DNA of 64,000 bases from Poronia punctata. Taxonomy: Eukaryota > Ascomycota > Sordariomycetes > Xylariales > Xylariaceae. Of this stretch, positions 1 through 64,000 are shown one piece after another (position 1 is the stretch's first letter; every line of letters starts with the position of its first letter). The notes under the pieces are model-generated. The model did not search any database. It saw only the letters and a list, made by a program, of their open reading frames with translations, and had not been told where the DNA came from. Both the position numbers and the translations under genes were made by a program. The DNA lies in assembly GCA_022579005.1 (NCBI GenBank), contig MU401490.1:183643-247642 (forward strand), in the 5' to 3' direction.

Positions 1-749
1 TGATCGGACGGTCGGGTAAAGCAGCATAAGGCTTGATCTCGAGGCTCTTGTCATGGCCAAAGGGGCTGTATATACGGATATTAGCATCAGTTATGATTCG
101 TCTTCTTCATAGACAATGATCTATCTACAGGTGTCGAGATGATGATGATGAAAAGGAGGGATAAACTGTTCGACTTACCTGTCATCGTGGTATTCAATAT
201 CCCATCCATTTTCCTCATTGATGCTCTTCCCTGGGCGAGCCTTCACATTGTTGCTCACGATCTGCATGACGGCAGCCTCCTCTTCACCAACGAGGTGAGC
301 GAGGAGAGATCTGATGACGGGCTCCATGCCGCCACTGAGCACGACAATAGGGACATTGTTGGCTCGACACTGTCATGGAAATAGATGGGTCAGGATGTTT
401 CCTATATACACGTTGACTGAATGATGAGAGGAAAGGGGGGTAATATTCATACCCATGATGCGAATTCCTTGAATGCAGGGTCTAATTGGATATTCTGCAG
501 AAGGAGCTCGATGCATTTATCGAATGGCGTAGTGACACTGTCGAGCATCTCTTGGAAAGAGTCACGAAAAGCTCGGCCATGATCAAGCACGTCTTTGTTT
601 CCCTCTCTCCGACGCTCGACGCCGTAGCCGAGATTGTCGGTCATCCAGTCATTGCTGTCCTGCAGAGTGATTGTGCCGTCAAAATCGGTGAAGAAGATGG
701 CCTTGGGCTTCGTGCGCAAGGCAGGGAGCGAGTGGGAAGTGGCAGCCAT
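1..749 (-). CDS. HAD-superfamily phosphatase, partial (runs off the left edge)
   Basis: Exons 749-453, 369-179 and 65-<1; introns have GTATGA and GTAAGT donors and CAG acceptors. The spliced protein starts MAATSHSLP. It has HAD motif I as DFDGTIT (about residues 22-28), then VVLSGG as motif II near the start of exon 2, and a conserved HDDSPFGHDKS stretch across the second junction. This fits cytosolic fungal phosphatases of the phosphoserine phosphatase / methylthio-phosphopentane phosphatase-like group, which hydrolyse phosphate esters through an aspartyl-phosphate. The substrate cannot be told from sequence. The third and fourth HAD motifs lie outside the window, so the gene is incomplete because of the window edge and not because of a break. 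Confidence 0.85.
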
Positions 750-3068
750 GTTTGGGTATGTTATTGTATTAAGAGCTGGCTTGAATACCTAACCCGGTGT
801 TGAATCGAGACGACGGCGTATCGATGGCAAATTTGAATTTCCAAGTCGACTTTAGGGGGCTAAGGGAAATGTAACTAAGGGTAGGGAGATGGAAAGGGGC
901 AAAAGTCTAGTCTAAAGAATAGGAACAAGAAAAAAACAATTGATAAAAATTTCAGCAGTTACAAACAATGAAACAAACAAGTATTAATATGAATCTTTGG
1001 CTGATCCATAAGGGTCCACGACAAACAGACCAATTGTTAATTGATCGCGGGGTCTTTTTCTGCTGCCCCTCCATCATGCTGGGGATCGGCGGATTGTTGG
1101 ACTAGCCATCGACTAGTGAGATGGTCAGACCCCAGACTTGGAAGGCCTTTTGCAGCGATAACGGTGCATTTTTGTTGTCCAACCTTTCCTTATCACATTT
1201 GATAGCAGGCGCGTGTTTGCTGACCGACTGTATCTACCTGATGAGCCTGTAAGATACTACGAGATCTAAGTGGACTAGATTAGGCAACAGATGTGTACAG
1301 AGTGTTGAATTGAGTGTCTTTGTTTTGGACTTACTGTACCATGACACGACATAAAGTGCCCTACGTGCCTACAATATACATAACCGATCAAGGCTGTTGC
1401 AACGCCATTACAAGACCGATTGACGGAGGTGTCAGCCAAAAACTGGTACAACAGGTACCTACACCCTGCTGGTGTATTCCACTCTGTACGTGTACGAGTA
1501 ATAAGCTTAAATCACTTACCTAACCTAAGGTACGGTAGTTGTTAAGCAAGCATGTTTATACTTGTAGTCAACGCCTTGCCTTCAGCTTCATCAAACGATG
1601 TCACCCCTGCACCTAGCCCCTTGGTACACAAGCGTGACAAGTAGATAGGCACGATAGGGAATATCTGTGTGGATATTAAATGAGATACTTTCTTATTGTA
1701 AACCGGAAAGAAGCTTCTGTCTGTCACCCTGTTGTACTTACGGCAAGATCTTGATCATCGATTCAGGATACCTAATCGTAGGACTTCAACCTTTGGTCCG
1801 TGATTTGTGGCATACCTGCATGTGCTGCGGTACCTTACTAGCAACAGCACGCATAAAGTGCTTGACCGCTATTGGGACAGGCCCCTATTCCAATTGGTTG
1901 ACCTGTAAATTTCTCTCCCTTTGGCACGTTTTGTCCCTGAGCAAGTGCCTGTGGATGGGCATAAAGTAAGTATTTGTGTCTGCCCCCTCGTCCACCTCAC
2001 TGGGGATTACTGTTACTATTCCAGTGAGTACCTCCAAGTATTTGACTTCCAGAGTCCAGACACACATGACATTTCGGTACATCTAGTACCTAGTACATGT
2101 ACATATAGTGACGCTATGAAGCCCTCCACACCTTTTTAAACGTAGCTGCATATGGATATTATGTAATACGCAAAGTATTTCTGGGCAGATTTCAAGTACT
2201 GGTTCATGCTAAAAAGGTGGAATGGTACATGGAGGTTCAAGACCCTTTGGAAAATTGCAACTTGAATCAATGTGCTGGGGTTCAGTTCAATTTGTGTACA
2301 AAGTAAACTGCAGACCTCGGCCACCCGGAAACTTTCCTTCTGCGCATAATTACTTGTAGTCTACTCGTAGGTGGGAAGCATTGACTTTCAAGCTTTTGAT
2401 TTTGCGCAAAAGCTGCAGTGCTTCAGGTTTACATTCACTATCCTTTCCACGTGGTGGGTTTAGACGCCTAGTAGCATATGCTAGGCCAAGACGCGTATTT
2501 TTACGCCGTCTTCTTAACCTTCTCTTTTAGGTGCCGCGTTGTTTGAGTTGTGCCGTGGTTTTTATCGGCATTAGATGTACACCCATGGTGACCTCAGAGC
2601 CACCCAAGCTCATCTTTTCACAAACAACATCTTTTCAACACTAAACGATTGCTTCATCGGTCTTGCTTCTGGGCATTGAATACAACTGGTCCGCGCATCT
2701 TCCGTTCTGTACAACACTAGGACGACACTTCGACAGTACCGATTACGAAATATCTAACCCCAACTCTCGTTCGCTGTCCATCCATCATTCTTCGATCGAC
2801 GATTCGAGTGCTTACTCGCCAGACCGATCCATTGCAGTCGCTCCCTAATACGAACGCGTGTTAGCCAGCGTTGGCCGGTTAGGAGGTGGAAAGCCCAGCC
2901 ACGGGGCGGGCGAGCTATGCGGTTGCTGGCATTACGACTTTTACACATAATCGACGCATTTCCAGTCCGGCGCCCGATTCTTCCACATTCTGCGACGGCA
3001 GGATCGTTCGCACTCTGAAGAGAGACTGTATTCGAGTTTTCGCTGTGACTAAAGAACGATAAGCCAAT
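750..3068. other. Intergenic region, no gene seen
   Basis: This 2.3-kb spacer lies between two divergently transcribed genes, so it holds both promoters. Open frames are short (at most about 100 codons) and look random. Several TACCTA/TAGGTA-type words occur, for example near 1516-1530 and 1764-1780. I see no RNA gene or repeat. Confidence 0.6.
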
Positions 3069-4952
3069 ATGCCGGAAAAATCTCTTACCATTGCTACCTA
3101 CGCCGCCGGCGCTTCTCTTGCTGCCATAACCCTAGTTTACGTCTTTGCGCCGACATATTTAATCGACAGCGATTCCAACTCGGCCAGGAAGAAGGGTGTC
3201 GTCGGTTTATCCAACCCAGCCAACGATTGCTTCATCAACTCCGTTCTTCAGGCTTTGGCCGGCCTAACCGATCTTCGCATCTACCTTATTCGAGAAGTTC
3301 ATCGCCGGAGTATAGACCAACCATGGGTCTACGAAGAGGTGGTGGAAGATCCCGCCCGCAAGTCGAATCCAGAGTGGAAGAACCAGAGTCTGCAGTCGGG
3401 CATCGTGACCAAGGGGCTTAAAAATATCCTCGACGCGCTAAACGAACGGCCGATATATCGGAAGACGATATCAGCTGCAAGCTTTGTTAGAGTGCTCGAA
3501 ACGGCGTTCCGCCAAAGGATCAGCAGACAGCAGCAAGACGCGCAGGAGTTCCTGCAGATCGTTGCCGAAAGGTTGTGCGACGAATATCATGCCGGGCGTC
3601 GAGCACGGCAGGCAGCCAGGAGCAAAGACACTTCGTTAAGAGCCATTTCTAGAAACTCGGCTTCCCCTGTGGATGGTGACGCGATACAGGAGCGCCTACA
3701 GAGTCTCGCTCTCGACGCAGACGCGGCAGATAATGAGACAGATGATGGATCGTCAACTCGCATCGTGCCCACGATCCAGACAGCGCCCCCGACGGACGAT
3801 GGAGCAGAAGAAGAGGGCTTTCCAATGGAAGGCGCGTACGAAAGCCAAATCGAATGCAAAGTCTGCGGGTTCAGAACGAAAGCGGTCCAGAGCACGTTCT
3901 GCACACTCACATTAACGGTGCCTCAGACGAAATCCAGCTCGCTGAACACGTGCCTTGACGGCTTCTTCAAGACCGAGTATGTGGACGATTACAAATGTGA
4001 GAAATGCCGTCTTGTGTATGCAAGAAATCTGCTCGAGGCACAGCTATCACGGTCCACAGACGAGGCATTCAAGGAGACAGCAAGGCAATCCATCAGCAAG
4101 ATCCAGTCGCAGATCGACACAGACCCTGAAACGCCGCCGTCGGGTGTCGCCCTACCTGAGCTGCGCCATGCGCCTACGAGCCGCATCGCCAAGCACACTC
4201 GCCTCACAGTTTTCCCCAAGGTTCTGGCCATCCACTTGTCGCGGTCCATATTTGACAGCCACACGTCGCAGAAGAACTCGGCCAAAGTATCATTCCCGGA
4301 AAAGTTGTCGATAGGCGGACTCTTGTCCCAGAAAAAGTACAAACTTCTCGGTGTCGTCACACATAAAGGGAGCCATAATAGCGGCCACTACGAATCTTTC
4401 CGAAGACAAAATGTGAACCTACCGTATGCTACGACAAACACGTTTCAACCGTCCGGCATCTACACCCCCTCCGCAAACGTGACCCCTATCACCTCCCCTA
4501 ACCCGTCAGCAACGCCTACCCATAAATCGACAGTTCCTAGTCCTATGGCATCCACATCTGATCTAGTATCCGGACCGTCGGCCGATGTTTCATCACCAGC
4601 AACCAACACTCCCCCACGCATATCCCCTTCATCCTCGAAAGAAAAAGAAAGCGATACAGATACACTCAGTCTTAGATCTGTCGCAGCGTCTGCTCGGTCT
4701 ACTGTGACCCGTCTATCTCAGTCGGCCAGGAATGGTCGTGCCGCCAGTCCGTCAAGCAAAAGCAAGAACGCCACCGTGGATAGTTCAATATCAAATTCCA
4801 GCCGCCATCGCCGTCGTAAGCCCAATAACCGATGGTGGCGCATCAGTGACGACAAGATCAAGGAGGCCAAGACAAGCGAGGTCCTGGATATGCAGAGAGA
4901 AGTGTATATGCTGTTTTACGAGCTAGAGCGCGAAGACACGACAGAAACGTAG
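3069..4952 (+). CDS. UBP16: Ubiquitin carboxyl-terminal hydrolase, Ubp16/USP30 type
   Basis: Single exon, 627 residues. A hydrophobic N-terminal segment (about residues 8-28) should anchor it in a membrane; yeast Ubp16 and animal USP30 sit in the mitochondrial outer membrane. The Cys box GLSNPANDCFINS puts the catalytic cysteine at residue 54. The His box SGHYESF is near residue 440, and a WWRISDD block near residue 590 completes the peptidase C19 fold. Two CxxC pairs (CKVCG, CEKC) in the middle match the usual USP zinc finger. A Ser/Thr/Pro-rich insertion of about 140 residues separates the His box from the terminal block. The start ATG is the first in frame. Role: removal of ubiquitin from membrane-associated substrates. 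Confidence 0.93.
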   Translation: MPEKSLTIATYAAGASLAAITLVYVFAPTYLIDSDSNSARKKGVVGLSNPANDCFINSVLQALAGLTDLRIYLIREVHRRSIDQPWVYEEVVEDPARKSNPEWKNQSLQSGIVTKGLKNILDALNERPIYRKTISAASFVRVLETAFRQRISRQQQDAQEFLQIVAERLCDEYHAGRRARQAARSKDTSLRAISRNSASPVDGDAIQERLQSLALDADAADNETDDGSSTRIVPTIQTAPPTDDGAEEEGFPMEGAYESQIECKVCGFRTKAVQSTFCTLTLTVPQTKSSSLNTCLDGFFKTEYVDDYKCEKCRLVYARNLLEAQLSRSTDEAFKETARQSISKIQSQIDTDPETPPSGVALPELRHAPTSRIAKHTRLTVFPKVLAIHLSRSIFDSHTSQKNSAKVSFPEKLSIGGLLSQKKYKLLGVVTHKGSHNSGHYESFRRQNVNLPYATTNTFQPSGIYTPSANVTPITSPNPSATPTHKSTVPSPMASTSDLVSGPSADVSSPATNTPPRISPSSSKEKESDTDTLSLRSVAASARSTVTRLSQSARNGRAASPSSKSKNATVDSSISNSSRHRRRKPNNRWWRISDDKIKEAKTSEVLDMQREVYMLFYELEREDTTET

Positions 4953-6123
4953 GAAAGCTCTCGTCCGGCCTTTAACATCCTCAAAATACCTTCTACCAAG
5001 GGCTTTTCTTTCTTTTGGTGGATAGCGCGAGCCCTTGTTGACCGGCTAGAGAGGCTATGGCTTGCATGTGTTAAGGGTGGGGCGAGCTACGCGAAGTGGT
5101 TTGTGTCTCTCGAGTGTGATGTTAGGGGAGCGGTCAAACGTCTGAGCACGTACATATCATATTGTATGATAGGATGATGATTGCTGATGTTGCTATCATT
5201 CTTGTTCATGCGAAGCTGGTTTTGAAATTCGCCCGTGTTATTTACTTTTACCTTTACCAGCGCGGTCAGACAGACAGAACAGGGAGATAAATCTAGATCA
5301 TCTGGGCTGGCATATATCCATGTTGCAGATAAAAATGGCGTTTTTCGAGGCCCTTATATCTCGGTGTTTTTTTAAAAACCCAGGCAAAAATAGCGCAATT
5401 GTCTATTTTTTTTTCTTCTTTTTTCTTTCTTTTTTCTTTCTCGACAGCCGAGTTTTTCTGGTTCTGGCTGTATTACGGGAAAGGGGGGGAAATTCAGAAA
5501 GAACACACATACCATGTTGGCTTCATGTCATGGGCATTAGAAGGAGATATCCGTGTGGGCTCGTTGCATTCTCTGCCAGCGCTACCATTAAGTATGTTGA
5601 TGGTTTTTCATTCATTGCTCTTGTCTGGTACATATATATTTATGTAAACTACAATTATACACATGATCATGGAGCCGAATATACCAACCAACTTGAAGTT
5701 TCAGAATCAGAATCAGAATCAGGGGGTCAGATTCGTTTTGATATATTATGTAACATGAGGTGTACATTTGTTTGTCCATATGTACTTACCTAACCTAGCC
5801 TGTCACATTACTGACTTTCTCCGCGCGCGGACTTGACGAACGATCTGTTGACGGTAGTTGATCACTTAAGACTCGTGGTTAAATTCATCAAATAGTAATC
5901 ACAGAAGAACCTCGAGGCACGTAATTCGAGACTACGTTTATATATAGATGTTTTGATTTAGTTCACCGTGCCGGACTACGACGGCCCGAGTGATGGCTAT
6001 GCCCCCCTGTACCGTTAAGCTGATGAGCGCTAACACCGATCAAAGTACCGTTCCCATCCGGAAAAGGAGCGCCTGATTTATTTTCGTAAATATTAGCAAA
6101 CTCGTCACAAAACAAAGGCAAGC
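4953..6123. other. Convergent intergenic region with low-complexity tracts
   Basis: Spacer between the 3' ends of the deubiquitinase and the UstYa-like gene. It holds a pyrimidine run at about 5405-5442 and a short AGAATC-type hexanucleotide repeat at about 5700-5722. No coding sequence is supported; an open frame of 157 codons at 5320-5793 is low complexity. Confidence 0.6.
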
Positions 6124-7084
6124 TCACTTCCCGTCGTACGTACCTAATTTGGGATGTTTAAGATACCCCGGCTCCATAGGATCCCAAAGCCTCTCCCGCT
6201 GCCAATCGGCCAGGACATCCCAGTTGACGCAAGCCTTGGATGAGTTAAAGTCTGCGACGGGGAAGATCTGGTCGTCTTGCCAATGGTAGGTCGTGAGCGA
6301 GACGTCGCCGTGACACATGGCTGCTTGCCGGAGGTAATCGATGCAATGTTCCGAGTGGGCCTGGTTGAGCTTCTTGTCTTCTTCGGTGAAGTCTGGGTAG
6401 TAGTGGTCCATGTATATGCTCATACGTAGACGGCCTAGACAGTGCAATTCGTGGATTACGCCGAGTGTTGCCCAGGATTGGCCTGGCTCGTCGGGGACTT
6501 GGATGGATGTTTTTCCGATGCGGGATATCTCGGAGCTGGGTACTTTGATGTTGCTCACTGGGTGTAGTATTAGGTAGTGTTGGTTTACTGAGGATTATCA
6601 TGTGATCATGGAAGGATTCCAACTTACAATCAATTAAATCGTTCCATGCCTTGTCCACTTCAGGGGTTGGTCCTCCCACATATTCATCCTGCTGCCTCAA
6701 CCGTGTATCAAGATACTTGGGCTCCCAACGAATAGCTTCATTTGCAGGCGCTATTGAGATATTAACAGGCGTTCACTCGTCTCGATAAGGGTGGTGAAAG
6801 GACATACAGGAAATAATATGCTGCGGGCTACCGGTACTACTACACGTCCTAACGCCGAGCGCTTTCACGAGTACGATGGTATATATCACCAGAAAGGCCA
6901 GCTGGGCTGCAATACAGGCCAGAATGACACGGAGAGACGGCCACCGGGAAGTTGTCTTCCAAGGCTTGCTTGAACCAGTTAATGGTTGGTTTTCCGTGTC
7001 ATCGCTTTCAAGGGACCGTCTAGAGTCGTCCACTGACGGTGCCTTTTCATCTGCGAGAGACACTTCCTGATACCGAGGACTCAT
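6124..7084 (-). CDS. UstYa-like DUF3328 protein
   Basis: Exons 7084-6808, 6750-6628 and 6557-6124 give 277 residues. The first real ATG is MSPRYQEV; codons further upstream only extend with GTG. A cytoplasmic N-terminus is followed by one membrane segment at about residues 52-73 (VILACIAAQLAFLVIYTIVL), then the SPANEAIRWEPKYL block of the family. Two HxxHC motifs, HELHC (169-173) and HSEHC (201-205), are the signature of UstYa/UstYb. Proteins of this family act with ribosomal peptide precursors in ustiloxin, phomopsin and related pathways, where they are needed for oxidative cyclisation of the core peptide. The gene is divergent from the repeat precursor at 8116, which strongly suggests that precursor as its substrate (inference). 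Confidence 0.9.
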
Positions 7085-8115
7085 GGTGTTTGTTGACGAA
7101 TCCAATACCACAGCACTCGCCAGAAAATAGAATTCGGGCCGTCGAGTCGAGGATAAAAGCTCGTTCGGGTCAACAGGAGACGCGCGGCGTACCTATGCAC
7201 TACGATGTCCGAAGCACCCAGCCTCGAGATAAGAACCCGTCGTTGGTGGGGGGCCAAGAGGACAAATGCAGCCCTCGACCGACACCAATGAGGCCTCGCG
7301 GATACAGCTAGAGAAGAGATTGGATAAGACCTTATGATGTGGTTCCGTTGATTGCGATTGAGACCGATGTGGCCCGCGACGTCGTGCGGGGTGACGCCAG
7401 CCCGAATACCGATGATTGAACCTAAGTCCTGTTATCGAATCTCATCGACCGATCGCAGAAAGTGACCTGGTAGGATTCCTAAAGGATCCGGGATTACTCA
7501 GGAACCATGCGAGTTCCCACACGGTTTCGAATCCCAAACTCTAAGACGAGGGCAAGATGTGTAACTAAATCTTGGATTGACTGGTAGTCCGCGGTAGAGA
7601 CGCCAAAAGAATACATAAATCCGGGACGTCTCAGAAAGTACAAAGTCGAATGGCTGGGAGTCGAGATGAAGGGAAAATATAGCCGAATGACATGGTATAC
7701 CTACGTATTCTTGGGTTTACTCGTACGAGAACCTTGGAGGACCTTGTGTTTCTAGACATGATAAGTATGTCAGCGTTCGTATGATTCGTCCGCTTGATGA
7801 TGTCCGAAACTCTTAATGTTTCCGTTTGCTGAGGAATGGCCTCGTTAGTTCTTATCCTTTCAAAGCCCGGGCTGGAGCTACCCCAGTCGACTAGCATCAA
7901 CACGGAAGGTGAATTGACCACCACGAGATGTACGCTCACGGCGTTGTCCCACGATGCCTGCGATAACCGAACAGCCTGACGAACTATAAAGGCCGGGGAA
8001 AGGCAGGGTGAAATACGTAGTCAGCACCAAGAATTTCAACTGAGCGTTAGATTTATCAAGCAGGCTGCAGCCGTTGACTTGTCCGACTTATTCAAACAAA
8101 ATTAAAAAATTCACA
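7085..8115. promoter_or_regulatory. Shared divergent promoter region of the UstYa-like gene and the repeat precursor
   Basis: About 1 kb separates the two start codons, which point away from each other. A TATA-like CTATAAAG lies at 7984-7991, about 125 bases before the precursor ATG. No clear operator palindrome was found by eye. Co-regulation is inferred from the arrangement only. Confidence 0.5.
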
Positions 8116-8595
8116 ATGAGATTCTCTACCATCCTTCTCGGCCTCTTCGCCACTGTAGGCCTCGCCGCACCCGTCGACAGCTCCGATGCCGCGTCCCTTA
8201 TGAAGCGGTGCAACTCGGTCAAGTGCGCCAAGGACACAGCATACGCCATCATCAAGCGGGAGCCCGAGCTCGATGTTCTCCTGGAGAAGCGATGCAACGC
8301 ACCCAAATGCGCCAAAGATACGGCGTATGCCATCATCAAGCGCGAACTTGAGGTGGAAGAGCTGGTGAAGCGATGCAACGCACCCAAGTGTGCCAAAGAC
8401 ACGGCCTATGCCATCATCAAGCGCGGCCCCGAGCCCGTCGAGAAGCGATGCAATGCACCCAAGTGTGCCAAGGACGCAGCTTACGCCATCATCAAGCGCG
8501 AGGCTGAGGTGGAGGAGCTCGTAAAGCGATGCAACCAACCCAGGTGTGCAAAGGACACGGCTTATGCTATCATCAAGCGCGAGTTCGAACAATAA
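8116..8595 (+). CDS. Secreted Kex2-processed repeat precursor, candidate RiPP precursor
   Basis: Single exon, 159 residues. The ATG at 8116 has a good fungal context (TCACAATG) and opens a signal peptide (MRFSTILLGLFATVGLAAP). The rest is five copies of a 17-residue unit with consensus CNAPKCAKDTAYAIIKR. Each is preceded by KR and ends in KR, with acidic 7-11 residue spacers such as ELEVEELVKR and GPEPVEKR. Kex2 cleavage and basic-residue trimming would free 15-residue peptides with cysteines at positions 1 and 6 and a C-terminal AYAII. Layout matches precursors of fungal ribosomal cyclic peptides (ustiloxin, phomopsin, epichloecyclin type), and the neighbour is a UstYa-like gene. The product is not one I recognise. 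A secreted signalling peptide is the main alternative. Confidence 0.85.
   Translation: MRFSTILLGLFATVGLAAPVDSSDAASLMKRCNSVKCAKDTAYAIIKREPELDVLLEKRCNAPKCAKDTAYAIIKRELEVEELVKRCNAPKCAKDTAYAIIKRGPEPVEKRCNAPKCAKDAAYAIIKREAEVEELVKRCNQPRCAKDTAYAIIKREFEQ
8209..8580 (+). repeat. Five in-frame 51-bp peptide repeats
   Basis: Units lie at 8209-8259, 8293-8343, 8374-8424, 8449-8499 and 8530-8580, spaced 84, 81, 75 and 81 bp. The peptide part CAKDTAYAIIKR is the same in all five except one T-to-A change in copy 4. Positions 3-5 vary (SVK, APK, APK, APK, QPR). Silent positions differ freely between copies, for example the Ala codon before Tyr is GCA, GCG, GCC, GCT and GCT. Confidence 0.95.
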
Positions 8596-10461
8596 ACTAC
8601 GAGAACTCGGAAACAAAACAATAAGAGGGAGGCAACACTGGGTGGCAGAATTACAGCATACATGTAAATGGCAGCCAATACGATTTGTTTGTCCTTTGGC
8701 ATTCCTTTCGGATCCAGAGCAGGAACATAGGATTTGTGGATGAATTTGGTCAAATGCTGAATGAGATTTGCGGGGAAGGATGAAAAAAAGACCACCTGCA
8801 CCGGTTAGACAGACTAGCTGTTATTACCTAATACACCCCCTGTACCTCCAGAATACTCGGCCCAGTTACAGTATACCCCGGTTTTGGCTACTTCCCACTC
8901 ATCCCGCATCGTTCCTTCACTCTAAAAGACATCAAGAAACATTCATGATATATTGCGTTGCAGTCAGCCAAGGTTAATAATATTCCAACCAACCTTCCTC
9001 CACCGTTACCTGCATAGAGAAACTCGGCTCAGATGTGGTGAGCAACCGGCTCATACCAAGTCTTTCATGGACCGCACCCGCACTCCTTGGGAACATAGGA
9101 GCTACCGTCCATATGGATCTCACCTCTCCCTTGTCGAAAAAAAGTACACATAGAAGGAATACGTATGGCGAATCCTAAGGGTTATCCAAAATGTCAAGAT
9201 GCTTTGCGTACACGAATCTCGGACGTGCAATAGACCTCAATCCATCTGCAGCCGCCATCGAACATGGTAAGTTCCGACCCTGTACATTGTTGGCTGCACT
9301 ACTTATTACCTAAATAAGGGAATGGGAAATGTGCCTTTACCTACGGACTAATGCAGGGTCCTTCCATCTGTAGCCATGATCCTGAGCTCAACCAGGGTAT
9401 TCATATTGCTCCAAGTGATTTTAAAACTATAGTGGTCTGTGTTATTTCTGCATTTACTTCTGAAATGAGGAAATTGGTAAGTATTCCAGAGTATAGTTCC
9501 TTACGTAGTTGCTATTGTTCCCAAAAGTTGATGGTGGCTACGAGTTGAGATGATGTGGCTACAAGACAAACGTCGATTGGCCACAACCTCCGTCTCTCAA
9601 GTTGACCAATGCCGTCCGTCACACTCATCATCGTGGCATTTCTCACTGAACATCGTACCTTAGTCATGAACTTCCCCCAGCACAAGATGCATTCAAATTG
9701 GGATGTATATGACTCTAAGAGGACAAATTCATGGGCATTTCGAGGTGGGAAGGATTCACCTGCTTGCCCCACAAAGTGACATTGTCTGAATAAGACCCCG
9801 GAGGATCACTTAATGTGTCATTTGACTTGCCAAAAAATATTTCTCTAGAATCTTTCAACATAGAAACAAGGTCATCCGAACTCTTGAGATTTTTGGAATT
9901 ATAGAGACTGCTGATTTTACTAACATCTTACCAGGTGTCCGGCACAACAGCCAAAGGCACTCGTTAAAAACTACAGGGTAGGTGGGTCCACTTCAGGGGG
10001 CCTATGTGGAGTAGATCGAATCAGGAAAGTGGGCTGGAGGGGTCAAAGAAGGAGGGGTTCAAATCTTTCAAAAGTGCTGCTCAGTTCAGTTGAAAGCGAG
10101 TTCATCATTGGATGTTCGGGCATTCCTTCTGGGAAAAGTAGGGCTACCAGCTAAGTACCGGCTGGCAATTCATTGCCGCCTAGGAAGAGATACCTAGGTT
10201 GTCTAGACATCAAACTAGTCCCAAGATTGTTCAATTTGTACAGATTTGTATGGACAAACGTAAAGAGAGTACCTTCATACATCATAAATAAAAAAGTTGA
10301 TAGGTACTGCCCCACTACACCCCATCAAAGGATCCGCGTCGCGTTTGTATCTCCGTGGCCGGACAGTTATAGTCATTTTTTCTGTCTGCTTGAGCCGTTT
10401 GTTGTAGCCTCAACCTCCAGTCGTCTTGTCACTATCAGACGCAACACCAGAGTAGAGCATC
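8596..10461. other. Intergenic region, no gene seen
   Basis: This 1.9-kb spacer follows the precursor gene and holds the promoter of adenylosuccinate synthetase. Open frames stay below about 110 codons and show no recognisable protein. No RNA gene was found. Confidence 0.55.
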
Positions 10462-12485
10462 ATGACTTCCATCATTCTCGGCTCCCAATGGGGTAAGTTT
10501 TTCCTTTACCAAGTCGTGGTCTATCTTATGAGTACTTGCTCTTCTGAGAACCATAATGGCGCCTTTTGGGCCTCAACCTCAGCCTTGGAGGGGCAATGAT
10601 AACTTGCAGTATTAGGTGCTAACCCACTGGCGTATAGGAGATGAAGGCGTATGTTCACGTCCCATTCTGGCCCGATTTTAAACCCCAGAGCCCCAGTCAG
10701 GTATGAATACTTGCTGACTGTTTCTCGTACAGAAGGGAAAATTGACAGATCACCTTCTGGCGACCAATTCTTTCGAGATCTGTGCACGTGCAGCAGGTGG
10801 CCACAACGCCGGTCACTCGATCCAGTATGAAAGATGATGATGATGATGATGACTCTGACAATGCGTGTATGATAGCTAACAATGTCCAACTTCTAGCACC
10901 GGCACTCAGAAATTCTCCTTTCATCTCTTGCCGTCGGGTCTGGTGAACCCCGATACTGACAATCTGATCGGGTCAGGCGTTGTTTTCAACGTCGACGCCT
11001 TCTTCAAGGAGCTGGCCGACCTCGACGCCAAGAATGTGCCCAACGTTCATAAGCGGATTCACGTCAGTTCGCGGTGTCATCTGAATCTTACCCTGCACGC
11101 CGCTGTCGACGGACTTTCTGAGAAAGCCCTAGGAAAGGATAAGATCGGAACGACCAAGCGAGGCATCGGCCCATCCTACAGCACCAAGGCCTCCCGGGAC
11201 GGCCTCAGACTTCACGACATCTACTACGATGATTTCGCGTCTAAGCTACGCACGTTAGCAGACGGATACCGTGCTCGCTACGGCGATCTCCTCGAGTATG
11301 ACGTCGAGGAGGAGATTCAAAAATTCCAGAACGTCAAGGAAAAGCTGCGTCCGTACATTGTAGATGCGGTCGAGTACATGAGAGTTGCACAAGAAAAGAA
11401 GCGGTCGATTCTCGTTGAGGGATCTCAAGCATTAAGTACGTCGAATATGAGTTTAGCGGCAAGCGAGAGTGTATGACTGACAGAAGATAGTGCTTGACTT
11501 GGACTTTGGCAGCTACCCATTCGTTACATCGTCGAACTGCTCGATCGGCGGGTGCATCCAAGGTCTAGCGCTCAGCCCCTTCAACGTAAAGTAAGTTTGC
11601 AGGATGTCTCATGCAGAAAGCCATTCGCATGAATGCACGCGGCTTACATTCGGTTTACAGAAACATCATTGGCGTCGTAAAGGCATACGTGAGTTAAAAA
11701 GCACATTCTATGCCGTAACTTGCACCTGCTAAGTTACCTGCAGACAACACGTGTCGGTGGTGGCCCGTTTCCCACAGAGGATCTTGGCGAAGCCGGTACA
11801 AAGTTGCAAGACATTGGTGGTGAGATCGTATGTGTCCCAATATTTCCCCGTGTTACCTAAACTTCGATTAATTCTTTCAAAGGGCGTATCCACCGGCAGA
11901 AGGAGAAGATGCGGCTGGCTTGATCTCGTCGTCCTCAAGTACTCGGCTGCAGTGAACTGTAAGTGATACACAGTTCTTCCATTACTGACTGTCTAGCACT
12001 AATGTACGTATTCCTAGACTACACCACAATCAACTTGACCAAGCGTAAGTTCCTCGTACCATTTGACATAATATGTATTGTTACCTAACCAGGCTCAGTT
12101 GATGTCCTCGATACCTTCGCTACAATCCGTGTGGCTGTAGCATACATCACGCCGGATGGCGAGAGGATCACAAGCTTCCCTGCCGACCTGAACTTTGTAA
12201 GTATTCTCGGATGTGATTCTGTGACAGAATCTTGACATGTATTCTAGCTCGAGAAATGTACCCCCGAATACGTCGACTTTGAAGGTTGGCAGACTTCTAC
12301 CCAAGGACTACGGAAATGGTCGGACCTGCCCGTGCAAGCCCAGAAGTACATTGAACTCATCGAGTCATCACTCGGCATCAAGGTGTGTGATAACAGCTTT
12401 TGTAGTTCAATCAGACATTGCTAACTTGGTGTAGATTGGGTACATTGGAACCGGCAAAGATCGGGAGGATATGATCATCCGGTAA
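10462..12485 (+). CDS. ADE12: Adenylosuccinate synthetase
   Basis: Twelve exons: 10462-10492, 10638-10648, 10733-10824, 10897-11435, 11491-11590, 11661-11688, 11744-11827, 11883-11958, 12018-12044, 12093-12196, 12248-12382 and 12435-12485, total 1278 nt and 425 residues, the normal length for fungi. The enzyme makes adenylosuccinate from IMP, aspartate and GTP, the first committed step to AMP, in the cytosol. Visible signatures: GSQWGDEGKGKL (P-loop and catalytic Asp), [47 protein letters not shown] and the C-terminal [10 protein letters not shown]. Exon 2 is only 11 nt (codes the DEG of the P-loop), and the acceptor of exon 8 is AAG. Splits fall inside codons, so all boundaries are tightly fixed by the protein. 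Confidence 0.96.
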
Positions 12486-12920
12486 AATCATTACTTACAG
12501 ACCTAGTCTAGCTTACTTCTAGAAGAACACAAAAGGGAGTTTGGAGGATAGACATGGTGTTTTAAGAACGAGGTTCGGATATTCGTCAGGCTTCACCTCC
12601 AACGCTTTACGGTTGCGATTACAGTGAATAGAGTATCACGGATTCTAGGCTTGTCATTGGCCACCAAAATATCCAATGGTTCAATGAAATGAAGTATCAA
12701 AAATAGATGCGCCGACGTTGTGCAAAATATGACAAATTTGCTCTAAACATGTCGCAATCATGCCAACATATATATCATTGTAAGGAAGCAGGTAGGAGTG
12801 CTTATTAAAGAGCTCTTTTTGTAAGGAGTAGAAGACATTAGAAGAAACCTTACTATGACTGATTTAAATGGTGGCGAAAAAAGAGAATACGGACAAAAAG
12901 TATTAGAAAAAAATAAGATC
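12486..12920. other. Short spacer after adenylosuccinate synthetase
   Basis: AT-rich 3' flank of the synthetase gene. Nothing else can be supported in it. Confidence 0.5.
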
Positions 12921-13002
12921 TCTCGAACGGGGAATCGAACCCCGGCCACCTGCGAATTGTTCTAATGACAAGCAGGTATCCTGACCACTAGACCATTCAA
13001 GA
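12921..13002 (-). tRNA. tRNA-Asp(GTC) with a short intron
   Basis: The minus strand folds as a cloverleaf. Acceptor TCTTGAA pairs with TTCGAGA (one G-T). The D arm is GTCT/GGAT around AGTGGTCA, the anticodon stem is CCTGC/GCAGG and the T arm is CGGGG-TTCGATT-CCCCG. The anticodon loop region is 18 nt instead of 7, so an 11-nt intron (TTAGAACAATT) sits after position 37. The mature loop is TTGTCAC with anticodon GTC, hence Asp. CCA is not encoded, as expected for a eukaryotic gene. Confidence 0.92.
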
Positions 13003-13614
13003 TCTGATTGTGATAGACTGTCACCTTAGATAAAGATATGTCATTGCTTTTGAAAATGCATCCGCCTCTTTTCCCTAACCTTACAGGCTACTGGTAAGTG
13101 GTAACAAACAAACAAAGCGATCATCAACAAAGAACAAAAAGAGAAGCAACCACCTAACCTAACAAAGAGCACCTTTACAACCCACCCTATACACAAGAGA
13201 TAGATAAAACCTTTGAGGCTAAAGAAGACAATGGGATAGTTTTCGGAAACAAGAACAATGATAGTGTCCTCGAGTATATGAGTATTTAATAGGTTTGCGA
13301 TCGTAGGTAGGAAGGAGACTTTAATTCTCATCTCATCTAATCCAATCCAATTCTCTACTCTACATACAACCATTCATCCATCTACCCCCTTCCCAAAAGT
13401 AATTCGAAGAAAAAAAAACAAGGGCCCAAGACATTTTACTTTTACTTTTTTTTCCCCCTGCCGGACAGGAAATACATACATACCTATCTCTTACCTACAC
13501 AGACTATAGACACAAAAGCAGGTAAATCAACCCCCTCACCCTCCTTTATTTATCCTATCCTATCCTATCCTATCCTTTCACAGAAAAGAAAAGAAAGAAG
13601 AAAAGAAAAAAAAA
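13003..13614. other. Upstream region with pyrimidine-rich and TATCC repeats
   Basis: Probable promoter and leader of the gene at 13615. It includes a (TATCC)5 run at about 13551-13575 and an A/G-only tract right before the ATG. No separate gene is supported. Confidence 0.5.
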
Positions 13615-14613
13615 ATGTGTCAAGGAATCCAAACAACGTATTCCTGCCTACACAAAACATGGCGAATCAACAGCCTCTGTCCAAACGGATACAAATTCGA
13701 CAGCTGCCACAACCCGACAGGTCCGTCGACGAAATCCCCCGAGGCCTGTTCGAGATGTGATCCGATTCCGGACCCGACGAAGGAATACATGAGGAGAGAG
13801 GCGCGGAAAGAGGAGTTGATGAGGCATTTCATGGGACATACAACAACAACAACAACAACATCTTCCTCATCTTCCACAGCCTCTTCTTTCTTATCTACCC
13901 TGGCTGACGATGATGATGATGATGAAAACGACGAGATGATAACGTATAAACTCAACCAAGACGGCAAAACCGTCCTGAGGAAAGAATATAAAATCATTAA
14001 TGACCACTATAATCTCATCACGACAAGGTTAGACGTCAAAGACGTCGATCCGGGAATCGTCGCGAAATTACATAGGAGAGAGGCGCGCGAAGCGGCGATG
14101 AAGAGGATGAGGAGGAGGAGGATGAGATTGGCCAAGACGGACGATGTTCTTGATGAGAGGGAGAAACAGTTGGATAGGGAATGGATGGCGTTTGAGCAGG
14201 AGAATGATGATGATCTGCTAAAGGCTGGATCCACACCACCGTCCGCAACGACTAAACCTATCCAGAAGCTTTCTTCTCATGAAAAGGAAAAGGAAAGCGA
14301 GGAAAAAGAGTCGGCTGATGATATTGATATCCCCGTTCATCAGCATCGCGTTTTGCGCCGGTCCAAGAAGGGTGCTCATGTCACGAGATTTGCTCATGGT
14401 GAGACGTTCGATCTTAGCGAACTTGATGCTATTACTGACGAGATGAAAGCAGAATACGCCAGAGAGAAGAAAGCCGAGGAAGAATCGACACGACTAAAGG
14501 GAAAGGGAAAAGGAAAGGTGGATGATTCTAGTAGTCGCAGCAGACATGGCGATTCAGACTTGAGTTCCGACGCCGATCCCGAGGTTTGGGACCAGTTTTG
14601 GAACGAGTGCTGA
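13615..14613 (+). CDS. Hypothetical charged protein with a Cys-rich N-terminus
   Basis: Single exon, 332 residues; not a family I can name. The first 50 residues hold six cysteines (2, 11, 22, 31, 45, 48) in a pattern like MCQGIQTTYSC..CSRC, which may bind metal. After it come runs of Thr, Ser and Asp from trinucleotide repeats, then a highly charged, mostly helical stretch rich in Arg/Glu (KRMRRRRMRLAK, DEREKQLDREW). The end is acidic (DADPEVWDQFWNEC). No signal peptide or membrane segment. The ATG follows a purine tract typical of fungal leaders. Location and function are unknown; a nuclear or cytosolic scaffold-like role is only a guess from the composition. Confidence 0.7.
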   Translation: MCQGIQTTYSCLHKTWRINSLCPNGYKFDSCHNPTGPSTKSPEACSRCDPIPDPTKEYMRREARKEELMRHFMGHTTTTTTTSSSSSTASSFLSTLADDDDDDENDEMITYKLNQDGKTVLRKEYKIINDHYNLITTRLDVKDVDPGIVAKLHRREAREAAMKRMRRRRMRLAKTDDVLDEREKQLDREWMAFEQENDDDLLKAGSTPPSATTKPIQKLSSHEKEKESEEKESADDIDIPVHQHRVLRRSKKGAHVTRFAHGETFDLSELDAITDEMKAEYAREKKAEEESTRLKGKGKGKVDDSSSRSRHGDSDLSSDADPEVWDQFWNEC

Positions 14614-14862
14614 TTCAAGGTAAGCTAAACTAAACCGACCCTCCCTAGGACGATCAAGGTCAAGTTTGCAAAGTATAAAAAGCTCCAAGGTACAAGTAGT
14701 GTAGTAGCCCACCCTAGGCTGCGTGGCATCTCGCCCTTTTTCTTTTGTAAGTTGTAACTCCTCATTTCTTTTGTAACGCTGATACCTACCTACCTACGAT
14801 TGAATAGCCTGAAATCACCAAAAATGCAACCAAGATATGTAATTAATTATCATCTCGCTTGA

Positions 14863-16656
14863 TCAATTCCCTTTCCGTGATGACAGTTCCTCCAATGTGA
14901 AACCCTCCGGTAATTCGACCTCTCCCAGCGTTTGGGCGATGGCTCTCAAATTCGAGGTCTCGCCCTGCCTGGGGTCGCTAGCCCTGGACTCTTCGATATC
15001 TTTCTTTGCCTTGTTGTACTCCTTAATACGCGCCGTGGCGAGTTTCCCAGCTCGTCGCCGGTCAGTCGGACATCGTAAAAGGGGCACCTGAATGATGGCC
15101 GCAAAGACATCGAATACCTTTTCTACCGGTACATTATGTCGTTGGGCTAGCTCTTCAAACGGAAACCTCTCTTGGCACGTCTCGGCCACATCGACTATGA
15201 GATTGGGTGAAGGCTTGCGATAGGTGGGTTGGAGGAGTGAAACCGGAGGCCTGACAGGACTTGTTGTAGTATTGCTGTCAGTAGTTGTCTTTTTTATTCG
15301 GGTCTCTTGGTCTGTCTGGGTCTTTTCCTGTTGATCCGACGTCGATGGCTTCGTCTTCTCAGGCCCCGGTTGATCCTGGGTAGTCATTTGCTTTGAATGG
15401 AGCTGCGACTGGGGTTCAGGTCGAAGCGGCGGTTGGGGCTGGGATAGAACGGGAGGAAGTGGCTGGGCTTGAGGTTGACTATTAGATGACTTGCTATGAG
15501 ACTGGGATGTAGGTCGTGGATGAGTTGCCAACGCGCCAAAAGGGTTGTAACTAGTCGGCATCATCCCTGGCGCAAAGGGGGCCCCGAACTGATGCATGTT
15601 GCTTGCCGGGATTGCCATCATTGGCGGTCGTATATGGTGGCTGTAAGCCTGATGGCAATGCATTTGTGGTGCGTAATGGTGAGGAGGTACGGTATTTACT
15701 AAGGGCCTTCCCTGTCGTGGAACCTGTGCATGCTGCCTCATCAGTAAGCATGCTTGACACGGTTCCTTGGCTGGATTACTATGTTGAGACTCCCTTGACC
15801 GGGGGTTTACGCTATTGTGCGCAGTCGATGAGTGTTCTGGCACCTTGGAACAGGCCAGATGAGGCAGCGGCAGCGGCAGCGGCGGCGGCGGCGGCGGCGG
15901 CGGCATTAAGATGTTCTTCGGACTAGGTTTCGCAGATATTTGTAAAGCATTGTTATTACTAGCGGTCATCGTAGCAGTTGGCGCTACTGCCGGATTACCA
16001 GTTGCCTGTGGTTCACGAGTCGGGGTCGAACAAGCCACGATAGAGTCAGATGCCTGTTGAAGTCCGAAAGATGTAGAAACACGTCGAGTCTGGGGGGTCC
16101 TAGGGGGAACTGTGGATGGATGTTGCCTTGGTGAGAGTGAGGGTGAAGGGGGGTTTGGTGGCCGGTGTCTTTGAGGCTGAGCAAAGGTGAAGTTATTCAA
16201 CACGGGCATAGAGACTCCTCTCAGCGCATACGTAAGCTGAACCGCCTCGGAATCGGTTGGCAAGCAGACCATCCCCGTACTTAACCGCCTTTCTGTATCC
16301 CTTGGCCCATTGCGTGCCTGTTCCTCAGTTGCGAGCAAATCCGGGAATATAGGGGAAATAGGTGTCATGAGCACAACAGGGGGCGGAGAAGACCTCACCA
16401 GTTGAGGGGCGACGGGCGTATCCGTCTTTTCTGCATTGCTTGTTCGCCGTCTTTTTACTGGCTTCTCACAAATAAACTGAATATCATCATCGTCATCCTC
16501 GACAGGTCTCTTGGGCGGCACAGGAGCAGCGCTAGCGACGGGACGACCAGGACGGCCAGGACAACCGGGATGATATGGATAATGAGAATGAGCTGGCCCT
16601 TGCACAGGCCGTGGTGGCACTGGGTTCGTGCCTCGATGGAAGTGACTTGGAAACAT
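14863..16656 (-). CDS. Hypothetical proline-rich protein with a conserved C-terminal helical domain
   Basis: From the ATG at 16656 the product is 597 residues. The frame stays open to about 16860 and has another ATG at 16821, but a textbook 3' splice site (CTAAC branch, then CCAG) lies just before 16656. The upstream stretch may therefore be an intron, with further 5' exons possible. The protein is mostly disordered: many Pro, Gln, Ser and His, including a PPPPPPPP run coded by a CCG repeat at about 15860-15905. A basic KRRR near residue 70 could be a nuclear signal. The last 120 residues are different: FEELAQRHNVPVEKVFDVF and a following basic helix look like a small folded, possibly DNA-binding domain shared by filamentous fungi. 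Function unknown. Confidence 0.7.
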   Translation of the reverse strand: MFPSHFHRGTNPVPPRPVQGPAHSHYPYHPGCPGRPGRPVASAAPVPPKRPVEDDDDDIQFICEKPVKRRRTSNAEKTDTPVAPQLVRSSPPPVVLMTPISPIFPDLLATEEQARNGPRDTERRLSTGMVCLPTDSEAVQLTYALRGVSMPVLNNFTFAQPQRHRPPNPPSPSLSPRQHPSTVPPRTPQTRRVSTSFGLQQASDSIVACSTPTREPQATGNPAVAPTATMTASNNNALQISAKPSPKNILMPPPPPPPPLPLPLPHLACSKVPEHSSTAHNSVNPRSRESQHSNPAKEPCQACLLMRQHAQVPRQGRPLVNTVPPHHYAPQMHCHQAYSHHIRPPMMAIPASNMHQFGAPFAPGMMPTSYNPFGALATHPRPTSQSHSKSSNSQPQAQPLPPVLSQPQPPLRPEPQSQLHSKQMTTQDQPGPEKTKPSTSDQQEKTQTDQETRIKKTTTDSNTTTSPVRPPVSLLQPTYRKPSPNLIVDVAETCQERFPFEELAQRHNVPVEKVFDVFAAIIQVPLLRCPTDRRRAGKLATARIKEYNKAKKDIEESRASDPRQGETSNLRAIAQTLGEVELPEGFTLEELSSRKGN

Positions 16657-17886
16657 ATTTTCAGGGGCTGGAAGGTCAGTTAGAAAGATTACCCGACAAG
16701 AATACACTGGACAAGCTGTTTTGAAGAGCGTGCTTGGGAAGGATAGGATATGTCTTCCTCGACTATTTGTATCAGAAGGCGCTTCGGCGCTGCCAATAAC
16801 CTGAAACAGGTCTGCTTGCATGATATCTTTGACAGATAAGTAGGGAACCCCAAAGGACAACCTCGTCCAAACCAGCTGCAGGCCAACAACATAGCTCTTT
16901 CTCTTGCAAAGGTCTTTTTCTCTGACAACATAAAGGATGAAGACAACATTTACTCCATGTAAATCGATTGAGTGCCTTCTCGGCCTTTAGTCTAGCTGTC
17001 ACTGATGCACAAACCTTCACAGCATTTTATAACGCAGACTTGTGCACTTGGAACAACAGCGACATGACGCCGTTGCCTGAGGAAGCACAGGCAAAGGCAA
17101 GAAGCCTTCACTTGTTTTGCCATGGTAGTGGAAACATCCGCCTCAGACTTTAGCCATACCAGGTTCCAAACGCAAGGTTCTGAATATGAGCTTTGTTACT
17201 GTTCATTGTTGCCAGTGCTGAAGAAAACCAGCTTGAATTATGTGGTATACCGGGTTTAGTTGTAGTTTTGCAGTTGTCGTACTCGTTGCGTATCTACACA
17301 GATTGATCAAGTACACTGTGGCTTTTCCGGAACTTAAAGTTGTACATAAGAGGCTGCTGGCCAACTTGAAGCCTTGTGTGAAGATGTGTAGTTGTAGGCA
17401 TCTAAAGTTTGTGCCTAGTAGGACAGGCATGATGTAAGAACAAAATGGAATTACAAAAGAGGATGCAAAGAAGATGTAGGTACATCATTGTACCTTCCTG
17501 GTCCTTACCCCAGATGCATGTCACATGTTACAAAGTACTTGTACATGCTTTCAGTGCTCATTACACAGGATACGCATGTACAGAGTACCGGGAAATACCT
17601 ATACATAGTATCAATTTGCGAGAGGGGCCTGGGCTGCATGTATCTAAGTTCTGAGTACTTTACCTACCCCACCAACATTGTGTTATGTAACACCTACAGC
17701 TCCAAACTGGCAGGCTAGGATCTTGTTAACGAAGCAACGTTCTGAACTTTATCCAAGGCAACAACCGCCGCGATATATTGAAAGACGCTGCGGATCTTAC
17801 GTGTACAGCAAACAAAGATTTATTATTCACAGCTCCTGACGCCCAGATTGCATGCTATCGTCAATCATACCACCGCATCAAAAAGG
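16657..17886. other. Divergent intergenic region, possible 5' exon of the proline-rich gene
   Basis: Holds promoters for the proline-rich gene (leftward) and CSN6 (rightward). The minus frame is open up to 16860 as noted. The rest has only short frames and several TACCTA/TAGGTA words. Confidence 0.5.
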
Positions 17887-19217
17887 ATGGGTTCTACAGT
17901 AAATCCGCTTCTATCATCACAGAAACCCTCGGACTCCGGTCTGCAGGTAGCTCTCCATCCTCTTGTCCTCCTCACCATCTCCGATTACATCACACGCCAT
18001 ACGCTTCGGGAACAGCCCGGACCTATTATCGGTGCCTTGTTAGGACAGCAGAATGGGCGAGAAGTAACAATCGAGCATGCCTTTGAGTGCAACACATTAA
18101 CAAATGACGATGGACAAGTTTCCCTAGATGCCACCTGGTTTTCATCGCGCTTAGACCAAAGTGTGTTGCGCCCTTTGCCTTGAAGCACCCACATATTCTC
18201 TTTCAGTCCTGCTTTCAGAGGGCCTGGATGTCCTATTCAAGGAACCTATAACTAATGTCACATCTTTCTCTAGTGAAAACCATACACAGCTCTCCACAAC
18301 TTGAACTTGTTGGCTGGTACACCTTACTGCCAAAGAGTGGTCCGATCCCATCTATACTACCTATCCATAACTGGATCCTCTCCGAGCATAACGAGTCATC
18401 GCTCCTGCTGGGCTTCCACCCAGAAGAATCCCTAAAACATGACGCCGGCAGCAGGTTGCCCTTAACCATATACGAGTCCAACTATGAGGCCGAGGAATCG
18501 CGGGGCGAGAAGGGAGAAGACGAAGAGATGCGCGATGGTGATCCCCCACTGAAGCTCAGATTCCGAGAGCTACCTTACTCAATAGAGACGGGCGAAGCCG
18601 AGATGATCAGCATGGACTTTGTTGCCAAGGGTGCCGGGAACGCTACAGCAGTAAAGACGACGGAGCAAAATCCAACGACGACAGCGAAAGTGGCCGAGGA
18701 CATCAAGGGGAAGCGCAAGATGGAAACTCTTGGTGCCGCAGTGGCTGCTATACATGAAGCAAAGAGAAAAGAACAACAACATGTGCTCTCACGTGAGGAT
18801 GAAGAGATGATTGCTGCCATCACAGCCAAAGCAAACTCGGTCAAAATGCTCCAGGCACGTATCGATCTCCTGGCCACTTACCTCGAAAGACTCCCCGCGT
18901 CTTACCTGACAGACGATAACACTGCCATGATCACGGGCGAGGGGTCCACCACTCCGTCGCATACAATTCTCCGCTCCATTCAAGCCCTCGTGAATAGGCT
19001 ATCCCTGGTTGTGCCCTCGGCCACGGAGGCTTACAATCTGGAGATGCTCCGAGAGGTGAACGATGTACGCGCAATGACGCTCCTAGATACCCTCTTGGAG
19101 AGTGTCAGCGAGGCTAGAAGTGTGGGTAAGAAGTTCAGTATAGTGGAAAACAGCCAAGAGATGAAAGACAAAACGTTGGCGATGGATAAGCGCTTGACAA
19201 CTCTGTACGAGGGTTAG
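17887..19217 (+). CDS. csnF: COP9 signalosome subunit 6 (MPN domain)
   Basis: Exons 17887-18160 and 18274-19217, 405 residues. The junction gives LDQMKTIHSSPQLELVGWYT, a typical CSN6 stretch. The MPN domain occupies about residues 18-190: VALHPLVLLTISDYITRH, GALLGQQNGREVTIEHAFE, then LVGWYTLLPKSGPIP. As in other CSN6 proteins, the metal-binding JAMM motif of the catalytic paralog CSN5 is absent, so this is a structural subunit. The C-terminal half is helical and holds an acidic low-complexity insertion (RGEKGEDEEMRDGD). The complex removes NEDD8 from cullins and controls development and secondary metabolism in fungi. An ATG 39 nt upstream is in frame, but family alignment favours MGSTVNPLLSS. 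Confidence 0.93.
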
Positions 19218-20029
19218 GGATACCCGTAACAAGGCTTATGAATATTCTGGGGAGGGGTGGAAATACAATTGCGCAATGCCGAGATTATGGAATTATTGCA
19301 TTTTTGCATGGCGAAAGAGGCGTTTTTGTCACAGCTCTTGCGAAAGGGGGCTGCTAGGAAGATTCCTGGAAAGGTTCACTGCATTTCCTAGATACGAGGT
19401 TGGAATCTGGCAGTAGCTTCCAAATATGTGTTTAGTGGTGGTGTATGCCGCTGTTAGTTACGAGGTCTAAATAGCCGCCTCTATGACCACTTTGAAGACC
19501 ATATTTCCATCGGTTATGATCCGGTTCGCTCAACTAGTTCGACTCTTCGATAGTAGCCACTTCTACAAGACGGCGTCTTACTATATTGCCCAGACTCAAT
19601 AGATAGATGGACTTTTATTTATAGATGGAGGGACCCTGGGAGAGAAGACCTGATCCGTTGCGTATTGAGTTTGCTTAGCGAAAGACTCCTCAGCATATCC
19701 ATCTCCTATGAGGACCATGTAAGTTGCCTATTAAGCACTTTACCGCTAACAATGATGTAGGTTAAGGCTTATTTTCTACATTGTACAGCTCTGGTCACCG
19801 AAAACGCGTTGATATCATATATGAGAGAAAGATCTAGCATCGTACATTGACCAAGTTTGATACATACTTAGTTAGACACTCAGGCTAAGGTAGGCAGGAA
19901 TATTGAAAATATCATTTGCAGGTCGTTGACACTGAAATGCTGTTTTTAAACAGGACCTTTGTCCCATCTCCGACATTAGATGAAGTTTACACCAGTCTAG
20001 GGTCGCAGGCAGGTAGCTCCCAGACGTGT
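19218..20029. other. Convergent intergenic region, no gene seen
   Basis: Spacer between the 3' ends of CSN6 and Vps17. No coding or RNA feature is supported. Confidence 0.5.
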
Positions 20030-21985
20030 TTAAAATGTACTTGTAGCAAGTCGACTCGCAGCATTTCTAGCATCTACCCGATCCTCGTCATCCTCCTCGG
20101 GTAAACCAGGCATCGCGGCGCCAGTATTCACCGGAGACTTGAATCCCTGGCCATTATCCCCGGTATCTTCGTCCTCGGGCAAACCACCTAGGCTGGCGCC
20201 CGACAGAGCCCTGTCTGACCGCCTGGGAACGCCGCTCCAGGCGTCTCCCTTTGGCCCTTGACTGACAGCCAGACTTGAACGCCGCACTGCTGGATGAGCC
20301 TCTCGACCGAGACGGCTCAGCCCGCCCGAAGAATCAATGGCCCTAATGTCAGGACGCACGCTCTCCAGGAGCGCCAACATGCGCCGCTCTGCCTCAATCT
20401 CACGTGTTACAAACTCGCGAATGCTGCCACGCAAGTCGGCCGACGTGCGCGCGAACCACTTGCGGCGCTCATTGACCAGATTCTGGGTGACACGTGTGGT
20501 CTTCTGGTAGAGCTCACGTTCGTGCGTCTCGGCCTCCTCGAGAGCGGCGATGGCTTCGTCCACCTTTTCTTTCCTTACAGTGGAAGTGCCTGTTCTGAGC
20601 TTGGTGGCCGCATTGGTTTTGCTCCGCGTCACCTCCTGAGCCTGAAGGAGCTCACGGATGAGAAGTTGTCGGTTGGTCAACGTTTCCTTTACAACAAATG
20701 CATCTTGTGAATGGTATTGAAACGAATCCCCAAGTGTTGTAGCTTCGGCCGTAGCCTGGGCGGCATGGCAGTCTCCCACCGTCTGCACAATTTTCCCCAG
20801 CTTCCGATAAGCATTAGCCAGGCCCTGGTGTGGTTCCTGGACATTCATGGCCCCGAGCTTCACACCGAAGTCCGATTCCGCCAGTCCGAGGCCTAAATAC
20901 TTTTAGCCGAGCTGCAATGCAAGGGGTGTGTGTGTCACTTTGGACAATAAGGAATTATCAATACCTCTTCGTGACTTGACTAGCCGGTCCACCTTATGTC
21001 CAGCATCCATCGAGCCCAGATAGAAGAGCTTCACGATGGGGCGTGCTTCTGCCAGCTCCGGCGTATCATCCGGGGGTGGCGCAAACTGCTTCAGCACTTT
21101 CCTTCGCACACCCGTTGCAGGTTGTTTTCGCTTTATCATGGGGCTATAGCCGAAATCGCTCTCGACGAAAAGAACCATTTCGTCGTCCATCATGAGCACC
21201 TCGTTACTACAGACGTAATTAAACCATCTCTGCATGAGTCCTTTGATACGCGCTTCGTCCTCTTCCGTGCCGGCACCGGCAGATGTCACGGAAGGGGGGA
21301 CAGCTGGTACAATGGCATTTGGATTGGCAGAGATCAAGTGGTCGGCAAGTTTGATGAATTCAGAGTGTAGACGGCGGACGTCGCGGAATTGGGTCGTTCG
21401 AAACTTGGGTATGTTTGTCTTTGTTTGTCTTGGGATCAGCTAACCTGGCCATGCTTTTTGGGTATGTGAAAACTGGCCCGGGACGAATCTTACATGAACA
21501 TCGAACCTTATAATGGGGTCCTTCTTGCCGGTCCTTTCGAGCGCGGTGAGCTTCGCCTGTAACTTGTATTGAGGCGCGGGGGGTCTACGCGGCTTGTGTT
21601 GCTGTTGTGACGGCTGGGCGGCTTGGGCGCCATTGTCTGACGTCGAAGGCCTTGCCTCCTGCGTGCCTTGCGGCGATTGCGCCTCCGTTGCGGCAGGGGC
21701 GAAATCAGTCTGTTGCTGTGGCTCCGACTTGTCCGAGGGATTATAGTCGGTTGTTGAAGCGGTACTGCTGGCTGTGTTCGGTCTTCTGAAAGGGTCGATG
21801 CTTGCGTCATCTTGTCCGAACCCAGTGCTCGAATCCTGACTCCCGTATAGGTACGGCGCGGGCGACTCTGGGTTAGCTACCGGGTTGTAGCTGCTGACAC
21901 CACGCTTTGGGGTGACGGGCGGTGAACCCCACGGCGATGCGCCGGCTTGGGCTTCATCGTCTGGTATGGACGAGCGATAGTCCAT
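20030..21985 (-). CDS. VPS17: Vacuolar protein sorting-associated protein 17 (retromer SNX-BAR subunit)
   Basis: Exons 21985-21494, 21418-20965 and 20892-20030, 602 residues. The N-terminal 150 residues are disordered and rich in Pro, Ser and Gln. A PX domain follows (about 155-280), recognisable from RFDVHTNIPKFRTTQFRDVR and the following LHSEFIKLADHL. The rest (about 320-540) is the BAR coiled coil, with LGLAESDFGVKLGAMN at its start and many heptad-like helices. The tail is acidic (LPEEDDEDRVDARN). With Vps5 it forms the membrane-bending arm of retromer, which recycles receptors such as Vps10 from endosomes to the Golgi. Intron 1 uses an AAG acceptor, fixed by the PX alignment. Confidence 0.92.
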
Positions 21986-22816
21986 AATGGGAATGGCGAA
22001 AGGGTACGGATATAATGATCAAGCGTAGATACGAATACGTCGTGGTAAGAGGTTTCGGGGAGGGGACGGGGGACCTCCTGAGCTGGACAGCCTGGACAGC
22101 CTGGACAGTCTCTAGTGCAAGCCAGGTACAGTCAATAGATACCTATGACGAACTGTTTTGCCAAGGCTGAAAGTGAAAGGGGAGCAAAATGGTTGGGTGA
22201 GCCAATCTTGAAGTTGTAAATAGCGGCGGACTGAGGAGAGAAAGTACTGGGTTAGGTCTGCCATGCGCTTGCCTTCTGATGGTGAGGTTACAGACCACTC
22301 GTCCCAATGTCACTTCTCCTTTGACCTCATGCTCACCATCATCACAGTACTTTGTTTGGGTGGTATGGTACATGGCTGCAGGAGGCTCCTTCCAGGTACC
22401 TTAGCCACAGGCCGTCATTCAGGCAGCAAAGAATTAGGTAGTATAGTGAATGTAGGTACTGTAGTGGGTGTACTTCAGCAGTGCCCATCGTCTACTAGCG
22501 CTATGCATGACCCTGTTGCCGCTACTTCCGTCCAGGATACGACCAGGTAATTCCCTAGCCTAGCGATGTTGTGGATCTCAGCTTTTGACTTGTTCTGTCC
22601 AGCCAATGGGTACCTTCCAGTACCGACCGTGTACGGAAGAACAACGATCGTGATAAATTATGAGCAGTGTTGTCATTCTGTTAGGAATTCTCATGCAAAA
22701 AGAGGCTTCTGAACAAGCACCGATGACTTGTTCGCATATTAGACAAGCCGAATATTCTCGAGCCTCCTTCCAGACGGCATGAGAGGTTATCAAATCCTCA
22801 TCAAGACGCCGGAGTT
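21986..22816. other. Divergent promoter region between VPS17 and MEF2
   Basis: The 0.8-kb spacer holds both promoters. A short GGACAGCCT triplication lies at about 22085-22110. No gene is supported. Confidence 0.5.
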
Positions 22817-25439
22817 ATGAGCTTGTTTACCGCTATTCGCGGAGCTCAAGTGAGATGTTGGGGTCTCGCAAGGCTGAAGGCATTGCCTTTTGGTTTTGAA
22901 AGTAGTCGATGTGGTGTCAGACCAATAACCTCCAATGCGGCATCTGAATCAGAAAATCCCATTAGATATATCCGGAATATCGGCATTGTTGCCCATGTCG
23001 ACGCCGTATGTCGCTCGTCACTTCCCTTGTAGTTTTTTATACTAAATCCAAGTATAGGGCAAGACGACAACCACCGAACAGATGCTATACAACTGTGGTG
23101 CACTAAGACATGCGGGTAGTACGTTGGCAAGACAGATTCCATTCATCCTGTCCCTTTTTATGAGAATGCCATTGGCCTCACACTGAACCAATGTTGCAGA
23201 TGTTGACCATGGTGACACCGTGACCGACTTCCTGCCCATGGAAAGGCAGAGAGGAATCACTATTCAGTCAGCAGCCATTACTTTCACATGGCCTAAAAAA
23301 GAGGACCTCAGTCCTGGCATACAGCCTCATATAATCAACCTGATAGACACGCCTGGTCATGTCGACTTTAGATTCGAGGTTGAGCGGTGTATGCCGATAT
23401 TGGATGGTGCTGTATGCGTCATCGACGGCGTAGAGGGGGTTGAAGCCCACACAGAGAGAGTCTGGGCATCTGCCCGGGAATTCAAGATCCCTCGCTTTAT
23501 TTTCGTCAACAAGCTAGACCGCGAGGGAGCGTCATACAAAAAGTCCATACAGGATATCGGACTGAAGCTCGATGGCATGCCGCTGGTCTGCCAGATCCCC
23601 TGGTGGGAAAACGATACGGTGAAGGGGGTGGTGGATGTCATCACTGGCCGCGTAGTCAGTTTAGCCGGGACGGCCGATACGCCAGAGGAGTTGTCTCAAG
23701 CCGTGTTGAACGATGCGATCAAGGACGAGGTTGGCCGGGCCCGCGAGAGACTGATCGAATTACTCTGTGAGAAAGATGACGAGCTTCTGGAACTATGGAC
23801 AGAACAAGGCAGCAGTGGCCTATCTAGCGAGTCGATAAAAAAGGGTATACGGCGTGTTTTGCGTAGCGGCGACGGTGCGCTCATACCCGTTTTTGCTGGC
23901 TCGAGCTTGAAGAATATCGGCGTCGTGCCGTTACTAAACGCCGTCAACGACTACTTGCCAAGCCCGCTCGATCGGCCAGAGCTTGAAATTCGCAATGGGG
24001 ACAAGACTCAGCCACTGGGCCACATACTTGAGCCTCCACAGGCGGGTAAGAAGAAGAAGCAAGCGCAGATCCAGGCGTTGGCATCTGTCTTCAAGGTCGT
24101 CAGCGATCCTCGCCGAGGCATGCTGACCTGGGTGCGCGTGTACCACGGCCTACTCAAGAAAAACTCACCCTTATGGAATACTCACTTACAAGGATTCGAA
24201 AGACCGCTTAATATCATGCAGATATCCGCCGCCAAGACGGTCGAAGTTCCATACCTGGCGCCGGGCCAGATCGGCGCGCTGACGGGGCTCAAGACGGCCC
24301 GGACGGGTGACACGCTGATGCTCATGTCTTCGAACCAAGCGCCGCCACCGGAAGTCTCGAATGTCCAAGTCCGGCCACCAGAAATCCCACCAGCGGTAGC
24401 CTTCATCGTGCTAGACGCACCTTCCCCCACGGGGGCCAAGGCCATCGAGGTCGCGTTGGAGAACGCTTCGCGGGAAGACCCTAGCTTGAGATGGTCAAAG
24501 GACGAAAAGACGGAACAATACACATTATCGGGCATGGGCACTCTCCATCTGGAGGTCTCGCGCGATCGCTTAGAAAACCACTACAAGGTCGATGCCATAT
24601 GGGGTAAAATTGTCGTCGACTATAAAGAGAGCGTGATGATGCAAACCCCCGCGACTCGCGCTGTTTTTGAAAAGACAGTAGCAGGTAACGCGGGTATGGC
24701 AGCGTGCACCGCTACCGTCGAACCCCTCGACCCCGGACATATAGATAGCCTAGACCAGTCTTCATATATCGAGCGAGACGGCAACATCATCCGGGTCCAA
24801 TTTTCCGAGGAAGAGGAAAACATAAACTTCGACGTGGAAGCGACGCGTCAACACCTCGTAAACGGCGCCATAGCCGCCCTGGCGAGAGGTTCCCTTCGCG
24901 GCTCGCCTATCTACCAATGTCTCGTGACTCTCCACTACGACGTCGAGACGGATTACTTCGGCACCACGAACGGCGCGCATCTCTCGGGCGCCGCCAAACA
25001 AGCCGTCAAAGCCGCCCTCGACTCGGCCAAGAAACAAAACACGATATCTATCCTCGAACCCGTCATGCGCGCAACCATCGTCTGTCCCGAATCAGCGGCC
25101 GGCGCGATCCAGCACGATCTGCACTCCGCACGGGGCGGCGTCGTCCTCGAGGTCCGCGACATGCAAGACACGGCCGTCAACAACGACGAGGCCCGCGGCT
25201 CGCAGATCCGTGTCGAGGATATATACGCGCCACCGGACACGTACGAGTTCCAGAAATCGCTCCGCGAAACCCGCAAGGGCCGGCTCCGTATGCTGCAGAT
25301 CACGGCCAAGGTCCCGCTTGCCGAGGTGCTCGAGTACGACGCCGTGTTGCGGAGTAAGACTTCTGGTCACCATACGCTCACCATGGCGCTCGATACCTTT
25401 GAGAGGGTTACCGGTCCTAGGGAGAAGGCGCTTTTGTAA
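22817..25439 (+). CDS. MEF2: Mitochondrial elongation factor G 2 (ribosome-releasing GTPase)
   Basis: Exons 22817-23005, 23058-23115 and 23200-25439, 828 residues. The N-terminus is basic and lacks acidic residues (MSLFTAIRGAQVRCWGLARL), as expected for a mitochondrial presequence. GTPase motifs are AHVDAGKTTTTEQ (G1, across intron 1), RGITI (G2), DTPGHVDF (G3) and NKLD (G4). Domain II follows, then the EF-G C-terminal domains (GMGTLHLEV, RGSLRGSPIYQC, LEYDAVLRSKTSGHHTL). Sequence blocks such as AGDVDHGDTVTDFLPMERQ match the MEF2/GFM2 branch. That branch works with ribosome recycling factor to split mitochondrial ribosomes and does not drive translocation. Both introns interrupt the G1-G2 region. 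Confidence 0.93.
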
Positions 25440-26019
25440 AAGGAGGGGGGGATGAGAATACCTAATTGGGTGGGGGCGATTATGTACTGCTGCAAAATAT
25501 CGGTCGGATCTAGGTACTTCAATGTGTTTGTATAAAACCATGTTTATACTTGTACTTATAGATGTGTATATTTTGTTGTGACTGGCCTGTTATCTATTCA
25601 ACCCCTTTTCAGCAGAGTCGAGAATCCACAGGTAATATTTGTATCCTAGACCCTGAGGAAAAGGATAATACGGGGTACTTTGGTCTGTGAGAAATCATTC
25701 GTTGCACTCATCGTGATATTGTCGTGCGCTCTATCGTGAAATTTCTACCTATATATCAATAGCCCTTTGGCTGTACTGTCAGGTAGATGGGGCTATGTAA
25801 CCCGAGATATATGGGCAGCATGGACAGGCCATCTTCCCGGTACACCATTCTATGGTAGTTTTCTCCAAGCTAGACGAATTGCCCGCCACCACTTTTCTGC
25901 GTGGGTTAGCGATCTGTATGCTGGAGACTAGTAGTTCTAGACTCTATAGCCCTTTCGAGACCTCTTGGGCGATGGGACCGTTCTCTTTCTCTGTTCCCGA
26001 GTAACCAAGTAAGACGGGC
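25440..26019. other. Convergent intergenic region, no gene seen
   Basis: Spacer between the 3' ends of MEF2 and the tRNA methyltransferase. Nothing further can be supported. Confidence 0.5.
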
Positions 26020-28679
26020 TCAAGTTTCCACAATCGTCGCCGCCTCTTCGGTTGTCACAGCATCATCCACTTCGCCATCGCCATCATTCATATTCACATC
26101 AACATCAACATCGCCATCCTCTATCTTCGCTCCTCCATCCTCTTCATCCACATCGGCAACCGCCGCCGCAGCTTCCAACTTGGCCGACTCTTTAAGCGTC
26201 CGATTGATAACAGGCGAAGTATCATTGAAAAGGCGAACCATCATGGCCGACCGGTCTTCCTTGGGCAACATCAGGTTCAGGGAATGGTAGCTCTTCCATA
26301 AAGGCAAGACCATGCGTTCCGAGAACTCCGGGTCGGACCCATCGGGCTCGATACTGAGAAGACAGCAGCCCATACCGATCTCGCGGGTCCGTTCGCCAAT
26401 CTCGTTGAGCTTCTTCCAGTCGTCGTTGACGAATTTGGGGAACATCTCCTTCAGGAGCATGTGGAGGGTTTCCTTGTTCGTTAATCGGATCACCCGCTCC
26501 CGACCGATGTAGCCGGCGATGATGGGTAGACCCTCGGATTGGATCCGCCATCGGCAGACTTCGGCCGAGGGGGCGTCTTGCTTCATGAACATCTTGAGAC
26601 CGCCGTGGATGAACTTGACGCCTCGTCCTTCGTTTTCTACCAGGATTTCCCGGACTAGCTGACTGCTATAGTAGATGGCTTTCGCGGGCTCGCCCACGGC
26701 ATTACGGACCATGAATCGGTCTGAAGGGAACCGGGGCGAGATCTTGTAGAAGGCGCGGATGTTTTGAATCACCTCGTGGTCCGCGGGTAAGTATTTGAAT
26801 GGCTCTTCATATGCCCCTTCCGTCCGCTTGACTCGTTTGTCTGTGGAGGCATTTGGTGCAGGCGAGTCGGTTACCGCTAGAGACTCGGTCTGGGCGGTTT
26901 TGGGCTTAGATGGCTCGGCCTCGGTGACGGCTTGCACGATGTTCTCTATCTTCTCGGCGGGGGGAGTCTCTGTCCGCTGTCTTTTCCTCTCCGGTTCTTG
27001 TTCGGTCTCCCCTTCTAGTGTCCTCTTCGAACCGACAGACGGGACCTCGTCGGTTGGCTGTCCCAAAGTAGCTTTGGATTCTTCTACGATCTCCTCCTTT
27101 GTGGCGGTGGCACTATCCGATACCGGGGCGGAAACCTCGGCCTTCGGGGCGCTGGGTGTCACTAGCTGGGATTTCGCCTCTTCCTTGGCCTTGAACTCCT
27201 TTTTCTTCTCAAGGACGGTGATGAAGAACCCGCCAGTATCTTGTTGATGGGCGTAGACACGCATACAACGATCGAGAGGAAGACCCGAGCAGTCACTCGA
27301 ATCTGGTCTCGGGAACATGGTGTGGGAGATCTTGCCGGGTGCCTGTCCACCTTCCGTGACATGTTTCTGAACTTCTTCCCAGTTGTTCCAGATTCTGCCC
27401 GACTTGTCCATGATCTTCCACTGGTGCATGCCAGGGTATCGTTTTAGCAGCGGAAGCTTGTCTTTGCAGTCGATGATATCTACGACATCGGGGCCGCCAC
27501 AACGCTCAATAGCAGAGACGACAACGGATTCATTCTCAACAGGATTCATACTGCAGGTAGAGAATACAACCCTGCCACCAACCTTTAGCATCTGAAGGGC
27601 TCTGACAAGAATTCTGATTTGCGTGTTGTGAAGACCCAGAGCATTTCCGGGCTGCCAATTCTTCCAAAGATCGACATTCTTTCTCAGAGTGCCGTCTCCG
27701 GAGCATGGGACATCGGCCAATATCCGATCAAACTTGAGATACCGAGCAAGTTTAGGGTTGCTAGGGTCGGGGCTGATTCGAAGTGGCGGGAAGAGAGTGG
27801 CATCGTGGTTCGTGACGATAAGGTTAGGGGAAGAAAGTCGCTTAAGCTGGTGTACCAACATGTGGCATCTCTTATATTCGACGTCGTTGGCAATGAGCAG
27901 TCCCGTAGCGCGCCCATCATCGGCAGAATCCTCGGCGGGATCCACATCTTCCGGCTCGTTCGTAGGGAGCGAAGCCTCGCCGAACGACTCCATGAATTTC
28001 CGAATTCTAGCTTCTTCGCCAGAGTGGATCATCTCGAGCAGTTGGGCGGACTTGCTTCCGGGGGCGGCACAGAGATCCAACACGGTCATGCCAGGCTTGA
28101 GGTCCATGACAAGAGGCGGGATCATGCTCACCAATTCTTGTCTGCTAATGTTTCCTACACTCGTTTCCGACACAAGGAACTTCTGGAACGAGGCAAAAGG
28201 AGGGAATTTTCGGACGACTTGCTTCGGGGTCGTCATGGAGTAGGCGAGCTGGTCGGGATACCAGGGAACAGGTTGCGGGGCCTGTACGACATCGCCGTTG
28301 AAGTGTTCGATCTTGCTGATCTCGGGCGCATAGCGCGTCTCAAGAAGACGCTTGACGGCAACCGCATGGCCCTTGGAGCCGCAGAAGCGGAAGGAATTGG
28401 GTAATTCCTTGCGTAGTGCTTCCCAGAATTCCGCCTTCTCGGTGTCGTCGAGGGGCAGGGCGCTATTGTAGAAAGCCTCTAGCTTCTCGTTCGTCTTGGG
28501 GATATCGGGGTATGATCGATATGAGTCTGTTCGAGGCTTGCGCTGGTCACCACCACCTCCACCTTTGCGGTCACCCCCCTTACGGCCACCCTATAAAAAT
28601 CAGATCAGTTCTCGGCTCCGACCAGATAAGAGTGAACACTCGACGAATATTTAGGACATACTCGGTTCTTCCGACCCAT
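26020..28679 (-). CDS. NCL1: tRNA (cytosine-5-)-methyltransferase, Trm4/NSUN2 type
   Basis: Exons 28679-28662 (18 nt, MGRKNR) and 28590-26020, 862 residues, slightly longer than yeast Trm4. A Gly/Arg/Lys-rich N-terminus (GGRKGGDRKGGGGG) precedes the catalytic domain. Visible SAM-dependent Nop2/Sun motifs are VLDLCAAPGSKSAQLLEM, FDRILADVPCSGDGTLRKN (motif IV, PCS) and STCSMNPVENESVV (motif VI, catalytic TCS). After a disordered Glu/Lys/Thr insertion with KRKRQR, the Trm4-specific C-terminal region follows (FKYLPADHEVIQNIRAFYKI). The tail is acidic, with Asp-Val-Asp repeats. The enzyme makes m5C at several tRNA positions (34, 40, 48, 49 in yeast), mainly in the nucleus. Confidence 0.94.
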
Positions 28680-29302
28680 TGTGAAATAGTCGCACGTGCA
28701 CCTCGATTTAGATTATTTCTAATCGTGGCGAGCACAAATAATTGCGACAAATGGTTGAATTGGGAAGGAAAAGGAAGGTAGAGTATATTTTGGCGCAAAG
28801 CTGTTGGAGCGCATTTCCAAAAATCCATCCGTATTGACGCGGTCTTCAACCCCACCAAAAACCTTATTGAGCAAGGGAACTTCATATATGCAAAGCGGGG
28901 CTGGAATATGCAACAAACCAGCCAGATTCGACCTTTGTAATTCCACCCGCTACATGCACAAACACATATAAAGCCATATTTGGAGGGTATTATATATTTC
29001 TTGTTTATTCATCTTGTCTTGCAAACTCTCCTGATACACAGTCCAGCTTTCATCTGAAGCTTTAGCAACAGGTCTGTAGCAGTGTTTAGAGTCGTGGTTG
29101 TGTGGTAAGGAAGTAAATGTAACTGTCCGTGCAGCCCACTCCTTCTATGCCGGAACATGAGGCTTAACTTGACCGCCATTCTCGCTCCTTAGCAGTGGTC
29201 TCCTTAGGCTTTAGCAGAGGTAGCGACTTCTTATGTCCTGCCGCGTGACAACAGAGTACAGAGACGGAAGAGCACAACCGGCTTGTTCCAATATTTAACA
29301 TT
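28680..29302. other. Intergenic region, no gene seen
   Basis: Promoter side of NCL1 and 3' flank of the aldolase-like gene. Only short open frames are present. Confidence 0.5.
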
Positions 29303-30385
29303 TTACTGCTTGTAATCTTCTCCCGATTCTCGCGCCATCAAGTCAAAAGCGGGCTTCGCGCTGAACCAACCAGATAACTCCGACCCGACCGTCTTGTACG
29401 TGTACTCGGCCTCCTCATCGGCTATTTTGACGGTCTCACCTCCACGTCCAGCCGCAGCGGCGTCGGCGAGAAGCTGCGCCTGGCAGCATCTCTCCAAGCT
29501 CATGAACCAGAAGACGCAGCTCTCGATAGTCTTGCCGCACGTTAGCAGGCCGTGGTTTGCGAGGATGGCAGCCTTCTTCGGGCCGAGCTTCTCGGCGATG
29601 TGTTGTCCTTCCTCGGGCCCCAGGACGATGCCGCCGAAGCTGTCGTAGTGCGCGATGTCGTTGTAGAAGGAGCACGCGTCCTGGGTGGTGATGTCCAGGT
29701 TCCGGCCCAGCGTGGCGAAGGAGCGCCCGTAGATGGAGTGCGAGTGGGCCACGGCGTTGATATCCGGCCGAGCCTTATGCACGGCGGAGTGGATCATGTA
29801 CGCTATTTGTCCCATCAGTCGGTGAGCCAAGACCCTCCCTTGCGGCCGCATTTGCATGGAGTAGGTAGGTAGGTAAGTAATATGGCCACTTACCCGCGAC
29901 GTTGAGGAGGCGAACCTCGCCGCCCTCCACTATGGCCCCTTCCTCGTTCACTCGGATCAAGTCCGACGCTCTGAGCAAGGGCCAAGCCACACCGAACGGG
30001 TTGACCCAGAAAGTAGTTGGGTCAACGGGGTCCCGCACGGTGATGTGTCCAGCAACACTATCCCCGGATAAGTTCAGTGGAAATGTCCAAATATGAAGGG
30101 CCCAACAAAGGGTAGGTCTACTGAATAATAGGGGCAGGAACAAGATCAACTCACCCTTCATCAAATCCGTTCTTAGCAAAGATCCGGAACCCGAGGGCTA
30201 ATCTCTCTTTCAAATACTGGCGTTCTTCAAGAGGGTCCTTGAAGGTCGGTGGCCTAGGGAACTAATAAAGTTTATTAGCATTATACCCTCCCGGTTATAA
30301 GATTCCCAGATGTCAACATCATACTTACCTGACCACTCGCCGCCTGCTCCATACCGGGCTTGGTTTTCGTCGAATGGGGAGACAT
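29303..30385 (-). CDS. Class II aldolase/adducin-domain protein (Mug14-like)
   Basis: Exons 30385-30329, 30261-30155, 30057-29894 and 29802-29303, 275 residues. The whole protein is one aldolase II domain: RLALGFRIFAKNGFDEGVAGHITVRDP, then NPFGVAW, then AHSHSIYGRSFATLG with the metal-binding His129 and His131, and LANHGLLTCG with His193. All three zinc ligands are present, so the fold should be metal-loaded. Fungal members of this group (for example fission yeast Mug14) have no settled substrate, so I do not name a reaction. There is no targeting signal; it is probably cytosolic. The gene is followed by NCL1 on the same strand but 0.6 kb apart, with no sign of a link. Confidence 0.92.
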
Positions 30386-31509
30386 CTTGGCTATTGTGTA
30401 AGGTGTAAAGATATTCTTGTGTCAAAGTGGTGAGCTTTAAACAGGCGTCGTTAAAGGGGGACTAGAATAATACTTTATATGCCCGATTCCGGGGCTGTCT
30501 GACGACCCAACAAGACAAATCCCCACGCAGTAATTCGCCGGGGTTTGAATACCTACTTATGTAGCAGGGGATACGAGGGGTAGTCTAGAAGGCGAGAGGT
30601 TCGGTTGGAGATGCGGAGAAAGGGCGGCACGCTACTACGATGAGGAGGCGAAGGGCGCGGCGGCCGCGCCATCCAAACATGCATCAGCCAACCAGGGAGC
30701 TCCTAAAAGTGTAGGATGCCTAGGTAAGCAATTGCATACCTAGGTAGTGAGAATATCCAGTAATAATCAGCTGTGTCTGGTCTGTATACTAGGTAGCTTT
30801 ATTCACCGATAGATATTTAAGTAATTTGACAAGTATTTAAACTTCCGTGGTTGGCCCGTCATACCAACTTCGAGATTGATTTCAGCTGGCTCTCTCTCCA
30901 ATTAATATATACACGTGTACTTACTGGGAGAGGGCACAGTTTTATGGTTGTTAAAGTCACTGCAATAAGTACTTTAAGTACGAGTAGGTATCATATCTTT
31001 ACAGGTCTCAAACGAAGATCAGGTCAAATAAACAAATAAAGCTTACAGTTGAACGGTCTATTTTTTAGTTTCGTAGGAATCGACTCCTACGCACATAGTA
31101 TGTATGCATATATCTAGATTAGGTACCAATGTGATCATATATGTGTAACCCATCTTGTCGGCCTGTCTATCCGACGCCACAACCTTTATCACCTCAGCAT
31201 CACCGACGACTAGTGATGGTACTTTATTAACCTCTAAATTACGTGAATGACTGACAACTAGACGGAAAGAGTATTGATACTCAGTGGGAAGCTTGTCGAT
31301 GGAACTGGTAGCATATAGTGATCCTCCGATTCCTCTCCTGTTATGCCTGTATTGACTAAGACAGAACCAGTTACCTAACAATGTGACCTAGGAGATACTC
31401 TAGGTTTCCTCGAGGAAGCGTCAAACAATCACAAGTACAACTGGCCTCAAACTGTCGAAAAGAGTAACAGTTACAGAAGACAACAAGTCCCCCAATAGAT
31501 TCGATCTAA
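30386..31509. other. Intergenic region with an inverted CCTAGGTA pair
   Basis: Spacer of 1.1 kb. At about 30718-30751 two CCTAGGTA words flank a palindromic GCAATTGC-like centre. No gene is supported. Confidence 0.5.
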
Positions 31510-34199
31510 TTAGAATGGGCCAACCCGCTTATCAGGAACTTTCAACACGTTCAGCGCCTCCTCGGTGTTGTTGATATCTTGTGTCAGTTTCTCCCGGCGC
31601 TGCTTTATTCGGTCGTCCTCGGCAGCGATCATGTCTAGCTGATCCTCGTCGAGTCCCAGTACCATGTCGGTGCTGAATAGCTGGAAAGGACTCTTCTCGC
31701 CAAATAGTAGCGAGTCGTTGACAACCTGTTGATAAATCACATCCACGAAACGCTGTCGCGCAACCTTGTAGTAGCTGTAGAGCACATCGTGCAGATTCTC
31801 GCTAACCTGTTGTGGGTCTCCCTTGTCACTAAGGTTTTGCAACTTCGAGGTATGCACACTGATGTTCTGCGAAGGCGCTGCCTTTGTTTTTGCCGAAAAC
31901 GGATCCGCCCACTCATACTGGTCCCCGGCAGTACCGGCGGCGCCTGCAACACCCCGGATCACTCTATTGGACCGTAGTCTGTTTAACTCCCAACGGAACA
32001 GAGGGTTAAGTGTCAAGGTCCCTCCTTCACGTTCAATCCGCAATAGTCTTTTCGCATCTTCCATGGCGCTCTGGTACGATTCCATCAGTCCTCCGATGAG
32101 GTGCCCGTTCCACAATGCTTCTTTTACCTTTCTATCCGGGCAGGTTGATTCGATTGCCTCCGATATGAAACGATGAATGAGGTGTATGATTCGCCCAACG
32201 TTTGTTAAGGTGAGGGTTTCCCATCTCCTAGATTGCTCCCTGAAGAGCGTGTATAGGAGACCACTCCCGAACTTCGCAAAACATGAGGATATGGACTTCT
32301 GATATTTAAGATAGTGTGGTAGGGTAACTCACAGTCCCGAGATCCTGTCCCCTACTGGACATATATACCCCCTTAATATGATCCATTATATTGTCCACAC
32401 TCGGCCTTGTTGTCTCGAGGTCTTCGTCCATGTGATCGAAAATCTCTGCAAGCTCAGGGTAGTCGCGCAATATTTGCTCCAAGTCGACCCCATAGCTCTT
32501 CGGGGCGGCACAGCTTTCGCCGGTAGTCGTCTTAGTCGTAGACTTGCTTCCGTTTGTAGACCTTTTTGAATCTTCTTCACTTTCTGGGAATATTCGTGTG
32601 TGTCCGTTTGCCGCCATCCGCTCCGAGTACGACTCGCACTGCTCTACGACCCGAGTAATCAGCCGCAAATCAGGTCGATCAGTGAACATGATATTCCGAT
32701 TATAGTTTGCCGTCAATGCATCTCTGGTTAGTGACTGGAATGCCTCGCTCCTTCTGAGTAGGTACGCCCGCTGTGCGTTGTGGTCGTTTCGCGGTGCCCC
32801 TAGCGCATCGTACTGTATCCTTAGGTCGCCGAGCGCCTTGGAGACTTCTGATTTCAGCTTTGGAAGTTCTCTCCTGATGAGGTCAATAAGAAGTTCTCGG
32901 ACACGGTTCCTCAGACACCTAATTCCGGCCCGGCCGGTAGTACTAAGGACGGACCAGGGTTCTTTGTTGAAGAATGCTTGCTCCTCAAGGCGTCCTTGCT
33001 TCAAAGTTTTACGCGTGTCATCCGCCCCACGATTCTTGACGATGTAGTACCCCAATGATAAGTCGCCTCGTTTCCCTAGGACGTAGTCAATGGCAATCCG
33101 TTTGGTTACCTCCTCAAGCGCCAGGTCAGGTTTCGTCAGAACTGCCATAGTTCTGTTCATTGAGGGATCAACCTTCTTTGCTAGCTTCAAAATTTCCTGC
33201 GTGGCTGGGTCAACATTACTAGGTATGATTGCCAGGATGCTGTGTCTACTTGTCAGGCTCATTGCAATGGCTTTTTCGTGTATGAAGGTATAGACTAACA
33301 TTGTCCTAGACTCTCTCACTAAATAATGTATAATGAGTTCAAGCTCTGGAAAAACTCTCCACTGGGAACGTGGCGACAGTTTGAACTTACTATAGTTCTT
33401 GACCATATCCATAACCAGTTCAATATCGCTTTCCCTAGTTAGACCTGAGATGTTAGAAAGCCCGTAACATGTTTAGATATTGGTTTGATACCTTCTGTCT
33501 CCTTTCTGAAGATTCCAGGGACATCAATCACGGTGAAGTGCTCTTCCTACATACTGTCAGAAACTCATTTGAAGGAATTGTGAGTCCTTATGTCAACTTA
33601 CTGTTGGTCCCTGTTTCTCGATTTTAAGTACATGTTGACTGAAAGCTGGTAATGGCAAGCCACTTGGTGTTGTCGGATTCTCAGGAGTACTAATACCCAT
33701 GACCTCATTTGCCTAGGACAGATTAACGAATGTCATTGTGTCTCATTCAAGCCTCTTGCATACGTCTCTGAAGATTCCGGCGAGGTTGTCCTCGGAGAGG
33801 TCGGTCACTTTACGGTGAAAGGCTTTCACACGATTGCATACATCAGGGGCAGCGTCCGGATCGGCCATGATCGATACGGAGATGCTCTTCTCCTTCTCCC
33901 GTCGGCAAGTAATCTGGGTGGCATAACGCGTGCAGAGCTCTGCAGCTCGGGGAAATGCGAAACCTGTCAGGTTTTCTAGCACCGAACTCTTGCCAGATGA
34001 CTGATCACCGACAACAACGATCTATAGATTTCATTCGCCGTAATATTAGAGACAACAAATCAACTGACGTCGAAAGATGTTTGATACATACCTGGGGCAG
34101 GGCAACTTTTGTCCCAACCAGCTCTCTCAACCTGTCGACCTTGGTCAATATGGTGTGGTTGCCGAGGTTCGACTGGTCCTCCATCTCAAGCTCACTCAT
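31510..34199 (-). CDS. Dynamin-related large GTPase (Mx/dynamin-like)
   Basis: Exons 34199-34092, 34021-33764, 33712-33602, 33546-33492, 33444-33391, 33318-33300, 33239-32333 and 32298-31510, 766 residues. The GTPase domain has GDQSSGKSS (G1, residues 41-49), DVPG (G3, about 167) and TKPD (G4, about 237), plus ILAIIPSNVDPATQEIL, a dynamin hallmark. The middle/stalk region follows, and a C-terminal GED-like helix (about 680-766) ends EALNVLKVPDKRVGPF. There is no pleckstrin domain or Pro-rich tail, so it is of the Mx/fungal accessory type rather than Vps1 or Dnm1. Exon 6 is only 19 nt. Such proteins are numerous in filamentous fungi and mostly uncharacterised; membrane remodelling is the family role. 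Confidence 0.9.
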
Positions 34200-37100
34200 T
34201 CCTGGGGAAGTGAAATGTGCCGCAGAATGAATGACGCCAGAGTTGAGAGGTAAGAGAAGTTGTTAGGCAGGTGTGATGTTAGTTGCTAACGGAAAGAACC
34301 GCCAAGGTGCGATGTGTGCTTGAGGAAGAAGAGAGCTGAGTGAGGGGGCAGGGCGTGCCTGCGAACTGAGGAATATATACTCCGATACCTATAGCTTGAC
34401 CATGAGGTCCTCTTCAAATGGTTGACCTTATTTGCGTGTCCATTTTGTCAAGAGCGGCTACCTACCGGCACCCGTTTCCACGCAAACAGCAGTCAAGACC
34501 ATCTTAGCTACATCCCATGACATCTAGTACCGTGAAGTAGATCCTGTTCCGATCTAAAAGTTTAGTAGGACCAAAAGGCCTCGACTTAAAGATTACATGA
34601 AGCATTTGAATTTGGTGGAAGCTATTCAGATTGCAGAGGGACACTCAAGTAAGTATTCACACCAAGTATGAATAAATTGCAACGCTGCCGAGGGGCACGT
34701 ATTTGGGAAGAACATTGAGGGTGGGCTGACTTGATCGACGTGTCACCAAAAAGTCTCTCGACAATTCCGTTTGATGCTACAATCAAAAAGATCAGGAATT
34801 GAAATACTCCAGGTAGGCTAATATAATACCTACGCAGAGAAATGGAAGGTGTTTGCTCTCTCTTAACACACGCCCGTTGCGGGCTTGAAAATGGGCGTAA
34901 CTGCGTGTTTGACCTCTTACCTTTTACCTTTGTCTCTGTACAGAAAGCGCATGATGATAAATCTCCGGGCAGGAACTTTCTCTCCCAATCGATCAACGGT
35001 CTACGTACCTACACAACATCAAGTCTAAGCACGTCCCCGAAGAAGCCGCGACCCTGTTTGCTCCCACTTTACACGTACATTACGTGACGACATGGGGTAA
35101 TTAGGTACCTTAGGTAAGATATCCCCGGATTGAAATACCTAACACTACCAACGTCTTATCTATCTACTACCTACTAGAGTATGGCTTCTTGTTTCTATAT
35201 TTGCGGCAGGCATTGATTGAATGGAGTCGAACTCTGGATTTGGTTGTCTCAACATACGCGCATCTGACGTGATCAAATAAACCCTCATAGAGGGATCCTT
35301 GAGCGGAAGGGCAGGGACGGTGATGATGACAAGAGAGCGCCGCAAGACGGACAAAGGCGGGAAGAAAGAGTGGGCGAAACCCCGACAAAGGTGCGGCTTT
35401 CCATCTTTACATCTTTCTGTCTTTTTTTATTCTTATTTTTTTAACCTCCCCAGCTCATCAGTTGCTGAGTTAGTTGGATATCATACATCGTCACCGTGGG
35501 AATATCCCAGTACTTCGTACACGGCGATGGTAATAGTGGTAAGTAAGAATATCTAGACCAACAAGGATTTGTTATCAGCAAAAATCCTTGCTCCTCAGTA
35601 TTATATATGAGTACATTGATACACCCCGAGGTAAGAACATAAGCGGATAATATGCAGGTACCTATGTACGTAAGGCTTGGGCTTCGGAGAAATACTGACT
35701 TAGGTATGCCTGTCATCATGTACGATAATATATTGGAGTTAAAAAAACATTGAGAGAGAGCTGTTGTAGAAACCACCCCAGTGTTTCTCTGTTTCAGAAC
35801 CTTTTATCAACACGGGTCTTCTATAAACTTCCCCACTTCCTTTGGGTTGTACTTGTACATATAAGTCATTATTTTCTATGGTAAAAATAGATGAGGAGGA
35901 ACATGTCAATCAAAGAGCAAACATCAATTTTATCTCAAAGGTAGTAGGAGAGAAGAAGAGGCGCCGACTGCGAAGATTTAGGGTTACCTAGTATATCTAC
36001 CCTAGAAGTTAAGTCAGGTCAGATCAGGTCAGGTGTCTTGTCAACCCCTCCGCCTACCATCCCATCAACCACCATGTAAAGTCCGGTACAAAGAACCAAC
36101 AAAAACATACTCCAACGTCGTATTTGTGGCTTCTTCTGAGCGTCTAGGTTAGGAGGCGTATGGGGAAAGGTTACATTTTTGACCTGCATCTCATATTAAG
36201 AGATAAGAGAAGAAGAAAGAGAGGGGGGAAATAAGCGCCAATGGCACACAGAACATTGCCAATATTATGAGATAGGAGTTTGGCTGCTTCGGCAAAAGGT
36301 AGGCTGTTCCAATCTTTTTGCCGCGAGAGGCGTGTTGTGTGTGTGTGTTTCTCCATTTTGCATAATGACCATATTCAACGAGGAGACTAACCTAACTCAG
36401 GTAGACCTCAATGACACCTCATGGATGACCATTATATTGTGTTGGTTAAGAGATGAACAATTTCTGTTGATATGAATTAAGCAATACTCAACTTACCCCG
36501 GTTTGTGGACATGACATGGCTTCTTAATAGTTTGTTTGTTCGACCACACACCGCCCATTCAAGACTTTAAAGGAAGGTGAAAAAGAAGGCTGCTAGGATG
36601 TGCCGGCAAGAGAAGTATCAAGCTAATTGCAATGGACCGCAGTATAACGGGTAACCTCCCCCCAACATCCATTATCCACAATGGGGTCATGCTATAGAAG
36701 CTCGGTAATGCAAGTACGAGTAGACAAATATCCCCTTGCCGTCGCTATCCAAAGACGGGTCAGAACTACCGCCCGAGAGGAAAAAGGCCTAGGAGCCGAC
36801 CCCGGGAAGCATCTCGCACGTTTTGTTTCAATCAATAATACCTACCTTTACCCGGACCAAGCCCATGATTTTCACCACCTCGGGAACCACATCTCCTCAG
36901 CCGCAATGCAAGAACTGCGACGGGTTGATCCAATACAAGTTGTTCGTTTTATCGTTCTAGAAGAAAAGAATGAAGAAAGTTAAAGCACGACTTGGCAATT
37001 GGTCAGAGCCGGGCCAATAGGTGTTGCACACGAATTTGACCGTGCCACTGTTTCATGATTCCTACAGAGCAAAACAAACCACCTGTCAGCACTCCGCACT

Positions 37101-40100
37101 TCGGGGTAAGGGTAAGACGGGCCCCAAAAAACAGGCAAGGTATGAAACCCGCAACAGATGGACAGTTGTTCTGCTTTGCTCCGTTCCCGAACCAGGTACC
37201 TGACCTAGGCGGTCTATTAAACCCAGCCGTTTTTTGTTAATGCCCCCCAGGCAGGGAATGAAAGTCCAATTGGGAAACGTAATCGTGGTGAAAACTTGAT
37301 CACACGAGCCACAATATGAAAATGACACAAAAGTGTGAAGACTGTAACACTCTCTGTTATTGTTTATGCGCATGAAAATCTACACATGACTCTCTCTTGG
37401 ATACCCCTTGGTTAAATCATACCAACAGTACTGTGACACTGTTGGGGATGAGACACCTTGTTGTCCTTGGGAACTGCCTGTGTGCCTGTCTTTGTGCGCT
37501 ATCAGTCTATCTGTTTGAGTGCTTGCATGACACTAGTCCTTAACCAGCACGGCTATTGGCTTGTCCAAGGGGGGTCTAGTCAGGAACAGACAGCTCCTGA
37601 TGGGTAAAATCTCCTATCTAGCAGCGTAAAAATGTCCGACATATGAACCAGTTGGTTCAGTTTGTGTGATTCAGTTGCACATCAGCAGTGAAACCTTGAA
37701 GTCTGTTGCGTTCATTACTCGTAGATTGATAGACTGACGTAGTAGACTACACGTACATGTTGTTAACAAGGAAGAAGAGGAAGACAAAGATGGCAATTGA
37801 CATACACACCGTCTTACCCTCCTTGCAAAACAATACCAAGCAAAAGTCCAATAGAGGAATAAGCATGAAAAAACATAAAAGGATCTCGCGTTTCATCACG
37901 CTGATTCGCTCGTGCCTAAAATTGCGGGTTCATTCAGGTCTGCTCGAGATCCGTTCACCGTGACCAGTAGACAAGGTATACCAAACAAAGTAAGGCACCA
38001 CCACGTCTACACCACCTCAGATGCAAGAGGAGAAACATCCAATAATATCCAATCCAACAGAAACGATGTTGCGTCCATCTTACCTTATGTCTAGATACTT
38101 TTCATGCAGACCAGACATTCAAGACCTTGTCACGCTGTTGTTTGTTGTGTTAATTCTGGCCAGACCCTAACACGCACAAAAAATAACATAATAGCGCAAG
38201 TGATGTTCAGATCGCGAATCTGGATCTGGTTTGCGATCAGCGGCTGTGCCGTACAATTACGTCGAACACATGGCACCTCTCAGTGTTTGTTTCTAAGATC
38301 CTATCTGACCTACGTGCCTACCTACACATATGTGATTGACCTGAGCTATTTATTCATCATTCCTTGTTATGTCTATCTAAACCAGTCAGGCATAAGACAT
38401 AACGGTCATTCAACAAAGGTGAGAGACTTGCTTGCAAGTACTGGAGACGCCAATAACGTAGGTATGATGCGCATTGCCGTTTGATCCAGGATAAAACAAA
38501 TACAGTGCCAAACGGACCACTAAATATATCTCCAAGAGTTCGTCCCACACTTCAAAACCAAGCAATGCTCGGGAACGGAAAAGAAGTTTTAACATTTAGC
38601 GGGGAAAAAACAAGAAACAAAATGGTGGCCCGTCCGATCCGTGGGGTTTCTGAAACCCCCGACCCTGCCAAGGACTGGGCGCTCTAACTATATTTTTTCC
38701 TATTTGTTAATCAACTTGCTATCGGTCTAGGTCTAGGTCTAGGTACATCACATAAGGTATCTACACATAGCTAGCAAAAAACATTGCAAGACACTTGACA
38801 ATGACCATAATAAAGGATGATAGGCAGTCAAGTTAACTATGACATAGAAGATACTCTCTGATGGTCTTAAACACATATCTGTATAAGCTCTTTTCCACCG
38901 GCCTAGCATGGTAGGGACTACCTAATCCACTATCCTCACTCTCTTCTTGAAATACTAACGACCTAGCAGTTAAAAGAAAAGAGGGGCAAACCCTTGTATT
39001 TTTGTCCCTGAACTAGTTTCACTTTCGGACCATGTCCGATCACACCGCAGCGATCGCCCGCCCCCGGCAAGGTTAGTTAACTAGGATGCGGGATAGTGTG
39101 TTTCCACATGGTTATGTGCAACAGGTTTGCTGTTTGTTCCATGCAATAGCAGAACATGGGTGAACTCATAGTACAGTGCAGCGTATGCCTACTTTGATAT
39201 ATTGGTTAAAATAGTTACGAGTAGAGTATGTCTATCAGTAAACAAATAGAAAAGTACCTAGAGCAATAATGACAAAGGTCATATAAACAGAGACAACCTA
39301 ATCTCTTGTGCGGGTGTATAGCTCAGATAGCAGTAAAAGGTAGTCCGGGGAAGGGTAAGACAGGCACAGAGCAGGCACAAGAGAGGTAAGCTTGAACATA
39401 CCTGCCTTGGTATGCATAATAGAGAGATAGGCCGGGTACCTACTTCCTACGTCAAGATTAGGTAGAACGAGGTATAGAGTACTAGGTAGTAAGCGAGTAG
39501 GCACACATAATTGCTTCAATAGTGTCTATAAAGACGCACACATGATGTACTAATACATTAAGAAATGCAAAGACCTCACGCACATTGGGTATCTTCATGC
39601 ACATAAGCTTTGTACCACACACACAACCTAGCCACATTTCTATCCTATGACCAAATCTGCTCATACTCGTATCTGTTTCTGTCCTGAACGTGTCTCGCTC
39701 TTGAGCATACATACTTCAACTATCTTGGCCTGCAGCTTTTCCTGACCAACAGAAGGTGTGGCGCAAGATCAGCAGCAGCCGATGGAACAAGGCCAGACCA
39801 GGGGTACGTGTACACGCAACTAGTAGGAGTGTGCTCCTTTGCTCATGTACACGTACAAAACACGGCTTTCTTTGCACCCATAGTACAAGGCAAGTGCCAG
39901 CCCTTACAGATAGCCCGCAGATGCACTTCTGCATCTGCATTTCTGCATGCCTAGCCCCAATACTTTGTACCCACACACGGAAACGCGAACGGCCAACACC
40001 TGTCTCCCACTTTTCCCCATAATCTGTCTCGCTTGGGAGTAAGTACTCACTGCTCCAGGGCCTACAAAACTGGATGCTAGGTATGTGTGCTTGGACTTGT

Positions 40101-41300
40101 GTCGTAGTGTAGCCGGCTTGCTCGTTTGCTTGCTAATGCATCTACAGTATCTTATGCCCCATTCACTAACCAGGTTCACCCAATAGCTCATATTATATGC
40201 ATGTAGGCCACATGTCTAGCTCACCCGTTGAACAAAGGAGTGTCTTCGTCTCGATATAGCAAGGCGGGAGCTGTTGTTCCAAGCTCGTCTATTAGACCAC
40301 CTGACCCCCCCCAGTTTCTCCCCACGTCCATTCGACCTGCAGATATAGATACATATCCCACCCAGACCGTCCCCTCTCTTCCTTTTTATCCAGCTGAGCT
40401 GAGGGGGAGAAGAAGCACAGCGTGTGGTATATCTTCCAAGCTGCCCCATTCACCCTTGTGTGTGGGTGTGTCTTTTTGGTCTTGTTACTCCTTATCCTGT
40501 AGAGAGGAGCAGGTGCTCTCCAACCGGATGAGCCAGTCTTGAAAAGAAGACTCCCAACATTCAAACTTTTCTGTCGCTCGTTACACCCTCTTTACCTGCT
40601 CACCCACTTCGCCTCGGAGTCAATGGCATTTGTGCTACCCTGAGGCAATCAGGCGCTTAATAAATGTTAGTAAAATCCCACTGTGTTTCTCCATTTGTAT
40701 GTCCACCACCTGGATGCTTGCGGCCGTCCCGAATCATATATGGTGTGTATGTTGGACAGGTGCATTCGCTGGTGACAATAACGCCAAAGCAAGCAAGCAA
40801 GCTAGGAATCTTGCATGCTGCGTTAGAGACAGTCATTGTCAGTCCTTGATAAGTCATGACCTGCTATCTTCCAAGGCATCCGGGCCCTCAGACGACACAC
40901 CAAAGATGAGAAATGACTGGGTCGGAATAGATGGACCTTTGATATATATACATGACTTTGAGAGCTTTGAGACTGACTGACTGGAGACACTAGCTGACAC
41001 ATGATCCTTCCAGAACTTTGCAAGAACAAGAGCAGCTTGGTTTCGCTAAAACTACAATATCGTGGCCGACCAGCGAAAAGAAGACCTGCTATCATATGTT
41101 CTCTTCAAGTTCCATGGATTCTCCATCGTGACTTCGTCTAGACTAGTTGTCCAGGAACCGAGACGCTCCAGATCGCTGGCCCGACGACATTTGCCCCGGC
41201 TTTACCAAGTCAAAGCGTGGACCGGACCAGCTCGTTTGCAGTTTTGGATAGCCATCATCCAAAGTGCTGCCTTATCCTGACAAGAGATTCGCCACCCAAC
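34200..41300. other. 7.1-kb gene-free divergent intergenic region
   Basis: It lies between the start codons of the dynamin-like gene (leftward) and the membrane protein (rightward). Base composition is ordinary, so it is not RIP-mutated like the right end. The longest open frame is about 125 codons and none resembles a protein. It holds short tandem words: TCAGG-type at about 36013-36034 and GGTCTA repeats at about 38724-38744. Many TACCTA/TAGGTA words are scattered through it. It may hold long leaders, non-coding transcripts or a decayed gene. Confidence 0.55.
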
Positions 41301-42047
41301 ATGGAGAAGCGAAGTGGCGATATGACAGGCCACACCAAGCTGATCGTCGTGCTAAGCACGGTGTTCGGCATCCTCGGCGTGGTGCTGATAGGACTGCTGG
41401 GATATTGGCTTCTACGGAGATTTCGTCGGAGACCCGGCTTATTCAACAGGGGCCTAACTCCCATCGGCGACGATGAAATAGCGAGGTGGAAGGTGAGCCG
41501 ACCCGAAGAGAAGGAATATGCGAGAACGGGCCACACGTCCAAAGACTCTACGAATTCCGCCAAGATACAGTACCAGAAGGCCGGAAGCCGGCCGTCCACA
41601 GACACCGTCGTGTCGCCCAGATCCTTCATCAACGGCCATGGCTATAGCATGGACCTGCCCAGGGTACCGGAGCCGGCAGCTTTTGCCCTCGCCCCGAACG
41701 CTCGGAGCGGACTGACGGACGAGATGGTCCCAGGCGATGATCCATTCGTACAGCCCCTGAGACGACAGACATCGCGCTTACAGAAAAATCCGGTCCGCGC
41801 CAACACTCGCACGAGAACTTCACGAAGCTACAGCCAGCCCGAAAGCGGACAAAGCAGCTCGGACTCGTCGCCGTCAGGCTCCCGGAGTGCGTTCAATCCA
41901 CGGATGGGAACCGGACACTCCCGCATCTACTCGTCATCATCAGTTCCGCCACAACTTGCCCACAATGGCCATGGCGACGCTTATATCGGCTTATCGCCAC
42001 CGCCCTCTCGACGACAGGATCATGTTATTGGGCAAGCTCTAGGGTGA
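41301..42047 (+). CDS. Hypothetical single-pass membrane protein
   Basis: Single exon, 248 residues from the ATG at 41301; the frame extends upstream only with non-ATG codons. A short N-terminus (MEKRSGDMTGHTK) is followed by one strong membrane helix (LIVVLSTVFGILGVVLIGLL, about residues 14-35) and a basic stop-transfer LLRRFRRRPG, which predicts a cytosolic C-terminus. GLTPIGDDEIARWK after the helix is a motif I associate with uncharacterised fungal membrane proteins. The remaining 170 residues are disordered, Ser/Arg/Pro-rich and contain likely phosphorylation sites. There is no signal peptide apart from the anchor. Function unknown. Confidence 0.75.
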   Translation: MEKRSGDMTGHTKLIVVLSTVFGILGVVLIGLLGYWLLRRFRRRPGLFNRGLTPIGDDEIARWKVSRPEEKEYARTGHTSKDSTNSAKIQYQKAGSRPSTDTVVSPRSFINGHGYSMDLPRVPEPAAFALAPNARSGLTDEMVPGDDPFVQPLRRQTSRLQKNPVRANTRTRTSRSYSQPESGQSSSDSSPSGSRSAFNPRMGTGHSRIYSSSSVPPQLAHNGHGDAYIGLSPPPSRRQDHVIGQALG

Positions 42048-42682
42048 GGCCAATGGGATTGTTGTTTGGTGTCTTTATCTGCAAGAGGATAGTCCAGGTT
42101 GACTGCGTTACGACATTGGGAAACGGACCAGGTTTTGTTCGTTGAAGAGTGAAGAAACCTTACAAGGGCAGACTTTCGCTTGGTCCACGGGCGTGACATT
42201 TCGACCTTTCCCAAGATTCCGCCTGGTTATGCGAAGAACTTTGATAAATCGGCTCCGACATGATCCCGTCATTTGAAATGCCACTTCCCTCATCCACACC
42301 ATTATACCCGAGGATCATCAACCATTCAATCATTTTACATTTCGTTATACCAAATTTCTTCTTTTCTTTTCTTTTTACTTTAACGGAGTTTCCGGGCCTC
42401 GGACCCGTTGAGATTTTGGAGGATATACCCAACCGATTCGGAACCTTTTTTTCTTCTTCTTTTTTTTTCTCTTTCTTTACGTGATTGCCGAGACATTTTC
42501 GTGTCTTGTCCTGGGAAACGATGCAGGTTTACCGCTGTTGGACGCGTTGGACGCGTTGGACTTTGAACTTGAACAAGAGGTGTACCTCTACTAACCTAGA
42601 CATGATTGGGAGTCGTTGAGGTAGTCCTGTCAGTTATTAGAGGAGGAGGGGGGGGTTTAAGAGATTCTTGCGTCGATAGATC

Positions 42683-42739
<57 letters not shown>

Positions 42740-43229
42740 TGTGTGTGTGTGTGTCCTGGTTTATGGACTCGAGTAGAGTGTGTACACGACTAGATGTCAT
42801 CGGTGTTGGTTGGTAGTAGAGGATATCATATTGAGAAAAGTCTTCTGACGGCAAATAAAAACAATCGCCACACCATAAACAAACCTTCTGAGGCCCCTTG
42901 TTCACGCGTAGGCATGTTGTCTGTTTCCAACCTACGCTCTTCCATAAGTGTTTACTGAATCCGTGTTCGTCTTGACATTTATCAAAACAACAATTAGTCA
43001 GTGGAGGCGAAAAAGACCATCGGAATATTTTAGGACGTCAAAACCAGAGGAACGATTCAGTTTTCCTCAACAGAGAAATATATTGCCTACCTTAGGTACC
43101 TATCAGAGCTCTACCCATCTCAATCTTATCCTGACCAATATCGTCATCATTGGTACTTTTTTCCAACTTGCAGTCCTTTCTATTCGGAGTGTATATAATC
43201 AATCTCAGCATCACCCAGTAAGCACATTT
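42048..43229. other. Convergent intergenic region with a long microsatellite
   Basis: Between the 3' ends of the membrane protein and the AAA ATPase. Besides the AG/GT microsatellite it holds pyrimidine-rich stretches near 42357-42376 and 42446-42478 and a GGACGCGTT duplication near 42540-42560. No gene is supported. Confidence 0.55.
42684..42754. repeat. Compound dinucleotide microsatellite (AG)n(GT)n
   Basis: About 27 AG units run straight into about 8-9 GT units without interruption. Confidence 0.95.
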
Positions 43230-46200
43230 TCAATAACGTTGATCCCGAGCCCCATGCATATGCATATCGTCGTCCGGTTTATAATCATCATGATCATATT
43301 GTCTTGTCTGACCGCCTGGGGCTTGCCGATGAGGGTGAGAAGACACACCCGAGGGTGGGCTTATATGTTGGACCTGGACCTTACTAGGACTGCGATTCTG
43401 GACATAGGCGTCTTCCTCGGGTGGCTGAAAGTAGGTCCTGCGTCCTGCTGCCTCGTGTTGCTGTTGGTCATGCCCGTACCCAGAATGGTGGTAATCATCC
43501 CACTCTTGACCTTGCTGATGTCGTGGTCCCATCCTTTGACCTTGGTGTTGCGTGCTCAGGTTCAGGTTACTGTGTTGGTGAGCCATGTAAGGGCCCTCAA
43601 GGTATTCCGAAGGTCTCGTTGGGTGAGGTTGTACTATATGCGGAGAATGAGGAGGAACATTATATCCCTGCCCGCTACCGCTACCTCCTTGCGCAACCAT
43701 CTGCCCCGCTCGATACGGCACTTGAGTAGTAGTGGGATACCTCATCTGGTTCTGTTGCTCGTATGGAGCAGTGACATACTGACCGTGCGATTTCTGGTGA
43801 AAACGTGATCTTCTGTCCACTTTCAAGGCGCCCGCCTCCTTGGGCCCTATGTTGCCCATGGGCTCGCCCTTCTCATTGACCCACATGGCCCGGAGACCTG
43901 CCTCCTTTGCACGTCGAGCGGTATGTGTCCCGTATATGTCCTTGAGATGCTTAGAAAAGGCCAGGTATGCCTCGGCCACTGTTTCAAAATGCGATACCTT
44001 GAGCTGGATCTTTGGATCTGGTACAAGGATGATGCTGTTGTCTTTGCCTAGTGCCTCGTATTCCGCTAGAGCCGCTGCCGTTTGACATGCGTTGCGGATC
44101 TGCCGCCCATTCCAGTGATCGAATGGGTTTTTGTCCCAGTAGTCTTGAGCGAAGACGCCGATATCCATGTCGTCGATGATAAGCTCGCCAGATTTACTGC
44201 GGAAACGATCTCGGACGAGCTTCAGATTCAACTTAAAGACCTCCAATGTTTCTTTCCGGCCTAGCTCGGGATAGTATAAACTAACATGGATACGAGAAGC
44301 AAAAGCTTCGTCAAAATCACCGACTCTGTTGGTGGTTAGGAAAAGGACGCCAGAGTAGTATTCGAGGACTCTCAAGAAGACTATAGGGGGACGGACAGTA
44401 TTAGTCAAGAAGCAGATGACGAGGCAGGGTAGGATAGAACTGACCAGCAACTAGACCGTTTCTCTTAAAGTCTTCTTTCGTCCTTTGGGCGAGGAAAACG
44501 TCCGCTTCGTCTAGAAGTAAAACGCACCCCCAACGACTAGCGAGTGCAAAGTTTGTTTCCAAAGCAAGCTCGACATCCCTGGCTGTCGTCCCAAGATCAC
44601 CTAGAGAAGATGGTAAATATCAACTGTGCTCTGCAGAAGCGAGTGCCGGGGGTGTTGGCCTTACCACAGGTAAGCTGGAAAAGGGGCTTTTTGAACTTTT
44701 CCGCCACTCCCTCTTGGCTTCTTGTCAGTCTGTATTTCAGGAGTCTCTGCGACCAAACTTGCTCACCTGCAGTCGTGGTCTTCCCTACACCAGGTGCCCC
44801 GTGAAGTAAGATAATCAGCCCCTTTCCTGATTTTAAGGCAGGGAGTCAGTGCTGCTTCGTTTCGATCATACAGGTATTTTATTGTTATGTGCAATAGGGG
44901 ATGGGGATGGCTTTCTACCTTTACCACGAACTATATCTGTTCGCTCGCTATTATTCCACGCTTTATCACGAAAATGTTGGGTTATCAAGGATAATATCAT
45001 ATCCTTGTGTCCAGGCGGCAATACAAGTTGGTCAAAGGCAGGTATGGCTTCCTTCAGGCCACCTCCCCCAGTCTTATCATCCTCGTAGATTGTACCAGAT
45101 GGTTGATCCCTGGAGAGGTAAGTGAGATCCAACTGGGCTGAGTACTCGAAACGTTAACATCGACGCGGAACAGATAGAAAGTGTATTATTGGGCTGAAAA
45201 GCAACTCACCCCATTTTCGACTCCTTAGGACATAGCCAAACACGCGGTAGGATAGGATGGCCAGGTCATCTTCTCCAAGCCCCGCGTCCTCTGCCTTGGT
45301 GTCGAATGTCCGAGGTATAATGACCACAGAGGGTCTTTCCTCGGGCGTTTTGGGAAGCAGCTGTGCCATAAAGTCCTCGTTCATCTTCTTCTCAATGTAG
45401 GAATCATTGTACACAGCTTCGTCCCCACAGCAAGCTGCCACGCATTTGCCTACGCCGTGCTCCTCTTCGTCACCCGCCCCTGATTCGATCAGCGTCTCAA
45501 GCTCGGGCTCCCATTGGAATTGGTGTTCGGTCTTAAACGCTGCCTCAAAGTCAACTACGACCTGGCTTTCGATCTCATCCCGGGGTTCCCGGGATTCCAC
45601 GGCTGGACCGGAATAGTACATGGGCTCTACATTGGCCTGATGTGGAGCGGCCACCTTGAGAAACATCCTTCCCCGTTGGACGAGATGTTGCTTGAGCTTG
45701 TCACCGAGATCCACCGAGTTGTCCGCAGCACCCTTTTGTTGAAACGGATGAAATCGGAGGGGGTAAATTGGGAGAGTTGTAACAGCCACCTCTCGCTCGA
45801 ACAACGGGATCTGGATGAATTTGGAGACGGGGCCCAGACGCCGTCCGTCAAAGTCAACATAGACACATTTAATCGTGAATGCGGCTTCTCCTTCCTCATC
45901 ATCCGTATCTTTCCTTCCGATAAACTTTTCCATGTACCTGCGCCACGGGTCGGTAGCTTTGTGCACAACGCTGTTCATACTCAGGATGCGGTATGCCTGT
46001 TTGCCGTCGTTACCAATCACAAGGCTGCCTGGTTGGAAGAGGTACCAGAGGTCGGAGAAGGCGACCGTCTGACATCTGCTGCTCTCGAGATAAGTGATCC
46101 GCTTCTTCAGATCATTGTCCAGGAACTCTACGAAGCACTTCATATCTTCAAAAGACACTGGTAATGCTGCCTCTAGTCGTAATGATGCCTCCTCCTCCTC

Positions 46201-47835
46201 CTCCTCCTCCTCGTCATTACCATCTCTTTCCCATTCACCTTTTTCTCCCTCTGCCGTCTCTTCTACCGGTGATGACTCTGTGTTAATCGGCTTGCCCTGG
46301 GCAGTGTCATCAGTTACATTGAGAGCATCCGAATCATCTGGGACTGCTGCGGGGTGGCCGTCGGAAGGTCCGCGATCGTGTCTGTTCTCCAGCTTGGCCT
46401 TGATCTTCTTGTACCGACGTCGAATAGCTTGATCATGGTAAGCTAAAGCTCTGTAAGGCCGTATAAATACCATGGTATCTGCCCATAACACTCTGCCGCC
46501 GTCTTTAAAAACAGCGAGCAAGTTTCGGCGTATAGATGGTGAGTTAATGCGGATGCGTTCTGGCATGGTTGGTTCCTCAGAGGCAAGCTCAAGTTTGGAT
46601 GCCGTCTTCCTTTCCTGCGCTTGTATCTCGGCCTTCTGGCTACGCATGGTCGGCAATAGCCCGAAAGTTTTAAACTTGATTATTGGTTCGCCGATCAGAA
46701 CGTCGATCGCACCAGAACTCCATTTCTCTGCTCGTAGAGCCTTGAACTTGGACCAGGGCGCCCGAATCAACTTGGACCCTGCAGGCGCACCTTTGGCGAC
46801 CTTTGTGGCCGTCTCTCGACTCTCTCCTATTGGAAGATGAGTAGCAGCAATGCCATGAATGTCTGCAGGTGGGTCATACCATGTCATCAATGGGGGTACC
46901 CATGTCATGCCTTGGTGTACTGATGTCATAGTATGCCCTTGCATTAATGTGACAGAATCGGCCGTGTCCTCCGAGTCGGAAATAGGAGGATCATCTTGTT
47001 TTCCTTGATCTTTGGCCTCCGAGTCGGAGATAGGAGGATCATCTTGCTTTCCTTGATCTTTGGGCTCAGGGACACCGTACCCAGGAAGATGGCCTCGCAT
47101 ATCCCTGGCCTGCTCCAGTTGCGCTTTTCTTGTGCGTCGCCTATGCCGCGCAAGTTGTCTTTCCTCGAATTCTCGCTCGATGTATTCCTTCTCCCTGTGG
47201 TAAGCGGCAGTTGCCATCATGATTCGACTTTGAAGTCCGTCGCGCTCATAGCCCGTGTCATCTGTGTCGTCCGAGTCGGTGTCATCCATTTGCAGGGCCA
47301 TTTCAAGTTGAACATAGGTGCCCATCTTCTGCTCCCACTGCTGTCGTAGCTTGAACAGCTTGACATTGTAGGCAAAGTCTTCATTGGCATTATGTTGGGA
47401 AGGATCATGGTCATATCTGTGTCCCAGTTTCTGCCTCAACTGGAATGGATCGGCCGCGACAAGCCCAGCTTTTCGTTGTTTTGCCTCTAATCTCCATGCT
47501 CGCATCTCTTCTTCCATGCCCAGCTTCGCTCTTGCACGCTCCCATTCGGTCTCCAGAGTCTCCTTATCCAAAACTGGTCGAGACTTTCTCTCCCGAGGCT
47601 TTTCTGCCAAACCTGGCCGAGCGTTTTTCTCAAATTCCGACAACTGACGTTGGAGGAGCTTCATCTCCTCTACGAGCTTCAGGGTCAAAGAAGTGCTATC
47701 TGCAACCAGACCCTCAGAGTCGCTGCCCATGATAGCAGGACTCTGGGGCTTATCATCAGCGACCATGGCATTCACACGCGGGGAGTTCGCAGTCGTGTCA
47801 TCTGTGGTTTCCGACAGGATGTACCGGGAATCCAT
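43230..47835 (-). CDS. Large AAA-family ATPase with DUF7025-like region
   Basis: Exons 47835-45210, 45137-44919, 44826-44767, 44712-44665, 44600-44445 and 44380-43230, 1419 residues. The N-terminal 300 residues are coiled-coil-like and highly charged. Residues about 570-700 hold the region found before the ATPase in many fungal proteins (FSDLWYLFQPGSLVIGND, VDFDGRRLGPVSKFIQIP), which I take as DUF7025. The AAA core has Walker A GAPGVGKT (958-965), Walker B LLLDEAD (1012-1018) and LFLTTNRVGDFDEAFASRIH (sensor 1 and arginine finger). The last 250 residues are Gln/His/Pro-rich and disordered. A 48-bp coding duplication and a poly-Glu run lie in the N-terminal half. Intron 3 uses an AAG acceptor. 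Targets are unknown; the family is expanded in filamentous fungi. Confidence 0.9.
46971..47066 (-). repeat. Two tandem 48-bp coding repeats in the AAA ATPase gene
   Basis: Two head-to-tail copies, 46971-47018 and 47019-47066, code for DSEAKDQGKQDDPPIS (second with EPKDQ at its edge). They differ at a few bases only, so the duplication is recent or kept homogeneous. Confidence 0.9.
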
Positions 47836-48542
47836 AGCCAGACGCTTCAAAATGATAAAACTAGTTTGTGAAGTAGACGATGCAGAAAGACGAGAAGATA
47901 GAGTTTAGACAATCCCGTCCAGAGCATCAAGGACGTAAGGTAAAAACGCAGATGAGATTCCGAAACACGCAGTTCAGCAGAAGAAAGGACTCGGGGCCGC
48001 CGTGATCACTGATGATTGTTCCTTCTCCAACCCCACGTTTGGGGGCCACGGAGAATGCCAAGCTCCAGCCTTCAGGCTCCGACGAAAACCCTGCTGTATG
48101 GAAGTAATCATGCCCAATTCGGCTGGCACCACACCACTTGCATTTCTTCTTTTTTTCCAGTAGAAGGAGGGGATAACCGGATAAGCACTTCAAACCGCGA
48201 GTGCCATCGAATCACGATTCACACAGGAGGCCACTTCCTCTTGAGCGTCGAATCATATGGGAGGTCACTTCCTCTTGCGCATTGAGAGGGGCAACGCTTT
48301 CCAATAATCTTGGGCGACCCCTTACGTTTCCCCAAGGTGGCATTAGGGTGGGTTCTTAAGTGGATGGCAGGCTTATAGGCGCGGCCTCCGTGTCCAGGCT
48401 GGATGATTTGACAAGCCCGTCTTTCCTACTCCTTCCACCGCAGGACAAGATCTAGGCCGGCGCCAAAGTTTTGGGATCAAGGCTACGACAGAAAACAACG
48501 CTTGCGCTCACTTGATCTCATCCGACTGCCACATCTCCCAAG
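47836..48542. promoter_or_regulatory. Shared divergent region between AAA ATPase and STAND-like genes
   Basis: About 0.7 kb between two start codons pointing apart. A partly repeated CACTTCCTCTTG word occurs near 48231-48242 and 48266-48277. Co-regulation is only suggested by the layout. Confidence 0.4.
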
Positions 48543-50820
48543 ATGATTGGCCTCGAAGATGGATCCCGAACAAGGCAAAGTCACGCTTTGGCAGTGGGAT
48601 TTGCTGAGAATAAACTCGCAGAGTTTCATCCCTACTTTGAGAACATGACCGCAGGTCATCAACAATCCTCACACTACCCGTACTACCCACGAGGGGAAGG
48701 CTCGAGGATATTGCGACATGGACCTAGGGAGGTAGCTGCGTCGCTTTCTACCCCTGGGCTGGTAGACCAAACAGCAAAATTAGAATCGGCTGCTCCAGGT
48801 CGCACGCCTGACGCCAGGACGGAAAAGGATGTCTTTAAGGTCATGAAATCCTGGGACAAGATCTTTCCCTTGGCCATGGAAGAATTTCTAGGCATGCAGG
48901 AGGTGAAAACGAAAGCGCCCAAGGAATCCAAGTCGGCGTATGATATACGGAACGGCCACACCTGGGCTGACGTGTACGATAAACTCGAGAGCGCTCGAAA
49001 GTATTACACCAAGCAGACTGGCATTGACGGTCGGATTTGGCGGGTTTGGAGATGGACAGCTGATCATATGGTTGAGCCGGCGCGCCTGGCCACCAAGGTA
49101 GGCGGGAGCATTGGTATTGTTTCTCCCGTCTTTGCAGGTGTGCAGATCATTCTAGAGGCCGTGCAAAAGGGTGCCGAAGTAAGAAAAAAGACTCTAGATG
49201 CATTTGATGACCTCGAAGATCTTTTTTCCGACGTTGAGTTGTTCATGGAGGCATTCCCTGAGGAAGAGCCCATTCTGAAGCGAGCGGTGGGGTTGGTCGC
49301 AAGCGTCCTCCTCGCCGTCGAGAGGGTTATAACGTTCTTCACTAGGTCTGGCTGTGAGTCGCAATCCCCATATCTCAGACATCGTTTGTAACTCATATAT
49401 TGCTAGTGACACGTGGTCTGACAGCGTTGATTAAGGGGGAGAACCATGAGAAGCCGCTCCTTGAGAGCCTCACTACTATTACTTCTCGGAGTGAGAAACT
49501 GATGGAACAGGCGTCGAAAAGCCATATACGTGACTTCTCTCGATGTTAGCAAGCACGCTTATATCCGTTTCTTTTACAGCATTTCACTAATATGAACTAA
49601 ACCCCAAGATTCCCAAGCTACCTTACTCCGCCTCGAGCATATCATGAACAAGAATTCTGATATGGACGCCACACTTGCCTTATTAATGGACAAGGCCGAG
49701 GAAGCAATGGAATTCAATCGACGACAAGAAGGTTAGGTACCGCGGTCATTTAAAGACATATCAACAAGTATTACCGTTAGGGTTCAGGACTAATGGTTTA
49801 CTCCTAGTACGAATGTTGCGTCTCGACGATTATATCCGGCGCAACACCCCGGCTCTGCCGAACCCGACCGAGCCCCCCCTTTCGCTTCACAATCCCCCCC
49901 AGCTGGAAACGCAGTATATCAACCAAGAAACTCTCTGGCGCTTGTTGGATATAATGGACATTGATACAGCTGACATGGAAATGATTGAGGGAAAAAGGAA
50001 TCAGCTGCCTCTTCAAGACCGGGTACGGACAGAGCAAATTGTCCACAACCAGACATTCCAGGAATGGATCATATCACCGACATCTGCCAAGTTGATGATA
50101 TACAGCAATTTTCCGGGCATCATGATGGAAATATCTGCCCTGTCGCTTTTCTGCACAAAAATAGCAAAGGCATTCAGGTCACGAGAGCGATACGTGTGCC
50201 TCGTATGGTTCTGTGGCTCTCACCTGGGATACGATGAGGACTTGGATCCCGACTGGAGCGACTCGGAGAGCGATCTCGATGATGATGTCGACTTGATATA
50301 TGACCAGGAAGATGCCTACAGTCCCGAGATCAAACAAGGAGTAATCAAGCGGATGATGCGAAGCCTGATTGCCCAGCTGTTGTGTGATTATGACTTCGGC
50401 CCCATGCATCTCTTGCCTCCGGGTGTTGACCCAGATGTTATTGCGGAACGCCATAGCCTGGCACAGCTGAGGTGTCTATTTCGTTGGTTAGTGCGGCTGC
50501 TGCCCGAGGAGGTTACGCTTGTTCATCTAGTGGACGGCATTGTCTTTTACGAGCGTGAAGAGTTCGAAGATCCTATGCTTGATGTATTAGGTGATATACT
50601 CGAGCTTACGTTATCTAATGATGTGTTGGCGACGACAAAGGTCTTGGTGACAAGTCCACGGCCCACGTCTACAGTCAGGGTTGGATTTGAGGGCGAAGAT
50701 ATTCGCACGAATGGTGCCCGAGTGATCAAGGACTCGATAATTTCCATAGACTCGATAACTGCGGCGCATATGGATATTAGTGAGGAAAGAGTCAATAGGA
50801 ACTTGGGAGATCATGTATGA
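48543..50820 (+). CDS. STAND-like protein with N-terminal helical domain and P-loop-like region lacking Walker A
   Basis: Exons 48543-49353, 49407-49529, 49609-49731 and 49808-50820, 689 residues. After a disordered N-terminus, residues about 95-270 form a helical domain (DVYDKLESARKYY, VSPVFAGVQIILEAVQKGAEVRKK in two parts, FDDLEDLFSDVELFMEAFP). It resembles the N-terminal domain of fungal STAND/NLR-like proteins (DUF7708 type). The C-terminal half aligns in outline with the NTPase region of that group: CLVWFCGSH, a VIKRMMRSLIAQLL stretch and Walker-B-like VHLVDGIVFYE. Where a Walker A would be expected there is only LMIYSNFPGIMMEISALS. No repeat domain follows. An internal ATG at 48645 is an alternative start. 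The last exon ends 265 bp before the AT-rich block. A role in non-self recognition is inference. Confidence 0.78.
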
Positions 50821-52947
50821 GGAGTCAAAGTTTGGATTAAGTAAGTCCGGGAGCTGTATATCGAAGGAATCTGTATGGGTAGGAATAAATAACAAAATCA
50901 ACGTCCTTCGGGATACCAAGTCAACTCAATCAAACTACTTGGTACAGGTCGGTTACACTTTGACATCTCTATAGCTGCACACATGGTAGGGTTGAGCTAG
51001 TACTGCTAAAATGAAGCCATCGCGAACCTCCCTAACCGTACCCCCAACCTTCCTTCTAATTTTATTTTCTGTTTTCGGAATCCTCGGCTCTAATTAGCTA
51101 ATTAACTAAAAGGACCTAATTTTTGCAAATCTTTACACTTTAATTAGCTTACGTTAGTATATAGCAAAATTTGCTAATAACAAGATTATAAACGCTATAG
51201 TACCTAGCTACTGTTTTTAAGCTGCAGTTTACTAAGTAAACAAAGCTTGCTACTTTATTTATAGTAAACTTATAATATAAAAAAGTAAAAATTAATAGCA
51301 ATTTTTTATTTTTAAAAATAACGTTTAAAAAAGACGCTATACTTTAAAATATTACTTTTTAAAATATAATAGTAAAGCATTTTATAAAAGCTTAGCGCTT
51401 TATTAAAATATAAAAAAAAGTTTTTATAAAGCTAATTAATGCTTTAAATAAATTTGCAACTTTATTTAATAAGCTTAACTAGGTAATATAAAAATAAGTA
51501 GCTTAAAACTTTACTAAAAAGGTTAGCTACTACTTAAATATAATAGTATTTATATATACTATAAAACTAATAATATTACTTAAGCGTTTATAATTAATTT
51601 ATTATAACAAAGCTTTAATAAAAGCTTTTAAATTAACTAAATTTTATACTACTATAGCTTGTTTTATTTTATTAGCTAGCAATATAGTACTTTAAAAAGC
51701 AGCAAAGCCTACTAGATTTTTTATTTTTATAGCGTTTTTTAAAGCTTACTTAAAGCTATTAAATATTAAAAATTTTAAAATTTTAGTTAAAGTTACTTTT
51801 AAAAAACTAATTTATTAAAAAAAGCTTTATATAACTTATATAGCTTTTATTAAAAAATTAAAAATCTAGCTTATAAAAATTATTAACTTTTAATATACTT
51901 AAACTAAATAAGCAATTAAAATAATTAGCTTTATTATTTATAATAAGCTTATAAGTAATAAGTAAAAAGCTATTATTATAAAAGCCTTAGTAGTAAAAAA
52001 AATTAAACTATTAAAAAAGTAAATTATATATATTATTAGCAGCGTACTTATATTTTTTTTTAATATTATATAGTAATAATTAGTAAATATAACTATTAAA
52101 TTAGTTAAAAAAAAAGTAAAAGTATAAATAAAGTATAATTTAGTAAACGCGCACCTTTTATATAAAAATGTTAACGTTATTATTATTATATAAAACTAAA
52201 TTATATTTTTTAAGTACTTAGTAAAAAGCTTTTAGCTATTTTTAACTAGCTAGCTAGCTAAGCAAATTAATAAAAAGCTTTTTATTATTAAGTATAAAAA
52301 ATAAAGCTTAGGTTGTTAAAAGTTTTATTTAGCTTAGCACTGCTTTAAAGCGTATTATTACTATAATTATAATAATAAACTAAATAAATATAAACTAAGT
52401 AAGTATAAAAAACTACTATGCTATATAAATTGCTTTAAGCTTTACTAAGCTAGCTACTTAAATTACCTTGCTAAGCTAAAAAAAGTAAGCTAATAAGTAA
52501 TAGTGCTATTAAAAAAGTAGCTAGCTATAATATAAAAAGCTAATAATAAATAATATAAAAATAAAAATAAGCTATTTATAGCAATAGTAAACTTAGTAAA
52601 CCTAGTATTTTTTAATTTAAATAAAAGTATTAATATTAATATAAAATAGCTTAAGCTTGCTTAGGTTATTAAGCAAAAAAAAGCAGCGTTAGTAAACGCT
52701 TAAGTGCTTGCTGCTTTTTTTATAAGCTAATACTAAGCTTTAAAAAAAAACAATAACTAAAATAAAATAAATATAATAATAAAAATCCTAGCTAAAAAGT
52801 AAAACAATAATAAAGTATTATAAAAAACTAGCTTAAAAAAAATAAACTTTTTAAACGCTTAAAAAAGCTAAAATAATAAAAACAGCAAAAGTAATGCTAG
52901 CACTACTATAATAGTTATAAAAATAAAAGTAGTTATAAATAAAGTTA

Positions 52948-53194
52948 TAGTTATAGATTGGTTAATAGCAGTATAGCTAATTAGGTGGCTTATAGCTATT
53001 ACCTTTTTTAAATAGTAAATATAAGGGCTTGCACCTGCAAACAGCTGCAGCCCTACTAGTTAGTGCATATATAGGTTTGCACCTTTAACAAGAGCTTAAA
53101 GGCTTTTTTTTTTTTTTCTCTTTACTTTAAGATTTTTAGCAATAAATTAAGTTACCTTTAAGAGCCTTGCTTTCTTTATAACTTAATTATAACA
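52948..53194 (+). repeat. 5' LTR of the gypsy element
   Basis: Aligns without gaps to the copy at 59504-59750; by eye about 25 differences, all C/T or G/A. It contains the least decayed island of the block (CACCTGCAAACAGCTGCAGC). It ends in ATAACA. Start is uncertain by 1-2 bases. Confidence 0.88.
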
Positions 53195-56100
53195 ATTTTA
53201 AAGTTATTAACACTAGTTAAAAAACGTAATATTTTAACTTAATAATTTAACTTAATTAAAATTAACTTAACCTAGCAATATTACGTTAGTAGCGCTACTA
53301 AAAACTAATATTTTAGCTACTAATTAATTATAGCTTAAAAAAACAAAGAACGTGCAAAAATGCGCGTAGCTATAAAGCAACAAGCTTTAGCTAAAATACT
53401 ATATTAAAATAATAACTTTATAAAAACTATTTTTAAAACAAACAAGATTTTTTAAACAAAAGCTTGTAAACAATCTATTATACTTCTTTACTTGTTTTTA
53501 AAAACAAAAAGCAAGACTTTAAGTTATATTGCTAAAAAATTTAATAATAAAAATACTTTAAAAACCTTAATAAAATAAGCTTAAGTATTTAACTAACGTA
53601 TAGCTAAAAATACTTTTAAAAAAATATACTATATATAAATAATTAAAAAATTTTACTAAAAAACCTATAAGCTAGTAAAAGCTTTTGCTAAGCTATACAT
53701 TAAAAAAACTAATAAACTTAGCTTTTTATTTATAGCGCTTATAAAAAATAAAAAAAAAGCTATTTTTAATTTTAATAATACTATAAATATTAAAGCCTTT
53801 AATAACCTAATAAGATTTTACTTTAAAGTAATTTTTTAAAAATTAAAAATTTAAGCTTTAATATTAATAGCATACTAAGTATAAAAAAACACTATATATT
53901 GCTTACTTACTATTAGCTAACAAACTATAATAAACTTAGTTTAATAAGCATAATACCTAGCTTACTTTAGTTTAAAAAAAACTACTAAGTTAAAAGCTAA
54001 AATATAACGTTTATAAAAACAAAAAAAAAATTAAATGCGTAGTTAAAATAAAGCTGCACCTTTACTAATTACAAATTAAAACAAAATCGTAAAACGTATA
54101 ACTTTAAAGCTAGCAAAAGCTTATAATAAAATTAACTGCTTAAAAAACTAAATAATTAACGCTAATTAATAGGTAGTAGATCTACTAGCTTGCAATAAAT
54201 TAATATTTTAAAATAACGTTTTTTTATTTACCTTTTTTACGCAACCTTATAAATTTGCAAAAATTAAAGTATTTACATTTTATAATAATAAAGAAAAAAA
54301 TAAGGTTACATTTAAAGTATAGCTATACTATATGCATAATTGCCTTAAAGCTAATAAAAATTAGTTTATTAATAACTAAGCTAGACTAGCTAATATTAAG
54401 GCTTACTTAAAAAGCTTTATAGCTAAAAACTTTTAGCTATATTTGCAAAACAATTACTTAAATATAATAAATACGCTTATAAAGCTTTTAAACTACTTAA
54501 AAAGCAAGTATAAAAACGTTAACTAAAAACAAAACGTTAAAATTAAATATTAAAAATTAAAAATAAAAAGTCTTACTAATTATTAAACTTTTAAAAACAA
54601 CTTTATACGTTTAGCAAGTAAACAATAAATTTTTTATACTAAATAAAAAAAAAAGTTTTATAATAAACTTATAGCTTATTTATAATATAAAATTATATTT
54701 TAATACTTTAACAATATTATTAATTTTAATATATTTATTTAATACTATATGCAAGTAGTTTATACCTTTTAATAAGAAAATAAACGCAAAATAGTACAAA
54801 AACTTGCTAATAATTTTTGTTTTAATATAGTTAAACTAGCACAGCTTAATACTAAAAAAATAAATATAGTTATAAAAAGCTATATTAGCAATGCTAAACT
54901 ATATAATAATAGCTAACTTAGCTAATAAGTTTTTTTAAAATAATAACTTAAGCTTTTTGCTAAAAAAATAAAAACCTTAATTATTAAAAGTTATTGCTTT
55001 AATTATAAAAGTTAAAAATATACTTTTTATAAGTATTTATAAAAAAAAAATAACTTTAACTAGTAAGCATGTATTTAAGCTATCTTGCTAGCTTATAGTT
55101 TTAATAACAATACTTTTTTTGCTAAAAAAAAAAAAGAAAAAAAATAAACTTTAAAAAAATAACTTTAAAATAAGTTAACTTTTACTTAAAAAAAGTATTA
55201 CTTAGTATTAGTATAAATAAAAAATTAAGTATAGTAAATAAGTATATAAAAAAAAACCTTTTTATATTTAGCTATATACTATTAAATAATAAATTTTCTT
55301 TATAAACTAACAACGTTTTAAGTAATATAAAAGCTAATATATATATAGCTATAAACACGTTTTTAGTAATAAAAATTAAAGCTAACTTTAACTTAGTTAT
55401 TATTATAAACTTTAATTACTAAATAGCAACAAAATTTAATAGTAAAAGTTGCTAAAAAATATATAAAATACTTATAATTATATTTTAAATAAACTAATAA
55501 ATATTTAAAAAAGTTTTTTTAATAGTTTTATATATATAATATAATATAATATTAAGCAAGCTATAGTTTACTAAGTATAAAGTATTACTAGATTATAAAA
55601 ACTACTAGCTACTATTTTTAAAAACTTTATTAGCAAAATTTAAATGCTTATTAAATAAAAACACTTAAACGCAAATACTTAAAAAAATAAGCTTTAAACT
55701 TTTAGCTAATAATACTATATTAGCTTTTATAAAAAAAATTTTTTGCTACTATACTTATTTTAACCTAATAAAAGTTAATCTTTAAAAAATAAAAAAAGCT
55801 TTAATAGTAAAAGAAAACCTACTTAAAAAAACATAAAAAATATAAAGTATTTTTAACAAATAGTTATTTAATATATAAAAACTATATTAAATAAAAAAAA
55901 ATAGTATATTTTAGTATAAAAAAAAACTAATAGTTAAACTTTACTTACTTATAGCTTTATTATTTTAGCATATAGTTTAAGTAAATTAATTAAAAAACAA
56001 AGTTAAAATAATTAGCATAAAAAAAATTAATATAGTTATAAACAAAAAACAAATTAAAAAGTTTTTTAATAAAAAAAGCAAAGAGCTAAAAAAGCAAGCT

Positions 56101-59100
56101 TTAAAAGTAATTTTTTTTAAATATTATAACTTACTATATACTTTTAGCAAAGTTAATTTAAATACCTTACTATTATATTAGCTTAAAGTAAACTATTAAA
56201 TTAAATTTTTAAAAAAAAAATTATTAAAAAATTTTAAGTATAGCTTATTATATAAAATATTGCTAAATAAGTTAAAAATAGTTAAAAAATACTTAGTAAA
56301 CTAGTTATAAAAAAGCTTTATTAAACTAAACAATGCTTTATAAGTATTTTTAGTTTTATTTATATTAAAACTATATAAAAAACTACGTTTTTATATTAAC
56401 TATTAAAAGCTAAACAATTTAATAAAAAAAAATTAATACCTTTTATTGCTAATTAAAAAAACTTTATTATATATATTTAAAGCAAAAATATTTATTAAAA
56501 TTAATATATAATAAGCGTTTTACTATATTTAAATAATACTAAAAACAAAAAACTTTATAACCTTTTAAACTTAATATAGTACATACTAATATAAAGTGTT
56601 GCTATTTAAGCTTATAAACAAACTATCTATATTTTAAAAATATATTAACAATACCTTATTTAATTACTTTAACTACTTTTATTGTACTTATATAAACAAT
56701 ATATTAATATACTTTATAACCTTAAAAAAACACTAAAAATATATAAAAAAAGTTTTACTATAGCTATAAAAAGCTAGTTTATAAGCTAATTTAAAAAAAT
56801 TAAAATTTTACGTTATAAAAACTAAATTTTTAAAATATATAATTAGTACTAAAAGCATAAGCGTTAACCTAAGTAAAATAAAAGTAGTTAAAAATTAAGC
56901 TGCGCTTATAACTATAAAAAAAATATAATCTTTTTTAAAATTTTATAACTTTTATAAAAAGTTTATATATAACTATAGCTATAAAGCAAAGTTATTTATA
57001 ACATTAACCTATAACAATACTTTTTTTATTTAAAGCAAAAAATGCAAAAAGGCCTTTTAAAAATTAAAAAAAATATTAATAGCAGCTTCTTTACTATAAC
57101 ACTATAACTATAACTTACTTATAAAAGTAAAAACTAACGCGTTAAACAAAGTAGCAGCTAAAATTTTAATATAGTTATACCTTAATAAAAAATAGCACTT
57201 ATTAGCTTTTTTTTAAAAAACTATAAGCAAAGCTAAACTTAATTATAAAATTTACAACAAAAAAATATTAGCAATAGTTTTAGCTATAAAAAAATAAAAA
57301 GCTAAACTTATTAGTTATTAATATAATAAACTATTTTTAGTTATTACTAACTATAAAGCATTAAAGTATTTTAGTACAAAATAACACTTTAACTTATAAT
57401 AAGCAAAATAGTTTACCTTTTTAGCAAAATATAACTTTATAATTATATATTGCTTAAAAAAAGAAAACATAGTTATAAACGCGCTATTTAAAAAATAAAA
57501 AAATATAATTTCTTAAAAAGTAAAAAAAAACTTATATAAGCACGCTACCTTTTTTTAACTAGTTATAACTAAATTTATATTAACATAAATAAAAAACATA
57601 ACTAAAATCTTATTTTTTAAACCTTAAAAAAAAGTAAAAGCTTTAAAAAGTTTTTAACTTATAAATAAAATCTTATAAAAAAATTAAAAAAACCTAGGTA
57701 TGCAAATTTATAAATAAAAAACAAAAGCTAAAATTAAAAACCTAAACAATAAAACAAATATAAATAATCTATAAAAACTAGAAAATAGTTTAACTATATA
57801 TAAAAAGAAACTAGTAGTACTAAATACCCTTTTTTTATAAACAAAATTAATAAAAAAAGCATACAAAAAAATATTAACAGTACACCTAAGTAAAAAAAAA
57901 ATACGCTGCTTAGTTATAAAAAAATATTAGTAGCTTTAACTAAAAAACAATTATAATAAATATATAGCAAATTGCTTATAATATTATCTAGCTAAAGTTT
58001 TTAAAAACAAAATACTAAGCAAACTAATACTATTACCAATTTTAAACCGTATTTAAAAACATATTATAATAAACTTTAAACAAATGCTAAAAAATAAGCA
58101 TAAATTTAATAACATAATAGTTATAGTAAACAAACTAAAAAAAAGGTTATAAACTATCTCTTATATAATAAAAATTATAGTATAGCAAGCAGCTTAACTA
58201 TACTATAAAAAACTATTTAAAGTATTTAAATTACTAGTTATAATTACTTTAAATTATAAACTTTAGTTTATCTTTGCTTTTATAAATAAAGTTGCTAAAA
58301 TTTTTAGCATTATATAAACTTTAGCTTTATTAAAGTACTATAAAACAATAAAGCAAGCTAAAATAATAAATAAGTACTTAAACTAAAAATTGCGCTTATA
58401 TATTAACTACTACTAAAATAATTAGTTAAAAAAAATACTTGCTATAAACTATATATAAGCTATAATACTATACAAGTTAACAAAGTTATTACTTTACAAA
58501 ATAAAAATAAGTTTTTTAATACTGCTATAATTTAACTAAAAAAACAAAATAGTAAATAATAAAATAAAAAACCTTTTATAAAAAAAACAAAAATTATACA
58601 CTAAAGTATAAAGCTAAATTTAAACTATTGCAAATTATATTAACATAGCTAAAAAAAACCTATAACGTATATAAAAACAAATAACTAAATAAGCAAACTA
58701 AAGCTATAAAAAACCTAACTTTAATATAAAAAACTTTATTTTTATACTAAAAAAATAATAAGTATAGCAAACTAACTAACTATTTAATAAGCTTAATTAC
58801 TTAATAACCTAATAAAAATTTTGCATTTTATTTTATAATAAAAATACTTATACGCTTAAAGTACTGCTTACTTAGTAAGTAACTAATAAATACTATACTA
58901 ACTAGTTACAAAAATACCTAAATAACTTATTACTAAGCTAAAAATTTAAAAACTTTAAAAGTAAAATAATTATATTATTAAGCAAAAAAAAGTTTATAGT
59001 AAAAAAAATATACATATTAAAGCTATACTATAAAAAACTTTAATATAAAGTAAATTAAAAAAAATAAAACATAAATAATAAATAATATTTTATAAAAAAC

Positions 59101-59503
59101 TTTAAAAACAGTGCAAAATTATTAAAAAAGTTTTATAAATAATACTTAAACATAGCTAGCTTGCTACTATACTTAGCTAAATAGCTTAAAGTAGCAGCTT
59201 ATAATAAGTTTAATAAACTATATATTAATAATAATAAAGTTGCATAATTTACGTTAAAAGTGCAAAAAATGCAAAAAAAAAACGTGTAAAAAGCTACTTT
59301 ACACAGTTAAACTACTATAATTAGTTATAAAAAAACTAGTACTATAGCGCAATAGTATAAAGGCCTAAACTGTTATAATAATAGTAAATACTTAAAACAA
59401 TCTTTTTTTAGCTAAAAAGCAACTAATTAAAAAAAACTTAAAAAACATTAGTTTAAACCTAAGCTATACTTTAAAACAAGTTATTTTTTTCTTTTAAAAA
59501 AAG

Positions 59504-59750
59504 TAGTTATAAATTAGTTAATAACAATATAGCTAATTAAGTAGCTTATAGCTATTACTTTTTTTAAACAATAAATATAAAAGCTTATACCTGCAAACAG
59601 CTGCAGCCTTACTAATTAGTGCACATATAGGTTTGCACCTTTAACAAAAGCTTAAAAGCTTTTCCTTTTTTTTCTTTTTACCTTAAGATTTTTAGCAATA
59701 AATTAAGTTACTTTTAAAAGCCTTGCTTTCTTTATAACCTAATTATAACA
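59504..59750 (+). repeat. 3' LTR of the gypsy element
   Basis: Partner of the 5' LTR with the same length. At most differing sites this copy has T or A where the 5' copy has C or G, so the two copies were mutated independently. Confidence 0.88.
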
Positions 59751-62700
59751 GTTATTAAATTATATACTAATAATATTAAAGCTATATTAAATTAGCAGCT
59801 TATATAAATATATAGTATAGCGTTTTTATAACTTATACTTATACTTAACTAGTTTAAACTAGCACTAGATGCTTAGTAAAAAAAAACGTTATAAGCTAGC
59901 TAAAATATTAAAAAATTTATATATTAAAGTATATAATATATAAAGATTTTAACTAGTATATATTGCTTTTTTTTAAAAATATTAAAAAAAATAAATAAAC
60001 GTTATAATAATATAAGAGCTATAAGTTTTTATACTTACTTATATATAAATATAAATATATTTAAAGTATACTATATATATTTTTTTAAAATACTAGAACT
60101 TAAAAAAAACTAGACTTTAAATTATAATTTATATAAAAAAAAACAAGGCTAAAAGCTATACTATATAAGCTTATAGCTTTTAAAAACTTATTATAAATAA
60201 ACGTTAATAAGTTTGCTTTGCTAAACTACTATAAAGCACTTTAAATAAAAAAAGTGCTATAGTACTTATGCTTGCTAAAGCTGCTATAAAATTGCTTTAT
60301 AGCTAAAAATACTAATATAAAACATATAAACTAAAAGCTAAAGTTAGTTTTTTAAAAAAGTAGTAATAAACTAGCTTTATAGTTTACTTAGTTTAGCATA
60401 TTTTATATTAGTTAGCTTAAAATTGCTATATATAAAAATAGCTACGTTATTAATTTACTTTTTTTTAATATACTATTTACTAATGTAAACTTTAATTATA
60501 AGTATATATTAAGCTTTAACTACTACTTATTATAAGTAATGCTTTTTTAAAAAAAAAAAAGGCTTTTATTAAAGCAGTATAAATAAAAAATTAAAAAATT
60601 AAAGCTTAAAAGGCTAGCTAACCTAGTAATAAATATAGTACTTTTTTTTTTAAACATTATTAATACTAAAAACTTAAATAATATAAAAAGTATAGCAAAA
60701 AAGCTTATAAATATTTTAATAAAAGCAATTTAAATAGTAGGCACTTAATATAAAGTTAAAAAAAAGTTAGTACTTTAGTAAATAAATATATGCAAACTAG
60801 CTTATAATAACTTAAAGCAGGCTAAAAAAGCTTAAATAGCTAATAAAGTAAAAAATAAAAGTATAATAATAAAGTATAAAGCTTTTTTTATAATAGTTTA
60901 ATAAGCTAAAAAAAAATATTAAAGCAAGCATATTAATAAAGTAAAAATAAATAAAAACCTATATGCGCTTATTAAATAGTATAAGCTTAAAGCAAAGCTA
61001 TAAATGCTTTTTTTAAAAAACTTAAATATAAAAAAGCTAATTAAGCAAAGCTTAAATAAAGCTTAGTACTTATATAAAAAAATACTTAAAAAATATAGTA
61101 TTAATAATAATTTTATAAACAATATACTTTTAAAGCTAAAATACTTATTATAGTTTATAAAAATTACTTTAAAAAAAATAAACTATTTTATATATAAAGT
61201 TAAGTTTACTTTATTAAAAGAAAATAATATTATAGCTAAAGTAATAGTAGCTTACTAAGCATATATTAGTAAATATTATTAAGTTTTAAAAAAGAAAATT
61301 TTTTATATAAGCTATTTTTTAAAAGCTTAAAAAGTAATATAAGTAGTAATAATTTTTAAGCTAAGCAAAATAAATTTTATAACGTTTTAGTTATTTAAGC
61401 TTATAGTATTACTTTTTTATATTAGCAAAAAATATAAAAAGTTAGTAGCTAGGTAAATAGTATAAGTTAGCTTATAAGCTAAGCTAATTAGCTTTTAATA
61501 TATAAAAGCAATACTTATAAAGTTAGCTATAAACTTAATTACTAGCTTTATATATAAAGTAAACCTAGCGTTAGTAAAAAAAAAAAAGGTTATATTAATT
61601 ACTTTAAACATATAAAAAGCTTTTAACGCATTATATAAGCAGTAGCTACTACGTTATATAATATTATAAAGTTAGCTGCTTTAAGTAATAAAACTAGCTA
61701 AAAACTTTTTTATAAAATAGCGCTTATATATTAAGTTAAAAAAAAATATAATAAAAGTATAAAATTAAAAGTATAAGACCTTATAAAGCTTACTTTAGTT
61801 ACTTATACTATATATATTTTATATAGCTAAACTATTAAATAAAAGCTTATACTAGTAAAGGTATGCTAATAATATAAGCATTTTTATTATAGCTAATAGT
61901 ATAAATAAAAGCGCAAAAAAGGCCTAGCAAAAAGTTAAGCATATTTTAAATTATAAAAAAAATAATAAGATCTTTTTTACTTTAAAAAAAATAAAAATAA
62001 TTTATTTTATAAAAAAATATAAAATTATAAACTTAAATATTAATACTTTAATTAAAACAATATATTTAATACTACTAAAGCTTTTAAAATATAAAAAAAC
62101 TATAGTATAAGCCTTATAAAAGTTAAAGCTAGCGCTATAATAGCTTAAAGTTTAGCTAAACTAAAAACTATTTTTTAAATATTATATAAAAAAGCAAGTA
62201 GCTATTAGTATATACATTTTTAATTATATTAAAGTATTAATAGCTATAAAAAAAAAGCTTTTAGCAGCAGCACTATATAAAGTAGCATAAATTATATTAA
62301 TACTATTATTACTTTATAGTAGTAAAGTTTAATATAAAAACAAAATAAAGCTAGCTTAGAATAAAGCTAGCAAACTTATAAAAATAAGTATAAAAGTTAA
62401 AAGTTATATAAATTTAATATAATAAGCTATAATTAAAGTAGCTAAAAAAGTGCTACTAGTATAAAAAACTTAATTTAACTTAACGCTTTTTATAAATAGC
62501 AAACTTTTTATAGCATAATTAGTATTAAATAAAGTAAAGCTATGCTTTGCTTATTAAATATAAATAGTTTTAAAAAATTACTTTTTAGTAATAAAAGTAA
62601 AGCTAATTAAAATTAAGTAAAAATAAAAAACAAAGCAAATTTAACTTTTTATTATAAATATATAGCTTATAGTAAGTTTATTACTAGCTATAGCCTAGCT

Positions 62701-64000
62701 TATACTATATTTACTATATTACTTAGCTAGGTTATAAGTTAACTTAATATATAAGCTTTTAAAAAAAAACGTAACTAAAGCATTTTAAAAGTAGTTTAAT
62801 AAAAAGTTAGTTTTTAATGCTATAATGTTTTTAAATAGCTTTAAAATTAGTAGTAATAAAGTTAGCTATAGTTATATAGTTTATAAAAGTATAAAAAAAG
62901 TAGTAAAAAAAAGTAAAAGCTTAAATAATTACTTTAATATATTTAATGCTAAAAAAATAAAGCTATTAAAAAGCTTATAAAAAGCTAAAAAGCTTTGTTT
63001 AGATTTTAATATAATAATATATATAAATAATACTACTATATTTTTATTAGTCTGGCTAGAGGTTAATATAATTATAACACGTTACTATTTGTAGTACTAT
63101 GTTAACTTAATTAATAAAAAGGAAAAGGAAGTTATAAGGACTTTTTTTAGCAAGTTTTATATAGCTATAAAGGTTTTTAATTAATTAAAACTTATTAGCG
63201 ATATAAGAGGGACACGTATACTTTATGTATTTAATATATAAAGAACGCGTACTTTATATATACCGGTTACGTACTATGTACGTATACTGCGTATATACTT
63301 TTTTAATAAAGTAAGTTTAATGCAATTTATAATAAATGTATAAAAAACTAAATATTTATGTTTATAAAATATTTATGTTTTAATAGTTTTAATGTAGTTA
63401 ATAAAATTAAAGGTATTAAAAGGGATTTTAATACTTGCTATTTTTTTTTAACTATATTTTTATTTTTTTGTGCTTTTGTTTTTAATTTGTAGGCAATTTA
63501 CTATTGCTTTAATTTTTATTTATATTTAATTTGTTATAATAAAAGACTTAAGTGCTTAGTTAAAAGTTTTTTTTATAAACAAATTTGCAAAGTTATCTTT
63601 TTTGTTAATTTAATATATTTTTGCAATTTTCTTTTTTTTATAAGATTTTTATAGTAATATTATGTTAATTATAAAGCGTTTTTTTTATATACTTTTAAGT
63701 TTTATAAAATACTAGTAAAGCAACTTAAAATTAGTATAAAGTACTAAAGGAATTAAAAGTAATTTAAGTACTTTAAAAATTAAATATAAGGTAGTATGTA
63801 AAGCAATAGCATTATTAACTTTGTTAACTATATTATATAGTTTACTAGCAAAAATAAATTAAGTAATGCGCTTATATTTACTTAAGTTTTAGTATATAAT
63901 ATTATTAGTAATTTTATATTTATTTTGCTTATAATTTAAAATTAATTTAGTAGCAAAAATAATAATAAAACTAATTTAAAAGCTTAAGTTAGTGTTGTTA

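Follow-up and report, generated by a model that had tools for sequence, protein, structure and literature searches.

A five-copy two-cysteine peptide precursor adjoining a UstYa gene in Poronia punctata, a probable two-gene dikaritin-type RiPP pathway

A repeat precursor gene and a divergent UstYa gene

We analysed a 64,000-nucleotide window spanning bases 183643–247642 of a 247,642-base contig (C37) in the 45.05-Mb, 573-contig assembly of Poronia punctata, a dung-dwelling fungus of the Xylariaceae. Within it, a gene for a repeat-containing peptide precursor stands back to back with a gene for a UstYa-type enzyme (Table 1). The precursor reads as a single uninterrupted frame of 159 codons and a stop, and its hydrophobic start is followed by five tandem units, each with KR both before and after it, the architecture of a Kex2-processed repeat protein (KEP). 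Between the units lie the spacers EPELDVLLE, ELEVEELV, GPEPVE and EAEVEELV; over the 35 residues of these spacers and the tail EFEQ, Asp/Glu occurs 16 times and Lys/Arg never. The first-pass annotation had described this layout of signal peptide, five KR-flanked units and acidic spacers, and both the open frame and the direct DNA repeats, present in five copies at spacings of 84, 81, 75 and 81 nt, confirm it. The consensus unit that it gave, CNAPKCAKDTAYAII, is also ours, occurring exactly in two of the five copies; the remaining three depart from it at one or two residues.

Table 1 Features of the precursor–UstYa locus (window coordinates)
Feature	Position	Strand	Basis or content
UstYa (DUF3328, PF11807) gene, 307 aa	5963..7084	-	Pfam match and GT-AG spliced model
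UstYa exons	7084-6808, 6750-6628, 6557-6144, 6072-5963	-	four exons, GT-AG splicing
Intergenic stretch, 1031 bp	7085..8115	.	between the divergent UstYa and precursor genes; TATAAA at 7985-7990
Precursor gene, 159 aa	8116..8595	+	signal-peptide-like start and five KR-flanked 15-residue units; no intron needed
Hydrophobic, signal-peptide-like N-terminus MRFSTILLGLFATVGLAAP	8116..8172	+	by eye from translation
Unit 1 CNSVKCAKDTAYAII	8209..8253	+	translation
Unit 2 CNAPKCAKDTAYAII	8293..8337	+	translation
Unit 3 CNAPKCAKDTAYAII	8374..8418	+	translation
Unit 4 CNAPKCAKDAAYAII	8449..8493	+	translation
Unit 5 CNQPRCAKDTAYAII	8530..8574	+	translation

Comparison of the five copies with one another (ten pairwise comparisons) gave 45 synonymous versus 4 non-synonymous differences across the codons of CAKDTAYAII (pS 0.67, pN 0.017; rate ratio ~0.025), indicating that the peptide is kept by selection and not by recent copying alone; the CNAPK part of the unit is less constrained (pS 0.41, pN 0.19; rate ratio ~0.47). 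The precursor was matched once in the whole P. punctata genome, at its own locus only. It was not returned by protein searches, although the adjoining UstYa protein is present in NCBI, and judging by this absence it seems to be unannotated in the public P. punctata protein set. On the opposite strand, a 174-aa frame at 8092–8616 was set aside as a mirror of the repeat, and the stop-to-stop frame at 8095–8820 gave no Pfam match.

The spliced UstYa model matches GGS20DRAFT_333095 of P. punctata (P0005 in our searches) at all 307 residues (100% identity), and its exon 3 frame matches PF11807 with E 4.6e-39 (2.1e-37 in the whole-genome scan). The protein has one transmembrane-like hydrophobic stretch, near its start, and two intact HxxHC motifs (HELHC at residues 169–173 and HSEHC at 201–205), the H and C residues of which are invariant across a five-row alignment of relatives. 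The locus thus holds two hallmarks of dikaritin pathways, a UstYa/DUF3328 gene near the precursor and an intact HxxHC(x)nHxxHC arrangement in its product. This arrangement is the binuclear copper site in CctR, point mutants of which are inactive, and the cyclase AprY is reported to be copper- and O2-dependent (PMC12435403). An AlphaFold2 model built from the five-row alignment has low confidence (mean pLDDT 45, pTM 0.31) and draws helices at residues 51–76, 161–181 and 192–215, with the HxxHC motifs falling in the second and third; a PDB sequence search with UstYa returned no match at E up to 0.1.

The TATAAA of the intergenic stretch ends 125 bp upstream of the precursor ATG, and the divergent pair would be served by a shared promoter. 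A genome-wide PF11807 scan yielded 27 matches, including two exons that both belong to the one window gene. With ~20 UstYa genes, a count that reflects our own merging of these matches, in 45.05 Mb, the chance of a random site lying as close to one is ~0.0014.

A Tyr-x-Ile core and a cysteine pair are conserved across homologous precursors

Two protein searches recovered six homologous precursors: P0001, from Xylariaceae sp. FL0594, and P0002, P0003, P0004, P0010 and P0011. A hydrophobic start was recognized by eye in all six, as in the Poronia precursor, that of P0010 coming after a 17-residue extension that is probably a mis-called start. Across 21 units (19 distinct) from the seven precursors, the word A-Y-x-I is invariant (21/21), x being any of six residues (A, S, R, N, L or T) and the position after Ile taking seven. 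The residue three before Tyr is acidic throughout (D in 20 units, E in 1). All 21 units carry the first Cys and 20 the second (41 of 42 cysteines overall), with four intervening residues in 16 units, three in 3 units and six in 2 units, the four-residue class counting a P0003 unit in which Tyr replaces the second Cys.

The Tyr-x-Ile word of the ustiloxin/phomopsin group is therefore present in every unit. EDYXI, the conserved word that Le Marquer et al. describe for ustiloxin/phomopsin KEPs (PMC6339444), is absent; the units read D-T-A-Y, without acidic residues directly before Tyr. Because Tyr and Ile are fixed while the residues between and after them vary, the units fit a Tyr–Ile side-chain bond, the closure described for the ustiloxins (YAIG, YVIG) and phomopsin (YVIP) (PMC7329392). 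In both P0003 and P0011, which are identical at 54 of 79 positions, the KR that follows the core is no longer intact in one unit (AER and AKS), and these losses, like that of the second Cys in P0003, suggest decay or other processing.

A search with UstYa singled out five proteins among 440 candidates: the window gene itself (P0005), P0006 from Nemania serpens, P0007, P0008 and P0009. In a 22-row tree built on 152 of 565 columns, with several short rows and weak support for most other branches, these five group together and separate from the 17 Poronia paralogue rows (support 98/98). Precursor P0004 and UstYa P0009 are each encoded on a single 11,902-base contig (jgi, ena), and precursor P0011 and UstYa P0008 each on a single 9,637-base contig (lgn); the equal base count and source make it likely that each couple shares one contig. 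The 9,637-base contig is Nemania-like, since P0008 and P0006 agree at 126 of 133 positions, with differences confined to both ends of the match.

The contigs of P0003 and P0010 (1,249 and 989 bases) do not extend far enough to reveal a neighbour, and the UstYa search recovered none for P0001 or P0002, on contigs of 144,983 and 150,921 bases. For P0002, from a metagenome contig, gene calls that split exons could explain the miss; for P0001, the missing partner is a real gap. Conversely, the precursor searches found no partner for P0006 or P0007. Linkage is thus shown or likely for three of the seven precursors, hidden by short contigs for two and not found for two. The first-pass annotation had taken homologues that never occur near UstYa genes as a refutation; the divergent gene here and same-clade genes on matching contigs for two relatives speak in its favour, and none was recovered for P0001 and P0002.

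The pair lies among apparent housekeeping genes

A Pfam scan of 34 window frames (out of 104 that reach 100 aa), together with five frames of the left flank (L049), found no tailoring enzyme besides UstYa, a survey that small or split genes may escape. The scanned neighbours look like housekeeping genes, among them a ubiquitin hydrolase, an adenylosuccinate synthetase, a dynamin, an EF-G-type GTPase and an NSUN2-type RNA methyltransferase (26023–28590), the only methyltransferase among these frames. To the left of the pair are the ubiquitin hydrolase and a HAD-like frame (below its cut-off), and to the right the adenylosuccinate synthetase. We judged an MFS transporter in the left flank (L049, 8075–9286) to be unrelated to the pair; it lies to the left of the UstYa stop at a distance of ~6.7 to 7.9 kb, and the ubiquitin hydrolase and HAD-like frame separate the two. 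Stronger evidence for the absence of a larger cluster comes from genome-wide scans, which placed none of 20 tyrosinase (PF00264) matches and neither of two S41-peptidase (PF03572) matches on the precursor's 247,642-base contig.

The far end of the window, 50900–64000, which is also the contig end, looks as if it had undergone repeat-induced point mutation: G+C is 0.16–0.21, TpA/ApT is 1.6–1.8 (0.70–0.97 in the rest of the window) and (CpA+TpG)/(ApC+GpT) is 0.37–0.44 (1.05–1.22 in the rest).

Other precursor–UstYa pairs in the genome lack cysteines

We scanned the surroundings of the other UstYa matches in the P. punctata genome, taken as 15 regions, for KEPs, and in five (L039, L040, L042, L047 and L048) found a repeat-precursor-like frame ~0.4 to 2.8 kb from the UstYa match. 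The scan yielded 14 frames, of which these five and that of the window were kept; the eight dropped (two each in L035, L040 and L048, one each in L046 and L049) were Arg-rich, of low complexity or another frame of a kept one. Cys is absent from the units listed for all five, so in P. punctata the pairing is common and it is the cysteines that stand out. In a survey of 7878 KEPs, 22% had a DUF3328 gene nearby (PMC7329392).

The five frames differ in their units. L040 (2920–3600, minus strand) holds eleven copies of AAYREGAWGKR, ~1 kb from the UstYa match. L042 (2174–2908, minus; ten copies of SGDAVPWNAVGSEKR) and L048 (6984–7637, plus; GEAIVPWKEGVQ) are KEP-like with Trp units, near their UstYa matches, and have the word V-P-W in common on two contigs. 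Five QFVGTYVPAG units lie in L047 (7795–8115, plus), 2.8 kb from the UstYa match, with an apparent intron after the signal peptide. DVHISEGFRR and SVQVSEGFRR repeats occur in L039 (4427–4720, minus) between two UstYa matches, in a frame for which a gene start was not found.

A proposed two-gene pathway and its alternatives

From the precursor, its repeat, the intact UstYa gene beside it and the conserved residues, we infer the following route. The precursor would enter the secretory pathway, where Kex2 would cut at the KR pairs and a carboxypeptidase would then strip KR to leave 15-residue units; a Kex2-type protease is required in the ustiloxin pathway (PMC4740483). The adjoining enzyme, predicted to be membrane-anchored and of the copper type, would work in the lumen of the same pathway, oxidatively joining the Tyr phenol oxygen to the beta-carbon of the Ile two residues on and so closing a small Tyr-x-Ile ring. 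The two cysteines would most likely form a disulfide in this oxidising compartment; a thioether in its place is conceivable. We consider it probable that UstYa makes the Tyr–Ile bond on the Kex2 unit, as a two-gene dikaritin-type RiPP pathway. That assessment covers the enzymatic step common to two products, between which it divides about evenly. As one of them we tentatively propose a mature 15-residue peptide with two rings, an N-terminal loop bridged by the cysteines and, near the C-terminus, a Tyr–Ile ether made by UstYa. The product is probably a secreted bioactive peptide of Xylariaceae. Ustiloxin and phomopsin need a tyrosinase too (PMC7329392), and of all the evidence its absence from the contig weighs most heavily against a route identical to that of ustiloxin; for asperipin-2a, which has other bonds, one UstYa-type enzyme can cyclise although its cluster has no tyrosinase.

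The other product, which shares the UstYa step and whose probability therefore overlaps with that of the route above, would arise if the cysteine half were a recognition sequence only and peptidases trimmed the unit to Tyr-x-Ile-x (YAII here), losing the cysteines. Ustiloxin offers a precedent, its Kex2 unit being taken as a 13-/14-mer with YAIG inside that is cut down later (PMC6514808, PMC7329392); a Tyr-x-Ile within a 15-mer is accordingly ordinary, and the contrast with Tyr-starting cores drawn in the first-pass annotation fails at the precursor level. The ED and KR flanks of ustiloxin are thought to serve enzyme recognition (PMC6514808), and the variable spacing between the Poronia-type cysteines (3, 4 or 6 residues) is what a loosely held handle would show. 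However, both cysteines are retained in 20 of 21 units, more than a short ED-like handle would seem to need, and the contig has no S41-peptidase match; we regard trimming as a serious but doubtful reading. UstYa might instead perform another reaction on the unit, such as a Cys–Tyr thioether, hydroxylation or Ile desaturation, given that DUF3328 enzymes have been linked to hydroxylation, halogenation, isomerisation and macrocyclisation (PMC12435403) and UstYa homologues to desaturation (PMC10512285). This is unlikely, as an invariant Ile two residues after an invariant Tyr is what a Tyr–Ile ether predicts, and a thioether would have no need of Ile.

It is quite improbable that the product is a linear or disulfide-only secreted peptide of pheromone- or hormone-like function, the UstYa gene being coincidental or acting elsewhere. 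Ascomycete alpha-pheromones do carry two cysteines, and two DNA-pattern scans of the genome did not locate a separate pheromone gene, giving 5 and 2 scattered matches (6 and 1 in reversed controls). Many KEPs also yield linear peptides (PMC9769878). Yet the KEP survey reports a DUF3328 neighbour for 0 of 227 alpha-mating-factor and 3 of 216 fungal-pheromone KEPs (PMC7329392), the pairing with UstYa recurs in two relatives, as judged from contigs of equal base count and source, and Trp is absent from the entire precursor.

Novelty and significance

The first-pass annotation had put the locus forward as a candidate new RiPP family. A RiPP-type precursor with an adjoining UstYa gene is indeed there, but 'new family' is too strong, since a precursor with a DUF3328 gene is an abundant, known kind; as far as could be seen, it is the Cys-pair variant that is new relative to the described peptides compared here. 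An exact-string search of literature main texts (that is, outside supplementary tables and figures) with six core strings found none, and the literature searched has no paper that combines Xylariales with RiPP and UstYa. Among the matches listed for UstYa/DUF3328 literature with cysteine, disulfide or core peptide, no such peptide appears in titles or the starts of abstracts. The type G-6 of Umemura, which covers Hypoxylon and Monosporascus among others and whose profile contains Tyr and Asp, may overlap with the Poronia unit type, a comparison made by text, the G-6 logo being a figure only; the words cysteine, Cys and disulfide are absent from the main text of the paper that describes it.

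The two-gene cassette and its strict Tyr-x-Ile come close to the simplest system for testing a single UstYa, without a clustered tyrosinase, on a ustiloxin-type ether, and also suit the question of how UstYa recognises its unit. If the cysteines are kept in the product, the result would be a new peptide scaffold. To our knowledge, a two-ring product would be the first dikaritin-type peptide to combine a disulfide with an oxidative side-chain ether, and its synthesis would take only a single enzyme gene and a single precursor gene, kept across several Xylariaceae. By a 2022 count, five dikaritins had been reported, against 838 computed precursor types (PMC10512285).

Comparison with known systems

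Alpha-pheromone precursors combine a signal peptide, Kex2 repeats, two cysteines per unit and a W-C...C-W signature. The Poronia precursor shares the first three with them; in contrast, its units do not show the signature, and it has a UstYa neighbour. Epichloecyclins (GigA) and victorin resemble the proposed product in being derived from KEP precursors with oxidatively closed side chains, and differ in their links (Ile N-terminal to Tyr; Phe to Leu); the account of them in PMC9233826 mentions, in the parts consulted, no conserved Cys pair.

Asperipin-2a (AprA/AprY) is similar in that its cluster is small and contains one UstYa-type enzyme but no tyrosinase (PMC6514808), whereas its core is FYYTGY with two Tyr ethers, and its four-gene cluster adds a transporter and a reductase; in Poronia only the precursor and UstYa adjoin. 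Typical repeat lengths are 13 for ustiloxin, 14 for phomopsin and 8 for asperipin-2a, as against 15 in Poronia (PMC7329392). With ustiloxin and phomopsin, the Poronia locus shares a signal-peptide precursor, tandem KR-flanked units and a DUF3328 gene nearby (PMC7329392, PMC6514808, PMC6339444), as well as an acidic residue followed by Tyr-x-Ile within the unit. Those pathways have two or five UstYa genes where Poronia has one, and their clusters include a tyrosinase and an S41 peptidase, neither of which has a match on the Poronia contig. Within the precursor itself, the departures from the ustiloxin/phomopsin layout are the pair of conserved cysteines and the residues preceding Tyr, which are DTA where that layout has ED.
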